The notes beneath the pieces were generated by a model. The model was not told the DNA's origin. It ran no database searches and worked only from the letters and a program-made list of their open reading frames with translations. From IMG/VR virus record IMGVR_UViG_3300020021_000018, positions 1 through 54,310 of that record: DNA of 54,310 nt. One strand, given 5' to 3'. The translations under genes and the position numbers were made by a program. Shown piece after piece: positions 1 to 54,310 of the stretch (position 1 is the first letter of the stretch; each line of letters begins with the position of its first letter). Origin of the DNA: a virus.

Positions 1-187
1 CAAGGCCATCGAGGTGTATGACGTGCTCGACAGCGGCATCGATACCGTCGACGTCGGGTGTGAAGAACTTACCCGCCATATTGTTGGTGCTCACGATCGA
101 GATCAGGCCTTGGGAGTCCCCGTGAATCAGGTCGATCCAGTTACGTACAGCTTCCCGGTCTGCGGAGAGGGCCTGATCCACGTCCAT
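1..187 (-). CDS. Primase/polymerase-like protein, N-terminal part (cut by window edge)
   Basis: The reading frame starts with ATG at 187, behind a GGGGAG ribosome site, and runs off the left edge, leaving 62 residues. The visible part contains NWIDLIHGDSQGLISI and a following acidic helix. This resembles the start of actinophage primase-polymerase or primase-helicase proteins, in which a short 'fL..l.g...G.i.i' segment precedes the catalytic domain. No catalytic residues are visible, so the function is an inference from a short stretch and from the neighbouring SSB-like and nuclease genes. Confidence 0.5.
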   Translation of the reverse strand, partial: MDVDQALSADREAVRNWIDLIHGDSQGLISIVSTNNMAGKFFTPDVDGIDAAVEHVIHLDGL

Positions 188-241
188 ATATATCTCCCCT
201 AAACGAAGCAACCCCGCCTCAACACGGCTGGGGATTTGGTC

Positions 242-270
242 AACATAGCACCGAGGGGCCAAGATCAGAC
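242..270 (-). promoter_or_regulatory. Candidate promoter for the primase-like gene
   Basis: On the minus strand a -10 TATGTT (247-242) lies 17 bases from a poor -35 GTCTGA. The spacer carries CCCCTCGGTG, which resembles the CCC/GGG element in the spacers of other promoters here. The -35 is weak, so the call rests mainly on that shared element. Confidence 0.35.
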
Positions 271-334
271 GCAGATAGTTGCGGGAGAATTTTCGTGTAG
301 GCTACAGGGGACTCCATGATCCGAGTCTCCTGAG

Positions 335-371
335 AAGTAGCCCCGCGACTGCTCGGTTCGCGGGGCTACTT
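335..371. terminator. Bidirectional hairpin terminator
   Basis: A perfect 14-bp inverted repeat (335-348 with 358-371) encloses a 9-base loop. It lies between the 3' end of the SSB-like gene and the promoter region of the next minus-strand gene. It would end transcription from the SSB side. Confidence 0.8.
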
Positions 372-382
372 CGCGTCTAGGA

Positions 383-1081
383 TCAGAAAGGCGGCTCAGA
401 ATCGAAGCCGTCATCGACGACGACGGCGTGCCCCGGCAGATTCGCTACGCCAGCAGCCTGCTGTGCCTTGAGACGATCCAGCATCGACATGCGGGACTCC
501 TCAGCATTCACGGCCGGCACACTCGGCGTGACACCCTCAGGGCGCTGCGCTGAGGTCGGGTTACCGAAGAATTCGTCCTGCTCGACAACAGCGGGCGCCT
601 GGTAGTTGGCTGCCCAGTAGTTCTTCCAGCGGCCATCCTCATACTTCTTCGCCAAGAACTTGATGGCCAGGATGCCGCCTGGTTCGATGCGCTTCGCGCC
701 GGCCTTCATCACCGCGTCCTGGAGGACCTTCTGAAGCTCACCACCCTTGACATAAATGGCGCGGATGCCATCATCTTCGGCGTCTACCCGCTGATCCGTT
801 TGGATCTTGATGACGACCTGCTTCTTCGGCTGGGTCTTCGCCTCATCCCACCAGAGAAGCTCCCCCGCATTGGCCTGCCCCTTCGCACCCGTCTGCTGGC
901 GGGTGCCGGGACGCTCGACAACCATGCCGCGCTCGATGAAGCCCTGAATCTTGTCCGGGAGCTGACCGGATCCGAAGGGTGGCGCACCCCACGTAGCGGA
1001 GCGGACCTTCTTGCCACCCATGAGGAGGGCGTCGGCTTCGGACCAGTCGTCGTTGTAATACGTTTCGTTGCCTGGTTGCAT
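383..1081 (-). CDS. Single-stranded DNA-binding protein-like
   Basis: 232 residues. The protein ends in an acidic tip, DDGFDSEPPF, closely like the C-terminal tail of bacterial and phage SSB proteins that recruits partner enzymes. A low-complexity stretch of about 60 residues comes before it. The central part (residues 85-165) has alternating basic and hydrophobic strands compatible with an OB fold, but I cannot prove one by eye. The gene lies just downstream of a Cas4/RecB-type nuclease gene and before a primase-like gene, so a replication or recombination role fits. Confidence 0.55.
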   Translation of the reverse strand: MQPGNETYYNDDWSEADALLMGGKKVRSATWGAPPFGSGQLPDKIQGFIERGMVVERPGTRQQTGAKGQANAGELLWWDEAKTQPKKQVVIKIQTDQRVDAEDDGIRAIYVKGGELQKVLQDAVMKAGAKRIEPGGILAIKFLAKKYEDGRWKNYWAANYQAPAVVEQDEFFGNPTSAQRPEGVTPSVPAVNAEESRMSMLDRLKAQQAAGVANLPGHAVVVDDGFDSEPPF

Positions 1082-1094
1082 GGCTTCTCCTTGG

Positions 1095-2021
1095 TTACAG
1101 GATTCCCTTGAACTCCCGCGCCTCGCGCGCGACCTTCATCTCCTCAGCTGTCCCATTCGATCCGGGGCAGCCCGACTCATCCGGTCCTTGATCGGATGAG
1201 AGCCTATTATTGTTGTACTCACATGGCCAGCACTGGCTTCCAGGGGTCATAGGGACCTGTGGCCATATGTTTTCCACGCCATCGGATTCCAGCTTGATCA
1301 TCTGACTCGCGATGCCGTAGACACGCTTCAAAGCGGCGAGGGCGATACGCCTGTCGTAAGGCTCACGGTAGATCCACATGTCACGTAGTCGCCCACCACG
1401 CGGGAAGAAAACAAGTACGACATCCCGTACAGGTCTTCCCGCGCGTTCGTGTGCCAGACCATACGTCTGCAATTGAACTCGGTAATGATGGGGCAGGTCT
1501 GGGGCGTGATCAGGGAGGCCATGCTTCTTGAGTGACTTAATGTCTTCGATGCCATTGACAGTCTTCCAATCGATGACGTCCTGGCCATCGTAGAGATCCG
1601 AATGCGCTGTGATCATCTCGTCGACAGGCATCTCAAGTTCGGTACGCCACTTGCGAAGACGGTCATCGCCAGCATCCTTCTGGTAGAAGCCGACTGCCTC
1701 CTCAAGCCAGGAATGGATAGCGGTCCCCACCAGGGCAGGCCACGGATCGGCACGGAAGTTGACCTGCTTCGAGCCGGCCAGGACACGGGCAATGAAATGA
1801 TCACACGGGTGACCGATCTCGCTCGGCCCGATAGCGGTCTGTAGTGTCCGGGCCGCATTATCATCCGCGTAGGTGATGAAGTCCATGATCTGGCCACGCA
1901 GGACAGCGTTACGTTCGTCGTAGAGGACCTGCGGATCGCAGGCAGGGTGGTAGTCGGCGCCAGCATCCATATGGATCTGGTCGAGATGTGAGCCGCATTT
2001 GCGGCACATCTCACGCGTCAT
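1095..2021 (-). CDS. Cas4/RecB-type PD-(D/E)XK exonuclease
   Basis: 308 residues. The visible nuclease core has SEIGHPC (67-73), G99-TAIH with His103, SDLYDG (141-146), the catalytic DWKT (151-154) and the QLQTY motif (183-187). Cys73 with Cys264, Cys267 and Cys285 could hold an iron-sulfur cluster as in Cas4 and AddB. An N-terminal CRKCG with a later Cys28 may add a zinc site. The family degrades DNA ends from single-stranded tails. The ATG at 2021 overlaps the previous stop by 11 bases, so the genes are probably co-translated. It likely works with the SSB-like protein in recombination or repair. Confidence 0.8.
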   Translation of the reverse strand: MTREMCRKCGSHLDQIHMDAGADYHPACDPQVLYDERNAVLRGQIMDFITYADDNAARTLQTAIGPSEIGHPCDHFIARVLAGSKQVNFRADPWPALVGTAIHSWLEEAVGFYQKDAGDDRLRKWRTELEMPVDEMITAHSDLYDGQDVIDWKTVNGIEDIKSLKKHGLPDHAPDLPHHYRVQLQTYGLAHERAGRPVRDVVLVFFPRGGRLRDMWIYREPYDRRIALAALKRVYGIASQMIKLESDGVENIWPQVPMTPGSQCWPCEYNNNRLSSDQGPDESGCPGSNGTAEEMKVAREAREFKGIL

Positions 2022-2385
2022 CCTTCACCATCTCTGGGTGGTGCCCCAGGAGGAAGGCCCAGCCGCGCAGGGTATCGAGTCTCGGGATGATGATGCCCTC
2101 TTCGTATTCGCGGATCCGTTCCGATGATGGCCAGTGCATGATGTTGCTCAGGTTTACACGCTCCCAGCCAAGATCGAGTCTCGCCTGATGCAGCTTGGTG
2201 ATCATCGGATCGACGATGTTCGGATCGACGACGAGTGTCTCGACTTCCTCCTTCTCCTTCGCCACGGCCGTGATGCGCTCACGTATCTTGGCAACGTCGC
2301 GTGCGGAGAAGCGCTGCGCAGAACCCTTGCTGTGCATGATCATGATTACTTTGCCGCCATAGGCGGACTCGATCTCCAGAGCCAT
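2011..2385 (-). CDS. Helix-turn-helix protein, XRE-like
   Basis: 124 residues from the ATG at 2385, which has the strong site AAGGAGATCTG directly upstream and overlaps the preceding stop (TGATG). The C-terminal half (about 65-120) has the pattern of a Cro/XRE domain: a helix with LDLGW, then LSNIMHWPSSERIREYEEG, ending in LDTLRGWAFLLG. The N-terminal half is a charged coiled stretch. It could be a regulator or part of the replication cluster. The target is unknown. Confidence 0.6.
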   Translation of the reverse strand: MALEIESAYGGKVIMIMHSKGSAQRFSARDVAKIRERITAVAKEKEEVETLVVDPNIVDPMITKLHQARLDLGWERVNLSNIMHWPSSERIREYEEGIIIPRLDTLRGWAFLLGHHPEMVKDDA

Positions 2386-2840
2386 CAGATCTCCTTGCGT
2401 CGTAGCTGATCCGCCTGGGATGCCGGGATGTAGGTTCCGAGACGTCCAAGCTGGATACACGTTAGCGCCCCACTACGACACTTCCTGGCGATCGTGGCCG
2501 AGGACGGGGATAAGCCCAGCTCACTCGTGATGACAGCGATCGGGAGAAGATCCTCAGGTCGCAGGCCGTGATCATCATAGAGGGACTGCTCGATCTGATC
2601 CAGATGATGTGCGAGCTGGCCGAGGCGTACCGCTGTCATACTGTGCATCCGATCGGCCATCTCAGGATCGGCTTCCCAGCGTGCAACGACCTGCCCTGCC
2701 GTTCCGAGGATCGTGGCGCATCTGCGTACGGAGAGATGGAACCTGCTGCGGCGGCTCGCCAAGCCGCCTGGGACTTGGACTACGTCACGTCCGTAGCGCT
2801 CCGCTTCGAGGATATCTAGCTCGGTAAATTCGTTGATCAT
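2385..2840 (-). CDS. DNA-binding protein with two HTH segments
   Basis: 151 residues from the ATG at 2840, placed 5 bases after GGAGG. One helix-turn-helix-like segment lies near residues 30-55 (SVRRCATILGTAGQVVARWE). A second, near the end, reads like a MerR/excisionase winged helix (LGLSPSSATIARKCRSG, then YIPASQADQLRRKE). It is the first gene of the 2840-to-383 unit, which suits a regulator. Its target is not known. Confidence 0.55.
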   Translation of the reverse strand: MINEFTELDILEAERYGRDVVQVPGGLASRRSRFHLSVRRCATILGTAGQVVARWEADPEMADRMHSMTAVRLGQLAHHLDQIEQSLYDDHGLRPEDLLPIAVITSELGLSPSSATIARKCRSGALTCIQLGRLGTYIPASQADQLRRKEI

Positions 2841-2856
2841 GGTTACCTCCAACGGC

Positions 2857-2885
2857 AATGTACCACCACGTAGGGGTGCGTAGGA
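2857..2885 (-). promoter_or_regulatory. Candidate promoter with spacer operator
   Basis: On the minus strand a good -10 TACATT is 17 bases from a poor -35 TCCTAC. The spacer ACCCCTACGTGGTGG resembles the CCC/GGGG element of other promoters in the window. It is placed to drive the 2840-to-383 gene unit. Confidence 0.45.
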
Positions 2886-2892
2886 ATATGCA

Positions 2893-2934
2893 GAATGGCC
2901 CCGCCCCCTCGGATCAGGAGGAGCGGGGCCATTC
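2893..2934. terminator. Hairpin terminator
   Basis: A perfect 12-bp inverted repeat (2893-2904 with 2923-2934) has an 18-base loop. It stands between the collagen-like gene and the next promoter on the minus strand. Confidence 0.75.
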
Positions 2935-3033
2935 CGGGCGAGAAGCAGCTGAAGCCGCTTCTCTGAGCCGCCGAGATGAAGATCGGGTAGGGAGTCGTAG
3001 GTCTCCCCCTCCATCACGGCCTACAGCAAAGAA

Positions 3034-3912
3034 CTAGTTACAGTTGGTGGCACCAACGATATTGCCGTCAGCGGCACTCTGGCCATCGTCACCCGGGTTG
3101 ATGGCATCCAGCCACTCCTGATGCGAGACATTCGTGCAGCCGGCGCCGGCCTGGATCGTCAAGTTGTAGTCCCACGAGTAAGCCGTCAGCTTTGTACCGA
3201 AAGCATTACCCGTCGTGGCCAGCGTCGCCCAGTTCGTGGTGCTGGCAGGCTTTGCCGCACCCGTCGCAGCGACCGGCACCGTACCGCTCAAGCTGGCACT
3301 ATCCGCATAGAACTGGCCCACAGCCACACCCTGGAAGGTGCCGGCGAAGGCACCCGTGATGTTGTCAGCGGTGCCATTCGGAGAGTCTGCGCCATTCACG
3401 GTGGTGAAGGTGCCATTGTCGGTCAAGGTGAAGGTGAAGAGGTAGCACTTCGCTGCCCCGCCACACTTGTCGACATCAGCCGCGCCGTTATTGGTGACGT
3501 CCACCTTCCGCGTGAAGTCGTCACTCGCCCATCCCGAAGACTCAGGCCACGAAGTGATACTGGTGGTGTGCGAAACCGAGGTGACGGCACTCGTCCCGGC
3601 CGGACCCGCAGGACCTGTCGCTCCGGTTGCCCCCGTGGCACCGGCAGGACCCGCAGGACCGGTTGCGCCGGTGGCTCCGACGTGACCGGTGGCCGCGACA
3701 TTGATGAAGGCGTAGCCGGCGGGACACGCGTGGGTATTGGTACTCGGTGCCGCCCAGTCACCATTGGGACGGATGCAGACGTTGAAGCTTCCGTTGGGCT
3801 GGACGCCGGTGGCATGCAGCGGGGTAACGGGTGTCGCATTGGCCGAAGCGGTGAAGCCTACGAGGGCTACGCCAGCGACTGCCAGGGCGAGAAGAGTCTT
3901 CTTAAATCGCAT
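3034..3912 (-). CDS. Exported collagen-like protein
   Basis: 292 residues. It starts with a clear signal peptide: MRFKK, a hydrophobic core of about 15 residues, and a probable cleavage after ASANA (22-26). Residues 76-106 are about ten Gly-X-Y triplets, mostly GAT and GPA, typical of a short bacterial or phage collagen-like triple helix. The remaining 180 residues are rich in Thr, Ala and Gly with a few cysteines and look like a beta-rich secreted domain. The ATG has AAGGAGC upstream, and the gene sits alone between hairpins. Because it has an export signal it is probably made during infection or lysogeny and placed at the cell surface. It is not an obvious tail fibre. Confidence 0.7.
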   Translation of the reverse strand: MRFKKTLLALAVAGVALVGFTASANATPVTPLHATGVQPNGSFNVCIRPNGDWAAPSTNTHACPAGYAFINVAATGHVGATGATGPAGPAGATGATGATGPAGPAGTSAVTSVSHTTSITSWPESSGWASDDFTRKVDVTNNGAADVDKCGGAAKCYLFTFTLTDNGTFTTVNGADSPNGTADNITGAFAGTFQGVAVGQFYADSASLSGTVPVAATGAAKPASTTNWATLATTGNAFGTKLTAYSWDYNLTIQAGAGCTNVSHQEWLDAINPGDDGQSAADGNIVGATNCN

Positions 3913-3957
3913 GTTGATCTTTTGCTCCTTATTGTCGGTATTACTCGTGCTCGGATG

Positions 3958-4329
3958 CTACAGGCCGTCCTGGAGCTGATCCGCGAACTCGGCCGTTTTT
4001 GCTAGCGGATCCGAAACTTTGAAGCGGCCGTCGTAGTCCTCCAGATTCATGGCGTAGACCATGTCCGGCGTGACGAACTGACCGACCGCGACATCCAGCT
4101 CGATCGTCACCGTCACCTTGCGCGTATTGGAGATACCGAGTAGATCCAGGAGGCTACCGATTGCGTAGGCGGAACCAGAATGATGCTGTCCTACCTGCGC
4201 TGCGGCTTCCAGGATCTCCCACTCATGCCACGTACGCGTCTTATCCGTCGTCACGCTGGCCTGTGGCACGAGGAGTGGCAGAGGTAGATACCCCTCCTTG
4301 TCAGCGGCCGACATTCCGTAATCTCCCAT
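3958..4329 (-). CDS. Hypothetical protein
   Basis: 123 residues from the ATG at 4329, chosen because AAAGGAGG lies 5 bases upstream. A longer frame upstream lacks such a site. It contains a helical stretch followed by a strand-rich part (RKVTVTIELDVAVGQFV). I do not recognise the family. It lies between the AAA+ ATPase gene and the collagen-like gene, with a hairpin on its upstream side. Confidence 0.55.
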   Translation of the reverse strand: MGDYGMSAADKEGYLPLPLLVPQASVTTDKTRTWHEWEILEAAAQVGQHHSGSAYAIGSLLDLLGISNTRKVTVTIELDVAVGQFVTPDMVYAMNLEDYDGRFKVSDPLAKTAEFADQLQDGL

Positions 4330-4411
4330 CTGATCCTCCTTTTCCTTCTTGTACATAAAGTCACTTAGGTTGATGTGGATGATCGGATTCACGCCTCCAG
4401 TCGGCTGAGGG

Positions 4412-4447
4412 GGATGCCCCGGTGAATCGGAATCCACCGGGGCATCC
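4412..4447. terminator. Hairpin terminator
   Basis: A perfect 13-bp inverted repeat (4412-4424 with 4435-4447) has a 10-base loop. It follows the stop of the AAA+ ATPase gene on the minus strand. Confidence 0.8.
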
Positions 4448-4452
4448 TTGTA

Positions 4453-5979
4453 CTAGTCCTGCGCTTCGCGATCTTCGTCGTAGTCGAGCATCGCGTCACC
4501 CTCGGCGTCGTAGCCGGCGTAAGCCGTGTGGTTGATGACGTCACCCACGATGTCACGGAAGAGATCATCCAAGGTGCAGACATTCGCACCCTCAGCCGCC
4601 TCCTCCATGAGGGCCAGCTGCGGACGCAGACCCAGGGCGGCATCCACCAGATCGTCGGTGGTCACCATGTCGGGCTTACCACCGCTACGCGAGATCGAGT
4701 AACGCATCGCACGATTGATGGCCTCGACGGCGAAAGCGGGCAGGAAGCCGATGAAGGCCTTCCCGACACGCTCGTAGTCGATATCGCTGAGAAGCTTCGC
4801 CGGGACAAGATTCTCCACGAGGCGCTTGAAGCCGGACGGATCCAGCTCAGCGACGTGGATCACCGCATCGAGCCGGCCCGGACGAAGAACAGCCTTCTGG
4901 ATCTTCTCCACAAAGTTGGTGGTGAAGCCGGCGACGACCTCTCCACCCTTGGAAGTGATCCCGTCGAGCATGTCCAGAAGCTTCGAGATCTGATCTGCTG
5001 TGCCGCCATTGGCCAGCAGATCGATGTCCTCGAACCAGACAACGGCAGGAGCGTAAAGCTTCGCCGTATTGAGGACCTCACCCAGATCGTCCTTGCCGGT
5101 GCGGCACAGGATGTAGGTCCAGCCATTGGCCTGCGCATGCTGCGCGGTCAAGATGCCGGCCGACGTCTTACCGGTGCCGTAGGGGCCTTCCAGGAGGACG
5201 GCGCGCTTGAGTGGAATCTTCAGATCACGCATCGTCTGCGTGTGCTTCAGCAGGCTCCACAGGTTCGCGTCGAGCTGCGTCTGCACCTCTTCCGAGAAGA
5301 TGATCGTCTTCGGATCCACCCGATTCACATCGAGGAAGACGGGCTCGGTACCACCCGTGATCGCACGACCCTTGTAGATCGAGTTGTGCTTCAGCTCCTC
5401 CTCGACAAGCTGGAAGAAGGCCTCGATGTGCTTGCGATACTTCTTCGGTGCGTCGACCGCCAGGACGAAGATCATCCCGTATTCGCGATCCTTCGAATCG
5501 CCGAGGGTGAAAGTTGCCTCCAGGGGTGGGAACTCAACATCACCCCACGGAACCTGGACACTCTGCCCCGGACCGGTTTCGATCGTGATCAGGGCCGGCG
5601 GGTTCGTTCCGAAGAAGCTCACCTGTGCTTTGCCGATCCCGGCCGTTCCGAAGTTCTTCATCATCGCCGCATCGAAAGCATGCGCGCCATCCCAGGGACG
5701 GTAATTGAACTTCCGCTGGAAGGTGCAGTGCCCCGTCTGCGACTTCTCGTACCGCTCCAGGTAGTCGATCGCGTCGCCGACACGTCCCTCGTAGGTGCCC
5801 GGAAGGACGATCTTGTCGCCGTCGAAGAGGATGTCGTCATCGGTGACGGTCAGCCCCCCGAGTACTTCGAGACTCGCGATGATCGCCATGCGGACCTGAT
5901 CCGCCTGGGAGATCTTCGCCTTCTCGGTACGGTGTGCTTCAACGACGGCACCCATCAGATCTTTCACATCAATACTCAT
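4453..5979 (-). CDS. AAA+ ATPase
   Basis: 508 residues. The AAA+ module occupies about 255-400: Walker A GPYGTGKT (265-272), Walker B VVWFEDID (313-320), a sensor-like TTN (353-355) and RPGR (366-369), the arginine-finger region of the FtsH/Cdc48 class. The first 230 residues form a separate domain that may bind a substrate or partner. The C-terminus is acidic. It has no protease domain, so remodelling of protein complexes is the likely role. The start has GAAGGAGG upstream. It has its own promoter and terminator, so it is a single-gene unit. Confidence 0.8.
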   Translation of the reverse strand: MSIDVKDLMGAVVEAHRTEKAKISQADQVRMAIIASLEVLGGLTVTDDDILFDGDKIVLPGTYEGRVGDAIDYLERYEKSQTGHCTFQRKFNYRPWDGAHAFDAAMMKNFGTAGIGKAQVSFFGTNPPALITIETGPGQSVQVPWGDVEFPPLEATFTLGDSKDREYGMIFVLAVDAPKKYRKHIEAFFQLVEEELKHNSIYKGRAITGGTEPVFLDVNRVDPKTIIFSEEVQTQLDANLWSLLKHTQTMRDLKIPLKRAVLLEGPYGTGKTSAGILTAQHAQANGWTYILCRTGKDDLGEVLNTAKLYAPAVVWFEDIDLLANGGTADQISKLLDMLDGITSKGGEVVAGFTTNFVEKIQKAVLRPGRLDAVIHVAELDPSGFKRLVENLVPAKLLSDIDYERVGKAFIGFLPAFAVEAINRAMRYSISRSGGKPDMVTTDDLVDAALGLRPQLALMEEAAEGANVCTLDDLFRDIVGDVINHTAYAGYDAEGDAMLDYDEDREAQD

Positions 5980-6024
5980 GATCCTCCTTCTCCTGTTCGC
6001 TTCTGATCCGAAGCGACGAGAGGA

Positions 6025-6053
6025 ACCGTAGCACCCCCGCCAGGGGAGCGCAA
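6025..6053 (-). promoter_or_regulatory. Promoter of the AAA+ gene with spacer operator
   Basis: On the minus strand -35 TTGCGC (6053-6048) and -10 TACGGT (6030-6025) are 17 bases apart. The spacer TCCCCTGGCGGGGGTGC contains the shared CCC-GG-GGGGG element. Transcription would start about 35 bases before the ATG at 5979. Confidence 0.6.
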
Positions 6054-6078
6054 GTCATAAGTTCCCACAACAGGTGGC

Positions 6079-6138
6079 GGCCCCGACGGGCCTATCCTTG
6101 CCCGCCGGGGCCTTTGGGTTTCAACCTTGAAAAGGTTG
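6079..6138 (-). terminator. Terminator region behind the permuted RNA genes
   Basis: A 13-bp hairpin (6079-6091 with 6100-6112) is fully paired on the minus strand with one G-U pair, but has an A-C mismatch on the plus strand. This indicates minus-strand use. A second hairpin of 7 bp with a 3-base loop (6122-6138) comes just before it. Together they mark the 3' end of the transcript carrying the tRNA-like RNAs. Confidence 0.65.
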
Positions 6139-6203
6139 TTCATAAACCGAGTGTCACCTTACATCACCAGCGCACGTTTAAAGCCAAGATCATTCTGAGT
6201 CTA

Positions 6204-6275
6204 TCCAGTGCTCTGCCATTGAGCTACAGGGCCAAGTTTGGAGGCCCCATTGAGATTCGAACTCAAACCCCTGGA
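6204..6275 (-). ncRNA. Permuted tRNA-like RNA, copy 2
   Basis: Read on the minus strand, the 3' half comes first: TCCAG, a 4-base variable loop, TTGAG-TTCGAAT-CTCAA (T arm), TGGGGCC, T, CCA. After a 5-base linker AACTT comes the 5' half: GGCCCTG, TA, D arm GCTC-AATGGCA-GAGC, A, CTGGA. The halves match as one tRNA. The acceptor GGCCCTG pairs with TGGGGCC (two wobbles) and the anticodon stem CTGGA pairs with TCCAG. Bases next to the open stem (TTTTCTT) could supply the loop, but U37 would be abnormal. Flanks carry GTTTGAG (6351-6345) and AGACTCAGA (6202-6194), as in copy 1. It could be a permuted tRNA or a Y-RNA-like tRNA mimic. Confidence 0.75.
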
Positions 6276-6411
6276 AAGAAAAGCCTTGACTGGTTGATCT
6301 GGTGAAGGGTGGATCTTTATTGAGACTAGAGCGAGAATCTGAGACTCAAACGTCAAACTACTTCGACGCCTATGAATCTGATCATCTCAATCTGAGTCTC
6401 GCAGTCGGCGC

Positions 6412-6487
6412 CGAGGTCCCTCTGCCAATTGGGGTACCGGGGCATGAATGGAGCCCCAGCCAGGATTCGAACCTGGACATTGCCTCG
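6412..6487 (-). ncRNA. Permuted tRNA-like RNA, copy 1
   Basis: The order is the same as in copy 2. The 3' half is CGAGG, a 6-base variable loop, CCAGG-TTCGAAT-CCTGG, CTGGGGC, T, CCA. After the linker TTCAT comes the 5' half: GCCCCGG, TA, D arm CCCC-AATTGGCAG-AGGG, A, CCTCG. The acceptor strands pair over 7 bp with one wobble, and CCTCG pairs with CGAGG, extending to CCTCGGC/GTCGAGG. The T loop TTCGAAT and the GG of the D loop are canonical. No matching 5' half lies upstream and no matching 3' half downstream. The flanks carry GTTTGAG (6514-6508) and AGACTCAGA (6399-6391). No normal U33 anticodon loop can be built from the adjacent bases. Confidence 0.75.
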
Positions 6488-6526
6488 ACTATGGCTACGT
6501 CCCCGCGCTCAAACGGGGAGCTTTGG

Positions 6527-7264
6527 TCAACTACCCAGAAGGTAGTTGAAGACAGGGGTGGAAAGGTCGACACCTTCCGGGACCGTCGTCATATTCGCCT
6601 CTTCACGCGCGAACTTGACCGCCTCCTGAAGCTTCGAAACCTTCGCCAGCAGGAGAGCCTTCTCCGGAGCGGGCATCGCACCCGAGAACTTCGTCGTCGT
6701 CCACGTACCAACAATCACATCCTCGGTGAACATCTGCACCTGAGCCGGGTGCTTCTCCGTCGCGATGGCCAGGACGTGATTCTTCGGAACCTTCGCCGTA
6801 CGCGTCGACTGCTTCGATGTCGACTTGTAGACACCTGTCGTCGGGTCCAGACTCCAGTCCTCCGAAGGGTCCAGAAGGGGAAGCTTCGTCACGAAGGTGT
6901 GTACGTCGACGAGCTGCTTCTCCAAGAACATCAGCGTTGTCACTGGAACGTCGGCCAGGACGGTGACGCCATCGACCGTCACATTGCCACGGGCGACCGT
7001 ATTGGCCTCATCCAGTTCAGCAACAACATTGAACATCTTGGAAAGATCCAGGCGCAGCTGCGCCAGGGCACCCGTCGTCGTGATCTGAACCTTCGTAAAC
7101 TCGGGCGGGAGCTGGTCACCCAGCTCATCCTTCGGAGAGTACGTCTTGGTGATGCCGGAGATCAGGGGAGCCTTCTGCACATTGCGGAAGGTCTCCGTCC
7201 AGGCCGCCTGAGCTTCACGCTTCTTCGTCTGCGCGATGGCGATGATTTGATTCAGTCGAGTCAT
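6527..7264 (-). CDS. Conserved hypothetical protein next to the permuted RNAs
   Basis: 245 residues, soluble, with mixed helices and strands and no export signal. Motifs such as SKTYSPKDE-like (ITKTYSPKDELGDQLP), FLEKQLVDVHTFV and KFAREEAN recall a family of unknown function that I know from Streptomyces genomes and phages. I am not certain of its domain number. The ATG overlaps the HNH stop (ATGA). The permuted RNA genes begin about 40 bases after its stop and are probably on the same transcript, so a role with these RNAs is possible but unproven. Confidence 0.55.
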   Translation of the reverse strand: MTRLNQIIAIAQTKKREAQAAWTETFRNVQKAPLISGITKTYSPKDELGDQLPPEFTKVQITTTGALAQLRLDLSKMFNVVAELDEANTVARGNVTVDGVTVLADVPVTTLMFLEKQLVDVHTFVTKLPLLDPSEDWSLDPTTGVYKSTSKQSTRTAKVPKNHVLAIATEKHPAQVQMFTEDVIVGTWTTTKFSGAMPAPEKALLLAKVSKLQEAVKFAREEANMTTVPEGVDLSTPVFNYLLGS

Positions 7265-7671
7265 GATCCTCCTCCTTCAGTTTGAAAACTGCGTGTCTGA
7301 TATCTCGCTCTTCGACGTTCATTTCTTCTATCCCTGCACGGTCGGCACGGGCAATTGCGTTTGCCTGTTAGACCGCCACCGTGTTCCACGCCCAACTCAG
7401 ATCCAGTTTTTGCTAGGTGACATTGGTGACAAAGAATCTGACACTTGATCAATTCTTCTTGCAACTTAGAAGGTGTAGCCAAGAGCAGCTTAGCTACGTT
7501 TATCATCTTAGTTGATCTATCTGTATGATCAATTTCTAGTGAATCTTTAGATTCACACTTAGCACATTGACCACCGAGCTGTTCTATCGCTCTGAGTCTG
7601 TGAGTCTCATATCTGCGCGCCATGTAGGAACGCATATACTCGTTATATTCTTCGCGGTCTCTATGTGGCAC
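7261..7671 (-). CDS. HNH endonuclease
   Basis: 136 residues from a GTG at 7671, chosen because the family usually begins with a short charged helix (HRDREEYNEYMRSYMARRY). The HNH core has CAKC, then LEIDHTD with the catalytic His, and CQILCHQCH at the end. A tail with HGGGLTGKRNCPCRPC adds another probable zinc site. Its base composition is more AT-rich than the neighbours, as is common for mobile HNH genes. Translation is coupled to the next gene by ATGA. Confidence 0.75.
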   Translation of the reverse strand: MPHRDREEYNEYMRSYMARRYETHRLRAIEQLGGQCAKCESKDSLEIDHTDRSTKMINVAKLLLATPSKLQEELIKCQILCHQCHLAKTGSELGVEHGGGLTGKRNCPCRPCRDRRNERRRARYQTRSFQTEGGGS

Positions 7672-7721
7672 GAGACTAAGTCTACACCGAGGACGACCTG
7701 GCTCCTCTACTGCCCTGTGAA

Positions 7722-7895
7722 CTACACGTACTTCTGTCCGACCAAACCGCCAACAGACTGGGCTGTCTTGTGCAGACTGCGCCAACGCTTATCCATGGCG
7801 ACCATCACCGCATCGTTACCGAACTTCGCGACGAGGCGACGTGTCAGATCCTGGAAGGTGATCTCCGGTGGCTTCGGACGCGTCACGTTCACCAT
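7722..7895 (-). CDS. Small hypothetical protein
   Basis: 57 residues from the ATG at 7895, which has AGGAG 6 bases upstream. It is basic and helical, with no recognised domain. It lies between a tiny membrane peptide gene and the HNH gene in the leftward unit that starts at the promoter near 8147. Confidence 0.5.
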   Translation of the reverse strand: MVNVTRPKPPEITFQDLTRRLVAKFGNDAVMVAMDKRWRSLHKTAQSVGGLVGQKYV

Positions 7896-7918
7896 CGTCG
7901 TCTCCTGCTCCATAGATC

Positions 7919-8005
7919 TCAGTGTGCCATGCCTGCCGCGATCATGATGGCAACGCCGATCGCGATGATGATGAGCCAGAAGTAGAACTGGCCATCGGTC
8001 ATCAT
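7919..8005 (-). CDS. Very small membrane peptide
   Basis: 28 residues with a single membrane segment (FWLIIIAIGVAIMIAAG) after a six-residue polar head. AAGGAAGAG lies 11 bases upstream of the ATG. It is the first gene behind the promoter at 8119-8147. The function is unknown. The short length lowers confidence. Confidence 0.45.
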   Translation of the reverse strand: MMTDGQFYFWLIIIAIGVAIMIAAGMAH

Positions 8006-8118
8006 CCGCCCATCGTCTCTTCCTTCTATAGGGAACCGCTCGGGACTGCTTCTCCAAGCACCGGAGACTTCCGCATCCGTGGCCCCGAGTGGCGTCTTTC
8101 CACTAGACAGCAAGGCTA

Positions 8119-8147
8119 ACAGTAACTCCCCCGCCAAGGGATGTCAA
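8119..8147 (-). promoter_or_regulatory. Strong promoter with spacer operator
   Basis: On the minus strand a perfect -35 TTGACA (8147-8142) and -10 TACTGT (8124-8119) are 17 bases apart. The spacer TCCCTTGGCGGGGGAGT carries the shared element. It is the best match to consensus in the window and is placed to drive the leftward genes including the permuted RNAs. The overlap of TGTCAAG with an operator recalls the stoperators of cluster A mycobacteriophages, but the element itself differs. Confidence 0.7.
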
Positions 8148-8177
8148 GCTACACAGCAAGATTCTTTCCAACATGCC

Positions 8178-9647
8178 ATGATCTTTGCTATGGCAAGGAG
8201 TCTCGCGGAGGAATTCGCCCAGCTGAGTGAAGCTGAACGCGAGGAATGGATCAATGCCCAACCCGACTGGCTCCTCAAAGAAGTCGCACGAGGCGAATGG
8301 TGGTGGCTTGCCCGGCCTGAACAGGTGCCACCTGAAGGTGACTGGCTTGTGCATCTCGTCCTGGCCGGACGTGGCTTCGGTAAGTCACGCAGCGGATCCG
8401 AGTGGCTTGTGCAGCGGATCCTGGATCACCCCTACGATCGCCACGGCACGCCAACGGAGTGGCTCGTCATCGCGGAGACCTTGAGTGATGCCCGCATCAT
8501 CTGCATCGATGGTCCGGCTGGGATCCTGCGTGTCCTTCAGCGGCGTGAGATCAACTACCGCTATGTCAAGGCGCCTAAGCCGATGATCGTCTTCGTCGAC
8601 TCGGGAGCCAAGATCTACTGCGAGGGTGCGGACAATGCGGACGTAGGTAGAGGATACAACGCAGCAGGGGCATGGTTGGACGAAATATGTAAATGGAAGC
8701 AACCTAGGGCAAGTTGGTACGAAGGAATTATGCCAAGCCTCCGTGCTGATCTCATGGGGGATCATCCACGAGTCTTCGTCACAACCACTCCGAAGCCTGT
8801 CGATATCCTGCGTGAATGGGTGCAGAGAACAGATGGAACTGTCTCTCTAGTGCGAGGCTCCACCTTTGACAATGCCAGCAACCTATCTGAGCATGTCGTT
8901 AAAGAACTACGAACTCGATACGAAGGAACTGCCATTGGACGGCAAGAACTTTATGGAGAACTACTTGAGGCTCTAGACGGAGCAATGTTCTCCCGACTCG
9001 ATATGGAGAACAGCCGCCTATACGAAATCCCGGAGCCGATCCGTTCCACCATTGTCGGAGTAGACCCGAACCTTACCGGCGAAGAAGACGAGATGGGTGT
9101 TGTTGTCCTGGCCAGAGGCAAATCCAATCACATGTACGTCATCGCTGATCGGAGTTCACCGAAGGTGGGGCGTGACGCGGCACGCCATTGCTGGCATGTC
9201 CTACTCGAATACGGTGCCGATGTTCTCCTTTATGAAAGCAACCTCGGAAAGGTGTGGATGAAGGAAGTCCTGTCCGACACCTATTACGAGATGGCTAAAG
9301 AGGGCCTATTCCCGATGGGGACTACGCCACCGATGAAAGCTGTCGACTCTAAGGCCGGGAAGAAGACACGTGCAGAGCCTGTCGCATTGCGCCTGGAGCA
9401 GGGGCGTTTGCACATGATCGGGAGGCATCCGGAGCTGGAGACACAGATGGCTGAATTCGTGCCTGATTCGGGTGGAGATTCGCCTGACCGGATGGATGCC
9501 CTCGTCCACGCGGCACGTCATTTCATGAAGGCGGAGACCCGTGCTTCGAAGACGGCATCACCAGCTGAGGCACTCCAGCGCCTCCAAGATCAGCATGAGG
9601 CTCGCGGATACGTGCCCGAAGATTGGATGAGCCGATACGGGGGTTAG
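8178..9647 (+). CDS. terL: Terminase large subunit
   Basis: DNA packaging ATPase and nuclease. From the ATG at 8190 the residues are: Walker A AGRGFGKS (59-66), Walker B-type WLDE (162-165), the motor-domain VTTTPKP, and the nuclease start VGVDPN near 289. Two ATG codons (8178 and 8190) are possible and neither has a clear ribosome site, so the exact start is unsure. It is the first gene of the rightward virion block. No small subunit gene is recognisable directly upstream. Confidence 0.9.
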   Translation: MIFAMARSLAEEFAQLSEAEREEWINAQPDWLLKEVARGEWWWLARPEQVPPEGDWLVHLVLAGRGFGKSRSGSEWLVQRILDHPYDRHGTPTEWLVIAETLSDARIICIDGPAGILRVLQRREINYRYVKAPKPMIVFVDSGAKIYCEGADNADVGRGYNAAGAWLDEICKWKQPRASWYEGIMPSLRADLMGDHPRVFVTTTPKPVDILREWVQRTDGTVSLVRGSTFDNASNLSEHVVKELRTRYEGTAIGRQELYGELLEALDGAMFSRLDMENSRLYEIPEPIRSTIVGVDPNLTGEEDEMGVVVLARGKSNHMYVIADRSSPKVGRDAARHCWHVLLEYGADVLLYESNLGKVWMKEVLSDTYYEMAKEGLFPMGTTPPMKAVDSKAGKKTRAEPVALRLEQGRLHMIGRHPELETQMAEFVPDSGGDSPDRMDALVHAARHFMKAETRASKTASPAEALQRLQDQHEARGYVPEDWMSRYGG

Positions 9648-9692
9648 CATCCTATGCCCCTATGCGGACAGTATTGATCTAGTCTATGCACT

Positions 9693-10007
9693 ATGCCGAT
9701 CGCGCTGAGCCTGCTCATCACCGCACTAGCGGTTACGCGAGCTACTCGCGTCGTCACAACAGACAAGGTGGGTCTTCCACTGCGTCGATGGATCTTGGTC
9801 CGCAATGGCGATGAGGGCTGGTTCACATTCCTCATCCACTGCAAATACTGCACATCGGTATGGATCTCATTCATGGCATCCCCACTCTGGTGGTGGGCAA
9901 GTGGCTACTCCTTTACACACGTGCGATCCTATTTCTTCATATTCGCCATCGCATTAGCTTTGGCACAATTCGTCGTCGTCACCGCCAAGCTCGATGAGGT
10001 GCCATAG
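9693..10007 (+). CDS. Small membrane protein with CxxC (DUF1360-like)
   Basis: 104 residues with an N-terminal hydrophobic segment and one or two membrane segments near the end. A central HCKYCTSVW motif is typical of DUF1360-like phage proteins that often sit between terminase and portal. The stop overlaps the portal GTG by one base. A role in packaging or membrane attachment has not been shown. Confidence 0.6.
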   Translation: MPIALSLLITALAVTRATRVVTTDKVGLPLRRWILVRNGDEGWFTFLIHCKYCTSVWISFMASPLWWWASGYSFTHVRSYFFIFAIALALAQFVVVTAKLDEVP

Positions 10008-11872
10008 TGCCAAGGCCTTTTAGCCGGGCTCAGGCTGTTGAGGCGGCGAAGGAGCCACCATCCAGCCACAGCCTCATCGCCTCAGCAGTTGAGGTTTCCT
10101 ACAAGGATCTCGTCTCCTGGCGCACCTACCGCCTCGGACGTGACGAAGTCTGGCAGCGTGAACTTTGGCGCCTCTACGACATCGTTGGCGAGCTTCGATT
10201 CGCCGCCAACTGGATCGGGGCGATGCTCAGTCGTGTCCGGATCTATGTAGCGACCGTTGATGAGCGTGGCGTCATCGGGGCTGAGACGACGGATAAGGAC
10301 ATTCAGGCCCTCGCCGATACGATGCTCGGTGGGCCGGCAGCGAAGGCTGAGTCGCTTCGTCTGATGGGTATCAACTTCACCGTCGGTGGCGAGTTCTACA
10401 TTGTCGGGAAGTCAGGTCGCGGCCAGGACGACGACCAATGGTTCATCATCACCCCGAGTGAATTGTCACGCTGGCAGGGTGGCGTCTTCTACAACTCTGT
10501 CGATGGACCTATCCAGCTCCTCGATAACGTCGACATGATCGTGCGCGTCTGGACTCCGCATCCGCGCTGGATCTGGCTAGCCGACTCCCCGGCACGCGGC
10601 GCGATGAATGTGATCATCGAGCTGGAGCGCCTCACCAAATACATCTTCAGCCAAATCGATTCACGTCTCGTCGGTGGTGGGCTCCTACCCATCCCGAATG
10701 ATATGGACTTCCCCGACGATGACGACTCAAAGGGTGCAGCCGACTCTCTGATGGCGAAGCTGGCTGAAGCCGGCATGGCATCCCTGCGCGGTGAAGGATC
10801 CGCCGCTGGCGTTCTGCCCGTCATCATCGAGGTCCCGACCGACGCCCTCGGGAAGCTTCAGCTGATCAAGTTCGATACCGGCCTATCGGAGCAGGCGGTC
10901 GAGCTACGCAAAGAAGCCATCATGCGCTTCGCCTACTCGATGGACTTCCCACCCGAAGTCATCACCGGGCAGGGCTCCTCCAATCACTGGTCAGCCTGGT
11001 ATATCGACGAGAATGCGATCAAGGTCCATATCGAGCCACTGATGGGGCGCGTCTGTGACGCCCTGACAACGGCCTACCTTCGCCCCGCCCTGAAGGCGAT
11101 GGGTAAGGACCCGAAGCGTTTCACCTACTGGTATGACACATCGGGCCTCACCGCACGCCCGACACGCCTGGAAGATGCCCTCAACCTCTACAAGCAGGGC
11201 CTTCTATCCGGTGAAGCGGTACGCGCGGCCGGCTTCTTCCGCAAGGATGAGGCACCCACCGATGCCGAGCTGGCTTCAATGTTCGGTAAGCAGCTCGCCT
11301 TGATCGACCCGACACAGTTCGCGAATGACGACTATCGCAAGATGATCGGTATCGGACCAGCGATCCTGCCCGAGGGCTCCGTTGTGCCGCCCGTGGCTCC
11401 TGGCCCGCCACCGCCACCGGCACCAGCCCACGGAATCCAGGAAGGTTTGCAGCCGGTCCCGGAGCGCACCACGCCCGATAATCGTCCGACGACGCCTGCT
11501 GTCACGTCTTCCGCAGCAGCCGAGATGGCTGTCACGCTTGCCCTCGTCGCCTCCAGTAACCTCATTGTTCAGCGTGCTCTGGAGGTCGCTGGTGGACGCC
11601 TGATCACCCGTAGCCAGCGCTTCCCGGAGACGCCGAAGGCGGAGATCCACACCAAGATCCGGGTTACCGATCCGGAGAAGGTGACCGAACTCCTCGCAGG
11701 TGCCTGGACCTATGTCCCCGTCCTGGCCGCACAACTCGATGGCCAGGTCGATGAGGCTGAACTAACCGAATGTCTCTACGGATACTGCTCCGCCCTTCTA
11801 CGCACCTCGCAGCCACACGATCCGGAGAATCTTCTGGATGCCCTGCGACGTAAGGGGTTGGTCCATGACTGA
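10007..11872 (+). CDS. Portal protein
   Basis: 621 residues from a GTG that overlaps the previous stop. Position after the terminase, length, and the pattern of long helices with a Pro-rich linker (around 465-480, PPPPPAPAH) fit an HK97/SPP1-type portal. The part near LRKEAIMRFAYSMDFPPEVI matches the family segment 'R.eI.r.f.vPp.ll'. It forms the ring at one capsid vertex through which DNA enters. The C-terminal 150 residues are an extension. Confidence 0.85.
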   Translation: MPRPFSRAQAVEAAKEPPSSHSLIASAVEVSYKDLVSWRTYRLGRDEVWQRELWRLYDIVGELRFAANWIGAMLSRVRIYVATVDERGVIGAETTDKDIQALADTMLGGPAAKAESLRLMGINFTVGGEFYIVGKSGRGQDDDQWFIITPSELSRWQGGVFYNSVDGPIQLLDNVDMIVRVWTPHPRWIWLADSPARGAMNVIIELERLTKYIFSQIDSRLVGGGLLPIPNDMDFPDDDDSKGAADSLMAKLAEAGMASLRGEGSAAGVLPVIIEVPTDALGKLQLIKFDTGLSEQAVELRKEAIMRFAYSMDFPPEVITGQGSSNHWSAWYIDENAIKVHIEPLMGRVCDALTTAYLRPALKAMGKDPKRFTYWYDTSGLTARPTRLEDALNLYKQGLLSGEAVRAAGFFRKDEAPTDAELASMFGKQLALIDPTQFANDDYRKMIGIGPAILPEGSVVPPVAPGPPPPPAPAHGIQEGLQPVPERTTPDNRPTTPAVTSSAAAEMAVTLALVASSNLIVQRALEVAGGRLITRSQRFPETPKAEIHTKIRVTDPEKVTELLAGAWTYVPVLAAQLDGQVDEAELTECLYGYCSALLRTSQPHDPENLLDALRRKGLVHD

Positions 11873-12590
11873 CCCCCGGATGCAGCTGGAGGAATCCTTC
11901 GCGAGCAAAGTCTTCAGCGCACTCGCGACGTGGCTGGCGAAGGTGCGCCAAGCAGTCATGTCGGCCTGGAAGGTACACCGCCTACGACCTGACCCTCTTG
12001 CCATCCAGGCCACGAAGCCTATATGGATCCGCCTGGTGGATGGTCTCCAGGAGGAGCTTCGCCGTGCCGCTGATCTGGGCTTCTCGGAGGTGGCGAATCA
12101 GGCTGCCCCTAAGAATGAGCAGCTGATCGAGCAGTCCCTAGCAGCCTCATATCATCTGATGGTGGGGATCCCGGACGAGGTGCAGCAGGAGATCCAGAAG
12201 GAGATCAATGATGCCGTCAATGCCGGAGATTCGCCGGATCGTATTGCCGCCCGGGTCGACGCTCTCCTGGACGCGAACGGATCGCAGCGCTGGCGAAATC
12301 GCGCCCGGACCATTGCAGCCACTGAAATTCACCGTAGCGCTAACAGTGGAGTGCAAGCAGCTGGAATGGCTATTTCCCGACTGGAGTCCGTGCGACTGAA
12401 TAAGAAGTGGGTAACACGCCACGATAATCGGGTCCGTATTACTCATGTCGCAGCCGATCGGCAGGTGGTTCCACTCAATTCGCTATTCACCGTCGGTACT
12501 TCGCGAATGCTGACGCCGGGGGATCCGACAGCACCACCTGAAGAGGTCATCAACTGCCGTTGCTCTATGAGTATTGAGGACGCAACCTGA
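11865..12590 (+). CDS. MuF-like head morphogenesis protein
   Basis: 241 residues from the ATG at 11865, overlapping the portal stop by 8 bases. The C-terminal third has the MuF (SPP1 gp7) signature: KWVTRHDNRVRITH, a later LTPGDPTAPPEEV and the end motif INCRC. Such proteins bind the portal and enter the capsid. The stop overlaps the next ATG (TGATG). Confidence 0.85.
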   Translation: MTDPRMQLEESFASKVFSALATWLAKVRQAVMSAWKVHRLRPDPLAIQATKPIWIRLVDGLQEELRRAADLGFSEVANQAAPKNEQLIEQSLAASYHLMVGIPDEVQQEIQKEINDAVNAGDSPDRIAARVDALLDANGSQRWRNRARTIAATEIHRSANSGVQAAGMAISRLESVRLNKKWVTRHDNRVRITHVAADRQVVPLNSLFTVGTSRMLTPGDPTAPPEEVINCRCSMSIEDAT

Positions 12591-14605
12591 TGGCTATCCA
12601 ATGGAGTGGCCCTATTGCCTCCTACGGGAAGCTCACCGGAGATCGTCGTATGTTCGAAAAGATGGGCGATCTCGATACCCGTAGCCTTCCGCTGCCTTTG
12701 CGCTATTCGCCTGATGGCGGGCACAAGAATGCTGTCGATATTGGTGGTATCACCGATATCGATCTGAATAGTAATCCGATCATGGCATCAGGTTTCTTCC
12801 TCCCCGAAGATATCGAGCCATTGGTGAAGCCAGCTACCTATAAGGCACGTGCCGGCATCAATGGCCCTTCCCTGGATATGGATAACTTCAGTGCGGCCCG
12901 GAAGAGGGCACCTGACGGTTCCCCCTATCTGGCGATGCGTGGCAGGGTCATGGCAGCCACCTTGGTCTCCACTCCGGCATTCGCGGATCAGCGCCTCAAT
13001 ATCACCGGCGACGCTTTGACGGCAGCTTCTTGGACTTGGGCTGAGATAGCTGACGAAGATGCTCTAGCCCTCTATGGGGAGGTCCTTCTCGCGTCAGGCG
13101 TCAATGCGCAGGCTTGGCAGGGTCTTCCGGTGGCTCCACGCAATGCCGAGTTCCGGGTCGAGGACGCTATTCAGCGGATCAAGCAGTGGGCTGGTGGTGA
13201 CTCCGCCAAATATGCACGTGCATTCCTCTGGCAGGATCCTCAGATTGATCCTGGTGATATGCGTGCCTATCGCCTCCCGGTGGGCGACATCATCGATGGC
13301 AAACTCACCATGATCTACCACGCGGTGTATGCCGGGGCGGCCCTGATCCAAGGGGCGCACGGTGGTCTACCGTCGATTCCGGATGCGGATAAGGTGCGCC
13401 TTCGCACCATCATCGACAGTATGTATAAGAGAATGAGTCGCGATTTCGACGAGGACCTGGAACCACCATGGGACCAGGGTGCAAAGAATAGGCCTTTGAG
13501 TATGGATACGGATGAGGAAACCCAGCTATCGGTGAAGTCCTCGTGGAACCTGCCGATCGCGTCGGATAACACCACGTGGGATAAGGGTGCCGCCCTGCGC
13601 GCCCTGGACTCGTGGGCCGGCGACGATATGGGTAAGTACGGCTCCGCCTTCCTTTGGAAGGACAGCTCAGCCTCGCCTGTGGAGAAGGGGAGCTTCAAGT
13701 TCCCGATCGCCACCATCATCTCCGGGAACTTGACCATCATCCCGGCCGCTGTGCGTAGTGCGGCGGCACGTGTCTCCGGATCCAATATCCCGCCTGCCGA
13801 CAAGTCGACGATGACGTCAACGATCGCGAGTCTTATGAAGCGTATCCATGGAGGTCAGATGGAGATCTTGGAAGATGGCTTCGTCGCAGGCTCCGGCCCC
13901 CTTGCGCCACCGAAGTCTGTCTTTGATCAGCCGGCACTGACGCGCCACGATTCTCATGTCGAGGTGACGGAGGATGGCCTGGTGCGTGGCTACATCGCAC
14001 AGTGGGATACCTGCCACACAGGTGTCAGTAATGTCTGCACGATGGCCCCGACGTCGAAGCTTGGCTATGCCAAGTTCCATCAGGGAAATGTCCTGACGGC
14101 TGAAGGTGACCTGGTCCCCGTAGGCAAGATCACCATGGATGGCGGACATGCCAATACACGTCTAGGCCTGAAGCCGGCCATCGCACACTACGACGACACC
14201 ACCACAGCTGTCGCTGTCGTTCACGCCTACGAGGATGAGAATGGCATCTCCTACGCCGGGATGATCATGCCCGGCGTATCGGAGGAGAAGATCTTCGCCC
14301 TACGCGCCTCGCCCCTCTCAGGTGACTGGCGCTACGACCGCGACGCCGACAACCTGGAACTCATCGCAGCCTTGGCCGTCAACACTCCCGGCTTCCCGAT
14401 CGTCAACATCACCGCAGGGGTGCAGATGACTCTCCTGGCAGCGGGCATGGTTGCCGAGGAGCCGGAGCCCGCTACCGAGGAGGTTATTGAGCCTGTCGTT
14501 GAGGGGAACGACAATATGGCTCGCCTGGCAGCTATCCTGGCGGCAGATCAGGCGAAGCGTAGCCAGCGACTGGCCACCCTCGCCTCGTACGAACAGGGAG
14601 AATAG
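12590..14605 (+). CDS. Capsid maturation protease with duplicated domain
   Basis: 671 residues. The N-terminal part (PLPLRYSPDGGHKNAVDIGGI, then LVSTPAFADQRL) follows the pattern of phage prohead proteases acting on HK97-type scaffolds. Residues of about 190-290 and 325-420 are two copies of one module: W-A-G-D-KY-AFLW, then LPVGDIIDGKLT or FPIATIISGNLT, and ending in a K-R-M or K-R-I helix. A C-terminal segment carries further protease-like sequence (RGYIAQWDTCHTG, PGVSEEKIFALRASPLSGDW). It lies directly before the capsid block. Confidence 0.7.
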   Translation: MAIQWSGPIASYGKLTGDRRMFEKMGDLDTRSLPLPLRYSPDGGHKNAVDIGGITDIDLNSNPIMASGFFLPEDIEPLVKPATYKARAGINGPSLDMDNFSAARKRAPDGSPYLAMRGRVMAATLVSTPAFADQRLNITGDALTAASWTWAEIADEDALALYGEVLLASGVNAQAWQGLPVAPRNAEFRVEDAIQRIKQWAGGDSAKYARAFLWQDPQIDPGDMRAYRLPVGDIIDGKLTMIYHAVYAGAALIQGAHGGLPSIPDADKVRLRTIIDSMYKRMSRDFDEDLEPPWDQGAKNRPLSMDTDEETQLSVKSSWNLPIASDNTTWDKGAALRALDSWAGDDMGKYGSAFLWKDSSASPVEKGSFKFPIATIISGNLTIIPAAVRSAAARVSGSNIPPADKSTMTSTIASLMKRIHGGQMEILEDGFVAGSGPLAPPKSVFDQPALTRHDSHVEVTEDGLVRGYIAQWDTCHTGVSNVCTMAPTSKLGYAKFHQGNVLTAEGDLVPVGKITMDGGHANTRLGLKPAIAHYDDTTTAVAVVHAYEDENGISYAGMIMPGVSEEKIFALRASPLSGDWRYDRDADNLELIAALAVNTPGFPIVNITAGVQMTLLAAGMVAEEPEPATEEVIEPVVEGNDNMARLAAILAADQAKRSQRLATLASYEQGE

Positions 14606-14608
14606 ATC

Positions 14609-14758
14609 ATGGGATGCTGCGGCAACTCAACACCAGACAACACGATCTGGACCGTCACCCTCCCCAGTGGGGAAACGAAGGAAGTGATCGGTCAGCAGAA
14701 TGCTCTCATCGAGCAGACGCGCGCCGGTGGCGGAACAATCAAGAAGAAGGCGTCATGA
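14609..14758 (+). CDS. Small hypothetical protein
   Basis: 49 residues, starting MGCCGNST and ending in a lysine-rich tail (TIKKKAS). It lies 4 bases after the protease stop, with a GGGAG ribosome site within the protease end. The stop overlaps the ATG of the DUF397 gene. Two adjacent cysteines near the start are notable. Function unknown. Confidence 0.55.
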   Translation: MGCCGNSTPDNTIWTVTLPSGETKEVIGQQNALIEQTRAGGGTIKKKAS

Positions 14759-14991
14759 TCAGTGAAGAGTGGGACAGGTCAACCTTCTGCGCATCCGGCG
14801 AATGCGTCGAAGTTCGCAGATGGAATAAGTCAAGTAGTTGCAGTGGCAACTCTTGTGTAGAAGTTTCACGTGAAGAGGACACGATCTGTGTCCGCCAATC
14901 CGAACTTGGTGACATGATTGTTCTCGGCTTCACTGTTGATGAATGGGAAGCCTTCATCAAGGGCGTCAAGGCCGGAGAGTTCGACCTGTAA
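14755..14991 (+). CDS. DUF397 protein
   Basis: 78 residues with the DUF397 pattern: SSSCSGNSCVEV, then a DTICVRQS strand and the end motif FTVDEWEAFIKGVKAGEFD. DUF397 proteins are abundant in Streptomyces, where they are encoded beside XRE-type regulators of the WhiJ kind. Here the gene is embedded in the virion block with no regulator next to it. The sequence contains a second, shorter copy of the CxSGxCVEV element upstream (FCASGECVEV). Confidence 0.75.
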   Translation: MISEEWDRSTFCASGECVEVRRWNKSSSCSGNSCVEVSREEDTICVRQSELGDMIVLGFTVDEWEAFIKGVKAGEFDL

Positions 14992-15003
14992 CCAGGGAGA
15001 GCA

Positions 15004-15360
15004 ATGCTTCGTTGTTATCGGCATCATTGCCACACCGATCCGCAGGAAATCATCCTGCATGCATTGGAGCAAATCATGGCAGGGCAAGAATCAATCGATG
15101 CGGCAGTCACCGCACTCCAGGACACGGTTGCAAATGTGCTTCCGGTCATCGACGCCATTGTGGCGACAACCAATGACCTGATGGCGGCTGCGGCCAATAT
15201 TCAGGCCGAGATCGCAGCACTCGGAACCCCGGTGAATACAGACGCGCTTGATGCGGCTGTTGCTTCCCTCGGTACCGCTGTCGCCCCACTCCAGGCTGCG
15301 GTCGCACCTCTGGAAGCTGCGCAGGCGGCAGTCGACGCTCTGGAAACTCCGGCCGTCTGA
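15004..15360 (+). CDS. Helical, Ala-rich virion-region protein
   Basis: 118 residues from the ATG at 15004 (GGGAG upstream). A second start at 15076, with GGAGC upstream and beginning MAGQESIDAAV, is equally possible. The main part is a long helix with heptad-like spacing (VTALQDTVANVLPVIDAIV, later AVAPLQAAVAPLEAAQAAV), so it probably forms a coiled coil. It precedes a terminator and the capsid gene. A scaffold or decoration role is possible, not shown. Confidence 0.55.
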   Translation: MLRCYRHHCHTDPQEIILHALEQIMAGQESIDAAVTALQDTVANVLPVIDAIVATTNDLMAAAANIQAEIAALGTPVNTDALDAAVASLGTAVAPLQAAVAPLEAAQAAVDALETPAV

Positions 15361-15384
15361 TTCTCCCCAGGACGATCGGTTGAT

Positions 15385-15418
15385 GGTGCCCTTATCGTTT
15401 CGTTGCGATAAGGGCACC
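15385..15418 (+). terminator. Hairpin terminator before the capsid gene
   Basis: A perfect 13-bp inverted repeat (15385-15397 with 15406-15418) has an 8-base loop. It separates the packaging genes from the capsid gene. The 133 bases that follow should contain a promoter, but I see no convincing -35/-10 pair. Confidence 0.75.
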
Positions 15419-15551
15419 TCTGCGTCTACACTCCTGCTCAAACGTAGATCAATGCGGCGGTAGGCCACCTTGTTCTAATGAATGGGATCGCTGGCTGTAG
15501 GTCGGATCCGAAAAACGACAGAACATCCGTCCTTTTTTGGGAGCCACAGTC

Positions 15552-17297
15552 ATGGAATTTGAGATCCCCACTGGTGATCTTGCCAATTTCAGCATCACCT
15601 ACCTGCGCAATGTTCGCGGCCAGGCGCGTGCTGAATACAACACTCTTCTCGCATCAGCGCAAGGCCACGCGGACACCGTTCCCGATGAGGAACTGGCACG
15701 CCTGGAAGCGCTACGCGAATTCGAAACCAATGTCGAAACCGAGATCAATGGCCGCTCCGCACGTGAGCAGCGCCTCGCATCCCTCAATATGCTCGAAGAC
15801 GCTCCAGCCCTCGAAGAGGCGGTAGTTGCCTCCGGGACCTCGCACGTCGCGCAGACCGAGACCGTCACCTCCGAAGAAGACGCGGCTGCGGCCCTCGCTG
15901 CGACAGCGCAGGCGCGTACCGCTCCGACGATCGCTGAGATCGCGGCTGCATCCGATACGACCCTCACCGCGAGTGTGCAGGACTCCATCGGAACGCCTGT
16001 CACGATGTCGATGGTGGCATCCTCGGATGTTCCAGGCTTCACCTCCGGCCAGGAACTGCAAACCGTCGAAGACATCGCGCAGGCCTTCGTTGCCCGGACG
16101 GCCGGCTACGCCGGTATGCGTGGCGGAACGAACTACGCCACCCACGGTGTGGCTGTTCTGCGGCGTGACTACCCGGCTGAGCTGACGGTCCAGATGGATG
16201 ACCGGGACCAGGGCATCATGGAGCGCGCCATCAACGACTACCGCCTTCCTGGCGGCTCCCTCCTGGCCGCGACTCGTGTCACGCCGGAAGATGTCGCGGC
16301 TGGTAAGTCTCTGACGGCTGCGGTCGGCTGGTGTTCCCCTTCCACCACCGACTATTCGACCTGTCTCCAGGTCACCACGGAAGGCCTCGCCTCCTTCCCG
16401 GAGGTTGTGGCGGCACGTGGTGGTGTCCGGCATAACACCGGTATCGCCTTCAACGGCATCTGGGCTGGCGGAACGAACTTCTTCAACTACACCGAGGCTC
16501 AGATCATCTCCGGTGTGACAAAGCCCTGCATGGTCGTTGACTGCCCGAGCTTCGTTGATACCCGCCTCGGTGTGACCGGCCTGTGTATCACGGGCAATAT
16601 CCTCCAGAACCGGGCCTACCCGGAGTATGTCGCCACCTTCATCCGTGGCGCGATGGCTGTCTCCGCACACCAGATCAATATGCTTCAGATCGCGGCTGTG
16701 GTTACCGCCTCGACTGCTGTTGACTTGACGGCCTCTGCTCCTTTCGCCGGTGACGGAACTGTCGTTTCGCAGATCTTCGCCGCGATCGATATGGCGATCA
16801 TGGACATCAAGTACAACCTGCGCCTAAGCCCGAACGCGACTCTGGAGGTCAAGCTCCCGATCTGGGTCCTGGCCCAGATGCGTGCCGACTGGTCGCGTCG
16901 CAATGCCGAGTCGAACCCGAATATGGCCGATGCCGCGATCTCCAGCTGGTTCTCGGTCCGTAACGCGGCACCTGACTTCGTCTACGACTGGCAGGACGCT
17001 TTCGCCTCCGGTGGTGCTGGTCTGGGTAACGCGACTCCTCTGACGGCCCTTCCGACGCAGGTTGTCTTCCTCGTCTACCCGACCGGTACCTGGGTCCGTC
17101 TCGTCTCCGACGTGATCACCTTGAACTCGGTCTACGACTCGGCGAAGTTGGCGACGAACCAGGTCACCCAGCTCTTCACGGAGACGGGTTGGGCGATGGC
17201 CCAGATGTGCCCGGTTTCGCGTGCCTACACCGTCAACCTTTGCCCGAGTGGCGAGACGGGTGCGCAGCGCACCTCCTCGAACACGATCGTCTGCTAA
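15552..17297 (+). CDS. Major capsid protein with N-terminal scaffold domain
   Basis: 581 residues from the ATG at 15552, with GGGAG 9 bases upstream. The first 130 residues are a charged, helical delta-like domain (EELARLEALREFETNVE). The rest fits an HK97-fold capsid protein: an E-loop-like part with Gly- and Tyr-rich segments and a conserved WVLAQMRADWSRRNA helix. Length and position after the protease support the call. The delta domain is probably removed by the protease during maturation. Confidence 0.75.
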   Translation: MEFEIPTGDLANFSITYLRNVRGQARAEYNTLLASAQGHADTVPDEELARLEALREFETNVETEINGRSAREQRLASLNMLEDAPALEEAVVASGTSHVAQTETVTSEEDAAAALAATAQARTAPTIAEIAAASDTTLTASVQDSIGTPVTMSMVASSDVPGFTSGQELQTVEDIAQAFVARTAGYAGMRGGTNYATHGVAVLRRDYPAELTVQMDDRDQGIMERAINDYRLPGGSLLAATRVTPEDVAAGKSLTAAVGWCSPSTTDYSTCLQVTTEGLASFPEVVAARGGVRHNTGIAFNGIWAGGTNFFNYTEAQIISGVTKPCMVVDCPSFVDTRLGVTGLCITGNILQNRAYPEYVATFIRGAMAVSAHQINMLQIAAVVTASTAVDLTASAPFAGDGTVVSQIFAAIDMAIMDIKYNLRLSPNATLEVKLPIWVLAQMRADWSRRNAESNPNMADAAISSWFSVRNAAPDFVYDWQDAFASGGAGLGNATPLTALPTQVVFLVYPTGTWVRLVSDVITLNSVYDSAKLATNQVTQLFTETGWAMAQMCPVSRAYTVNLCPSGETGAQRTSSNTIVC

Positions 17298-17375
17298 TTC
17301 GTCAGGAAAGGGGGTCAGCTTTCCCCAGCTGGCCCCCCAGCTCACCACCAACCCTGACGAAAGGAGGGCTGGGAA

Positions 17376-18203
17376 ATGGCAGCAGTTATCCCTCCGGTTC
17401 TTCTACCGGAGTCTCCAAATGCCAACGACCAGCGCTACGGGCTATTCAATGTCGCCAATGGTCCACTCGCCCTGCCGCCCCACGCCGGGGCTGGCGGTAT
17501 CGAATATCAGACGGCGGTCTGTGCATTGCCTTACGGCTACACGGTCAAGTGCCCGACACCGGATGCGAAGACTTTCACCAATCAGCTCGGCCTCACCATC
17601 GGTACCCCATTCGTTGTCGTTGCAGATACCCTTTGCGGCACCTTGGGACATTCGGAGGCGGAGTGGAATCGTTACGCCTTGGAGCGTCTGACCGCTGGCG
17701 AGCAGGCCGTCGTGGAGCTGGTCTTCGGTTCAGGCCTGGACGGGGCTTCGCCTTCCCTGGCCAATAACACGCCTAATGTGACGACACTCCCACCGGCCCT
17801 CACGATTGCCGGTGCTCTGAATGCTTTGGAGGGCTGGCTCTACGCACGCTATGGCCCGACCGGCATTCTGCATATCCCGATCTCGGCTAACTCTTCCGTC
17901 ATGGCCGATTATCACATCTTCCGTGACACGGGTGGGATCATGCGTACCCCAATGGGTACGAAGATTTCTTTCGGTAACTACGGTGGTCTACTACCTGACG
18001 GGACGACTCCGGCTGCTGGACATTCGGCCTTCTACATCACAGGCCAGATGAGTGTGTGGCGCTCGGAGACGCCATTCGTTTCGCCTTACGGGCAGTCGAT
18101 TGATAAGACAACGAATCAGCTGAAGATGTTTGCCGAACGCGAATATGTTCTGGCATATGACTGCTTCGCGGCAGGCATCGACGTAACGCTAGCGATCCCG
18201 TGA
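17376..18203 (+). CDS. Virion protein behind the capsid gene
   Basis: 275 residues, starting ATG with AAAGGAGG upstream. Features are a cysteine-containing N-terminal third, then WNRYALERLTAGEQAVVE and a Gly-rich beta region. I do not recognise the family. Its place between capsid and tail tube suggests a capsid accessory or connector protein. The stop overlaps the next ATG (TGATG). Confidence 0.55.
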   Translation: MAAVIPPVLLPESPNANDQRYGLFNVANGPLALPPHAGAGGIEYQTAVCALPYGYTVKCPTPDAKTFTNQLGLTIGTPFVVVADTLCGTLGHSEAEWNRYALERLTAGEQAVVELVFGSGLDGASPSLANNTPNVTTLPPALTIAGALNALEGWLYARYGPTGILHIPISANSSVMADYHIFRDTGGIMRTPMGTKISFGNYGGLLPDGTTPAAGHSAFYITGQMSVWRSETPFVSPYGQSIDKTTNQLKMFAEREYVLAYDCFAAGIDVTLAIP

Positions 18204-18529
18204 TGGCTATCGTCTCGCCTCTTCCTCATCAAGTTGAGGAGCATGCCCGGATCCTCCTGGAGGAAGCCGGCGACTATCCGCATCTGGTCGCTACGACGAT
18301 GGATGGCCCAACAGGCTTGGCCTTCATCGTTCCGGACGATATCGCAGAACGCTATTTGGCCCGGATCCATGGGAAGCAAACGGTGAAGCCGAAGGCTGAG
18401 CCGGCTGAGGCGACTCAGGATGATCCCGGCCTGGAAGAGACACCTGAGGAGGTTGCTGTGCCTGCAAAGCGCCGTGGCCGTCCCCCGGGTAGCAAGAACA
18501 AGGCGACGTCAACTGACGGCGCGGACTAA
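18203..18529 (+). CDS. Small head-region protein with AT-hook
   Basis: 108 residues. The N-terminal half is a compact helical and strand domain (HQVEEHARILLEEAGDYPHLV). It is followed by an acidic linker and a C-terminal KRRGRPPGSKNK, the classical AT-hook for minor-groove binding. It may contact packaged DNA or the host nucleoid. The linker is rich in Glu and Pro and probably unstructured. Confidence 0.6.
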   Translation: MAIVSPLPHQVEEHARILLEEAGDYPHLVATTMDGPTGLAFIVPDDIAERYLARIHGKQTVKPKAEPAEATQDDPGLEETPEEVAVPAKRRGRPPGSKNKATSTDGAD

Positions 18530-18538
18530 GGAGCAGCT

Positions 18539-19474
18539 ATGCCTTCGATTTGTTTCAGCTCTCTACGGCTGCCGGTGGTCCGCGTCACGGCGGAGAATGC
18601 CTGTGGCCTTCCTCTTACCGGTGCTGGTACGACACTCACCACGTCTGGTTTGATCTCTGTCGCGATGGCGGTCAATCAGCAGGATCGTCAGGACTATTTC
18701 ACTCTCAATGCCGATGCGCAGCCGTGTGTCACCAATACGGCGCCACCGATCTTGAAGTGGATTGATCTGACGATCACTTTCTGCAATGTCGACCCGACCC
18801 TGCTGAGTGTGATCACGGGCGAACCTCTCGTCCTCAACGATGCGGCTTCACCGGTCGCGATCGGTTGGGACACCTCAGTTGGTTCTGTCAATACGGTCAA
18901 CTTCGGCTTCGAAGGCTGGACCCGTATCGGTGGCACGACGCAGGCATGTGCGGCCAATGGGCAGGTCCAATACGGATACTTCCTTCTCCCGTGGGTGACG
19001 GAGGGTGTCGTCGGTGACGTGACCTTCCAGAATGGTCTCGCCAACTTCACTGTCACGGCGCGTACGCAGGCTGGTGGCACGTGGGGTGTGGGTCCATACA
19101 CCGTCGTGGCTTCCTCAGCTGTCGCGACTTTGAACCTTCCGCTGCCTCTCTTGACGGCGATCGGTCCGAATGTGCACCGTCGCATGTTTGTCACGACACT
19201 CGCGCCTCCGCTGCCGCTGTGTGGTGGAGCTTCCCTCCCGGCTGGTCCTCTGGTCGCTACGGTGACGACTCCTCCGAAGACGGTGACTCTGACCTTCCCG
19301 GTGCCTTCGATCCTGCCGGCCACCGTCAACTGGGGCGACGGTACCGCTCCGCAGAACATCACCTCAGGTTTGACGACCACGCACGTCTACACGACGGCTG
19401 CGACCTTCACCATCACGATGGCTCCGAATGCCATCTCCGCACCATTCTGGTCGGGCACCGTCACCACAAGTTAG
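18539..19474 (+). CDS. Major tail protein with C-terminal PKD-like domain
   Basis: 311 residues. The segment LKWIDLTITFCNVDPTLLSV, followed by a strand-rich part with VGFxGWT-like elements, matches actinophage tail tube proteins. The last 75 residues (VNWGDGTAPQNI, then TTTHVYTTAATFTITM) form a PKD/Ig-like domain, often displayed on the tail surface. It lies before the neck genes rather than after them, which is unusual but known in related phages. Confidence 0.6.
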   Translation: MPSICFSSLRLPVVRVTAENACGLPLTGAGTTLTTSGLISVAMAVNQQDRQDYFTLNADAQPCVTNTAPPILKWIDLTITFCNVDPTLLSVITGEPLVLNDAASPVAIGWDTSVGSVNTVNFGFEGWTRIGGTTQACAANGQVQYGYFLLPWVTEGVVGDVTFQNGLANFTVTARTQAGGTWGVGPYTVVASSAVATLNLPLPLLTAIGPNVHRRMFVTTLAPPLPLCGGASLPAGPLVATVTTPPKTVTLTFPVPSILPATVNWGDGTAPQNITSGLTTTHVYTTAATFTITMAPNAISAPFWSGTVTTS

Positions 19475-19480
19475 TAGATC

Positions 19481-19539
19481 ATGGATGGTATCTAGGCCCC
19501 CCTAGTGCAGAGATGTCACTGTCCCTAGATACCATCCAT
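19481..19539. repeat. 16-bp inverted repeat ahead of the HNH gene
   Basis: Arms 19481-19496 and 19524-19539 are perfectly complementary, with a 27-base loop. It starts 7 bases after the tail protein stop. It could end transcription of the tail gene or mark the boundary of the inserted HNH gene, whose candidate start lies within it. Confidence 0.7.
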
Positions 19540-20022
19540 GACATGGAGTGCGAAATTGAAGGTTGTACAAAACAGATCAGAGCAAAGAATCCTCGCACGG
19601 AATTCATGTGCAATGAACATAGAAGGCGAAAGAGCCTGCTGGGGGACCCCCTAGCAGGAGGAAAGAAAAGATATAGGTACGCCTCTCTCGAAGACGAGTT
19701 CATAGCCAAAACGGAAATGTCTGAACATGGACTTATCTGGACTGGAGCTATAAATTATGGCGGATACGGAATTATGTCAGGAAATCGTCAGAGGTGTACG
19801 GCTCATAGATATGCATGGGAGCGCGCTAACTACGAACTTCCTCCACGATCAGAAGCCATCTGGAGCGTGGACCATCTTCCTGAATGTCCAAAGAACTGCG
19901 TTGATGCTAGGCATCTAACCGCAATGACTCAATCGGATCATTGCAAGCTCGAATGGCAACGCGGGAAGATGAGATCTGGGCGCTGGCACGGTCGTCGTAA
20001 CGGTGATTACTACCAGAATTAA
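19513..20022 (+). CDS. HNH homing-type endonuclease
   Basis: 169 residues from the ATG at 19513; another start at 19543 (MECEIEGC) is as likely. There is no clear ribosome site for either. An N-terminal zinc-like CEIEGC...C...H is followed by the core: HRYAWERANYELP, then WSVDHLPECPKNCVDARHL with the HNH catalytic histidine. The gene is clearly more AT-rich than the virion genes around it, which indicates later insertion. Confidence 0.75.
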   Translation: MSLSLDTIHDMECEIEGCTKQIRAKNPRTEFMCNEHRRRKSLLGDPLAGGKKRYRYASLEDEFIAKTEMSEHGLIWTGAINYGGYGIMSGNRQRCTAHRYAWERANYELPPRSEAIWSVDHLPECPKNCVDARHLTAMTQSDHCKLEWQRGKMRSGRWHGRRNGDYYQN

Positions 20023-20033
20023 CGGAGGTGACC

Positions 20034-20825
20034 ATGGCTTTCCCCGTCGACCTGACCACAGTCATCGTCACCGGAACCTGGCTCAACCTTGATGGCTCAT
20101 TCGCATCCGGGACAGTCACCTTCCAAGGCCAGTACACCCTCTCGAATCTGACCGATGACACCTTCGTCATCATCGACAAGATCGAGGCGACACTCGACGC
20201 CTCCGGACACATCTCTGTCGTCCTACCGGTGGCGGACGATCCGCAATGGTTCCCGCAAGGCTGGACCTATGCGATCACTGAGCGCATCTCAGATCGGGTA
20301 GCGGATCGTAACTACAGCATCTTCCTGACCTCAGTGATGGCGCCCACCGTCGATCTGACAACGATCGCGCCTGTGCCGCCCTCCGGAACACCCACCATCT
20401 ACATCCTCCAATCGGAGAAGGGTCAGCCGAATGGTGTTGCCGGCCTGGACGGGCACGGAGGGCTACGCCTAGCTGGACCACTCGCCGTAGCACCCGATAG
20501 CGCCACGCCTGGGGCAACGGTCACGCTTGATGCGAGTCTCGGAAACATCTTCCGCTGGATCGCGGGGCAGCCATTCACCCTCGCCGCACCTATCAATCCG
20601 ATTGATGGGGAAACGATCCGTGCCGAGATTACGCAGGATGGTGTCGGCTCCCGGGTAATGACTTTAGCTACCGGCGCGGGGGCATTCATTGGTTCTGCCG
20701 ATATCCCGCTAGCTTCCGTCATCCTTTCCACTGGGGCGAATCTGACGGACATTGTCGGCTTCCAATACACGCTTCCCAGTAACCGTTGGCGTGTGGTCGC
20801 CTTCCAGCGAGGATTCACGCTATGA
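20034..20825 (+). CDS. Minor tail or fibre-like protein
   Basis: 263 residues from the ATG at 20034, with GGAGGTGACC upstream. It is strand-rich: an N-terminal domain (TVIVTGTWLNLDGSFASGTV) of the type found at the start of tail fibre or baseplate proteins, a Gly-rich middle, and a C-terminal jelly-roll-like part. The exact role is unknown. Confidence 0.55.
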   Translation: MAFPVDLTTVIVTGTWLNLDGSFASGTVTFQGQYTLSNLTDDTFVIIDKIEATLDASGHISVVLPVADDPQWFPQGWTYAITERISDRVADRNYSIFLTSVMAPTVDLTTIAPVPPSGTPTIYILQSEKGQPNGVAGLDGHGGLRLAGPLAVAPDSATPGATVTLDASLGNIFRWIAGQPFTLAAPINPIDGETIRAEITQDGVGSRVMTLATGAGAFIGSADIPLASVILSTGANLTDIVGFQYTLPSNRWRVVAFQRGFTL

Positions 20826-21001
20826 AAGCGTATGATCCGCCTATGTCAGACATTGAAGCAGGAACCCCGATCGGCTGGCAGGTCATCGACCCTGATGGCA
20901 ATATCGTCGCCTCCGGACCTATTACCGAATTGCAGGCTGTAGCCGACTATGGCCAGGAGCTATATCACGTAGAAGAGGAAGAGTCCGATGGCGGCAATTG
21001 A
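20822..21001 (+). CDS. Small acidic hypothetical protein
   Basis: 59 residues, with the ATG overlapping the previous stop and GAGG upstream. It contains GWQVIDPDGNIVASGPI and ends in a run of Glu and Asp. An internal start at 20843 (MSDIEAG) is possible. The stop overlaps the next ORF by 14 bases. Confidence 0.5.
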   Translation: MKAYDPPMSDIEAGTPIGWQVIDPDGNIVASGPITELQAVADYGQELYHVEEEESDGGN

Positions 21002-21416
21002 CCAGACACTAGTTTCCGGTCTACTGAATGCGACCACTCCGACGGGTGCGGCCGGCATCCCCGGCACATACACCGGCCTCGGTGGAACGGCGATGAAGGT
21101 GCGACTCAATACCACGCTGAGTACACCGTCAGCGGCTGGCACCGAACTGACCGGTACCGGCTATACGGCGGGTGGCACTGCCGTCCCGGCCGCATCGACC
21201 GCATCGTCTGCCGGTAGCGCCGTGACGCTGCCTGCGACGTCAGCCCTGAACTGGGTCAATGGCTCCGGTGGCTCCTGGTCCATCGTCTCGATGGATCTCA
21301 CGTCGAGTGCTGGCACGCGTGCCTGGTTCGGCCCATTCACAGGCCAGCCGGTTGTGGTGGCGAATGGCAACACTTTCCAGATCGCTGTAGCCGGCGTCTC
21401 CATCTCGCTCACCTGA
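20988..21416 (+). CDS. Virion protein, minor tail type
   Basis: 142 residues, strand-rich with many Thr, Gly and Ala. The segment RAWFGPFTGQPVVVANGNTF is shared with many small actinophage tail proteins that form a beta sandwich. It is probably a virion surface or tail component. The ATG follows an in-gene GAAGAGGAAGAG sequence that can serve as ribosome site. Confidence 0.55.
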   Translation: MAAIDQTLVSGLLNATTPTGAAGIPGTYTGLGGTAMKVRLNTTLSTPSAAGTELTGTGYTAGGTAVPAASTASSAGSAVTLPATSALNWVNGSGGSWSIVSMDLTSSAGTRAWFGPFTGQPVVVANGNTFQIAVAGVSISLT

Positions 21417-21447
21417 TCCTCTCTGCGCGCACGAGAGGGGTTAGGTC

Positions 21448-23070
21448 GTGGCGCTCGCTCGTACTAACCTGCTCGCGTCGCAGAGCACCCCGACTGGTGG
21501 CAACTTCGGTACGGGTAACTGGACGACGGCTGCCTTCACTCCCCCCGCATCCTGCCTCCTCGTCGTCTCCATCGGGGCTATGGAGAATAGTGGCTCGGCC
21601 GATGCGGTTGGCGCTGCTATCACGATCTCCGACAGTCAAGGATTGACCTGGACGACAGCGGTTACTGCATCAGCTAGCTTCGCCTTCTCCGATGGCATGC
21701 GGATCTTCTATGCTCAGGGCGCCGCCGCTTCTTCGATGACGGTTACGGCTGGCACTGGCGGTAAGACGATCGGTAGCTACTTCGTTCAGGTGGTTGCCTA
21801 TACAGGATTCGATACGACAACACCCGTCAATGGAACAGCCACACTGATCCAGGGAAGCCTCAGTAATCACACGAATCCTTTTCCGGTAACGACTACTCTC
21901 TCGTCTGCACCCGTTACGGGTGATGAAGTATTCTCTGCCATCAATGTCAATAAGAGCATCACAGGAAGCATCGTCGCCGGTGCGACGTACACAATCCTTT
22001 CCGGGGCAGCCCTCGTCAATTCCAACTGGGGCCAGTCGAGTGCACAGACACGCACCAGTTCCACCAGTACAACCGCCGACTATTCGGATCTGCAAAATAG
22101 CGGCGCGGGCACCATCTTCGACTACGCAGGCGCCTTCGTCGTTGTCAAGGCAGCCTCCGGTGGATCTACCATCAATGGAACAGCGACGCTGACTGGTGCT
22201 GGTGCCCTCACGGCTACAGCCATCCAGACGATCCGTGCCACTGCATCCCTGGCTGGCGCGGGTGCCCTGGCTGCCAATGTCACGCAAGGTGCTACTGCGA
22301 CTCCAGCGGGTGCCGGATCGCTCTCTGCAAAGGTGACCCAGGTCACACCAGCCTCCCTGGCTGGTGCTGGGGTCCTCAGTGCCACAGCTACACAGATCAT
22401 CCGAGGCAGTGCAGCCCTAGCAGGCGTAGGTGCCTTGAATGCCACAGCCGTCCAGACGATCCAGGGCACCGCATCCCTCGTCGGTGCTGGCGCCCTCGCG
22501 GCGAAGGTGACCCAAGTTGCTGGTGTCATCCTGGCCGGGGCAGGATCTCTCAGCGCCAATGCTGGTGGGAACGTCAATGGAACGGCGAACCTCGTCGGTG
22601 CCGGTGTACTGAGTGCCACGGCTGTCCAGATCATCCAGGGGACAGCTTCACTTATCGGTGCCGGCGCTCTCTCGGCGAAGGTGACGCAGGCTGCTACAGC
22701 CAACCTGGCTGGCCTCGGTGTCATGACGACTGTCTCCGTCCAGGCCGCCACAGCGAACCTGGCTGGCGCTGGTGTCCTGAGTGCGAAGGTGACACAGGCT
22801 GCCACGGCCCTCCTGGTGGGCGCAGGTGTCCTCAATGCCAATTCGGGTGGACTGGCCAGTGGCACTGCGGTACTCGTCGGAGCGGGCGCGCTGACGGCTA
22901 ATGCGAGCGTCATTGTCAATGGATCCGCCCCACTCGTAGGGGCTGGTGCCCTCACGGCGAAGGTGACTCAGGCCGTCAAGGCGAACCTTGTCGGAGCAGG
23001 CTTCCTAACTGCTACCCCGGCCGGGACAGGTACAGCTCGCAATGGCGATATGTTCTTGTTGCTGCCGTGA
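21448..23070 (+). CDS. Repetitive virion surface protein
   Basis: 540 residues from a GTG. Residues 1-240 form a strand-rich domain. From about 241 to 530, about fifteen copies of an 18-20 residue unit follow, with the core L-x-GAGxLxA and often KVTQ or TAVQ between. The pattern suggests a beta-solenoid or elongated stack. Similar repeats are seen in phage tail and decoration proteins. The stop overlaps the following HNH frame. Confidence 0.6.
   Translation: MALARTNLLASQSTPTGGNFGTGNWTTAAFTPPASCLLVVSIGAMENSGSADAVGAAITISDSQGLTWTTAVTASASFAFSDGMRIFYAQGAAASSMTVTAGTGGKTIGSYFVQVVAYTGFDTTTPVNGTATLIQGSLSNHTNPFPVTTTLSSAPVTGDEVFSAINVNKSITGSIVAGATYTILSGAALVNSNWGQSSAQTRTSSTSTTADYSDLQNSGAGTIFDYAGAFVVVKAASGGSTINGTATLTGAGALTATAIQTIRATASLAGAGALAANVTQGATATPAGAGSLSAKVTQVTPASLAGAGVLSATATQIIRGSAALAGVGALNATAVQTIQGTASLVGAGALAAKVTQVAGVILAGAGSLSANAGGNVNGTANLVGAGVLSATAVQIIQGTASLIGAGALSAKVTQAATANLAGLGVMTTVSVQAATANLAGAGVLSAKVTQAATALLVGAGVLNANSGGLASGTAVLVGAGALTANASVIVNGSAPLVGAGALTAKVTQAVKANLVGAGFLTATPAGTGTARNGDMFLLLP
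22168..23030 (+). repeat. Degenerate repeats encoding GAGxLxA units
   Basis: About fifteen tandem units of 54-60 bases, each encoding x-L-x-GAG-x-L-x-A plus a linker. Linkers alternate mainly between two types (VTQ-A and ATAVQ-I-G), so pairs of units may be the true duplication block. Base identity between units is moderate, so the array is old or under selection at the protein level. Confidence 0.65.
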
Positions 23071-23645
23071 CATGGTTTGATGTGCCCATGGGGAAACCGA
23101 AGCTGTTATGCACCGTGTGCGATAAGCCTCGTTGCGCTTGGGGGCTATGTCGATCTTGCTATCGGAAGGCGCGCAGGAGAGGGGAATTACTTCCGGTACG
23201 CAATGATCAATCTGCTTTTTGGAATAGAGTTGATAAATCAGGTGGTCCAGATTCATGCTGGCCAATGTCTGGAGCCCTGGACAGAGATGGGTATGCCAGC
23301 TTCGCTAACGTTAGAGCGCCTCGCTATGCATGGATTCTCGTATATGGCGAAGCGCCTAATGGATCCGTTCTTCATCTATGTGATAACCCTACTTGTGTAA
23401 ACCCAGCTCATCTCCAAGATGGGACACAGATGGAAAATATCCATCAGATGATTGATCGAAATAGATCGCATCGAGGGTCAAAGCATTACGTAACGAAGCT
23501 ATCCGAAGAGCAGGTCAGAGAAATCAGAATGTACATGTCAGACCCCTATATCGGCTTGGCCAAGGCTGTTGCTGATATGTATGGAGTCTCTAGAGACACT
23601 GTCTACTTCATAGCCACACGTAGGACGTGGGCATGGCTAGACTGA
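23067..23645 (+). CDS. HNH homing-type endonuclease
   Basis: 192 residues from a GTG overlapping the previous stop; ATG at 23088 is an alternative. The N-terminal zinc motif is CTVCDKPRCAWGLCRSC. The HNH core runs from FWNRVDKSGGPDSCW through SVLHLCDNPTCVNPAHL. The C-terminal part (LSEEQVREIRMY, then VADMYGVSRDTVYFI) is a helix-turn-helix that probably recognises the target. AT-rich base use marks it as a recent insertion in the virion block. Confidence 0.85.
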   Translation: MTWFDVPMGKPKLLCTVCDKPRCAWGLCRSCYRKARRRGELLPVRNDQSAFWNRVDKSGGPDSCWPMSGALDRDGYASFANVRAPRYAWILVYGEAPNGSVLHLCDNPTCVNPAHLQDGTQMENIHQMIDRNRSHRGSKHYVTKLSEEQVREIRMYMSDPYIGLAKAVADMYGVSRDTVYFIATRRTWAWLD

Positions 23646-23673
23646 TCGACAACGAAGGAAGGCGTGAGCGGAG

Positions 23674-24483
23674 ATGAGCAGCACCTGTAGTTGGATTATT
23701 GATCCATCGTGCAATCAGGTCCTGTGGGATGCGACTGATCCAGCGATGCAGGCAAATGCTGCCGCCTTCGCTACCGATGTCCTGTGGGCTGCCACCGGAC
23801 GCCAATATTCGGCATGCCCGATGACGGTTCGCCCATGCCTCAATGCTTTCGGTGAATGGGGCTGGTTCCGCTACTGGGAAGGTGGCGTCTTCGGAGTTGG
23901 TGGCGGCTGGATCCCTTTCATCTGGGATGGGCAGTGGTTCAATGGCTGCGGCTGCGGCAACTCGGGACCCTTCTGCTGCGAGCCACGTCGCCTCACGCAA
24001 GCTCTCCTCTTGGGTCCTGTCGCAGCAGTCACCAATGTGACTATCGGTGCCCTCGTTGTTCCGCCCGCCTCTTATCGCATTGATGATGCGCAGTGGCTGG
24101 TACGTACCGATGGTGGCCAGTGGCCAACCGAGCAGGACCTCAATGAGGATGCCGGCGCTGTCAATACGTGGAGTGTCAGCTACCTACGCGGAACAGATGT
24201 TCCGAAGCCTCTCCTCAATGCTGCCGGGACACTCGCGATCGAGTTCATCAAGGCCTGCACCGGTGGCGAATGCCGTCTCCCGAATCGGGTCACCAGCATC
24301 ATTCGCACCGGGGTGCAGATGACCTTCGTTGATCCGACAACTCTTCTGGAGAAGGGATTCACCGGCCTGGAAGAGGTCGATCTACTTATCCGTAGCTACA
24401 ATCCGACAGGCCTGGCGAAGAGGCTACGCCTATTCTCACCAGACGTTGAGAGAAATCGTATTACTACGTGGCAGGCGCCGTGA
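23674..24483 (+). CDS. Head-to-tail adaptor-like protein
   Basis: 269 residues. The opening (DPSCNQVLWDATDPAMQANA, then ATDVLWAATGRQY) is typical of a Streptomyces phage neck protein placed before the tail completion genes. Several Cys and Trp residues are in the middle. The C-terminal half has helices ending in a LIRSYNPTG segment shared with adaptor proteins. It probably joins the portal to the tail. Confidence 0.6.
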   Translation: MSSTCSWIIDPSCNQVLWDATDPAMQANAAAFATDVLWAATGRQYSACPMTVRPCLNAFGEWGWFRYWEGGVFGVGGGWIPFIWDGQWFNGCGCGNSGPFCCEPRRLTQALLLGPVAAVTNVTIGALVVPPASYRIDDAQWLVRTDGGQWPTEQDLNEDAGAVNTWSVSYLRGTDVPKPLLNAAGTLAIEFIKACTGGECRLPNRVTSIIRTGVQMTFVDPTTLLEKGFTGLEEVDLLIRSYNPTGLAKRLRLFSPDVERNRITTWQAP

Positions 24484-25028
24484 CATCCCCAGACGGCGGA
24501 CTGATCAAGGATGTGGCGAGTAAGCTTCTCGCCTGCCTAACGGTGCAAGCGTCTGCCCCGACAGCGAATCCTCCGAAGAATTTTGGATTCCTTCCGGGCA
24601 ACGAAATCGTCGAAGACATGTCGGCCTACAACGATCTGTGCTGTGAAGGAACGGCCTTCGTCCAGCTCAACTCGGTCTATCCTTCGAGTAGCTTCCCGCA
24701 GCCCGATGATGGAACGATCAGCTGTGAACCGCTGGCCTGGGGAACGATTTGGACCTTGGGTGTCATGCGGTGCTCGCCTACGGGTTCGATTAACTTCACC
24801 CCCACCTTCGGTGAGTGGGATGTGGCCAACAATCAGCATCTGATCGATGATGCTTCGCTACGTGCCGCCATCTTGAAGTACAAGGAGATCTACGCGACCG
24901 GAGCTAACGATGCCGGTGTACTGATTGGGCAGACGAATGCCCTCGGTCCGCAGGGTGGATGTTTGCTCCGTACGATCACCGCGACAATTCAGGTGTTTGG
25001 CTGCGGAGTCTGGGAGGATATGCCATGA
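24480..25028 (+). CDS. Neck or tail terminator-like protein
   Basis: 182 residues from the GTG at 24480, which overlaps the previous stop as GTGA; a GTG at 24468 is also in frame. Cysteine-containing, mixed helix and strand, with the segment PLAWGTIWTLGVMRCSP followed by an ILKYKEI helix. By position between adaptor and gp10-like protein, it is probably a stopper or tail terminator. Confidence 0.5.
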   Translation: MTSPDGGLIKDVASKLLACLTVQASAPTANPPKNFGFLPGNEIVEDMSAYNDLCCEGTAFVQLNSVYPSSSFPQPDDGTISCEPLAWGTIWTLGVMRCSPTGSINFTPTFGEWDVANNQHLIDDASLRAAILKYKEIYATGANDAGVLIGQTNALGPQGGCLLRTITATIQVFGCGVWEDMP

Positions 25029-25216
25029 AGGTTCAGGTGCGTTTCGCGGTCGGTAATCTGCCTGCCCACGAGATCCTCGACTACGATCCGGAGAAGGACA
25101 CCTATCTGGCTTCCCTCATCCAGGCCGGTTATGTTGTCGAGATCCCAGGGGCGGAGGAGGAAGTCCTCCCGCCGGAGCTTGTCGTAGCAAATGAGAAGCG
25201 AACGAAGGTGAAGTAA
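25025..25216 (+). CDS. Small hypothetical protein
   Basis: 63 residues. The ATG overlaps the previous stop (ATGA). It has an N-terminal strand pair (KVQVRFAVG), a helix and an acidic then basic end (VVANEKRTKVK). Virion genes on both sides suggest a neck accessory role. Not recognised. Confidence 0.5.
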   Translation: MKVQVRFAVGNLPAHEILDYDPEKDTYLASLIQAGYVVEIPGAEEEVLPPELVVANEKRTKVK

Positions 25217-25229
25217 TGGGAGGTGACTG

Positions 25230-25670
25230 ATGGCTAAGGTCCACATCGATCCGATCGCGGTTAGACGTGAAGGCAATCGTGTGACGACGCCACTCGTCAA
25301 AGCGATGATCAAGGATACGGTGGCTCTTTCGAAGCGCTGGCCCCGTGCCGGCAATCCGGCCTGGACGGATAGCTACGGGACTTTGAATCGACACACGACG
25401 GGGCAGACGTATACCTCCCCGAGTCCGCATGGCTACATCCGTAACGACCTCGACTATGCGATGGCTGTCCATGAGGGCACCGCACCTCGCCTCATCTTCG
25501 CCAATACGCCCGCCGGGATGACCTTCTGGTGGAAGCGTAAGCAGCGCTGGGGTGTGAAGTTCCGCGTCGTTAAACACCCCCGCACCAAGGGGAGCTATTT
25601 TCTTACACGCCCTGCCGCTATTGTTGCGAAGAGATACAACTTCAAGATCTCGACTCGCATCATTCCGTAG
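25230..25670 (+). CDS. Tail completion protein, HK97 gp10-like
   Basis: 146 residues, basic. The pattern KDTVALSKRWPRAGNP, YGTLNRHTTG, then DYAMAVHEGTAPR is the typical signature of minor capsid or tail completion proteins in actinophages: a helix, a polar loop, then 'Y...vh.Gt.p'. GGAGG lies 7 bases upstream of the ATG. Confidence 0.65.
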   Translation: MAKVHIDPIAVRREGNRVTTPLVKAMIKDTVALSKRWPRAGNPAWTDSYGTLNRHTTGQTYTSPSPHGYIRNDLDYAMAVHEGTAPRLIFANTPAGMTFWWKRKQRWGVKFRVVKHPRTKGSYFLTRPAAIVAKRYNFKISTRIIP

Positions 25671-25680
25671 GGGGAGAAGA

Positions 25681-26040
25681 ATGACGGAAGCCCAGGACGC
25701 CTTCGCATACTGCACGATCACGGATCGCGAGATCGCCCTCTCGGAGCCAACCGATGGCCAGTTCCTACAGATCGCGCGTGCGTCTTCCGCTATTGAGCGT
25801 GCCGGTGGTGCCGGTCCTGGTGCTATCACGGCGATGGCGCGTGCCGGCGATGTCCTCCTGGCCTTGATCGCATCATCCGAGGATCGCTACTGGGTTGATG
25901 AGGGTCTCACCAATGGAACAGTCGGCTTGAAGGACCTCATTGATCCGATCATGGAGGCGATCCGAACCTCGGGTGAAGAGGTCGCACCGCGCAATGGTCC
26001 GGTGAAGCGCACCCGGGCGGCGTCACGTGGTAGCCGTTGA
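25681..26040 (+). CDS. Probable tail assembly chaperone, first gene
   Basis: 119 residues from the ATG at 25681, with GGGGGAG upstream. It is short, helical, ends in a basic tail, and lies two genes before the tape measure, the usual place of tail assembly chaperones. The next gene overlaps it by 14 bases in the +1 frame. Confidence 0.5.
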   Translation: MTEAQDAFAYCTITDREIALSEPTDGQFLQIARASSAIERAGGAGPGAITAMARAGDVLLALIASSEDRYWVDEGLTNGTVGLKDLIDPIMEAIRTSGEEVAPRNGPVKRTRAASRGSR

Positions 26041-26581
26041 TCCGCTAGCGTCACTGCGGATCGCCCCCTGTGTCACCACTATCGCCGGTCACGACTTCGT
26101 CATCGAGGGCCACTGTGCCGCCGACTGGATCACAATGATTCTCGGTGGGACTCTGCATCAGGTCATCCCTGGCTGGTTCCAGGCCGAAGACGATGAACTG
26201 ATCTTGACGAATATGATCCTCGACGGCGATGTCACGAATGAGGAACTCAACACCATCACGCTTGAGGTGATGGGTATCGCAGCCGGACGTGCCGCCTGGT
26301 GGGCTATCAACCTGATCGGAATGGTGGCATCCGACAATTCTGTCTGGGCAACCATCAATGGCAGACTCCTCCTCGGTGGTGTCAGAGCTGATGAGGTGTC
26401 TCTCGCGGCCTGGATAGATGCATGCTATTCGTGCATCGTGGACTCCATTGATGATAAGGATCAAAGGTTCCAATTCGATTCCCAGGTTGAAACTCCGCCA
26501 CCCGATATGGCTATCGATGAAGAAGAGGAAGGCGCTGCCTTCATGGCCTTGATGGGGTCAGGTTTCCCTGGCGAGGAATAG
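26027..26581 (+). CDS. Probable tail assembly chaperone, second gene
   Basis: 184 residues from a GTG within the end of the previous gene. Helical, with conserved-looking WWAINLIGM and an acidic C-terminus (IDEEEEG). In many siphophages the second chaperone is made by a -1 frameshift. Here the frame is +1 relative to the first gene and an in-frame stop at 26003 limits any slip site to 26006-26037. Independent initiation at the GTG is as likely. Confidence 0.5.
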   Translation: MVAVDPLASLRIAPCVTTIAGHDFVIEGHCAADWITMILGGTLHQVIPGWFQAEDDELILTNMILDGDVTNEELNTITLEVMGIAAGRAAWWAINLIGMVASDNSVWATINGRLLLGGVRADEVSLAAWIDACYSCIVDSIDDKDQRFQFDSQVETPPPDMAIDEEEEGAAFMALMGSGFPGEE

Positions 26582-26630
26582 CATGTAGACCTATGCCCCT
26601 AAGCTGATCACTTCCCTCTACGATAGGCGC

Positions 26631-29303
26631 ATGGGTGAAATCGGCAGGGTCTCCATCGGGGTGGATGGCGATACCACCGGCCTGGAAGGTGATATCAAGC
26701 GCGGAACCCTTATCGCTGCTGAGCGTGCCGAAGGTTCACCCGAATTCGACCATGCCGCTAAGTCTCTCGGTGAAGGTTTCGGCGGCAAGGCCGGCAGTAG
26801 CGCCATGGATAAGTTCGGCAACGAAATCATCAAGGATGCGAATGGTCGCTGGCGTGAGAAGCTGACCGGTAAGTTCGCTGATCTTGGCGATGAGATGGGT
26901 ACGAAGCTCGGAAACAGTATCGGTGACTCGAATGAGAAGACGATATCCAAGCGCGTATCCAACCTCGGTAAGGTGATCCTCCCGAATTGGCTACGTACGA
27001 TCGGTTTCTGGGTTGCCGCCCTCGCACCTGCCGCCCTGCAACTGGCTGCCGTCATCCTCCCTGCCGTCGGAATCGTTGCCGCCATCATCCCGGCCGCCCT
27101 GGGTGCCACTGCCGCCATTGGTGTCCTACGTGCCTCTGTAGCGGGTGTCGGTGGTGCGATCAAGGCCATCGGTGGGCCTACAGCTGCCTACAATGCCGCC
27201 CTGGCGAAGCTGGCACCGGCTGCCCGCTCCTTCGTGCAGGAGGTCGCTAAGGCAAAGCCGGCTCTGCATGATCTTCAGCAGGGTCTGCAAAATGCCTTCT
27301 TCGGTCAGCTGACGGGCGTTGTCACGAATCTCGCGAATGTCCTCCTACCGAAGATCCATAACAGTCTCATCAGTATCGCGACCGACATCGGAAGCTTCGG
27401 TGCGAATCTCGGGAAGACACTCTCCAGTAGTGCCAATGCGACGAAGCTTTCGAGCATCTTCGAAGAATTCGGTAGCGCTATCTTCAAGGCCGGGAAGGCG
27501 ATCGGGCCACTCGTCGATGGCCTCCTGACGATCGGTCATGATGCGGCTCCGATGCTCGGGAGGGCCGCTGACGCCTTCGGTCGCTTCGCAGGCTGGTTCG
27601 ATAGGGTGATCACCTCAGCCTCGAATTCGGGGAAGCTGACGACCTTCTTCAATACGGCCGTGACGGCACTCGACACGATCGGGACCCTCGGGAAGGACGC
27701 CTATCGCGTTGTAGCCGATCTTCTTGGAGCCGCTGCTAAGGCTGGTGGTGGCGGGGCTGTCGTTGGTGTCTTCAATACGATCGCTGACGTCTTCGACCGT
27801 CTCAATAAGGATGGCGCCCTCGTCGCCGTCTTCAAGATCATTAACCAGGCTTTTTCTGTCCTGGGGCAGGTCATCGGACCGCTCATCGAACCACTATCGA
27901 AGCTTGTCCTGGCCCTCGGGAAGGACCTCAGCGACGACCTGACAAGGCTCACCCCTGGACTGGTAAACCTCGTCAATAACGGCCTCGTCCCCCTCCTGGG
28001 TGCCGCCCTGGCCGTACTACCGGCCCTGATGCCGATCGTCACCGTCATGGTTGAACTGGTCAATGCCCTGGCGAGTAACTCGGCCCTCGTCATCACCGTC
28101 CTGAGCGCTTTGACCGCCTGGTTCATCTTCGTCAAGGCGCAGCAGCTGGCTGCCGCGATAGCCGAGATTGTTGTCCAGTTCACTTCCTGGATTGCGGCAG
28201 CCATCGGGCTGGATGTAGCACTCGACGCTAACCCGATCGGTGCTGTCGTCCTGGCGATCGAAGCACTGATCGTCACCGTCGCCGCCATCATCTACCTCTT
28301 CAACAAGTTCGATATCTGGTCCAAGATCTGGGATGCCCTGAAGACGACAGGTGAGGCGATCGGGCACTTCTTCGAAGGCATCGGATCGGCTGTCGCGGAC
28401 TTCTTCACCGTCACCCTCCCAGGCTATTGGGATAGCTTCGTCAACTTCCTCGAAGGCATCCCGGGATTCCTCGTCGACTTCTTTATCGGGATGGCGAAGG
28501 ACACCCTGGAAGGAATCGGTATCGCCATCGGGCTTGCTCTGGCCGCCATCATCGAAGGCCCGAAGCTAGCATTCAAGGCCCTACAGCTCTGGTTCCGACT
28601 TTTCATCGCCTTCTGGACACAACTCGTCCCGGCCGTCATCAATGCTGTCATTGACTTCGGTCCGAAGCTGATCGCGATCTTTGTACGCGCGGCCGGGACG
28701 GTACTGCGCAATGTGCGGAGCTGGGGCAAGGATCTGATGAAGGCGTGGCTTGCCCCGATCACCTACGCCATCGATCACTGGAATAGCTGGATGTCTTTCC
28801 TGCGCAGTGTCCCAGGCAAGATCATTGGTCTGGTTCCGAAGATGCTCGGCGCCGGACTCGCCCTGATCAAGGGATTCTTCAAGGGCCTCGGTGGCGCCGG
28901 GGCTTCAGTTGGTGACTTGGCGAGTCACATCGTCAGCTCAATCAAGGGTGCCCTCAATGGCGCCATCAACCAGATCAATAAGGGGATCAATAAGGTCGGT
29001 GGGATCATCCACATCAACCTCCCCAATATCCCCACCTTCGCCTCAGGCGGCATCGTTAGTGGGCCGACACTGCTGATCGCTGGCGAGCGTAATCCTGAGG
29101 TCATTCTGCCGACCGATAACCCACGACGCGCGGCACAACTACTACGTCAGTCCGGCCTGGAGCAGAGCCTCGGTATGGGTGCACCGAATGTCAACGTTGT
29201 TGTCAAGATCGGGGAGCGTGAGTTGACAGACATCGTCTCCACCGAGGTGAGTGCCGCGAACGAAGAGACGGCGATGGCGCTATCGCACGGGACGCGTGGC
29301 TGA
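26631..29303 (+). CDS. Tape measure protein
   Basis: 890 residues, the longest gene in the window. It fixes tail length and enters the host with the DNA. Visible are an N-terminal charged helix region, long hydrophobic stretches (around 125-190, 480-640) rich in Ala, Ile and Val, repeated FFEGI- and FNKFD-like segments, and a C-terminal part with FASGGIVSGPTLLIAGERNPE, which is common at the end of tape measure proteins. The length implies a tail of roughly 130 nm if the usual 1.5 Angstrom per residue holds. Confidence 0.9.
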   Translation: MGEIGRVSIGVDGDTTGLEGDIKRGTLIAAERAEGSPEFDHAAKSLGEGFGGKAGSSAMDKFGNEIIKDANGRWREKLTGKFADLGDEMGTKLGNSIGDSNEKTISKRVSNLGKVILPNWLRTIGFWVAALAPAALQLAAVILPAVGIVAAIIPAALGATAAIGVLRASVAGVGGAIKAIGGPTAAYNAALAKLAPAARSFVQEVAKAKPALHDLQQGLQNAFFGQLTGVVTNLANVLLPKIHNSLISIATDIGSFGANLGKTLSSSANATKLSSIFEEFGSAIFKAGKAIGPLVDGLLTIGHDAAPMLGRAADAFGRFAGWFDRVITSASNSGKLTTFFNTAVTALDTIGTLGKDAYRVVADLLGAAAKAGGGGAVVGVFNTIADVFDRLNKDGALVAVFKIINQAFSVLGQVIGPLIEPLSKLVLALGKDLSDDLTRLTPGLVNLVNNGLVPLLGAALAVLPALMPIVTVMVELVNALASNSALVITVLSALTAWFIFVKAQQLAAAIAEIVVQFTSWIAAAIGLDVALDANPIGAVVLAIEALIVTVAAIIYLFNKFDIWSKIWDALKTTGEAIGHFFEGIGSAVADFFTVTLPGYWDSFVNFLEGIPGFLVDFFIGMAKDTLEGIGIAIGLALAAIIEGPKLAFKALQLWFRLFIAFWTQLVPAVINAVIDFGPKLIAIFVRAAGTVLRNVRSWGKDLMKAWLAPITYAIDHWNSWMSFLRSVPGKIIGLVPKMLGAGLALIKGFFKGLGGAGASVGDLASHIVSSIKGALNGAINQINKGINKVGGIIHINLPNIPTFASGGIVSGPTLLIAGERNPEVILPTDNPRRAAQLLRQSGLEQSLGMGAPNVNVVVKIGERELTDIVSTEVSAANEETAMALSHGTRG

Positions 29304-29304
29304 C

Positions 29305-30258
29305 ATGACTATCATGGTCCTCGCGCAGCCGATCCAGGCGAATGTGCTGATCCAGATCTACTGGGCTCCACCGGCCACACATGCCCGGGTGCAGCGTGTC
29401 GAAGCGGACGGCACAACGGCAACAGTGCGACCCAATACCAGTACCGATGCCACCGGCGAATACATGCTTCTGTCCGGTGGCGCGGCACTCCTGTATGACA
29501 CCGAGGCACCTTTCGATGTCCCCATCTTCTACATCACCGATGATGGCGCGGGAGGTCTCGATACTTCCGATGTGATTGTCCTACCGTCGTCGCAGCATCT
29601 CTTCCTACGTGACCCGGTCAATCCTGCCTACAACATCCGCATCGGTCTCACCCCGCCCCCTTCCTGGCCGGAATGCGTCCCCGGTGACGGGATCTTCTAC
29701 ATCCCGCCAGGTGACACGAATCGTGGCGTGCAGTCAACGAACTGGTCGGTGAATAACCGTTCCACCCCGATCTCTTTGACGCAGGTGCGTGCAGCGCCGG
29801 CATCGAGTTTGAATCTGGTTCTGCGTACGTGGGCTGACCGTGACGTCTTGGATGCCCTGATGGCTGCCGGGAATGCGCTACTTCTGGATACGCCGGCCAA
29901 GTACGGGATTTCGCGCCGATACATCGCTGTCGGGGATACCGTCAATAGCATCCTGTCGCGTGATACGACACGTCAGTGGACTGTTTCGACACTCCCCTAT
30001 CAGACGGTGTCACGCCCCGGTGGCCTCTCCTACGGGACTCTCGGAACACGCTGGGTCGACATCTGCAACGTCTACTCCACCTTCGGCGCAGCCACGGCAG
30101 CCGGCTTGACCTATCGCCGTGTCCTCCTCGGACAGGCATCCACCTTGGCGCCCCCTGCTGCCCTGCGCACGTGGGGTCAGGTCAATACCGACTTCGCCAA
30201 CTGGGGTCTGGTCAATAGCCACTTCCCCGACTGGGGTCATGTCTTGAGTGGTCCCTGA
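29305..30258 (+). CDS. Minor tail protein, distal tail type
   Basis: 317 residues from the ATG at 29305, just behind the tape measure stop. Strand-rich. The last 25 residues contain three short repeats of a W-x-x-V-x-x-x-F/D unit (TWGQVNTDF, NWGLVNSHF, DWGHV), a common tail-gene ending. Position suggests the first tip component, the distal tail protein. Confidence 0.6.
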   Translation: MTIMVLAQPIQANVLIQIYWAPPATHARVQRVEADGTTATVRPNTSTDATGEYMLLSGGAALLYDTEAPFDVPIFYITDDGAGGLDTSDVIVLPSSQHLFLRDPVNPAYNIRIGLTPPPSWPECVPGDGIFYIPPGDTNRGVQSTNWSVNNRSTPISLTQVRAAPASSLNLVLRTWADRDVLDALMAAGNALLLDTPAKYGISRRYIAVGDTVNSILSRDTTRQWTVSTLPYQTVSRPGGLSYGTLGTRWVDICNVYSTFGAATAAGLTYRRVLLGQASTLAPPAALRTWGQVNTDFANWGLVNSHFPDWGHVLSGP

Positions 30259-31403
30259 TGCTCCCTGGTGGCCTTGATCCTCTTTACCGCCAGATCCTGG
30301 CAGGACCGCATCGTCTCGTTACACGTGTCGAGGTTTGGAATCCTCTCCTGAATGAGAGGATCGACCCTTTCGGCGATGATGGTGTCCCCTATGGCCAGGG
30401 AAGTATCTCAGCGACTCTGACGTCACGTGTGGCGCGAGTCTGCTCGCTGAGCCTGGATCGGTCCCTCTTCCCGGCCGACCCGAGTGGCCTGATGGCACCC
30501 TTCGGCAACTATCTCAAGATCTACTCGGGCGTGGAGGGTTGGGGCGGTCCCGACTACATGTGGCTCGTCTTCGTTGGACGCATCAATGACATCACCATGT
30601 CGGATCCGGGAACGGTCTCCCTGACCGGTATCGATCGTGCCGGTGATGTGCAGGACGCCTACTTCGGTCACCCATTCCAGTCGGCTACCGGAACCCTCGT
30701 CGGTCAACAGTTCCGGACCCTCGTCACAGGCGCCCTACCTGATGCAACCTTCGGAAGCTTCGACGACAATGCCTTCATTCCGACACCTAACCTCATTTGG
30801 GAAAATGACCGGGCATCAGCCTGTGACTCTCTCGCGCAGACCGGAAACATGTTCTGGTATCCCCTCGCCAATGGCGACTTCGTTCTACGTCAGGTGGCCT
30901 GGACAGTGGCACAGGTGCCTCTTCTGACTTTGACTGACGGGGATGGCGGAACCCTCCTCAATTGGTCTGTCGGATACAGCCGAACCGATGTCGCTAACTC
31001 CATCATTGTCGCGGGTGAGTTGGCTGATGGTTCTTCACCTGTCTACGGTTTCGCATCAGATCTGGATCCGGCATCCCCGACCTACATCAATGGCAAATAT
31101 GGGGTGAAGACCCAATTCGTCTCCGTCCAGGGTGTCAGTACAGCAGGTCAGGCAACTTCTCTTGCCAATACCTATCTGAAGCAGTCGAAGGCTCTGACCG
31201 ATACGTGGACTGCACAGATCCCGTCGGATCCGGCGATGGAGCTGGGTGACGCGATTCTGCTTCAGGGGTCGATCGGTAATGGCCAGTTCCGTACCTCCTC
31301 TATCCAGACCGTTACCGGTTTCACTTTGAGTCTCGATTCACGTGACACCATGAATGTGAGTTTGCGCGCGCAAGTACCTACCGAAAATCCGCTTCCTGAT
31401 TAG
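30258..31403 (+). CDS. Minor tail protein, baseplate hub-like (DUF5047-like)
   Basis: 381 residues, the ATG overlapping the previous stop (TGATG). The opening (ILAGPHRLVTRVEVWNP) and the later DRAGDVQDAYF are typical of DUF5047-like actinophage tail proteins that correspond to hub proteins. It probably sits at the tail tip and starts cell contact. Mixed beta structure throughout. Confidence 0.65.
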   Translation: MLPGGLDPLYRQILAGPHRLVTRVEVWNPLLNERIDPFGDDGVPYGQGSISATLTSRVARVCSLSLDRSLFPADPSGLMAPFGNYLKIYSGVEGWGGPDYMWLVFVGRINDITMSDPGTVSLTGIDRAGDVQDAYFGHPFQSATGTLVGQQFRTLVTGALPDATFGSFDDNAFIPTPNLIWENDRASACDSLAQTGNMFWYPLANGDFVLRQVAWTVAQVPLLTLTDGDGGTLLNWSVGYSRTDVANSIIVAGELADGSSPVYGFASDLDPASPTYINGKYGVKTQFVSVQGVSTAGQATSLANTYLKQSKALTDTWTAQIPSDPAMELGDAILLQGSIGNGQFRTSSIQTVTGFTLSLDSRDTMNVSLRAQVPTENPLPD

Positions 31404-31412
31404 GATGATCCC

Positions 31413-31964
31413 GTGGCTAGTACCCCGCTTTACAATCTCCCCTACTACGCTGCTGGCGATCCGGCGAACTTCCCTGTCGATTCTCCGGCGATGATGAATG
31501 CGACCGAGTCCGCTATCAAGGGCTTGACCATCATCAAGCCATCCGATCAGACGCTTGCGACGACAACGTTGACGGATGACACGGCTCTCATTTCGGCCGT
31601 CCAGTCGACTGCTGTCTACGAGGTCGAGTTGAAACTCCTCTACGGCGCCCTGACCGGTATCGGGATCAAGATCGGCTGGACCTTCCCGGTTGGAGCCACA
31701 ATGAACTGGTGTGCTGATGGTCTCGCATCGGCTGTTGTCGTCACTTCCGGAATCATCCTGCGCGCCGGGCAGATCATCACCGATGCTGTCACGCTTGGTT
31801 CGGCGGCAGCCGTAGCAACCAATGTTTGGGCCTATCCGAAGGGGATCCTCACCATCGGTGGTACAGCCGGGAACCTGCGCCTGCAATGGGCTCAAGGTGC
31901 AGCTAGCGGTACCGGCACTGTCGTCCGGGCCGGTTCGCAGTTGAAGCTGAAGCGTATCGGATGA
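31413..31964 (+). CDS. Minor tail protein
   Basis: 183 residues from a GTG. It starts with an YNLPYYAAGDPANF motif found at the N-terminus of many actinophage tail fibre-like proteins; the same type of start is seen in the genes at 33109 and 33738. The rest is a beta sandwich rich in Thr, Ala and Gly. Probably part of the receptor-binding complex. Confidence 0.55.
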   Translation: MASTPLYNLPYYAAGDPANFPVDSPAMMNATESAIKGLTIIKPSDQTLATTTLTDDTALISAVQSTAVYEVELKLLYGALTGIGIKIGWTFPVGATMNWCADGLASAVVVTSGIILRAGQIITDAVTLGSAAAVATNVWAYPKGILTIGGTAGNLRLQWAQGAASGTGTVVRAGSQLKLKRIG

Positions 31965-32497
31965 GTAGAGCCTCAGGTCTGCGTGCCGCATCATCGAAGG
32001 CGGTCGCCGCTTCGGTTCAGAAGTCGCAGCCGCCCAACTTCGCGATGCGTACCGGGATCGTCATCTCCATCGAGAGTCCTTCGACTTTGACTGTCGACAT
32101 CTCGGGCTCGACGATACCCAATATGCCGTACCTGAGTAGCTATTCGCCCCTACCGGGCGACAATGTGCAGATCTTGAAGATGGATAACACCTGGATCGTC
32201 ATCGGATCAGTCGGGATGGCAACCCATCACGCCATGTTCGGTGAAGCTGGCGAGGTCAATATCGCCGCCTTCGGTGCGACGACAGTCTTCACACAGACGG
32301 TGCCTTTTGCTTTCCCTTTCTCGATCCGTCCCGTCGTCATGGTCAATATTGATTCGGCTGCTACGGAGACGAACCTTTTCTGGGCTAAGGCTGCGACGAT
32401 CACTACGATAGATTTCTCGCTGAGACTCACATGTGCGACAGCAACAGCCTTCACAGCGACTCGCACGATTCAGTGGCTCGCGATCGAGCAGGGGTGA
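31961..32497 (+). CDS. Minor tail protein with H-type lectin-like domain
   Basis: 178 residues. An N-terminal OB-like part (TGIVISIESPSTLTVDISG) is followed from about residue 110 by TQTVPFAFPFSIRPVVMVNI and a final IQWLAIEQ strand, the pattern of H-type lectin sugar-binding domains. It may bind a wall polysaccharide. The ATG overlaps the previous stop. Confidence 0.55.
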   Translation: MSRASGLRAASSKAVAASVQKSQPPNFAMRTGIVISIESPSTLTVDISGSTIPNMPYLSSYSPLPGDNVQILKMDNTWIVIGSVGMATHHAMFGEAGEVNIAAFGATTVFTQTVPFAFPFSIRPVVMVNIDSAATETNLFWAKAATITTIDFSLRLTCATATAFTATRTIQWLAIEQG

Positions 32498-32503
32498 TCT
32501 GAT

Positions 32504-33112
32504 ATGACGAGTGTGACGGGGACATGGCAGATCCCTTACCCGGATTCAACTGATCGTCTATGTGACGGCTACACCATCATCGATTCGATGGCGGATCGTC
32601 TGGATCTTCTCCTGGGCCAGTTCACTGATGACCTGGCGCGTGTCGAGGTCATTCCTTACGCCTCGATCCATACAGATGTCGACCAGTCTTTCTCGACGAA
32701 TCTGCCGGGCTTCGGATCACCTCAGTTGATCATCTCCTACGATACGGTCTTCGCCGATACGGTGAGCTGGACAAATCTCGCCATCCTCCCGGCCATGATT
32801 ACGGTACGTCCGGCCGGAACTGCCTCCGGTGGCTACTTCGCTGTCGTCCTCAACATCCGTGGCTTCACCAATAATGCGGCCGGCACGAGCTACTTCCAGA
32901 GCTATATGGCGGTCAATTCAACGGCAACAGATCCTGGCGCGACAGTCTATGGCGAGGATGGGAGTGTCAATATGGGTGGTACCGCCGTGAAGATGTTCCC
33001 GACGAATGTTCCGGCGCAACTCTTCTCCGAAATGCGCGCCAATAACTTGGGGCAGCCGACTGCGACATTGACTTCAGCGAGCTTTATCGCATTCTGGGTG
33101 GCGGACCAATGA
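32504..33112 (+). CDS. Minor tail protein
   Basis: 202 residues. The start has IPYPDSTDRLCDGYTIIDSMADRLD, an element common before fibre domains. It is followed by a beta domain without clear family. The stop overlaps the next ATG (ATGA). Confidence 0.55.
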   Translation: MTSVTGTWQIPYPDSTDRLCDGYTIIDSMADRLDLLLGQFTDDLARVEVIPYASIHTDVDQSFSTNLPGFGSPQLIISYDTVFADTVSWTNLAILPAMITVRPAGTASGGYFAVVLNIRGFTNNAAGTSYFQSYMAVNSTATDPGATVYGEDGSVNMGGTAVKMFPTNVPAQLFSEMRANNLGQPTATLTSASFIAFWVADQ

Positions 33113-33735
33113 AAGAGACGGAACGCTTCTCTCTTCCGAAGCCTGAAGGTCAGGACTTCGCCGATGGCGCATTGCAATTGCAGGCATTGGCCGAAGCCGT
33201 CGATATCGACCTATCCAATTTGCAGCAGTCGTTAACGAATAGTCTACGAACGCCTGCCTATATCGGGGTCTCTACAGCAACGGTAACTATCGCCTCGACA
33301 GAGGTTCTTCAGCTATTCGATGATGCGACAAACATCTTCAACCTAACTGGCTTCACCACTGTTTACAATAATGGTTTCGCTAATCCATTCACCATTCCGG
33401 AGCAGGGTTCCTACCTATTCGGATGCTACGGAGTTGTCACTTGTGATGGCGCCGTCAATGCGAATACATTGCGACGATTCATCATTGCCGCATCGGTTCC
33501 GAATGGACCCCAGTTCACTTCGCAGAAGTCGTATTCCTATTGGGAGCAGACTCTGCAAGCTCCGGCTGCTTCTTCATATCTGTGCGCGGCTGGCACATTC
33601 GACTATCAAGTGATCGGTGATGCCCGTCCGAAGATTCTCTGGTGGGGTTTCGAGCACGACAATACGAGTTCCACCGTCACCATGGCCACCGGCGCACTTT
33701 GGTGGGTCATCAAAATCTCTGACCTTGCGAGCTGA
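33109..33735 (+). CDS. Minor tail protein with C1q-like domain
   Basis: 208 residues. The opening ERFSLPKPEGQDFADGALQLQALAE is the fibre-anchor element. From about residue 75 the sequence FTIPEQGSYLFGCYGVV and a final GALWWVIKI strand resemble the C1q/TNF-type jelly roll found in phage receptor-binding proteins. It probably forms trimers. Confidence 0.55.
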   Translation: MKETERFSLPKPEGQDFADGALQLQALAEAVDIDLSNLQQSLTNSLRTPAYIGVSTATVTIASTEVLQLFDDATNIFNLTGFTTVYNNGFANPFTIPEQGSYLFGCYGVVTCDGAVNANTLRRFIIAASVPNGPQFTSQKSYSYWEQTLQAPAASSYLCAAGTFDYQVIGDARPKILWWGFEHDNTSSTVTMATGALWWVIKISDLAS

Positions 33736-33737
33736 CG

Positions 33738-34289
33738 ATGCCTGGATTCACACCGAACCTGAGCCTTACGTATCCGACGATCGATGACGTCATCGATGCG
33801 GCAGCTTGGCAGACCCTTTCGAATCAAATCGATGCCCAGCTTTCAGTGACGGATCTGCTACGTCAGCAGACGTTGCACCGGCCGACGGTTAACTGCACCG
33901 GATTCACGGCCGGCGTGGCACCCGCCACCACGACGAATATCAACTTCAATACGTCGATCTGGACGATCCCTTCCACCTTCCACAGCACATCCGTTAACAA
34001 TGATCAGTTCCTTGTCCCCAGCTCCGGCCTCTACTTCGTCACCGGTGACGTCAGTGCCAATAGCGGCACGACTGAGACGCGCCTCGTCGGAGGCGTATCG
34101 CTGAATGGAACCGTCTACTTCCAGGCCTCTAACGCAGGCAATACTCTTGTCGTATCCATCTCCTGCAATCCGAAGGGCCTGATCGCATGCAATGCCGGAG
34201 ACATCATCCGTGTCTTCGGTAACTGGGCCGGGACGGGTACAGCAACCCTTGGTGCGGATGTCCAGATCTTCAAATTGGCTAACCTGTGA
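33738..34289 (+). CDS. Minor tail protein with C1q-like domain
   Basis: 183 residues. After an N-terminal anchor (LSLTYPTIDDVIDAAAWQTL), the segment FLVPSSGLYFVTGDVSA and the end strand GADVQIFKLANL form a C1q/TNF-like jelly roll. It is a likely partner of the 33109 gene in the receptor-binding complex. It is the last gene before the lysis promoter. Confidence 0.6.
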   Translation: MPGFTPNLSLTYPTIDDVIDAAAWQTLSNQIDAQLSVTDLLRQQTLHRPTVNCTGFTAGVAPATTTNINFNTSIWTIPSTFHSTSVNNDQFLVPSSGLYFVTGDVSANSGTTETRLVGGVSLNGTVYFQASNAGNTLVVSISCNPKGLIACNAGDIIRVFGNWAGTGTATLGADVQIFKLANL

Positions 34290-34318
34290 TTGTTTGCTTT
34301 ATCAATTAAAGCTAGGAT
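34290..34318 (+). promoter_or_regulatory. Promoter of the lysis genes with palindromic spacer
   Basis: -35 TTGTTT (34290-34295) and -10 TAGGAT (34313-34318) are 17 bases apart. The spacer is a perfect interrupted palindrome, GCTTTA-TCAAT-TAAAGC. The start point would be near 34325, which is the ATG of the lysin gene, so the mRNA would be leaderless. The palindrome may be an operator. Confidence 0.6.
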
Positions 34319-34324
34319 GCGATC

Positions 34325-35305
34325 ATGACAGCCGGATGGGTTCCGATATTCGACGACTCATTCCAGCGTGTCCCCGTAAACAATTACGACGCTGTATATG
34401 CCGATGGCTTCCGCGTCATGGCTGGCTACGTAGCCGGTGGCTCATCCGATAAGTGGGTCACCGCAGGCGAAATCAGAATGTGGCTAGCCACAGGTAGCGA
34501 CACTGGCTTCCTACCCCTCTTCGAGGCCAAAGGTGATGAGCCTGTCACCTCCCCCAATTCCGGCGGAGTCCACGCCAGGGCGGCACGTGCGGGATGCCGA
34601 GTACGCAGTGTCCCCGATACCTGTGTCATCAGTCCTGCCATGGATCGTAATATCACTATGGCGCAAGCTCAAGGACCTGTCGCCCAATACATGTCGGCCT
34701 GGAAGAGGGCCGATACGAAGCCTCCGCTTCCCTATGTCGAACTGGACGCTGGCGCTTATCTCTTCCGGGCCGGCGATACGGTGGGAACGGGTACTCCGGC
34801 TGCCTATTCCTGGGATCCGGGTGGCAATCTGATCACACCCGATAACGCTCCGAGTCATGTCCTTTGGACGCAGGAACATAATGGCAAGGCACTGCATGGT
34901 GGCGTTGTCGATATCGGGCACGTCAGACTCACCGCACCTATCTATTGGAGTAGGTCAATGACTACAGCACCTTTGGATGCGGCCGACGTCGCCACCATTC
35001 TGCATACCGACGGCATCATCCCCAATATCGACCTTCTCGCCTATCGCCCTGATTCTCCAGCGCACTCACCGGCCGGGACGAATAAGTTCGTCGCCTGGCA
35101 GACCCTCGTCATTGAGACGGCAGCCGATGCCCACTTCGCGCGCGTAGCGGCTGAGGCGGCTCTGGCGCAAAGTAAGGCCAATGCTGTCGCTATCGCCAAG
35201 ATCCCGACGACGTCTCTTCCGCCTGGCCCGATGCTTCAGTCGGATGTGGATCGGATCGCCGCTGCCGTCCTGGCCGGTATAACGCTGGTACAGAAGACTC
35301 CATGA
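34325..35305 (+). CDS. Endolysin-like protein with GH25/DUF1906-like domain
   Basis: 326 residues. The first 200 residues follow the pattern of glycoside hydrolase-like domains (GH25 or DUF1906): GWVPIFDDSF at the first strand, DGFRVMAGYVAGG, GFLPLFEAKGDE, VELDAGAYLF and a final VLWTQEH. The C-terminal 60 residues are helical (AAEAALAQSKANAVAIAKI) and may bind the cell wall or help oligomerise. It lies directly before membrane genes, as expected for a lysis cassette. Catalytic residues cannot be fixed by eye. Confidence 0.6.
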   Translation: MTAGWVPIFDDSFQRVPVNNYDAVYADGFRVMAGYVAGGSSDKWVTAGEIRMWLATGSDTGFLPLFEAKGDEPVTSPNSGGVHARAARAGCRVRSVPDTCVISPAMDRNITMAQAQGPVAQYMSAWKRADTKPPLPYVELDAGAYLFRAGDTVGTGTPAAYSWDPGGNLITPDNAPSHVLWTQEHNGKALHGGVVDIGHVRLTAPIYWSRSMTTAPLDAADVATILHTDGIIPNIDLLAYRPDSPAHSPAGTNKFVAWQTLVIETAADAHFARVAAEAALAQSKANAVAIAKIPTTSLPPGPMLQSDVDRIAAAVLAGITLVQKTP

Positions 35306-35649
35306 ATCTGGTGAGCCTCGGAGCTGACGTCACAGCCGTCGTCGCCGTCCTGGGGCTCGGTGTCTTGGTGCGTAAAAGCTTCCGGAAGGTCAATAACTTC
35401 GTCGATGATCTGACAGGTGAACCTGCCCGCCCTGGCGTTCCGGCGCGCCCCGGCGTGATGGAGAGGTTGCAGCAGCAGGAGTTACGATCCGACGATTTTG
35501 ATCGTGGTCAGCTGCACATCATTCGTCAGGTGTCCGGCCTGGACACAAGGATCATGTCGGTGGAGGCGCAGCTCAGCCCAAATCACGGCACTTCTATGCA
35601 TGACCGCCTGATACGTATTGAGCAGAAGATGAATGAGGGTGTGCTATGA
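35302..35649 (+). CDS. Membrane protein, DUF2746-like
   Basis: 115 residues with an N-terminal membrane segment (SLGADVTAVVAVLGLGVLV), then a Pro-rich linker and a coiled-coil C-terminus. DUF2746-type proteins are found in actinophage lysis regions. The ATG overlaps the lysin stop. It could be a holin accessory. Confidence 0.55.
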   Translation: MNLVSLGADVTAVVAVLGLGVLVRKSFRKVNNFVDDLTGEPARPGVPARPGVMERLQQQELRSDDFDRGQLHIIRQVSGLDTRIMSVEAQLSPNHGTSMHDRLIRIEQKMNEGVL

Positions 35650-35894
35650 GTGCCACGGATACCGTCATTGTCATCACGGCCATCGGTGGCCTCGTCGTCA
35701 CTGTCGGTGGGCAGTCTCTGATCCTTCTGAAGCAGTGGCAGCAGGGTAAGGCGATCAAGACGACGCAGGACGATGTCAGCACGGTTAAGAATCTGACGAA
35801 TGGGAATCATCAGGTTCTGCTGGCACGTGTCGATCAGCTTCAGAACACGATCAGTGATGCCGGCGGTACGATCCCAGCATCACCTAAGGAGTGA
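35646..35894 (+). CDS. Membrane protein, holin candidate
   Basis: 82 residues. One N-terminal membrane segment (TVIVITAIGGLVVTVGGQSLILL), then a polar helical tail with coiled-coil spacing. Together with its neighbours it forms a set of three small membrane proteins behind the lysin. Confidence 0.5.
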   Translation: MSATDTVIVITAIGGLVVTVGGQSLILLKQWQQGKAIKTTQDDVSTVKNLTNGNHQVLLARVDQLQNTISDAGGTIPASPKE

Positions 35895-35897
35895 TCG

Positions 35898-36050
35898 ATG
35901 AGAACTCTCCAAGCAATCCTCTACCTGGTCGGGGTGGCTCTTCTCGTCCTGGCCGCAATCGGGGTACGCGCCACCGTCTCCCTCGCCCTCCTCGGGGCCG
36001 CGTGCCTAGCTCTGGCCTTCGCCGTCCCGACAATCCACGCCGGCTTCTGA
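35898..36050 (+). CDS. Small two-span membrane protein, holin candidate
   Basis: 50 residues, almost wholly hydrophobic, with two predicted membrane segments (LQAILYLVGVALLVLAAIG and LALLGAACLALAFAVP) joined by a short basic turn. AAGGAG lies about 9 bases upstream of the ATG. Size and topology fit a small class II-type holin. Confidence 0.6.
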   Translation: MRTLQAILYLVGVALLVLAAIGVRATVSLALLGAACLALAFAVPTIHAGF

Positions 36051-36054
36051 CGTC

Positions 36055-36420
36055 ATGCCTCTGCGGCGAACCGCGTACGTCTGGACCGTGCACTATGACG
36101 ATCCTCTGATGGCGCACGCGGTCGCTGAGCGGGTTTCTGAAGGTATCCAGATCTGGCTCGCGATGTATCCGAAGACCTTCTCAGATGGCTGGATGGCTGG
36201 AACCCAGTTCGGTCTCCTACAGGTCGGGATGACGGTCACGCGACGCGACCGCTGGGAATGCCAACGTCAGGCACGCAAATTCGCACACGCTCTCGCAGTC
36301 AAAGCAAAAGTCCGGATGGCTGAAGTAGCCGATCCGGACCCTGCTAACCTGCCGTCACACGATCACCGGGGACGTAGACGCTTCCTGGCACCCAAGTATC
36401 TGGAGACCTCCGGTGGCTAG
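36055..36420 (+). CDS. Hypothetical protein
   Basis: 121 residues, soluble and basic at the end. Begins RRTAYVWTVHYDDPLMAHAVAE. No recognised domain. It lies between the lysis genes and a small beta protein. No clear ribosome site is seen before the ATG, which is 5 bases after the previous stop, so coupled translation is likely. Confidence 0.5.
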   Translation: MPLRRTAYVWTVHYDDPLMAHAVAERVSEGIQIWLAMYPKTFSDGWMAGTQFGLLQVGMTVTRRDRWECQRQARKFAHALAVKAKVRMAEVADPDPANLPSHDHRGRRRFLAPKYLETSGG

Positions 36421-36751
36421 ACTTCAAATCCCTGTCAATGGGATCACGCACTACGCGACGACTCTGAGTGTGACACCTGTCTTCAATACCCTCGGCCTCT
36501 ACATGGTCAATAATGGTGTCACGTTTCTGGAGATCACCACGATCTCATCCTTCTCCGAGACTGTCACAATCCAGGTCCCTGCCGGAGCGGACACCAATCT
36601 CACCGTCGGGCCGCGCACCTTCAGCATCCCCACCGGTGCTACCGCCGTCTACAAGACGGGCTTCTTCCCCGTCAAGACCTACGGTTCGCAGCTCATCATC
36701 GACGTCTCCAGTAGTGATCTGCGCTTCGCCGCCTACACCTTCAGCGCCTAG
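36413..36751 (+). CDS. Small beta-rich virion-type protein
   Basis: 112 residues from a GTG overlapping the previous stop. The sequence is a run of short strands (LSVTPVFNTLGLYMVNNG, TIQVPAGADTNLTV, FSIPTGATAVYKTG) as in small decoration or tail proteins. It ends the rightward block; its stop overlaps that of the convergent 36748 gene by 4 bases. Confidence 0.5.
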   Translation: MARLQIPVNGITHYATTLSVTPVFNTLGLYMVNNGVTFLEITTISSFSETVTIQVPAGADTNLTVGPRTFSIPTGATAVYKTGFFPVKTYGSQLIIDVSSSDLRFAAYTFSA

Positions 36752-37053
36752 TCCCCGAGGACGCTGCGGTACCAGCCTTCGCAGCACATCCCGCTACAGC
36801 ATCCGTGGATCGCCTGCCAGGTCTGATCAACCAGTTCCCAATACTGGAACTGGGATGGATCGGGATGGCCCACCCCGTGTGGACAGATACGTTCGAAGAT
36901 GCCCCGATCGCTGCGCCAGATGGGTGTCATGTCACGCCAAGGACCCTCGGCCGGATTATGCATGACGCAAATCCAGGTCCGGCACTGGTCGTTCGGGTGA
37001 ACATGGATGAGTCTCGCGAAAAGGAGTGCCTCTTCCAGGGTGAAAATCTTCAT
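36748..37053 (-). CDS. Hypothetical protein, Cys- and Trp-rich
   Basis: 101 residues. It has seven cysteines, with GCCSGMCCEGW near the end and C-R-TWIC earlier, so zinc binding is possible. The ATG overlaps the stop of a small membrane gene (ATGA). Not recognised. Confidence 0.5.
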   Translation of the reverse strand: MKIFTLEEALLFARLIHVHPNDQCRTWICVMHNPAEGPWRDMTPIWRSDRGIFERICPHGVGHPDPSQFQYWELVDQTWQAIHGCCSGMCCEGWYRSVLGD

Positions 37054-37193
37054 CGGGTGAACCAGATGATCATCGTGGCGGCGAAGGCGAAGAAAACGAT
37101 GGTCACCACCGCATTCTGGAAAGCCTGCGGCCAGGAAAGGGACGGCTTCGCCGGCTCCTTAGCAGGCCTCGGCGTGGGACCAAGCAAGTTCAT
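37050..37193 (-). CDS. Small membrane protein
   Basis: 47 residues with one C-terminal membrane segment (VVTIVFFAFAATMIIWF) after a Pro- and Lys-rich head. TTGGGGGG precedes the ATG. The stop overlaps the next ATG, which supports it as a real gene. Function unknown. Confidence 0.55.
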   Translation of the reverse strand: MNLLGPTPRPAKEPAKPSLSWPQAFQNAVVTIVFFAFAATMIIWFTR

Positions 37194-37203
37194 CACCCCC
37201 CAA

Positions 37204-37473
37204 TCAATCCTGTCGTTCATATGCTTCCTTCACGTGCGTCTCGGCAATCGCGATGGTGACACCATCGGCCACACTCCCCGCCATCTTCTCTAGCGAGACA
37301 GCGACAGCTTCCTTGATCTCTTCGGGCCAGTCGCAGAGGCGGAAGGCTGCGGCAGCCCCCGTGAGGGCACCCCTACCGCCATCGATGTAGCCATTGGCGT
37401 ACGTCTGCTCTGCGGCAGCCCCTATCTGCTCTTGCACTTCAGCGATTAGGCCCATTATGGCGTCCTCTTCCAT
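37204..37473 (-). CDS. Hypothetical protein, helical
   Basis: 89 residues, helical and acidic, with EVQEQIGAAAEQTYANGYIDGG, a common start in small phage proteins of unknown role. GAAGGGAG lies upstream of the ATG. It is the first gene behind the promoter near 37493-37521. Confidence 0.5.
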   Translation of the reverse strand: MEEDAIMGLIAEVQEQIGAAAEQTYANGYIDGGRGALTGAAAAFRLCDWPEEIKEAVAVSLEKMAGSVADGVTIAIAETHVKEAYERQD

Positions 37474-37492
37474 GACCCGTTCTCCCTTCAGC

Positions 37493-37521
37493 TAAGTAAT
37501 CCGTACCGCCCACAAGGTTAA
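37493..37521 (-). promoter_or_regulatory. Candidate promoter with partial spacer operator
   Basis: On the minus strand -35 TTAACC (37521-37516) and -10 TACTTA (37498-37493) are 17 bases apart. The spacer holds TTGTGGGCGGTACGG, a weak form of the shared element. It would drive the genes from 37473 leftward. Confidence 0.45.
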
Positions 37522-37555
37522 GTCCCCACTGCCCCTCGTGGACGATACCGACGAC

Positions 37556-37834
37556 TCAGTTGCCTTCGTCGAAGTTTGCTACGCCGGATTCATCGTTCTC
37601 CCGAGCTTCGAGCTTGACGCGCTCCGTCTTCCCCGTGACCGGGTTGCGCCGGAAGCCTGCCCTACTCTTCTCGACGTAGCCCCGGACAATACGGTCAATC
37701 GTGCCCGGATGGCGTCCCGTCGCCTCGGCTAGCTGCCGGTAGACGATCTGCCTCGTCTTCACCTTCCTGGAGCGCTTAGTGAACTCTTCCCGAATCCAGG
37801 TGCGCTCCTCCGGCGTGATGCGCTTACCCGACAT
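37556..37834 (-). CDS. Helix-turn-helix protein
   Basis: 92 residues, strongly basic. The middle (RQIVYRQLAEATGRHPGTIDRIVRG) is a clear helix-turn-helix, preceded by an ITPEERTWIREEF helix. It lies 2 bases after the ParB-like gene, and pairing of a ParB-like protein with a small DNA-binding partner is plausible. Confidence 0.65.
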   Translation of the reverse strand: MSGKRITPEERTWIREEFTKRSRKVKTRQIVYRQLAEATGRHPGTIDRIVRGYVEKSRAGFRRNPVTGKTERVKLEARENDESGVANFDEGN

Positions 37835-37836
37835 GC

Positions 37837-38718
37837 CTACTCCCCGGCAGCTTCCGGCTCATAGCCCTTGGTGGGGCGTGGCTCCACGAGTTTGCTGACC
37901 TCGTGGCAGATCTCGGCAGCGCCGACCTTCACGGCACGCGGAAGCTGGACACGTGTGGCCTGAATGCCACGGCGAGCATTATTCATCGCCCGCAGGACAA
38001 CCCACTGCTGCTGGTTCTGGGTCAGCTGACGCCCGTCGATATTGAGGCGCTGGAGGAGGCTCAGGGCCGGGTCGCCCTGGTCCATGCGGGCACCGGTGCG
38101 CAGCTTCGTGAAGAACTCCTGCGTCAGCTGGCGCTCTTCCTTCAGGCCGTAGTAGTAGCAGGTTGCCGCATTGACGGGGCGCATCCGGACCTTGAGCCAG
38201 ATCTTGTTGACGGCCTCAACCGACTCGGCGATGCTGGGATCGCTATCGATCATGGCGAGGACCTCGGCATTGGTCGGCTTGACACTCCAGTTATTGATGC
38301 CGCCATCGATCCGGAAGATCGATCGTGCCGCTGCCGCGAGCTGGTTACCGAAGGACCAGCCCTCCATCGTGAGGGTGTCGGCGACGGTGCGCGGGGAACC
38401 CGAGTCGATGACGGTCTGCGCCTCCTTGTCCAGGCCACGCATCACCCAGAAGGTCTGGGTGGTACCGGATTGGACAATAGCGTGGAGGCGATTCTGGCCA
38501 TCGAGGAGGAATTCGTCTCCGACGGCATCGGGTGTCTCGAAGCGGATCGGGTCACCGACCTGGTGCCAGTTCCCGGCCGTCATGTCGCGTGCGTACTTGT
38601 CGACGGAGGCTTCTTTGACCTTGCGATTGTCCCGATTGTATTCAAGCCACTCGGTGGCCAGCTCGGGTGTGACCTGGACGAGTTCCATAGTCTGACCTTT
38701 ACTTCCCTTGTTTGCCAT
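37837..38718 (-). CDS. ParB-like nuclease-domain protein
   Basis: 293 residues. The N-terminal third fits the ParB/Srx fold: LVQVTPELATEWLEYN, then VDKYARDMTAGNW, and LLDGQNRLHAIVQSGT, the segment that carries the conserved GQxR-type binding loop. The rest is helical and is common in phage ParB-like proteins. It may bind or cut DNA. AGGGAG lies upstream of the ATG. Confidence 0.7.
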   Translation of the reverse strand: MANKGSKGQTMELVQVTPELATEWLEYNRDNRKVKEASVDKYARDMTAGNWHQVGDPIRFETPDAVGDEFLLDGQNRLHAIVQSGTTQTFWVMRGLDKEAQTVIDSGSPRTVADTLTMEGWSFGNQLAAAARSIFRIDGGINNWSVKPTNAEVLAMIDSDPSIAESVEAVNKIWLKVRMRPVNAATCYYYGLKEERQLTQEFFTKLRTGARMDQGDPALSLLQRLNIDGRQLTQNQQQWVVLRAMNNARRGIQATRVQLPRAVKVGAAEICHEVSKLVEPRPTKGYEPEAAGE

Positions 38719-38732
38719 GATCCTTTTCTCCC

Positions 38733-39131
38733 TTACTTCTTGAATATTCTGCGTGCCGGTGGATCGATCAGATACTCCGCCAGGCGCAAAAATGTGTCTG
38801 GGTTATCTCGGTAATATCCGACCAATTGGTTACAAATTCCACATAGGAGCCCACGTACCTCACCTGTCTCGTGACTATGATCAACCGCGAGACGCTTAAC
38901 GACCCCTTTCGCTCTGCGACATCCTGCACACAGGCCCCCCTGAGCTTCGTAGAGAAGCTCATACTCTCCGGGGCCTAGCCCGTAAACCTTCTGCACCTTC
39001 AGCTCGTGTGCAGCAGCGCTACGGACCTTCTTTACTGCCCGGTGATGGGTGACGCAGCGTGGCCCCGGGTGTGGAGCCGGACGCTGCGTTTTCACACCTT
39101 CGGATACGCAGTCTTTGCAAGGCTTCGACAT
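38733..39131 (-). CDS. Recombination endonuclease VII-like protein
   Basis: 132 residues. The endonuclease VII fold shows LCAGCRRAKG, LAVDHSHETGEVRGLLCGICN, then LVGYYRDNPDTFLRLAEYL. The His of VDHSHETG is the probable catalytic residue and the two CxxC pairs hold zinc. It resolves branched DNA in T4; in actinophages the role is less known. An extra CKDC with a nearby Cys lies at the N-terminus. Confidence 0.85.
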   Translation of the reverse strand: MSKPCKDCVSEGVKTQRPAPHPGPRCVTHHRAVKKVRSAAAHELKVQKVYGLGPGEYELLYEAQGGLCAGCRRAKGVVKRLAVDHSHETGEVRGLLCGICNQLVGYYRDNPDTFLRLAEYLIDPPARRIFKK

Positions 39132-39134
39132 TCA

Positions 39135-39425
39135 CTAAGGATATTGCTGCCCCACCTGGTAGGAGGAGTAATCCTGTGGTGGAACGTCGGTCCAGCCCTC
39201 ATGCTGACTCGTCTTCAGCTTGAACTGGTACTCGGCCGGATAGTAGATCGTCTGCCACATGTGGAAAGTGCAGATGCCCTTACTGTTGTAGCCCATGCAC
39301 TGGTAGACGAGTTGACTCCAGGGCGCGTCGTACTCCTTCTTCTCGATCGTGCCGTGGCTAGGTCCACCACAGCCGGCCAGGAAAGGCAGGGCGAGGATGG
39401 CAGCGAAGGCAAGTTTGATCTTCAT
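39135..39425 (-). CDS. Lipoprotein
   Basis: 96 residues. The N-terminus is a lipoprotein signal: MKIK, a hydrophobic core, then the lipobox LPFLAGCGG with the modified Cys at residue 19. The mature part is small, with two further Cys and many Tyr. A surface lipoprotein made by a phage is often used for superinfection exclusion, but nothing here proves that. The ATG touches the previous stop. Confidence 0.7.
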   Translation of the reverse strand: MKIKLAFAAILALPFLAGCGGPSHGTIEKKEYDAPWSQLVYQCMGYNSKGICTFHMWQTIYYPAEYQFKLKTSQHEGWTDVPPQDYSSYQVGQQYP

Positions 39426-39760
39426 CAGCTGGCCCTGCGCAGAGTGCGAGTCTGGTACTCCGCGTAGAGGTCGGGACGCTGGCGCTTCAACTTCGCCGCA
39501 TTGAAGACCTGCTCCTCCTGTAGTTCGAGGAAGGCTTCCACAAGTTCCTCCGGCTGCTCCTTCTTGAAGCGTGCCAGTTGAAGTGTCGCCGTTCGGGCGA
39601 AGGTCCAGACGACCTTCCCATCGATGACGAGTTCGTCTTCGTCACCGGCTGCTTCTTTGAGCTGGGTCGCGAACTTGTCTTCCTGCGCAGCCCACCAGGC
39701 TTTCTGTTCCTTGGCGTATTCCAGGGACGCGCTCACAGCGGGGTCGATCTCGACTGCCAT
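39425..39760 (-). CDS. Hypothetical protein, Gp157/YqaJ-tail-like
   Basis: 111 residues from the ATG at 39760, with GGAAGGAG upstream. Helical first half, then ELVIDGKVVWTFARTATLQLARFKKEQPE. A strand-turn-strand of this type is found at the C-terminus of YqaJ-type nucleases and in Gp157-like proteins. I infer only similarity of a short part. Confidence 0.45.
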   Translation of the reverse strand: MAVEIDPAVSASLEYAKEQKAWWAAQEDKFATQLKEAAGDEDELVIDGKVVWTFARTATLQLARFKKEQPEELVEAFLELQEEQVFNAAKLKRQRPDLYAEYQTRTLRRAS

Positions 39761-39785
39761 GATGGCTCCTTCCGTCGGGGACAAT

Positions 39786-40100
39786 TCAGCTCACTCGTGA
39801 ATCTACTCCCCCCTCCCGGGGGATGTCAAGGATTGACCGTAGACAGATCCGACATAACATTGCCGGCTTCGGCTGATAACGCAAAGCCTTCGGATGCATC
39901 CCCACACCGTAGGCGACCCCGGCAACGACAGTCCCGTTTCCGGGTGCCATCTTCATCCCGCACTCGGCCAGAACGGGGCAGTGCTCCAGGCAGATATGGA
40001 TCGCGATCCCCTTGATCGCCACATCATCGATGCACCACATGTCAGGGTTGAATCCGTGCAAAGGATTGCAGAGCGCCTTATCCATCCACTCGTGGGACAT
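39786..40100 (-). CDS. WhiB-like iron-sulfur transcription factor
   Basis: 104 residues. It follows the WhiB pattern: Cys11, then Cys37-x3-Cys41-x5-Cys47 within HICLEHCPVLAEC, followed by a Gly-turn VVAGVAYG in place of GVWGG. An extra Cys23 is present. The usual spacing is C-x2-C-x5-C, so this is a variant. WhiB proteins bind a 4Fe-4S cluster and the sigma factor to control promoters. The last 15 codons overlap a promoter for the next genes. Confidence 0.7.
   Translation of the reverse strand: MSHEWMDKALCNPLHGFNPDMWCIDDVAIKGIAIHICLEHCPVLAECGMKMAPGNGTVVAGVAYGVGMHPKALRYQPKPAMLCRICLRSILDIPREGGVDSRVS
39800..39829 (-). promoter_or_regulatory. Promoter with spacer operator inside the WhiB gene end
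   Basis: On the minus strand -35 TTGACA (39829-39824) and -10 TAGATT (39805-39800) are 18 bases apart. The spacer TCCCCCGGGAGGGGGGAG is the most symmetric form of the shared element. It would start transcription of the 39760 gene and those after it. Confidence 0.65.
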
Positions 40101-40110
40101 GATGCCCCTC

Positions 40111-40320
40111 TCATCCCAGCAGGGACGTCTTCAGACTTGCGATGTAGGCCTCGGCCTGACTGCGAAATGTCTCATCGGCCAGGAGCGAATCAAAGTGGGC
40201 ACTCATCGCGTCACGGATCACCGCCGAAACGGTAGTCCCCTGCACATTGGCGACAAGTGTCAAAAGCTCATGCAGCTTAGGGTCGGGACGAAACGATATG
40301 ATCTCAGGCGCGCTTCTCAT
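40111..40320 (-). CDS. Ribbon-helix-helix DNA-binding protein
   Basis: 69 residues with the pattern of a CopG/Arc-type protein: ISFRPDPKLHELLTLVANVQG, then TTVSAVIRDAMSAHFD. Such small dimers act as repressors. The ATG lies inside the end of the upstream gene, so the two are co-translated. Confidence 0.65.
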   Translation of the reverse strand: MRSAPEIISFRPDPKLHELLTLVANVQGTTVSAVIRDAMSAHFDSLLADETFRSQAEAYIASLKTSLLG

Positions 40321-40555
40321 CTGATGTCTCCTCTGCTATGTCGAATGTCAGTTGGCCCTCAAGGTTGGGGGGCGGCTTAGGTGCACGTGGACGATCCTTA
40401 TCGACGCAGCTGGGACACCAGCATGCTTTCAGAGGTGTCCCAGCTGCACTTTCACCATCGAAGATGCGCCAGCCGAGGAAGCGTCCACGTGCCACCGTCA
40501 GCTCCACAGAACCGATATCCATCAGCTCCGCAGCACATCCCTGGCAGCGGATCAT
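40304..40555 (-). CDS. Small zinc-ribbon-like protein
   Basis: 83 residues from the ATG at 40555. Two pairs of cysteines, IRCQGCA and CWCPSC, flank a strand-rich middle and could bind zinc. The C-terminus is acidic. The ATG overlaps the stop of the next upstream gene (ATGA). Confidence 0.55.
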   Translation of the reverse strand: MIRCQGCAAELMDIGSVELTVARGRFLGWRIFDGESAAGTPLKACWCPSCVDKDRPRAPKPPPNLEGQLTFDIAEETSDEKRA

Positions 40556-40719
40556 CCCTGGTTCGCGAATCGATGCCACTTGGCATGCCCATACGCGTAG
40601 CGGAGAGCCTCGTCCCAGTCCTGCGCGTAGAAGGATCCGAGATGCTTCTCGCAACGCACCGTCCAGACCTTGATCTCGCTACTGAGATATGGAAGCTTCT
40701 TGATACTGATACGTGCCAT
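40552..40719 (-). CDS. Small hypothetical protein
   Basis: 55 residues: MARISIKKLPYLSSEIKVW, then a WDEALRYAYGHAKW helix. Both ends overlap neighbouring genes by start-stop fusion (TGATG upstream, ATGA downstream), which supports it. Basic. Function unknown. Confidence 0.55.
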   Translation of the reverse strand: MARISIKKLPYLSSEIKVWTVRCEKHLGSFYAQDWDEALRYAYGHAKWHRFANQG

Positions 40720-41066
40720 CACTTCAGCCAGCTATCGGGTACCTTATCCGGGATTTGGCGGGCAATGAACTGGGCACGCTCGGTGGCGTGCTTGCAGACG
40801 GCGATGAGTACCATCTGCTCCAGGTCAGCTCGGTTGATCCCATTCAGGTAAAGCCACAATTCTTCTGTGGCTTTAGCGAATTCTTCCTGGCTACCCATAT
40901 TTTCGGCGACGAAGACGGTGGCCATCTTTTCGCACAGCTGGTCCAGGATGGTGGTAGTCTCCGTATCCTTGGCAGCCTGAGGACTGGATGGTCCCCTGTC
41001 GGGCAGAGCAGAATCGTGGATCTTCCCATGCCACGGTGCTTCGAGAAGCTCATATCCGTCAGGCAT
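40719..41066 (-). CDS. Hypothetical protein
   Basis: 115 residues from the ATG at 41066, inside the end of the upstream gene. Helical, with a conserved-looking end (HATERAQFIARQIPDKVPDSW). Not recognised. Part of a run of small co-translated genes. Confidence 0.5.
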   Translation of the reverse strand: MPDGYELLEAPWHGKIHDSALPDRGPSSPQAAKDTETTTILDQLCEKMATVFVAENMGSQEEFAKATEELWLYLNGINRADLEQMVLIAVCKHATERAQFIARQIPDKVPDSWLK

Positions 41067-41367
41067 CACTCACCTCACTTTTCAGGATGTTTTCGGTGCA
41101 GTCCGATAGCCATGCCATGACGGCGTAGAACATCTCGGCAGCCGAAACCGGTCTGGTTTCGTTGAAGAACCAGCGCACCACACGCTCCGGTGTCTCAGCT
41201 GCGAGCATGACGGCGAGCTGCCCGAGAGGCTCGGCACGGATACTTTTACGCTTCGCCTCCGTCATGAGTAGACCCATCTGGTCGAGGGCTTCGGCGTAGG
41301 TGATCGCCTGAGCACGCGACAGGAGGAGGGCATGCTCGCAAAGGTTCTGCGTCTTCTCGTCCAGCAT
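41059..41367 (-). CDS. Hypothetical helical protein
   Basis: 102 residues from the ATG at 41367, fused to the previous stop (TGATG). All-helical pattern (LLLSRAQAITYAEALDQMG, later EMFYAVMAWLSDC). Not recognised. Confidence 0.5.
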   Translation of the reverse strand: MLDEKTQNLCEHALLLSRAQAITYAEALDQMGLLMTEAKRKSIRAEPLGQLAVMLAAETPERVVRWFFNETRPVSAAEMFYAVMAWLSDCTENILKSEVSDA

Positions 41368-41774
41368 CACAGTTCGATCCCGGTGACCTCGGCGATGCGC
41401 TCCTTGAGGAACTTGAGGTTCTCCGGGGTGGTGGCCAAGCGGACATCTTCGTCACGATGTGTGAAGAGGAAGATCTCACGGCGGAATATGCTGGCTTCGG
41501 TGACCTCGTCGTAAAGATCGCCCGTCAGCCCGAGTAGTTCCACTGCCTTCTCGGGGATTGAGTTATAATGCTGCCAGGAGTTCAAATGCTTGAGTGTCAT
41601 CTGCTTCTCGTTGGCGACGATCTGGCCAGCGAGGCAGGCTGTGGTTCCGCAAGAACGGGTCGTCTCCGGGTCGTCATTGACGTAGTACTCCTGATCCCAG
41701 TGCTCCAGATCCATCTCGATCGCTGCGACGGCGTCACGTAGGACACGTTCGCCTTCGAGTGAAAGCTTAATCAT
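41367..41774 (-). CDS. Tandem family A, copy 3
   Basis: 135 residues. It is a paralogue of the two genes upstream. All share a start EGExVLRxxxxxxEMDLEHW, a central CGTTACLAGQIV, an aromatic FTH or YTH motif and an end TPENLKFLKERIAEVTGIEL. GGAG lies 9 bases upstream of the ATG in GGATCATG context. The CGTxxCLAG motif is common in small phage proteins of unknown function. Confidence 0.65.
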   Translation of the reverse strand: MIKLSLEGERVLRDAVAAIEMDLEHWDQEYYVNDDPETTRSCGTTACLAGQIVANEKQMTLKHLNSWQHYNSIPEKAVELLGLTGDLYDEVTEASIFRREIFLFTHRDEDVRLATTPENLKFLKERIAEVTGIEL

Positions 41775-41786
41775 GATCCATTACTC

Positions 41787-42197
41787 CTAAAGTTCGATCC
41801 CGGTGACCTCGGCGATGCGCTCCTTGAGGAACTTGAGGTTCTCCGGGGTGCTTCGCAGAGCGAAGGGGCCGACGTGCGTGTAGTTGAAGATCAGCTCCCG
41901 GAAGGAGCCGGCCACACCGGAGTACTCATCGTCAAAGTAGAGCTGGAGGAGGGTCATTGCCTTCGCTGCGATAGAGACGCCAGAGGTGTTGGTCCACTCT
42001 CGCAGCTTCCCGAGAGGGATACCCAGCTCATTCACCACGATCTGGCCGGCGAGGCAACACGTGGTTCCACAGGCACCGCCGGGAAGGATCGCTTCCGTAT
42101 TGACGTAGTAATCCTGATCCCAGTGCTCCAGATCCATCTCGATCTCAGCCACAGCGTCACGTAGGACACGCTCGCCTTCAGCAGTCAGGCGGATCAC
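41787..42197 (-). CDS. Tandem family A, copy 2
   Basis: 136 residues from a GTG overlapping the previous stop (GTGA). It carries CGTTCCLAGQIV and the same 20-residue C-terminus as copy 3. The part between the two conserved ends differs most, as if the middle had evolved faster. Confidence 0.65.
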   Translation of the reverse strand: MIRLTAEGERVLRDAVAEIEMDLEHWDQDYYVNTEAILPGGACGTTCCLAGQIVVNELGIPLGKLREWTNTSGVSIAAKAMTLLQLYFDDEYSGVAGSFRELIFNYTHVGPFALRSTPENLKFLKERIAEVTGIEL

Positions 42198-42601
42198 AGT
42201 TCGATCCCGGTGACCTGAGCGATGCGCTCCTTGAAGAGCTTGAGGTTCTCCGGGGTGCGGGCGAGAAGATTCTCTTCGCTTCGATCGTCCTCGGTGTGCG
42301 TGTAGTAGAAGATCAGCTCCCGGAAGGAGCCGGCATCGTCGCCCTCTTCGCCATCGTCTCCACTAAGCCCGAGAAGCTCCAACGCCTTGCCGGAGAGGTA
42401 GTGGTACCTCTCCCAGTTGGCGAGGACATCAAGCGTCATCCCCAGCTCGTTGGCAACGATCTGGCCGGCGAGACAGGCCGTAGTTCCGCAGCTTGCCCCG
42501 GGGTTGACGTAGTAACTCTGGTTCCAGTGCTCCAGATCCATCTCAAGAGCTTGCATGCCTCGACGTAGGACCGCTTCGCCTTCTTCGGATAGCTTAATCA
42601 T
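42194..42601 (-). CDS. Tandem family A, copy 1
   Basis: 135 residues from the ATG at 42601, with AAAGGAG upstream. It carries CGTTACLAGQIV; its end reads LKLFKERIAQVTGIEL. It lies just behind a promoter and is the first gene of the three copies. Confidence 0.65.
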   Translation of the reverse strand: MIKLSEEGEAVLRRGMQALEMDLEHWNQSYYVNPGASCGTTACLAGQIVANELGMTLDVLANWERYHYLSGKALELLGLSGDDGEEGDDAGSFRELIFYYTHTEDDRSEENLLARTPENLKLFKERIAQVTGIEL

Positions 42602-42680
42602 GATCCGCATTCTCCTTTACGTTGGTCGTTCCGGGGCCGGCGCCACGCGATTGATAGCAGCAACGCCGGCCGGTGCATCG

Positions 42681-42711
42681 ATCCTACCTTACCCCTCGGG
42701 GGGGACGTCAA
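42681..42711 (-). promoter_or_regulatory. Candidate promoter with spacer operator
   Basis: On the minus strand -35 TTGACG (42711-42706) and -10 TAGGAT (42686-42681) are 19 bases apart, longer than usual. The spacer holds TCCCCCCCGAGGGG. It overlaps the end of the 42689 gene and would drive family A. Confidence 0.5.
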
Positions 42712-43225
42712 TATCTTCGGTGAAGTCCGGGAAAGAAACATCAGGCCAGGAAGGAACATCATTCAGGCCGAGCAAAGTCTGATCCGCCTGCCAGTCCAGA
42801 GGCTCCGAAGCCATCGTGTCCGTGAGTGTCTGTGGACGATACTTGGCACGCCACTCAGCAACCGTCTCCGGCTCACGCTCAGGCGCGGCAGGCAGCGCGT
42901 ACGGGACACTCAGGGCCACCATCCGGTAGGCGCCCGTCATGCTCAGATTGTGGATAGCAGCCTGGCGCGCCACGAGGGTCTGCATCATTCCCGGGAAGTC
43001 CTGACTGAGGATCTCATCCTCCGGCCAAGTCCACCTCGGTGGTAGCGACATATCGATCGCGTCGAGTGTGATCAGGGTACCGTCCTCCTCCACCTCGACG
43101 AGTTGCATGCTGTCGAATGGGTCCAGGCCCATATCGCGCACGATGCTGTCGAAGATCGGATACCAGTTCACATCGAGAACCTCCTCGATGACGATCTGGC
43201 CCGTCGTCTCAACTGTCTCCGTCAT
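42689..43225 (-). CDS. Hypothetical protein
   Basis: 178 residues, acidic. The first half has VDVNWYPIFDSIVRDMG-like sequence (LDVNWYPIFDSIVRDMG); the second half is Pro- and Trp-rich. The start has GGAGATTACGGATC upstream. Its last codons overlap a promoter. Not recognised. Confidence 0.5.
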   Translation of the reverse strand: MTETVETTGQIVIEEVLDVNWYPIFDSIVRDMGLDPFDSMQLVEVEEDGTLITLDAIDMSLPPRWTWPEDEILSQDFPGMMQTLVARQAAIHNLSMTGAYRMVALSVPYALPAAPEREPETVAEWRAKYRPQTLTDTMASEPLDWQADQTLLGLNDVPSWPDVSFPDFTEDIDVPPEG

Positions 43226-43449
43226 GATCCGTAATCTCCTCTCTCCCAGCGCTCAGTCTGGGCGCGCATCGCGTCACATTCCTCGCACTTACATGTCCAA
43301 TAGGCGATCGTGAAGAAGCCAGCCGGATGGATCGGAATCGTCAAAGTCCGACGCCCGTACTCATCCCCGCCACGGTAGGGCAGCAGATAGAAATACCAGT
43401 TCGGCTGCCAGCTGTTATAGCCGTGATACCAGATACGTCTACGACTCAT
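43222..43449 (-). CDS. Small hypothetical protein
   Basis: 75 residues from the ATG at 43449, with GGAGGGAGG upstream. Rich in Tyr and Trp, with a CKCEEC motif that may hold metal. The stop overlaps the next ATG. Confidence 0.5.
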   Translation of the reverse strand: MSRRRIWYHGYNSWQPNWYFYLLPYRGGDEYGRRTLTIPIHPAGFFTIAYWTCKCEECDAMRAQTERWERGDYGS

Positions 43450-43453
43450 GATC

Positions 43454-43645
43454 TCAGTCCTCCCTCTCCTGATGGGGATCCGTCTCGCGCAAGATGACGG
43501 CGTAATGCTTTTCGCAGAGGCGCACAATGTGCTGCCCGGCGAGACCGTGAAGCATCACATCCTGCACAGCGCGGCCCGGACACAGGTCGGTATCCGATTG
43601 GAGGGCAACAGTTTTGCCCCAGTCGCATTCCAGTAACCCAAACAT
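43454..43645 (-). CDS. Small hypothetical protein
   Basis: 63 residues from the ATG at 43645, with AAAGGAG and the GGATC start context. Contains LCPGRAVQDVMLHGL and three cysteines. Not recognised. Confidence 0.45.
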   Translation of the reverse strand: MFGLLECDWGKTVALQSDTDLCPGRAVQDVMLHGLAGQHIVRLCEKHYAVILRETDPHQERED

Positions 43646-43659
43646 GATCCGTTCTCCTT

Positions 43660-44175
43660 TCACGCTGGCTGCTTCAGCCAAACTGGAACGAGGTCCGCAC
43701 GACCCTTGGCGACAAGATATTCGATGGCGGACTCTGGTCCGTATAGCCGACCAGCCTTGTTGAATACTGGACGATTCTCATTGATTGCTTTCAGTTCCGC
43801 CTCCTCTGCTATTTCTCGACTCGGGAATAAGTCGAGCTTTCCGGTAGCCATCCATTCTCTCCAAATAGCCGTTCGCAAATGCTCCTTGGATCGTATTCGT
43901 ATATCGAATGTCACGCCTACATATAAGAGAACATCAGAGATGTCATAATGCCAGTAGAGAAAGGTTGGAGTGTCTACCACCTTCGTGAGGGTGATTGGTG
44001 TTATCGCTGGGGTATCAGTCACTGCTAGAGGCCGGGGCTCGACCTCCTCCTCGACACCGAAAAGTCCCCGCAGCTTAACTTTTTGCTCCACAGTTAATCG
44101 CGGTGCCGACTTTACTGTGCGTCGGATGATCTCGTTCTCACGCATTTCGCACCTTGCGCAGCCCGGCTTGGACAT
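43660..44175 (-). CDS. GIY-YIG nuclease-like protein
   Basis: 171 residues from the ATG at 44175. A short zinc-like CARC lies at the N-terminus, then a linker. The C-terminal half shows the pattern of a GIY-YIG domain: FLYWHYDISDVLLYVGVT, RIRSKEH, and AEEAELKAINENRPVFN. The usual GIY is changed to WHY. Base use is more AT-rich than the neighbours. It could be a homing-type nuclease or a remnant. Confidence 0.6.
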   Translation of the reverse strand: MSKPGCARCEMRENEIIRRTVKSAPRLTVEQKVKLRGLFGVEEEVEPRPLAVTDTPAITPITLTKVVDTPTFLYWHYDISDVLLYVGVTFDIRIRSKEHLRTAIWREWMATGKLDLFPSREIAEEAELKAINENRPVFNKAGRLYGPESAIEYLVAKGRADLVPVWLKQPA

Positions 44176-44204
44176 ATGATCCGTTCCCCTTTCCATAACC
44201 TCCG

Positions 44205-44423
44205 TTATACCGTCACCGCGAATTGGGCCAGCGGATTATCGATAGCGTGGCGTCCGTGGCCGGAATGGTAGGTGAAGATGCCGGCGATGCGCATCTTGCC
44301 GAAGAATTCGCTGATCCTTTCCGCATGCTTGATGAATTGGATCAGAACGAATAGGCAGATGATGACGTAGGCGATTCCCCAATAGGGATTGTCTTGACCC
44401 AGGGCGATCAGATGCTTAATCAC
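44205..44423 (-). CDS. Small membrane protein
   Basis: 72 residues from a GTG, with GAGGAG upstream. One membrane segment (IAYVIICLFVLIQFI), then a basic and polar tail. Function unknown. Confidence 0.5.
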   Translation of the reverse strand: MIKHLIALGQDNPYWGIAYVIICLFVLIQFIKHAERISEFFGKMRIAGIFTYHSGHGRHAIDNPLAQFAVTV

Positions 44424-44425
44424 TT

Positions 44426-44761
44426 CTACTCCTCGTCTTTTTCGATCATCATTGTTGCTCCGAATATGACGTGACGGTAAACGTCATGCCACGTTTCCTG
44501 TTTCGCTCCGATGTCATTCCACACAACACTGTTGAGATCTGTCATTCCGCCGTATTGAATCTGTGGCTGACCGAAGTCGCCATCGTCGACAGAGTTACCT
44601 ATCACCTTGGCGTCATGGATACAGACCTCCCCGGGGAGATGCAGGACAGGCATCTCTAAGGCATCCGAAAGGCTGTCCAGCCCATCCAGGATTTCATCGG
44701 GATCCTGGATCACCAGAATGAACTTCCCATTGGGGAAAGTCATCGTCTTCAACGTGATCAT
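44426..44761 (-). CDS. Hypothetical protein
   Basis: 111 residues. Strand-rich (KTMTFPNGKFILVIQDPDE, then LHLPGEVCIHDAKVIG). No family recognised. The ATG overlaps the previous stop. Confidence 0.5.
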   Translation of the reverse strand: MITLKTMTFPNGKFILVIQDPDEILDGLDSLSDALEMPVLHLPGEVCIHDAKVIGNSVDDGDFGQPQIQYGGMTDLNSVVWNDIGAKQETWHDVYRHVIFGATMMIEKDEE

Positions 44762-44928
44762 CGGTGACTCCTCGAATGGCTCGGACTCGGATGACCCTGA
44801 TGCGGGGCCTTACTCTTCCTGTCCTGGCCGATCGTGTAGCCGGCCAGGAGGATGACGATGATGACGATCCCGAGAGCTATCCCAAGGAAGCATCCGATGG
44901 GGCTGGAACCTGCCGAATCATCAGACAT
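44758..44928 (-). CDS. Small membrane protein
   Basis: 56 residues from the ATG at 44928. One membrane segment (IGCFLGIALGIVIIVILLAG), then a basic, Ser/His-rich tail. The ATG overlaps the preceding gene. Confidence 0.5.
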   Translation of the reverse strand: MSDDSAGSSPIGCFLGIALGIVIIVILLAGYTIGQDRKSKAPHQGHPSPSHSRSHR

Positions 44929-45178
44929 CCGACTCCTCCTTACAGAAGGGGCACTCACGCTTGTGCTTCTCGTAGGCGCGCTCTTCTGCCTGGCGCCTTG
45001 TCTCCCCTACGAAAATGGCAGCCCAGACAGCTGCACCAGCCGCCCAGAGGTAGCCGACCCGATCACCCTGCACGAAGTAGAAGACCACCCAGTAGCTGTA
45101 GGCAAGAAAAGCAATCGCGGAAAGGTACTGCCAGCGACTCGGCCGCTTCAAAAGCATCGTGAAGCGTGTCTTAGACAT
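44921..45178 (-). CDS. Tandem membrane pair, copy 2
   Basis: 85 residues from the ATG at 45178. Two membrane segments (YLSAIAFLAYSYWVVFYFV and YLWAAGAAVWAAIFVGE), then a charged tail with CPFC and the end KEESDV. It shares layout and C-terminus with the next upstream gene, so the two arose by duplication. Confidence 0.6.
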   Translation of the reverse strand: MSKTRFTMLLKRPSRWQYLSAIAFLAYSYWVVFYFVQGDRVGYLWAAGAAVWAAIFVGETRRQAEERAYEKHKRECPFCKEESDV

Positions 45179-45407
45179 CTGACTCCTCCTTCTCACGCTT
45201 GGCCTTGAGTGCCTTCGTCTCAGCCACCAGGAAACCCGTGTAGATGAGACACATAGCCCACCATATGAAGGCGTAGACGTAGTGCCCCTGGATATAAAGG
45301 ATCACCGCGACGATGGCGCACAGAGGTACGGCGACAGCGGAGGCGCGCTGGAAGCGGTAGGTTGCCGACTCCCGGTAGAACTTCAGGAACTTGGCCTTCA
45401 GGCTCAT
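45171..45407 (-). CDS. Tandem membrane pair, copy 1
   Basis: 78 residues with two membrane segments (AVAVPLCAIVAVILYIQG and AFIWWAMCLIYTGFLVAE) and the same EKEESDV end as copy 2. It lacks the CPFC. The ATG touches the previous stop. Confidence 0.6.
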   Translation of the reverse strand: MSLKAKFLKFYRESATYRFQRASAVAVPLCAIVAVILYIQGHYVYAFIWWAMCLIYTGFLVAETKALKAKREKEESDV

Positions 45408-45664
45408 CAGAATCTCACCTTCCTTAGAGGCCCACCCTCGGTGATGAGGCGCAGCTTCGCGAGACGCTGCACGGCGACGAGGGCAAGAACTTTCGGCATC
45501 GCCGGATCACGCTGCGACGTCTCTTCGATTTGCAGAGCGAGTGCCCCGAGGGCTGTACCTTCACTTGTCGTCTGAGTCCCGGCGACAATGGCATCGATGA
45601 TCCCGTCGAGCCAGTCGTAACGACCGGCGAGAGTATCGAGGATCTCCTGCATCGGATCGGTCAC
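45407..45664 (-). CDS. Tandem family B, copy 3
   Basis: 85 residues, helical, ending in LALVAVQRLAKLRL plus a short tail. This end is shared in form with the two upstream genes (AVTAVHRLLMLRL and IATAAIYRIAKRRM). Probably a diverged tandem triplication. Function unknown. Confidence 0.55.
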   Translation of the reverse strand: MTDPMQEILDTLAGRYDWLDGIIDAIVAGTQTTSEGTALGALALQIEETSQRDPAMPKVLALVAVQRLAKLRLITEGGPLRKVRF

Positions 45665-45897
45665 AGCTTCGCCTCCAGACGAAGCATGAGGAGACGGTGG
45701 ACGGCCGTGACCGCCATCATGTTGCCGGCCCCACCACTCGGATCTCGGCGCAAGGACTCCGCCATACTCGTCATCAGCTCAGCGATACTCATGATTCCTT
45801 CCTCGACACCACCTTCCATTGTGTCGAGAAGTTCATCGAGCCTCGGCTGCGTCTCGTTGATGATCTTCAAATTGTGCTGATACGGCGTCTCGGTCAT
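45661..45897 (-). CDS. Tandem family B, copy 2
   Basis: 78 residues, helical: LDELLDTMEGGVEEGIMSIAELM, then a conserved-type end MMAVTAVHRLLMLRLE. Overlaps neighbours at both ends by ATGA. Confidence 0.55.
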   Translation of the reverse strand: MTETPYQHNLKIINETQPRLDELLDTMEGGVEEGIMSIAELMTSMAESLRRDPSGGAGNMMAVTAVHRLLMLRLEAKL

Positions 45898-46163
45898 TTC
45901 ATCAGCTCCATCCGGCGCTTCGCGATGCGGTAAATCGCCGCCGTGGCGATGAGGGGGGCCGCCTCAAGTCCGCCGGCTTCCACGATCATCTGACGTACGA
46001 GGGAGGCGACGGCGATATCCTCGCCATGCTCCGTGATGGTTTCGATGAACTGGTAGACGACGCCATCAAGGGCATCCTCTTCGAGAGACTGGACCTGCTT
46101 GTAGGTGCTCTCGACGAGGGCACGGAACTCGGTGAGATTGTGCTCGGGGTGATCGCAACTCAT
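45894..46163 (-). CDS. Tandem family B, copy 1
   Basis: 89 residues, helical: VESTYKQVQSLEEDALDGVV, then AAPLIATAAIYRIAKRRM. The start has AAGGAGTAAACGGATC upstream. Same layout as copies 2 and 3. Confidence 0.55.
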   Translation of the reverse strand: MSCDHPEHNLTEFRALVESTYKQVQSLEEDALDGVVYQFIETITEHGEDIAVASLVRQMIVEAGGLEAAPLIATAAIYRIAKRRMELMK

Positions 46164-46450
46164 GATCCGTTTACTCCTTCTTCTTCGGGCATTGAAACCC
46201 GGCGGGCATCCAAGACGGCCAGGACGAAGGACGCCAAAACAAGCGCGTCAGTCTCCTGCCTCTCATCCACCCCATGCAGCCGGAAAAGCTTCGCCAGGTC
46301 GATGTGGAGGCGCTGACGTGGTGTACGTCCGAAGCCAAGCTCATGCTGCGGAGTCCACGTATACGGGGGACGGCGCAGCACTTTCGGCTTAGCTGCCGTT
46401 ATCACCCGCGTGACGGCGCGCTCCATTGTTCCTCGACCATCTTGGACCAT
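46160..46450 (-). CDS. Hypothetical protein
   Basis: 96 residues from the ATG at 46450 (GGGAGG upstream); an internal ATG at 46426 is also possible. Basic first half with Pro-rich segment, acidic end. Overlaps the upstream gene by 49 bases if the longer form is used. Confidence 0.45.
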   Translation of the reverse strand: MVQDGRGTMERAVTRVITAAKPKVLRRPPYTWTPQHELGFGRTPRQRLHIDLAKLFRLHGVDERQETDALVLASFVLAVLDARRVSMPEEEGVNGS

Positions 46451-46710
46451 CTTTCCTCCCTCTTCTTCGCTCGATACTCGGCTGAGGCGACCGCATTGGC
46501 TGTCTTACATAGCCGGCAGCGGCACCCGTATTCGCGGTAGGTCATCAACTCGCCGTGGATGACATTCGCCAAACCGGCCTTCAGGCGTGCCGCATGGTAG
46601 GCGCGACGCTCCTTCGTGTACCTATTCCCGGCCTCACGGCACGGGGTGCAGCAGCACTTGTGATTGAAGCGTGCCGTGATAGTTCCGTGCACGATCGGTT
46701 TGCGCGTCAT
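46402..46710 (-). CDS. Small protein with two CxCxxC motifs
   Basis: 102 residues. Two copies of a short unit: HGTITARFNHKCCCTPCREA and HGELMTYREYGCRCRLCKTA. Each has a Gly-His-like start and a CxCxxC cluster, probably for zinc. The same unit is at the end of the HNH protein at 7261. A nucleic-acid-binding role is likely. Confidence 0.6.
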   Translation of the reverse strand: MTRKPIVHGTITARFNHKCCCTPCREAGNRYTKERRAYHAARLKAGLANVIHGELMTYREYGCRCRLCKTANAVASAEYRAKKREERWSKMVEEQWSAPSRG

Positions 46711-47009
46711 GCCGCCAGAGCCGCCTCCGCGAGAGCGCCCTGAGCCCGGTGCCGCTTTGCCGCATTGCCACGCTCCAGAAGCTTGGCGACCTTCTGCGGT
46801 GTGAGGCCCTCAATCATCTGGGCGATCTGCCACACCTCCAGCCCACCCTCGCGTAGTGCTACGACAGCCATCGCACGCTCATCCGCCAGATCACTAGAGA
46901 TCTGGCGGGTGACAAGCTCGATCAGTTCTGCCGCACGGACCACGATCTCCGCCGCACCCAGCCCCGCCAATTCGGCCTGGACGGCAGCACGCACCTCTTG
47001 ATCACTCAT
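46707..47009 (-). CDS. Hypothetical HTH-like regulator candidate
   Basis: 100 residues from the ATG at 47009. Helical; the part LREGGLEVWQIAQMIEG, then LTPQKVAKLLERGNAAKR resembles a sigma-like or repressor helix-turn-helix. It is the first true gene behind the promoter at 47070-47098, and its start overlaps the end of a 12-codon leader. Confidence 0.55.
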   Translation of the reverse strand: MSDQEVRAAVQAELAGLGAAEIVVRAAELIELVTRQISSDLADERAMAVVALREGGLEVWQIAQMIEGLTPQKVAKLLERGNAAKRHRAQGALAEAALAA

Positions 47010-47040
47010 CAGGAACACCACCTTCTTCGATGTGACTCAT
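47002..47040 (-). CDS. Possible 12-residue leader peptide
   Basis: ATG at 47040 has a strong ribosome site (AGGGAGGAACG). The frame reads MSHIEEGGVPDE and stops at 47002, overlapping the ATG of the next gene by 8 bases in another frame. The real gene has a weaker site, so its translation may depend on the leader. Confidence 0.45.
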   Translation of the reverse strand: MSHIEEGGVPDE

Positions 47041-47069
47041 CGGTCGTTCCTCCCTTAGTCATGGAGCAA

Positions 47070-47098
47070 AGCCTACACCCCCACCGAGGGTAAAGCTA
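47070..47098 (-). promoter_or_regulatory. Candidate promoter with spacer operator
   Basis: On the minus strand -10 TAGGCT (47075-47070) and a poor -35 TAGCTT are 17 bases apart. The spacer TACCCTCGGTGGGGGTG matches the shared element well. It starts the long leftward accessory unit. Confidence 0.55.
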
Positions 47099-47377
47099 GC
47101 TGAGGGGAAGGGTTACACAATTAGTTCTACATTATGACACTACCCTCTTCACAGCCGTCACAAGAACTCAGGGTGATCAGCTCATCACCACCAGTCACGC
47201 CAGGGGACTACCGTGACATCCCATGTCCCGAGGCCTGTCCCAGTCCTTCTCTATATAACTACTGGTCACAGTAGTAGTAGTTAGTTAGTGACAGGTGTGA
47301 ACCCAAGACTGATGCCGAAGTGTTAAGCGGTATTACACAACACAAGTTTGGGACAAGATCAAGATGCACCCCCTACT
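47099..47377. other. Non-coding control region with GTCAC motifs
   Basis: No gene fits here. The region is more AT-rich than its surroundings. It contains repeated GTCAC or its complement (about 47158, 47197, 47213, 47265, 47396), two TTACACAA words (about 47115 and 47333), and an AT-rich stretch near 47255-47295. It could hold operators or replication signals. Confidence 0.5.
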
Positions 47378-47436
47378 GGTGTAATTGGGAGGGCCGTCAC
47401 AAACATCTCTGATATACTGAGAAACGTGATTACACC
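47378..47436 (+). promoter_or_regulatory. Extended -10 promoter flanked by an inverted repeat
   Basis: TGATATACT (47410-47418) is an extended -10 site. The start of transcription would be near 47425, one base before a GTG. An 8-bp inverted repeat, GGTGTAAT (47378-47385) and ATTACACC (47429-47436), flanks the promoter and may be a paired operator. Confidence 0.55.
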
Positions 47437-47650
47437 CAAGAATCGAGCCAAGTGGCTCACCACACTCGGAGTCTGGCGTGGCATCCGGGCCGGAGTCGAC
47501 TTCGACTGCGACATTCCACGGATGCGGATGCGTCTCTACAAGTGGGCCGCCTACCACAAGCTCTGGATCAGGACGAAGGTCGAAGGCGACATCATCTACT
47601 TCTCCGTGAGCAAACTCAGGCCAACGGAGCCCTCGGATGTTCCTCGATGA
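47426..47650 (+). CDS. Small basic protein, leaderless gene
   Basis: 74 residues from a GTG at 47426. Basic, ending with LYKWAAYHKLWIRTKVEGDI, a pattern seen in small actinophage proteins that look like winged helices. No ribosome site lies upstream, and the promoter places the 5' end of the mRNA at the start codon. It converges with the 47978 gene and overlaps it by 35 bases. Confidence 0.55.
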   Translation: MITPKNRAKWLTTLGVWRGIRAGVDFDCDIPRMRMRLYKWAAYHKLWIRTKVEGDIIYFSVSKLRPTEPSDVPR

Positions 47651-47978
47651 CTCCGACACCACGAGAAGCAAGATCCCTCAACTGTGCCGAGACGATCGCC
47701 CTCGTCCGGGCCGCATCCGAAACCACATTGATCTCCTCCGCCACGACCTGCGGGGCACGCTCCAGGCGATACAGCTTCGCCAAACGATCCGTGATCCGTA
47801 CAGCTAGCTCGGCGAAACGAGGATCAGCACCGTTGTCCTCGTCGCCACCCATCTGCTCCTCACACCAATTCAAGTAGCGGGTGAGCCTACCGACAAGCTG
47901 GCCACGCACAGCCGGCTGCTGAGAAGCCACCTCAGCCTCTGTGAGTTCCCCAGACACCTGCCACACCACGTCAGTCAT
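47616..47978 (-). CDS. Hypothetical helical protein
   Basis: 120 residues. Helical, with DPRFAELAVRITDRLAKLYRLE in the middle. The pattern is like small regulator or terminase-small-type proteins but no family is clear. A TTGACA lies directly before the ATG, which cannot act as a -35 for this gene. Confidence 0.5.
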   Translation of the reverse strand: MTDVVWQVSGELTEAEVASQQPAVRGQLVGRLTRYLNWCEEQMGGDEDNGADPRFAELAVRITDRLAKLYRLERAPQVVAEEINVVSDAARTRAIVSAQLRDLASRGVGVIEEHPRAPLA

Positions 47979-48122
47979 GTCAAGCAGCCTACGGCCGGCA
48001 CAGCAGGCTAGGCGGCTTCAGGAAAAAGCATGCCTATTCAGCACAGCTGGGCTTGATCTTCTTCCCGGCCTGGAAGAGATACTCCGCTGGCTAAGAGGGC
48101 TCTCCTGTTTGGTCGCCAGGAA

Positions 48123-48139
48123 AGGAGGGTCACCCTCCT
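48123..48139. repeat. Perfect 8+1+8 palindrome
   Basis: AGGAGGGT-C-ACCCTCCT. The dyad has a single central base, typical of a binding site for a dimeric protein. The centre contains GTCAC, the motif seen several times in the 47.1-47.4 kb region. Confidence 0.65.
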
Positions 48140-48485
48140 CTAGGCAACATGCATGTAGGTCCCCAAGATTTCCAAGATCCTCAGAAACTTGGCTTCTAGG
48201 TAAGCGCTTTCCTGGAAATTTCCGCAGGCCAACCTACCTGGACATATTGAAGAGGAGCAAATACTTGTTAAAGCAAACAAAACTGGCGGGGTGGGGGTTA
48301 TGCGTGCATCTAGCTGTTTTTTGCCGGGAAAACCTGTTCGCCTGATAGCCTATGGTCTGTTTGGCTTTGTGTCAATGGGCTTTTCGGTCATTGTTGTAAG
48401 GATCAAGGTTGTGCCCCTGTGTAGCTAAGTGGGTATGGGCTTGTGCCCCTATGTGCTTGTGTGCCTAGGCTTCTAAGGCTTTGAT

Positions 48486-48544
48486 CAAATGGTGTCTGTC
48501 CTGGCCAAATGGTGAATACGTAGATCAAATGGTGGGCGTGGGGG
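48486..48544 (+). repeat. Three CAAATGGTG direct repeats
   Basis: CAAATGGTG at 48486, 48506 and 48536, spaced 20 and 30 bases. The first and third are preceded by GAT. Spacing in steps of ten bases puts them on one face of the helix, as with iterons. Confidence 0.6.
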
Positions 48545-48656
48545 GTACGTGGCCCCCTGTGTGGGGTGTATATAGGCAGGCCGGGGGCTTGCCGATCATC
48601 CGATGGGAGATCAGCCGAAGGGTGGATGGGGGATCAGCCGAAGGTACTAGGTAGGC

Positions 48657-48742
48657 CTAGTCTTTTCGGCCATCATCCGAAGGGTGGATACGTAGATGGC
48701 CGATCGGTCTAGGTTCCCCCTAGTCTTTTCGGCCATCATCCG
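48657..48742 (+). repeat. 23-bp direct repeat, two copies
   Basis: Identical 23-base copies at 48657-48679 and 48720-48742, 63 bases apart. Each starts CTAGTCTTTTCGGCC and ends ATCATCCG. The first copy forms one arm of a 9-bp hairpin with 48695-48703. Confidence 0.65.
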
Positions 48743-48876
48743 TTCGTTGGGCAGCGTGACCCGGCCGTTTGGGTAGGCTCCGCCCTATGGCTTAACTGTA
48801 CCCCCCTTATGGGGGATCAGGCAAACGGGCGTCAGGATGAGCCAAACGGGTGGCGTAGTGAAGCCGAAAGGATGAC

Positions 48877-48905
48877 TTGACAACCCTACCGGGGGTGAGA
48901 CGATT
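48877..48905 (+). promoter_or_regulatory. Promoter of the right early arm with spacer operator
   Basis: -35 TTGACA (48877-48882) with 17 bases to ACGATT. The spacer ACCCTACCGGGGGTGAG carries the shared element. The string GGTGAGACGATT is repeated at the 50.6 kb promoter, which supports ACGATT as the -10. It drives the gene at 48950. Confidence 0.55.
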
Positions 48906-48949
48906 GACGTAGTTCCGCACCAGGCGGGGCACGGTGAGAGGTTCGGATC

Positions 48950-49555
48950 ATGGAACGCTACCTCGGAGTCAAGGCCTACCGCGAAGCAATGAATGCAGTC
49001 GAGTTCTTCCGCGTCAAGCAGAGCGCCTGGAACATGTCCCACGATGGTAACAGTCACTACCTTGCCGGCTACGGGCACAAGCGCCTCGGGAACCTGGTCG
49101 AAGCAATCCTCTGCGACTTCTACACCCTCGCGGATGCCGAGCAGATCATGGCGACGATGTACGAAACCGGCGAGGATGCCGAAGAGTGCATCCGTCGTGT
49201 CTGTTGGGACACGATGACCAATGCTCTCTACCAGGTTCGTCAAGCTGCCGAGGATGGGCAATTTGACGCGTGGGAGCGTGCCTACCCGGGGTGGCTCAAC
49301 TGGGCTGACCTGATGGCCCGGACCGAAGCGGATGCCTACGCGGAGTACGACGAGGTGACCGCTGACTTCGAAGAGTCGGACCCGGCCACGTGGACATACC
49401 TGCCCTCCGGCTACCAGGTGCGCGACTACAACGCCGCAACGGGCGAGATGCACCTCTACGCACCTGACGGCCGGGACGTCACCGATGCCTACGAGACTCG
49501 CCGCGAAACCGAGCAGTACGAGCGTCGCATGGCCGTAATGCGCAACTACCTCTGA
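48950..49555 (+). CDS. Hypothetical early protein
   Basis: 201 residues, acidic, rich in Tyr and Trp. Contains SHYLAGYGHKRLGNLVEAI and an end ETEQYERRMAVMRNYL. GAGAGG and the GGATC context lie upstream of the ATG. It is the first gene of the rightward early arm. Not recognised. Confidence 0.6.
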   Translation: MERYLGVKAYREAMNAVEFFRVKQSAWNMSHDGNSHYLAGYGHKRLGNLVEAILCDFYTLADAEQIMATMYETGEDAEECIRRVCWDTMTNALYQVRQAAEDGQFDAWERAYPGWLNWADLMARTEADAYAEYDEVTADFEESDPATWTYLPSGYQVRDYNAATGEMHLYAPDGRDVTDAYETRRETEQYERRMAVMRNYL

Positions 49556-49650
49556 CGCGCCTCTGATCTGTTGTCTTGCGTCGTGCGCGTGACTGGACTC
49601 CGCGTGCGGCGTTGGGTGCCAGATTGGCAATCCAGGGAAGGAAACGGATC

Positions 49651-50040
49651 ATGAATAACAGTGACGAGCGCGACTACGCCGAGGAGGCGTACAACGCGCA
49701 CACGATGGCGACCGGTGACGGAGAGATCCCCGATGACCTTTTCGACTACCTCGCGGATGTCGACGAGGTGACCGGAGAGCCGGCCAGTGCCCCTTCCGGG
49801 CCGCGTCCGGTGTACGTGATCGCTCGTGAGATCCGACGCGACTGGACCAAGATCTACTTTGGTGCGGTCCCGTACCTCGACGCCATGGGGTCCCTCGATT
49901 CAATGGCGGACCGGTACGGCCTTGACTCCGCGAAGTCGATCGTGTCTTACTTCTTGGCCAATGCGGGCACGTGGCGCGGCGAGGTGGCGCGACGGATCAA
50001 GGCTGAACTGAAGGTGATGGGGGAAGGCCTCCCCTACTGA
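49651..50040 (+). CDS. Hypothetical early protein
   Basis: 129 residues from the ATG at 49651, with AAGGAAACGGATC upstream. Acidic N-terminus, then VYVIAREIRRDWTKIYFGAVPYLDAM, a helical part seen in small actinophage proteins. Function unknown. Confidence 0.6.
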   Translation: MNNSDERDYAEEAYNAHTMATGDGEIPDDLFDYLADVDEVTGEPASAPSGPRPVYVIAREIRRDWTKIYFGAVPYLDAMGSLDSMADRYGLDSAKSIVSYFLANAGTWRGEVARRIKAELKVMGEGLPY

Positions 50041-50056
50041 AGTCAAGCGGCTGAGC

Positions 50057-50069
50057 CGACCTTCGGTCG
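50057..50069 (+). terminator. Short hairpin behind the 49651 gene
   Basis: CGACC-TTC-GGTCG lies 17 bases after the stop. It is short and has no clear U tract, so it may be an RNA-stabilising or weak termination element. Confidence 0.4.
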
Positions 50070-50091
50070 TTCACCGTACTAGTTCGGGACA

Positions 50092-50105
50092 CCCCCGCCA
50101 GGGGG
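50092..50105. promoter_or_regulatory. Copy of the CCC/GGGGG operator element
   Basis: CCCCCGCCAGGGGG, nearly identical to the elements in the 6.0 and 8.1 kb promoters. On the plus strand TTCGGG and TCTGAG would be poor -35 and -10 sites at 17 bases spacing. It may be an operator without strong promoter. Confidence 0.5.
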
Positions 50106-50249
50106 TCTGAGAGCCTCCGTGAGCCATGATCGCTGAAAGTGCACCTGGCTATGCCGGGGTATCGGTGATCATGGCCCCACAGAGTTTTCCCTGCTCAGAG
50201 GGGTTAACAAAACGGAATAAACGGACAAGATCAAGGAGACTAAAGGATC

Positions 50250-50369
50250 ATGCAAACCAAGCGCACCGACCGGCCCGGACGGGGCAAGCACCCGCTCCTG
50301 ATCACTGATCGAGCGGTTTGGGTGTACGCGGCCCGCCGTGCCCTCCCGACCCGGAAGGCAACCCGATGA
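50250..50369 (+). CDS. Small basic protein
   Basis: 39 residues, strongly basic (MQTKRTDRPGRGKHP). GGAG and AAAGGATC lie before the ATG. The stop overlaps the next ATG (ATGA), which supports a real gene. Function unknown. Confidence 0.5.
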   Translation: MQTKRTDRPGRGKHPLLITDRAVWVYAARRALPTRKATR

Positions 50370-50524
50370 TCAAATTCCTGTACCTGATTCTCGTCCTGGC
50401 GTGGCACCTGCACGCACCGGGTGTCGCCAATTGGGGCACCGTCGATGGTCACCGGCATTGCATGGCCATCATCGCGGACACGTCCGTCGTGGTGTGCGCC
50501 GACGGCTACGTGACAACTAGCTGA
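50366..50524 (+). CDS. Small exported or membrane protein
   Basis: 52 residues: MIKFLYLILVLAWHLHAPG is a short hydrophobic leader, followed by a polar part with two Cys (HRHCMAII and VVVCADG). It could be a small secreted or anchored peptide. A strong terminator follows. Confidence 0.5.
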   Translation: MIKFLYLILVLAWHLHAPGVANWGTVDGHRHCMAIIADTSVVVCADGYVTTS

Positions 50525-50537
50525 TTGATCGGCTAGC

Positions 50538-50590
50538 GGAGCCTCATCCTTTCGGTTGGTCTTCATTCCTGGCCGAAAGGATGAGGCTCC
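50538..50590 (+). terminator. Strong hairpin terminator
   Basis: A perfect 18-bp inverted repeat (50538-50555 with 50573-50590), the longest in the window, with a 17-base loop. It is followed at once by the next promoter. Its CCGAAAGGATGA part also occurs at 48864-48875. Confidence 0.8.
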
Positions 50591-50594
50591 TTAG

Positions 50595-50625
50595 TTGGTA
50601 AACCCCCTGGCGGGGTGAGACGATT
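50595..50625 (+). promoter_or_regulatory. Candidate promoter with spacer operator
   Basis: TTGGTA and ACGATT are separated by 19 bases. The spacer has AACCCCCTGGCGGGGTGAG. GGTGAGACGATT is shared with the 48.9 kb promoter. Confidence 0.5.
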
Positions 50626-50661
50626 CTCGTGTCAGGTAAGTCCAAGCGGAAGGATCGGATC

Positions 50662-50841
50662 ATGCCGGCTCACAAGTTCAAGTACACCCCACAGCAGACC
50701 CTTGATCACAAAAACCTGATCAATTACTGCCTGATCTGTGGTGAAAGCACTGAGGACATCGACGATGACGAGTGCTTCGGGCGCGACGAGTCCGACGCCC
50801 AAGAGGCCCAAGCCGTGTACGACTACGAATGGAACCTGTGA
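50662..50841 (+). CDS. Small protein with CxxC
   Basis: 59 residues from the ATG at 50662, with GGAAGGATCGGATC upstream. It has YCLICGES, then an acidic run. A zinc site with one pair of Cys would need a partner. Not recognised. Confidence 0.5.
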   Translation: MPAHKFKYTPQQTLDHKNLINYCLICGESTEDIDDDECFGRDESDAQEAQAVYDYEWNL

Positions 50842-50843
50842 TC

Positions 50844-51098
50844 ATGAGTAACGAAACGATCGTCATCGACGCGCCGGAGGGCATCCGGATGTACGACGTC
50901 CTCAGCTTCCGGGGGGCGCTCGGTCTGGAGATCCGGACCGGCATGGTCATGCGCCCCGGTTTCAGCATCGTGCAAGCCGCTATCAAGCGTGGCTACGTCG
51001 CCGAGGGCACCCGCCGCAAGCGTGACGCCTACGCCCAACTGGACGCACTGATTGTGGCCAACGGTGGCCCGTCGTCGCGCCCCTTGCCGGCCGAGTAG
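50844..51098 (+). CDS. Hypothetical protein
   Basis: 84 residues from the ATG at 50844, two bases behind the previous stop region. The segment MRPGFSIVQAAIKRGYVAEGTRRKRDAYAQL looks like a helix-turn-helix or nucleic-acid-binding helix pair. Function unknown. Confidence 0.5.
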   Translation: MSNETIVIDAPEGIRMYDVLSFRGALGLEIRTGMVMRPGFSIVQAAIKRGYVAEGTRRKRDAYAQLDALIVANGGPSSRPLPAE

Positions 51099-51108
51099 TA
51101 CGCATGAC

Positions 51109-51128
51109 CCAGCGCCTACGGGCGCTGG
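51109..51128 (+). terminator. Hairpin with TACG loop
   Basis: CCAGCGCC-TACG-GGCGCTGG, an 8-bp perfect stem with a UNCG-type tetraloop, 10 bases after the stop. It is followed by a block (GCGGGTTACTTGACC, later ACCAACCGAACGGAG) that recurs at 52325-52358. Confidence 0.55.
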
Positions 51129-51175
51129 ATTGTGCGGGTTACTTGACCCCACAACCAACCGAACGGAGCAAGATC

Positions 51176-51634
51176 ATGAAGCACAAGGGACTCCTGACCG
51201 CTATGCTCGCCATCATCATCGGGGCCGGCATCGTCTCGACCGTCCTCGTCTCCGATGCCATGTCGGGGCCCGGAACACTGCACGTCACCGCGCAAGCGGC
51301 CGATCCTTCCTTCGCACCCTCGGGCGAGATCCTGAGCGTGCAACAGATCAAGCAAGGTGATGTCCTGATGGGTGTCCTCGCCAACTTCCGAGGATGCCCC
51401 AACGGGCAGGTCATCTCCGAGATTCACTGGCGCTGGGATGATGCCGCCCTGTCCTGTGACGGCATCATCGTCATCCACGGCGTGACGGTCGACTACACAC
51501 GCAACTCCGACGGGACATCCCTCACGACGTGGACCTACCAGGGCCGCTCCGGCGACATGGGTTACGACATCGGCCAGGACGATGGCGAGACGCACCTTGC
51601 CCCCGGATTCTTCTCCGACGTGGATGCCGAGTAA
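51176..51634 (+). CDS. Exported or membrane-anchored protein
   Basis: 152 residues from the ATG at 51176. N-terminal hydrophobic segment (LLTAMLAIIIGAGIVSTVLV) preceded by KHK, a signal or anchor. The mature part has two Cys (FRGCPNG, LSCDG) and mixed strands. No signal peptidase site is certain. A surface role during infection is possible. Confidence 0.6.
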   Translation: MKHKGLLTAMLAIIIGAGIVSTVLVSDAMSGPGTLHVTAQAADPSFAPSGEILSVQQIKQGDVLMGVLANFRGCPNGQVISEIHWRWDDAALSCDGIIVIHGVTVDYTRNSDGTSLTTWTYQGRSGDMGYDIGQDDGETHLAPGFFSDVDAE

Positions 51635-51637
51635 GCC

Positions 51638-51949
51638 ATGGGTTGGAATGAAGACTTGGCAGCATGCACCACGGATCGCGAGCGCGTCATGCTGGCCCTA
51701 GGCCTCTCGGAACGCATGCGAGGCAGGTGGATACAGGGCCAACGTGAGTCGGTCGAGCGCGAAATTGAACGCTACCGGTCAAGCCATCGGGGCAAGGCAC
51801 CACACGGGGACGACTACGCGGATGCGGTGGCGGTGGGCAAGCTCCGCTGGTCTAAGCATGCTGTCGCCGCTGACCTGATCTCCGATGAGCAGTTCTTCAG
51901 CCGCTTGGCAGTCATGTATTCAACGATTGATCGGAAGGACACACGATGA
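51638..51949 (+). CDS. Hypothetical protein
   Basis: 103 residues, basic and helical (ERMRGRWIQGQRESVEREIERY). The ATG is 3 bases after the previous stop. The stop overlaps the next ATG (ATGA). Not recognised. Confidence 0.5.
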   Translation: MGWNEDLAACTTDRERVMLALGLSERMRGRWIQGQRESVEREIERYRSSHRGKAPHGDDYADAVAVGKLRWSKHAVAADLISDEQFFSRLAVMYSTIDRKDTR

Positions 51950-52281
51950 CCAAAGCACAAGATGTTTCGCGGGCCGAGAGCCTAGAGGTTCTGCGGGGCC
52001 TACTACCGCGAGGTTCCGAGGTACGCGTACTCGTCAGGCACGTTTCAGCGTCGGGCATGACGCGCTGGATTGACGTCTTCGTCATCCACAACGGGTCCCT
52101 TGTGTGGATCGGTTCACGTGTCGCCGAGGTGTTGGGATCTACCTGGTCGAGTAAGTACCAGGGGGTCAAGCGTGAAGGGGTCGGCATGGATATGGGTTTC
52201 GACCTTGTCTATAGCCTCTCAGCACGCCTATATGGGCATGCGGATGAGGGGGGCTATGCACTCACCCATCGTTGGATTTGA
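51946..52281 (+). CDS. Conserved phage protein of unknown function
   Basis: 111 residues. The part VRVLVRHVSASGMTRWIDVFVI is the signature of a small protein found in many phages of diverse hosts. The C-terminus (GFDLVYSLSARLYGH) also fits. Its function is not known to me. Confidence 0.65.
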   Translation: MTKAQDVSRAESLEVLRGLLPRGSEVRVLVRHVSASGMTRWIDVFVIHNGSLVWIGSRVAEVLGSTWSSKYQGVKREGVGMDMGFDLVYSLSARLYGHADEGGYALTHRWI

Positions 52282-52296
52282 GTAGCTAGCGTGGCT

Positions 52297-52316
52297 TAGC
52301 GGCCCTACGGTCGCTA
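52297..52316 (+). terminator. Hairpin behind the 51946 gene
   Basis: TAGCGGCC-CTAC-GGTCGCTA, an 8-bp stem with one G-U pair, 15 bases after the stop. A palindrome ACGGGT-TACTTG-ACCCGT follows at 52323. Confidence 0.5.
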
Positions 52317-52366
52317 GGTTGTACGGGTTACTTGACCCGTTAAACCAACCGAACGGAGAACGGATC

Positions 52367-53101
52367 ATGAAGATCACCTATCAGATGCTCCTCGACGCCG
52401 GAGCATGCTCGGAGCAACGTGAACTCTTCGCGGAGCACTTCCCGAACGGGGCACGTGTCACCATCAAAAACGCAGTCTCCGTCGCCCAACTCTTTAACTG
52501 GAACTGGGCTGCCGAGAATCTGCTCACCCGGCCCGCTCGGGAGGTCTACGACGCGGCGATCCGGCCCGCTCGGGAGGCCTACGACGCGGCGATCCGGCCC
52601 GCTCGGGAGGCCTACGACGTGGCGACCCGGCCCGCTGGGGAGGCCTACGACGTGGCGCTCCGGACCGCTCGGGAGGCCTACGACGTGGCGCTCCGGACCG
52701 CTCGGGAGGCCTACGACGTGGCGCTCCGGACCGCTCGGGAGGCCTGCGACGCGGCGATCCAGCCCGCTGAGGAGGCCTACGACGTGGCGCTCCGGACCGC
52801 TCGGGAGGTCTACGACGTGGCGCTCCGGACCGCTCGGGAGGTCTACGACGTGGCGGTCCGGCCCGCTTGGGAGGCCTACGACGCGGCGATCCGGCCCGCT
52901 TGGGAGGCCTACGACGCGGCGATCCGGCCCGCTGAGGAGGCCTACGACGCGGCGATCCGGCCCGCTGAGGAGGCCTACAGCGCGGCGATCCAGCCCGCTG
53001 AGGAGGCCTACAGCGCGGCGATCCAGCCCGCTCGGGAGGCCTACGACGCGGCATGCGCGACTGCTTTCGCACGTGCCGCTAGCTCCCGTCCGGCCAAGTA
53101 G
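52367..53101 (+). CDS. Protein of 11-residue repeats
   Basis: 244 residues from the ATG at 52367, with GGAGAACGGATC upstream. The first 54 residues form a small domain (MKITYQMLLDAGACSEQ, later RVTIKNAVSVAQLFNW). Residues 55-230 are sixteen 11-residue units of the type RPAREAYDAAI. Hendecads like this make straight, right-handed coiled coils. The protein is probably a long helical rod. Similar repeats with EAYxxA exist in other phage proteins without known role. Confidence 0.65.
   Translation: MKITYQMLLDAGACSEQRELFAEHFPNGARVTIKNAVSVAQLFNWNWAAENLLTRPAREVYDAAIRPAREAYDAAIRPAREAYDVATRPAGEAYDVALRTAREAYDVALRTAREAYDVALRTAREACDAAIQPAEEAYDVALRTAREVYDVALRTAREVYDVAVRPAWEAYDAAIRPAWEAYDAAIRPAEEAYDAAIRPAEEAYSAAIQPAEEAYSAAIQPAREAYDAACATAFARAASSRPAK
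52529..53056 (+). repeat. Sixteen 33-bp tandem repeats
   Basis: Sixteen in-frame units of 33 bases, each near CGGCCCGCTCGGGAGGCC plus TACGACGCGGCGATC. Sub-types differ by a few bases and occur in runs (GATC units first, CTCCGGACC units in the middle, GCTGAGGAG units late), which shows growth by unequal exchange. The lack of stops in the other frames is a consequence of the repeat. Confidence 0.9.
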
Positions 53102-53109
53102 TACGCATT

Positions 53110-53133
53110 GCCTAGCGGCCATGGTCGCTAGGC
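53110..53133 (+). terminator. Hairpin behind the repeat gene
   Basis: A stem of about ten base pairs, GCCTAGCGGC with GGTCGCTAGGC around CATG, follows the stop by 8 bases. It resembles the hairpin at 52297 in sequence. Confidence 0.5.
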
Positions 53134-53171
53134 CTTTGCGGGCCGCTTGGTCCTTGACGTAAGGAGGCAAC

Positions 53172-53444
53172 ATGATCAAATTCTATGACGTCAACTTCGT
53201 CGGCCAGACCGGGACGAAGGACACGATCAATGTCTACGTGTACGGCTCTGACGACCTAGCCGGATGGTCAACGATCTCGCATGACTCCGGCCAGGAATAC
53301 ATCCGGGTACGGAGCGCCGAGACAGCTATGCCGTGGGATGAGGCAGACGGTATCGCCGCGAACCTCGCCGCACTGATCGCCCAACTCACCGGGGGAGAGG
53401 TAGACACACGTGACGATGACACCGTGACGGCGGTGGCGGCATGA
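53172..53444 (+). CDS. Hypothetical protein
   Basis: 90 residues, with AAGGAGG 6 bases upstream of the ATG. Strand-rich first half (KFYDVNFVGQTGTKDTINVYV), then a helix and acidic end. The stop overlaps the next ATG (ATGA). Confidence 0.55.
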   Translation: MIKFYDVNFVGQTGTKDTINVYVYGSDDLAGWSTISHDSGQEYIRVRSAETAMPWDEADGIAANLAALIAQLTGGEVDTRDDDTVTAVAA

Positions 53445-53530
53445 AGTATGTGGCTTGGATCATCTGGGTCCTCATCGTCATCGTGGCGATCATCGCCATA
53501 GCGAGCTATCACCAGGCCGGCGGACGGTAG
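53441..53530 (+). CDS. Very small membrane peptide
   Basis: 29 residues, one membrane segment (VAWIIWVLIVIVAIIAIA) with a short polar tail. Start-stop overlap with the previous gene supports translation. Similar in form to the peptide at 7919-8005. Confidence 0.5.
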   Translation: MKYVAWIIWVLIVIVAIIAIASYHQAGGR

Positions 53531-53539
53531 CGCAAAGTG

Positions 53540-53571
53540 GCCCACGGGATTCTCTAGGGGGTTCCGTGGGC
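53540..53571 (+). terminator. Hairpin terminator
   Basis: GCCCACGG (53540-53547) pairs with CCGTGGGC (53564-53571) with a 16-base loop, followed by TGTCTTGTGTT. It ends the 53172-53530 unit. Confidence 0.6.
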
Positions 53572-53630
53572 TGTCTTGTGTTCCCGGCCATCCATCGGCC
53601 AGGACGGCAAAGAGAAGGAAGGTTCGGATC

Positions 53631-53957
53631 ATGGATCTCAATGAACACCCGAAGTTGCGCGACTACATGTCGACGCACCCGAGTGTGCGCCCACCAGTCA
53701 CGCGCCCACTCTCCGCTGATCACCCGAGCCGGCCTACGGCCGTTAGGGTTGACGTCGCACAACGGGCTGAGAGCGTCACTACGGCGATACAGCCCCGCAG
53801 GCTTGCCGACGTACTCGCAGACGTCCGTTCGGCTGTGTGGGGGCTATCTGGGCACCCGCGATTCAGTGAGCTGGCGGATCGCCTCGCGGAGCTGACAAAT
53901 GAGGCATACGAGCTAGGCCTAGACGATGGCTTCACGTCGGGGCGTTACGGCCTATGA
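53631..53957 (+). CDS. Hypothetical protein
   Basis: 108 residues, with AAGGAAGG and the GGATC context before the ATG. A Pro-rich N-terminal half is followed by helices (LADVLADVRSAVWGL, FSELADRLAELTNEAYELG). Not recognised. Confidence 0.55.
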   Translation: MDLNEHPKLRDYMSTHPSVRPPVTRPLSADHPSRPTAVRVDVAQRAESVTTAIQPRRLADVLADVRSAVWGLSGHPRFSELADRLAELTNEAYELGLDDGFTSGRYGL

Positions 53958-54310
53958 CATGGCACCCCACTAGGCGCCCCAGCGTGCCCCCTACAGGCTC
54001 CGATAACGAGGGGCCGTGGGAGGTGCGCCTAGTGCGCTGGGACGGCACCACGCAGACAGCAGGCACCCTTGCCGCCTTCGCATCTGCTCAGGCCTACGCC
54101 GAGACAATTGCCCGCTCACTGGCCAGGAACGACAGGAGCAGGGCATGGCTGGGTTACCCGACGTCGGGTGTCCAGGCCGTCACGGTCGCGTGGGACGTGT
54201 GGGATATCCCGGCCATGGTGCTAGGCGAGGCAGGGGTGCGTGCCGTACCGGTGAGCGTGCCACGCAGTGAAGTTGAGTCGGAGACACTCAAGCTTGCCCT
54301 CGCCTACGCC
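53954..54310 (+). CDS. Hypothetical protein, cut by window edge
   Basis: The ATG at 53954 overlaps the previous stop. The frame stays open for 119 codons to the end of the window. It contains GPWEVRLVRWDGTTQTAG and a C-terminal helix that runs off the edge. The start-stop overlap and the long open frame support it. Function unknown. Confidence 0.55.
   Translation, partial: MTWHPTRRPSVPPTGSDNEGPWEVRLVRWDGTTQTAGTLAAFASAQAYAETIARSLARNDRSRAWLGYPTSGVQAVTVAWDVWDIPAMVLGEAGVRAVPVSVPRSEVESETLKLALAYA

What the first reader, a model, noticed from the sequence alone, without database searches (positions are those of the whole stretch)
6204..6487. Two tandem tRNA-like genes with permuted halves
On the minus strand two complete sets of tRNA parts occur, each with the 3' half (T arm, acceptor, CCA) before the 5' half (acceptor, D arm), joined by a five-base linker. 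Within each RNA the acceptor strands and the five anticodon-stem bases pair; pairing between the two RNAs fails. The flanks share GTTTGAG upstream and AGACTCAGA downstream, and these two elements can pair with each other (GACTCAGA with TTTGAGTC in copy 2, CTCAGA with TTTGAG in copy 1). So each RNA would be a tRNA opened at the anticodon, with its ends held in a longer stem. Known parallels are permuted tRNA genes of some algae and archaea, which need splicing enzymes, and bacterial Y RNAs (YrlA type), which carry a tRNA-like domain and bind Ro60. As I recall it, the YrlA domain is also opened at the anticodon side, but I am not sure of its exact topology. No Ro60 gene lies in the window. A functional tRNA is doubtful, because no normal U33-purine37 loop can be built.
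Basis: partly seen in the sequence, partly recalled or inferred. Interest (0 to 1): 0.9.

Follow-up and report, generated by a model that had tools for sequence, protein, structure and literature searches.

The report
Twin permuted tRNA-mimic RNA with DUF7873
Next to an uncharacterised protein gene (DUF7873), this phage encodes a structured RNA with two tRNA look-alikes whose halves are in swapped order, and the same protein-plus-RNA pair turns up side by side in hundreds of unrelated phages and bacterial chromosomes, so it looks like a previously undescribed RNA-protein machine that works like, but is not, the Ro60/Y-RNA particle.

Summary
On the minus strand, two tRNA-like heads lie in permuted order (T arm, acceptor, CCA, 5-nt linker, acceptor, D arm), each closed by its own anticodon-like helix. 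They begin about 30 nt after a DUF7873 gene (PF25283, 6527-7264). A permuted unit lies just downstream of DUF7873 on the same strand in 208 of 217 relatives (phages of Actinobacteria, Cyanobacteria, alpha- and gammaproteobacteria; chromosomes of Actinobacteria, Chloroflexi, Planctomycetes, Acidobacteria). The strict scan gave 245 such units, one elsewhere in 1.3 Mb, and none in 1,085 shuffled regions. Acceptor and T stems covary strongly. The normal-order tRNA reading fails in 81 of 83 two-unit loci. In unit 2 the anticodon-like helix runs 6-7 bp into a rod, and CCA is present in only a third of units, so these are not functional tRNAs. They are not canonical Y RNAs: no Ro60 neighbour, and the Ro60-stem motif found in 10/10 Ro60-linked Y RNAs occurs in 3/245 here (4 by chance). 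No other neighbour is conserved. Best reading: a stand-alone DUF7873 RNP whose heads mimic tRNAs, working like the Ro60-Y RNA particle. Binding by DUF7873 and the target of the heads are inferred.

The parts
6527..7264 (-). DUF7873 protein gene (PF25283, 245 aa), the conserved partner
   Evidence: Pfam 307 bits, E 1e-91; AlphaFold2 mean pLDDT 96.5, no PDB fold match at E<=0.001
6500..6519 (-). GC-rich hairpin right after the DUF7873 stop; many relatives also have a GC-rich hairpin here
   Evidence: fold; family consensus
6495..6499 (-). copy 1 outer stem, 5' strand (CGTAG), pairs with 6400-6404
   Evidence: fold
6483..6489 (-). copy 1 anticodon-like helix, strand that precedes the T arm (GTCGAGG)
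   Evidence: pairs 7/7 with 6410-6416
6460..6476 (-). copy 1 T arm (CCAGG TTCGAAT CCTGG)
   Evidence: model R1 67.7 bits
6449..6459 (-). copy 1 acceptor 3' strand (6453-6459), discriminator T and CCA
   Evidence: pairs 7/7 with 6437-6443
6444..6448 (-). copy 1 linker ttcat
6437..6443 (-). copy 1 acceptor 5' strand (GCCCCGG)
6418..6436 (-). copy 1 T8-A9 and D arm
6410..6416 (-). copy 1 anticodon-like helix, strand that follows the D arm (CCTCGGC)
   Evidence: segment between the units is 150 nt here, 83-120 in the other 82 loci
6327..6337 (-). conserved core TTCTCGCTCTA between the units
   Evidence: GCTCNA in 71/83 loci against 6.8 in shuffles
6294..6298 (-). conserved ATCAA motif between the units
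   Evidence: 68/83 against 11.9 in shuffles
6284..6291 (-). copy 2 outer stem, 5' strand (AGTCAAGG), pairs with 6182-6189
6271..6275 (-). copy 2 anticodon-like helix (TCCAG), pairs with 6204-6208
6250..6266 (-). copy 2 T arm (TTGAG TTCGAAT CTCAA)
   Evidence: model R1 54.5 bits
6239..6249 (-). copy 2 acceptor 3' strand (6243-6249), discriminator T and CCA
6234..6238 (-). copy 2 linker aactt
6227..6233 (-). copy 2 acceptor 5' strand (GGCCCTG)
6210..6226 (-). copy 2 T8-A9 and D arm (GCTC AATGGCA GAGC)
6204..6208 (-). copy 2 anticodon-like helix (CTGGA)
6182..6189 (-). copy 2 outer stem, 3' strand (TCTTGGCT)
6175..6181 (-). conserved TTAAACG motif that ends the RNA core
   Evidence: 66/83 loci against 1.3 in shuffles

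Best explanation
The feature is a roughly 320-nt structured non-coding RNA, made from the DUF7873 transcript or just after it, that works with the DUF7873 protein as a two-component ribonucleoprotein. The RNA has two domains. Each is a rod ending in a tRNA-like head, in which T arm, closed acceptor stem and D arm reproduce the upper half of a tRNA while the anticodon arm is replaced by the rod. Shown: architecture, covariation, the near-obligate linkage to DUF7873, the absence of any other conserved neighbour, and failure as a normal-order tRNA. Inferred: DUF7873 binds the rods and their conserved unpaired motifs, and the heads present a tRNA elbow/acceptor surface that recruits or titrates a tRNA-binding enzyme (a nuclease, PNPase, or a tRNA processing or modifying enzyme), as the YrlA head does in the Ro60-Y RNA-PNPase particle. 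In phages, where the module often sits in tRNA gene clusters, the likely use is protecting or managing tRNAs during infection; in chromosomes, an accessory stress or defence role.
For: Permuted units lie <1,500 nt downstream of DUF7873 on the same strand in 208/217 loci. Strict scan: 245 units there, 1 elsewhere in 1.3 Mb, 0 in 1,085 shuffles. Stem covariation: 226 double-change cells against 70 +/- 6 in shuffles, score 0.89 against 0.21. Anticodon-like helix 5/5 in 64-65% of loci, 20-21% when paired with another locus, 7-8% with shuffled flanks. Unit 2 rod: 53% against 3%. Motifs outside the heads (TTAAACG, GCTCNA, ATCRA) are conserved and all present in the window. Protein and RNA distances correlate, Mantel r 0.89, 0.78 in phages alone, 0/999 permutations. 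No other conserved neighbour family. tRNA genes within 2 kb in 11/14 GenBank phages. Model R1 also recognises Y RNAs beside TROVE proteins, so the shared head architecture supports the works-like-a-Y-RNP inference.
Against: No RNA-seq, pull-down or genetics, so transcription, RNA-protein binding and function are untested. DUF7873 is not basic (pI 6.3) and has no recognisable RNA-binding fold. About 3% of DUF7873 loci lack an RNA. Some Gram-negative-phage members seem to keep only one clear head. Single-sequence folding energies are not unusual. In unit 1 the outer rod is much less regular than in unit 2. The scan requires 7/7 acceptor pairing, so acceptor pairing in its hits is partly selected.
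Confidence: 0.65

Rival explanations
1. Two permuted tRNA genes of the algal/archaeal type. The transcript is spliced at the anticodon loop to a circle, RNase P and RNase Z remove the linker, and functional tRNAs result; DUF7873 might be the splicing or ligating enzyme.
For: Correct half order, short linker, CCA, G1-C72 and intact elbow in the window. Permuted tRNA genes with 37/38 junctions are known in algae (PMC3978253). Some 5' halves read like CUGUUAA or CUGAAAG loops.
Against: In unit 2 the anticodon-like helix continues to 6-8 bp in 46 of 52 loci, pairing position 32 with 38. CCA follows the discriminator in only 54 of 166 units, and most linkers are short loops. The loop-like strings coincide with the conserved CUGA..GACUGA internal loop of the family. 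DUF7873 has no ligase or nuclease family match.
Confidence: 0.07
2. A divergent Y RNA (YrlA family) that binds a host or phage Ro60; DUF7873 is an unrelated neighbour.
For: Same permuted head. YrlA is the only non-tRNA Rfam family hit with any support. Y RNAs beside TROVE also occur in tandem.
Against: Ro60 5'-stem motif in 3/245 units, 4.2 expected. 20 of 42 genomes with DUF7873 have no TROVE match. Genome G170 carries both systems 2 Mb apart. 208/217 linkage to DUF7873 and distance correlation 0.89.
Confidence: 0.1
3. A cis-regulatory or antitermination element, or a self-cleaving ribozyme with tRNA-shaped stabilising domains, controlling DUF7873 or a downstream gene.
For: Always 3' of DUF7873. 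Conserved unpaired motifs sit outside the tRNA-like heads.
Against: No conserved downstream gene. Two whole tRNA elbows are more than such elements need. No Rfam riboswitch or ribozyme match.
Confidence: 0.08
4. Decayed or shuffled tRNA genes, or junctions of tandem tRNA genes, without function.
For: Tandem tRNA-Asn junctions do give false hits with the same model in Streptomyces (L239, L240).
Against: No tRNA calls in the window. Only 3 of 245 units overlap an ARAGORN call. Strong compensatory change and conservation across bacterial phyla.
Confidence: 0.02

Closest known systems
Bacterial Y RNA YrlA with Ro60/Rsr (Rfam RF02553; TROVE PF05731)
   Same: Permuted tRNA-like head (T arm, closed acceptor, D arm) opened at the anticodon side on a rod; often tandem; encoded beside its protein partner; found in phages and bacteria.
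   Different: Partner gene is DUF7873, with no profile match to TROVE; no Ro60-stem motif; two heads within one bipartite RNA with its own motifs (GCTCNA, ATCRA, TTAAACG); sub-threshold Rfam score.
Circularly permuted tRNA genes of red/green algae and archaea
   Same: 3' half before 5' half with a short linker; junction in the anticodon region.
   Different: Rod instead of an anticodon loop; CCA and anticodon not conserved; no sign of a splicing product.
Two-piece (permuted) tmRNA
   Same: Acceptor ends joined by a removable linker, tRNA-like domain on a long helix.
   Different: No tag-coding part recognised; full D arm present; Rfam permuted tmRNA matches only weakly in related loci.
GOLLD and other large phage-associated RNAs
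   Same: Large structured phage RNA often within tRNA clusters (from memory and PMC9569102 for mycobacteria).
   Different: No Rfam match; tied to one protein family; contains permuted tRNA heads.

Membership tests
YrlA / bacterial Y RNA | permuted tRNA-like domain on a stem | tested here: met
YrlA / bacterial Y RNA | Ro60-binding stem motif (TGC..ACTWC on the 5' strand, taken from Ro60-linked members) | tested here: not met
   3/245 units, 4.2 expected; 10/10 in the Ro60-linked set from which the motif was drawn
YrlA / bacterial Y RNA | encoded beside Ro60/TROVE | tested here: not met
   none in the record; no second conserved neighbour in 224 loci; 20/42 genomes have no TROVE match at all
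YrlA / bacterial Y RNA | Rfam gathering score 69 | tested here: inconclusive
   34 and 21 bits; Ro60-linked Y RNAs here also score only about 30-60, so the cut-off does not discriminate
YrlA / bacterial Y RNA | binds Ro60 and tethers PNPase | not testable with these tools
   needs biochemistry
permuted tRNA gene | 3' half before 5' half with acceptor pairing | tested here: met
permuted tRNA gene | normal anticodon loop after joining (7 nt, U33, purine 37) | tested here: not met
   in unit 2 the helix is 6-8 bp in 46/52 loci, pairing 32 with 38; asymmetric internal loop and outer stem follow
permuted tRNA gene | CCA or processable 3' end throughout the family | tested here: inconclusive
   CCA encoded in 54/166 units; addition after processing cannot be excluded
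permuted tRNA gene | spliced or circular product | not testable with these tools
   no RNA-seq
two-piece tmRNA | tag reading frame and tmRNA model match | tested here: not met
   no tmRNA match in the window region at the gathering cut-off or at E<=10
PF25283 DUF7873 | profile match over the curated cut-off | tested here: met
   307 bits, cut-off 27

The most novel reading that the evidence does not exclude
DUF7873 and its RNA form a new class of ribonucleoprotein, independent of Ro60, in which a single RNA carries two different tRNA mimics (discriminator mostly A73 in unit 1, U73 in unit 2). RNase P and tRNA maturation enzymes open the acceptor loops, so the heads become CCA-ended, possibly aminoacylated 'tRNAs without anticodon' held by the protein, and act on translation or as decoys against tRNA-targeting nucleases.
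Probability: 0.12. Interest if true: 0.95.

Novelty: new variant of a known kind. Interest (0 to 1): 0.82.

Why it matters
Ro60-Y RNA has been the known bacterial particle built on a permuted tRNA mimic. A second, apparently independent protein partner for the same kind of RNA head, spread over phages of very different hosts and over chromosomes of at least four bacterial phyla, would show that tethering a tRNA mimic to a protein is a recurrent design. It gives a function hypothesis to a protein family that has none. It also makes the open question of what the tRNA-like head of Y RNAs is for testable in a simple two-gene system available in sequenced laboratory phages (Gordonia phages GodonK and Ziko, Rhodococcus phage NiceHouse, Arthrobacter phage Racecar) and in Streptomyces.

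Tried and rejected
(1) Normal-order tRNA with an intron between unit 1 and unit 2: acceptors pair in 2/83 loci. (2) Intact anticodon loops in some 5' halves (CUGUUAA 'Asn' in L008 and L018, CUGAAAG 'Phe' in L011 and L012): first taken as evidence for real tRNAs, then recognised as the conserved internal loop CUGA..GACUGA. (3) AAA ATPase gene 4453-5979 as a third component: not conserved near DUF7873. (4) Known anti-phage system: DUF7873 has no meaningful PADLOC match and none in NCBIfam. (5) Fold relatives of DUF7873: none in PDB or BFVD at E<=0.001. (6) Tandem tRNA junction artefact: real for some R1 hits in genomes (L239, L240), excluded for the module. (7) Alignment A1 of all DUF7873 types was too diverse for a collection scan. 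(8) The two main YrlA papers (PMC4201824, PMC6047535) are not held, so what they say of phage Y RNAs could not be read directly. A 2025 paper reports that Y RNAs are known from mycobacteriophages (PMC12282133); no mycobacteriophage is among the DUF7873 hits.

Full report
OBSERVATION. The acceptors pair 7/7 within each copy, and an anticodon-like helix (7 bp in copy 1, 5 bp in copy 2) closes each copy. ARAGORN sees no tRNA anywhere in the window and Rfam gives nothing at curated cut-offs. At relaxed thresholds both copies match YrlA (34 and 21 bits). Folding energy alone is not unusual, so comparison had to decide.

THE MISSED PARTNER. The gene immediately upstream on the same strand (6527-7264) is DUF7873, PF25283, at 307 bits. 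Its homologues in other phages are again followed by permuted tRNA-like units, usually two in tandem. With relatives from IMG/VR and GTDB genomes, a strict scan gave 245 units within 1,500 nt downstream on the same strand, 1 unit elsewhere in 1.3 Mb, and none in 1,085 shuffled regions. Adding the covariance model R1, my tally is 208 of 217 loci with enough downstream sequence: 17/18 first set, 72/75 and 40/44 viral sets, 79/80 bacterial genomes. A few loci truly lack it, and two keep the rod with degenerate heads. Clustering of neighbouring reading frames found no other conserved partner. DUF7873 occurs in about 3% of Actinomycetota, 9% of Chloroflexota and 5% of Planctomycetota species sampled, and on a few Streptomyces and Nonomuraea records of the plasmid collection, which is the patchy pattern of an accessory module.

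STRUCTURE. Across 58 diverse heads the T and acceptor stems show 226 cells with changes on both sides against 70 +/- 6 in shuffles, and sliding the register destroys the signal. The scan itself required 7/7 acceptor pairs, so the acceptor figure is partly selected, but shuffled sequence yields no hits at all. The anticodon-like helix forms 5/5 in about 65% of loci, in 20-21% when partners are taken from other loci, and in 7-8% with shuffled flanks. In unit 2 it mostly runs to 6-7 bp, followed by an asymmetric internal loop and an outer helix (53% against 3% in shuffles). Motifs outside the heads are conserved (TTAAACG 66/83 against 1.3 expected; GCTCNA 71/83 against 6.8; ATCRA 68/83 against 11.9), and the window has all three. 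Protein and RNA distances correlate (Mantel r 0.89; 0.78 in phages alone; 0/999 permutations), as expected of parts that travel together.

NOT A tRNA. The normal-order reading fails in 81/83 loci. CCA follows the discriminator in 54/166 units, and many linkers are 6-10 nt loops. In unit 2 positions 32/38 are usually paired. Apparent anticodon loops in a few phages are the conserved internal loop.

NOT A CANONICAL Y RNA. R1 served as a bridge: it also hits RNAs beside TROVE proteins in some of the same genomes. Ten such Y RNAs, most of them beside a confirmed TROVE protein, carry the stem motif TGC..ACTWC (the motif was drawn from them). Among DUF7873 units it occurs in 3 of 245, chance level. 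Twenty of 42 DUF7873 genomes have no TROVE match, and G170 carries both systems about 2 Mb apart. The Rfam cut-off itself does not discriminate, because these Ro60-linked Y RNAs also score below it.

PROTEIN. AlphaFold2 gives a confident model (mean pLDDT 96.5) without a PDB or viral fold match at E<=0.001. Invariant residues in the 99-sequence alignment are N88, H172, Q175, A219, R220 and N224. The pI of 6.3 does not advertise an RNA-binding protein; binding is inferred from linkage only.

MECHANISM. Shown: a two-component module with a bipartite RNA bearing two tRNA-like heads. Inferred: DUF7873 binds the rods, and the heads engage a tRNA-binding enzyme, by analogy with the Ro60-YrlA-PNPase particle as summarised in PMC8394870. 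The position inside phage tRNA clusters (11/14 GenBank phages and 58/123 IMG/VR loci have tRNA genes within 2 kb, but only 5/80 chromosomal loci) fits a role in tRNA protection or management. PMC7790460 proposed that the YrlA head could inhibit an anticodon nuclease, and a similar decoy role is possible here.

LITERATURE. No paper in the library mentions DUF7873. Searches for phage permuted tRNAs found only the algal/archaeal genes and general reviews. Phage Y RNAs are known (PMC12282133), but no DUF7873 hit falls in a mycobacteriophage. The key YrlA papers are not held, so prior mention of some of these RNAs there cannot be excluded.

Noticed in passing
L022:2986-3064 (Streptomyces phage Targaryen, MZ958750.1): A lone permuted tRNA-like unit (R1 40 bits) within a tRNA cluster with no DUF7873 detected in the genome; followed by CTAAACG, reminiscent of the TTAAACG motif.
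   Followed up: partly
L016:4018-4097 (Klebsiella phage vB_KpM_FBKp24): The depositors' 'tRNA-Sup-TTA' overlaps the start of permuted unit 2 and looks like a misannotation; a promoter is annotated between DUF7873 and the RNA.
   Followed up: no
L247, L248, L249, L250, L251: Arrays of two or more tandem Y RNAs upstream of or beside TROVE proteins in a planctomycete, an acidobacterium and actinobacteria; Rfam YrlA scores them 30-60, below its cut-off of 69, so the family model seems too strict. L248 also has several Y RNA stems without a tRNA head.
   Followed up: partly
L253:4039-4325: Two permuted tRNA-like units beside a vWA (CoxE-like) protein in Ktedonospora, possibly another partner type or a divergent Ro60.
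   Followed up: no
L132 and L145, just downstream of DUF7873: The first rod is kept but its tRNA head seems to be missing, which suggests that the rod rather than head 1 is the constant part.
   Followed up: partly
window 4453-5979 (-): AAA ATPase (phrog_10440) with weak similarity to the anti-phage ATPase IetA; a relative lies near DUF7873 in one other viral contig (L006/L058).
   Followed up: partly
DUF7873 proteins of all groups: Confidently predicted fold without a PDB match; invariant N88, H172, Q175, R220, N224 could mark a binding or active site; the model coordinates could not be inspected.
   Followed up: no
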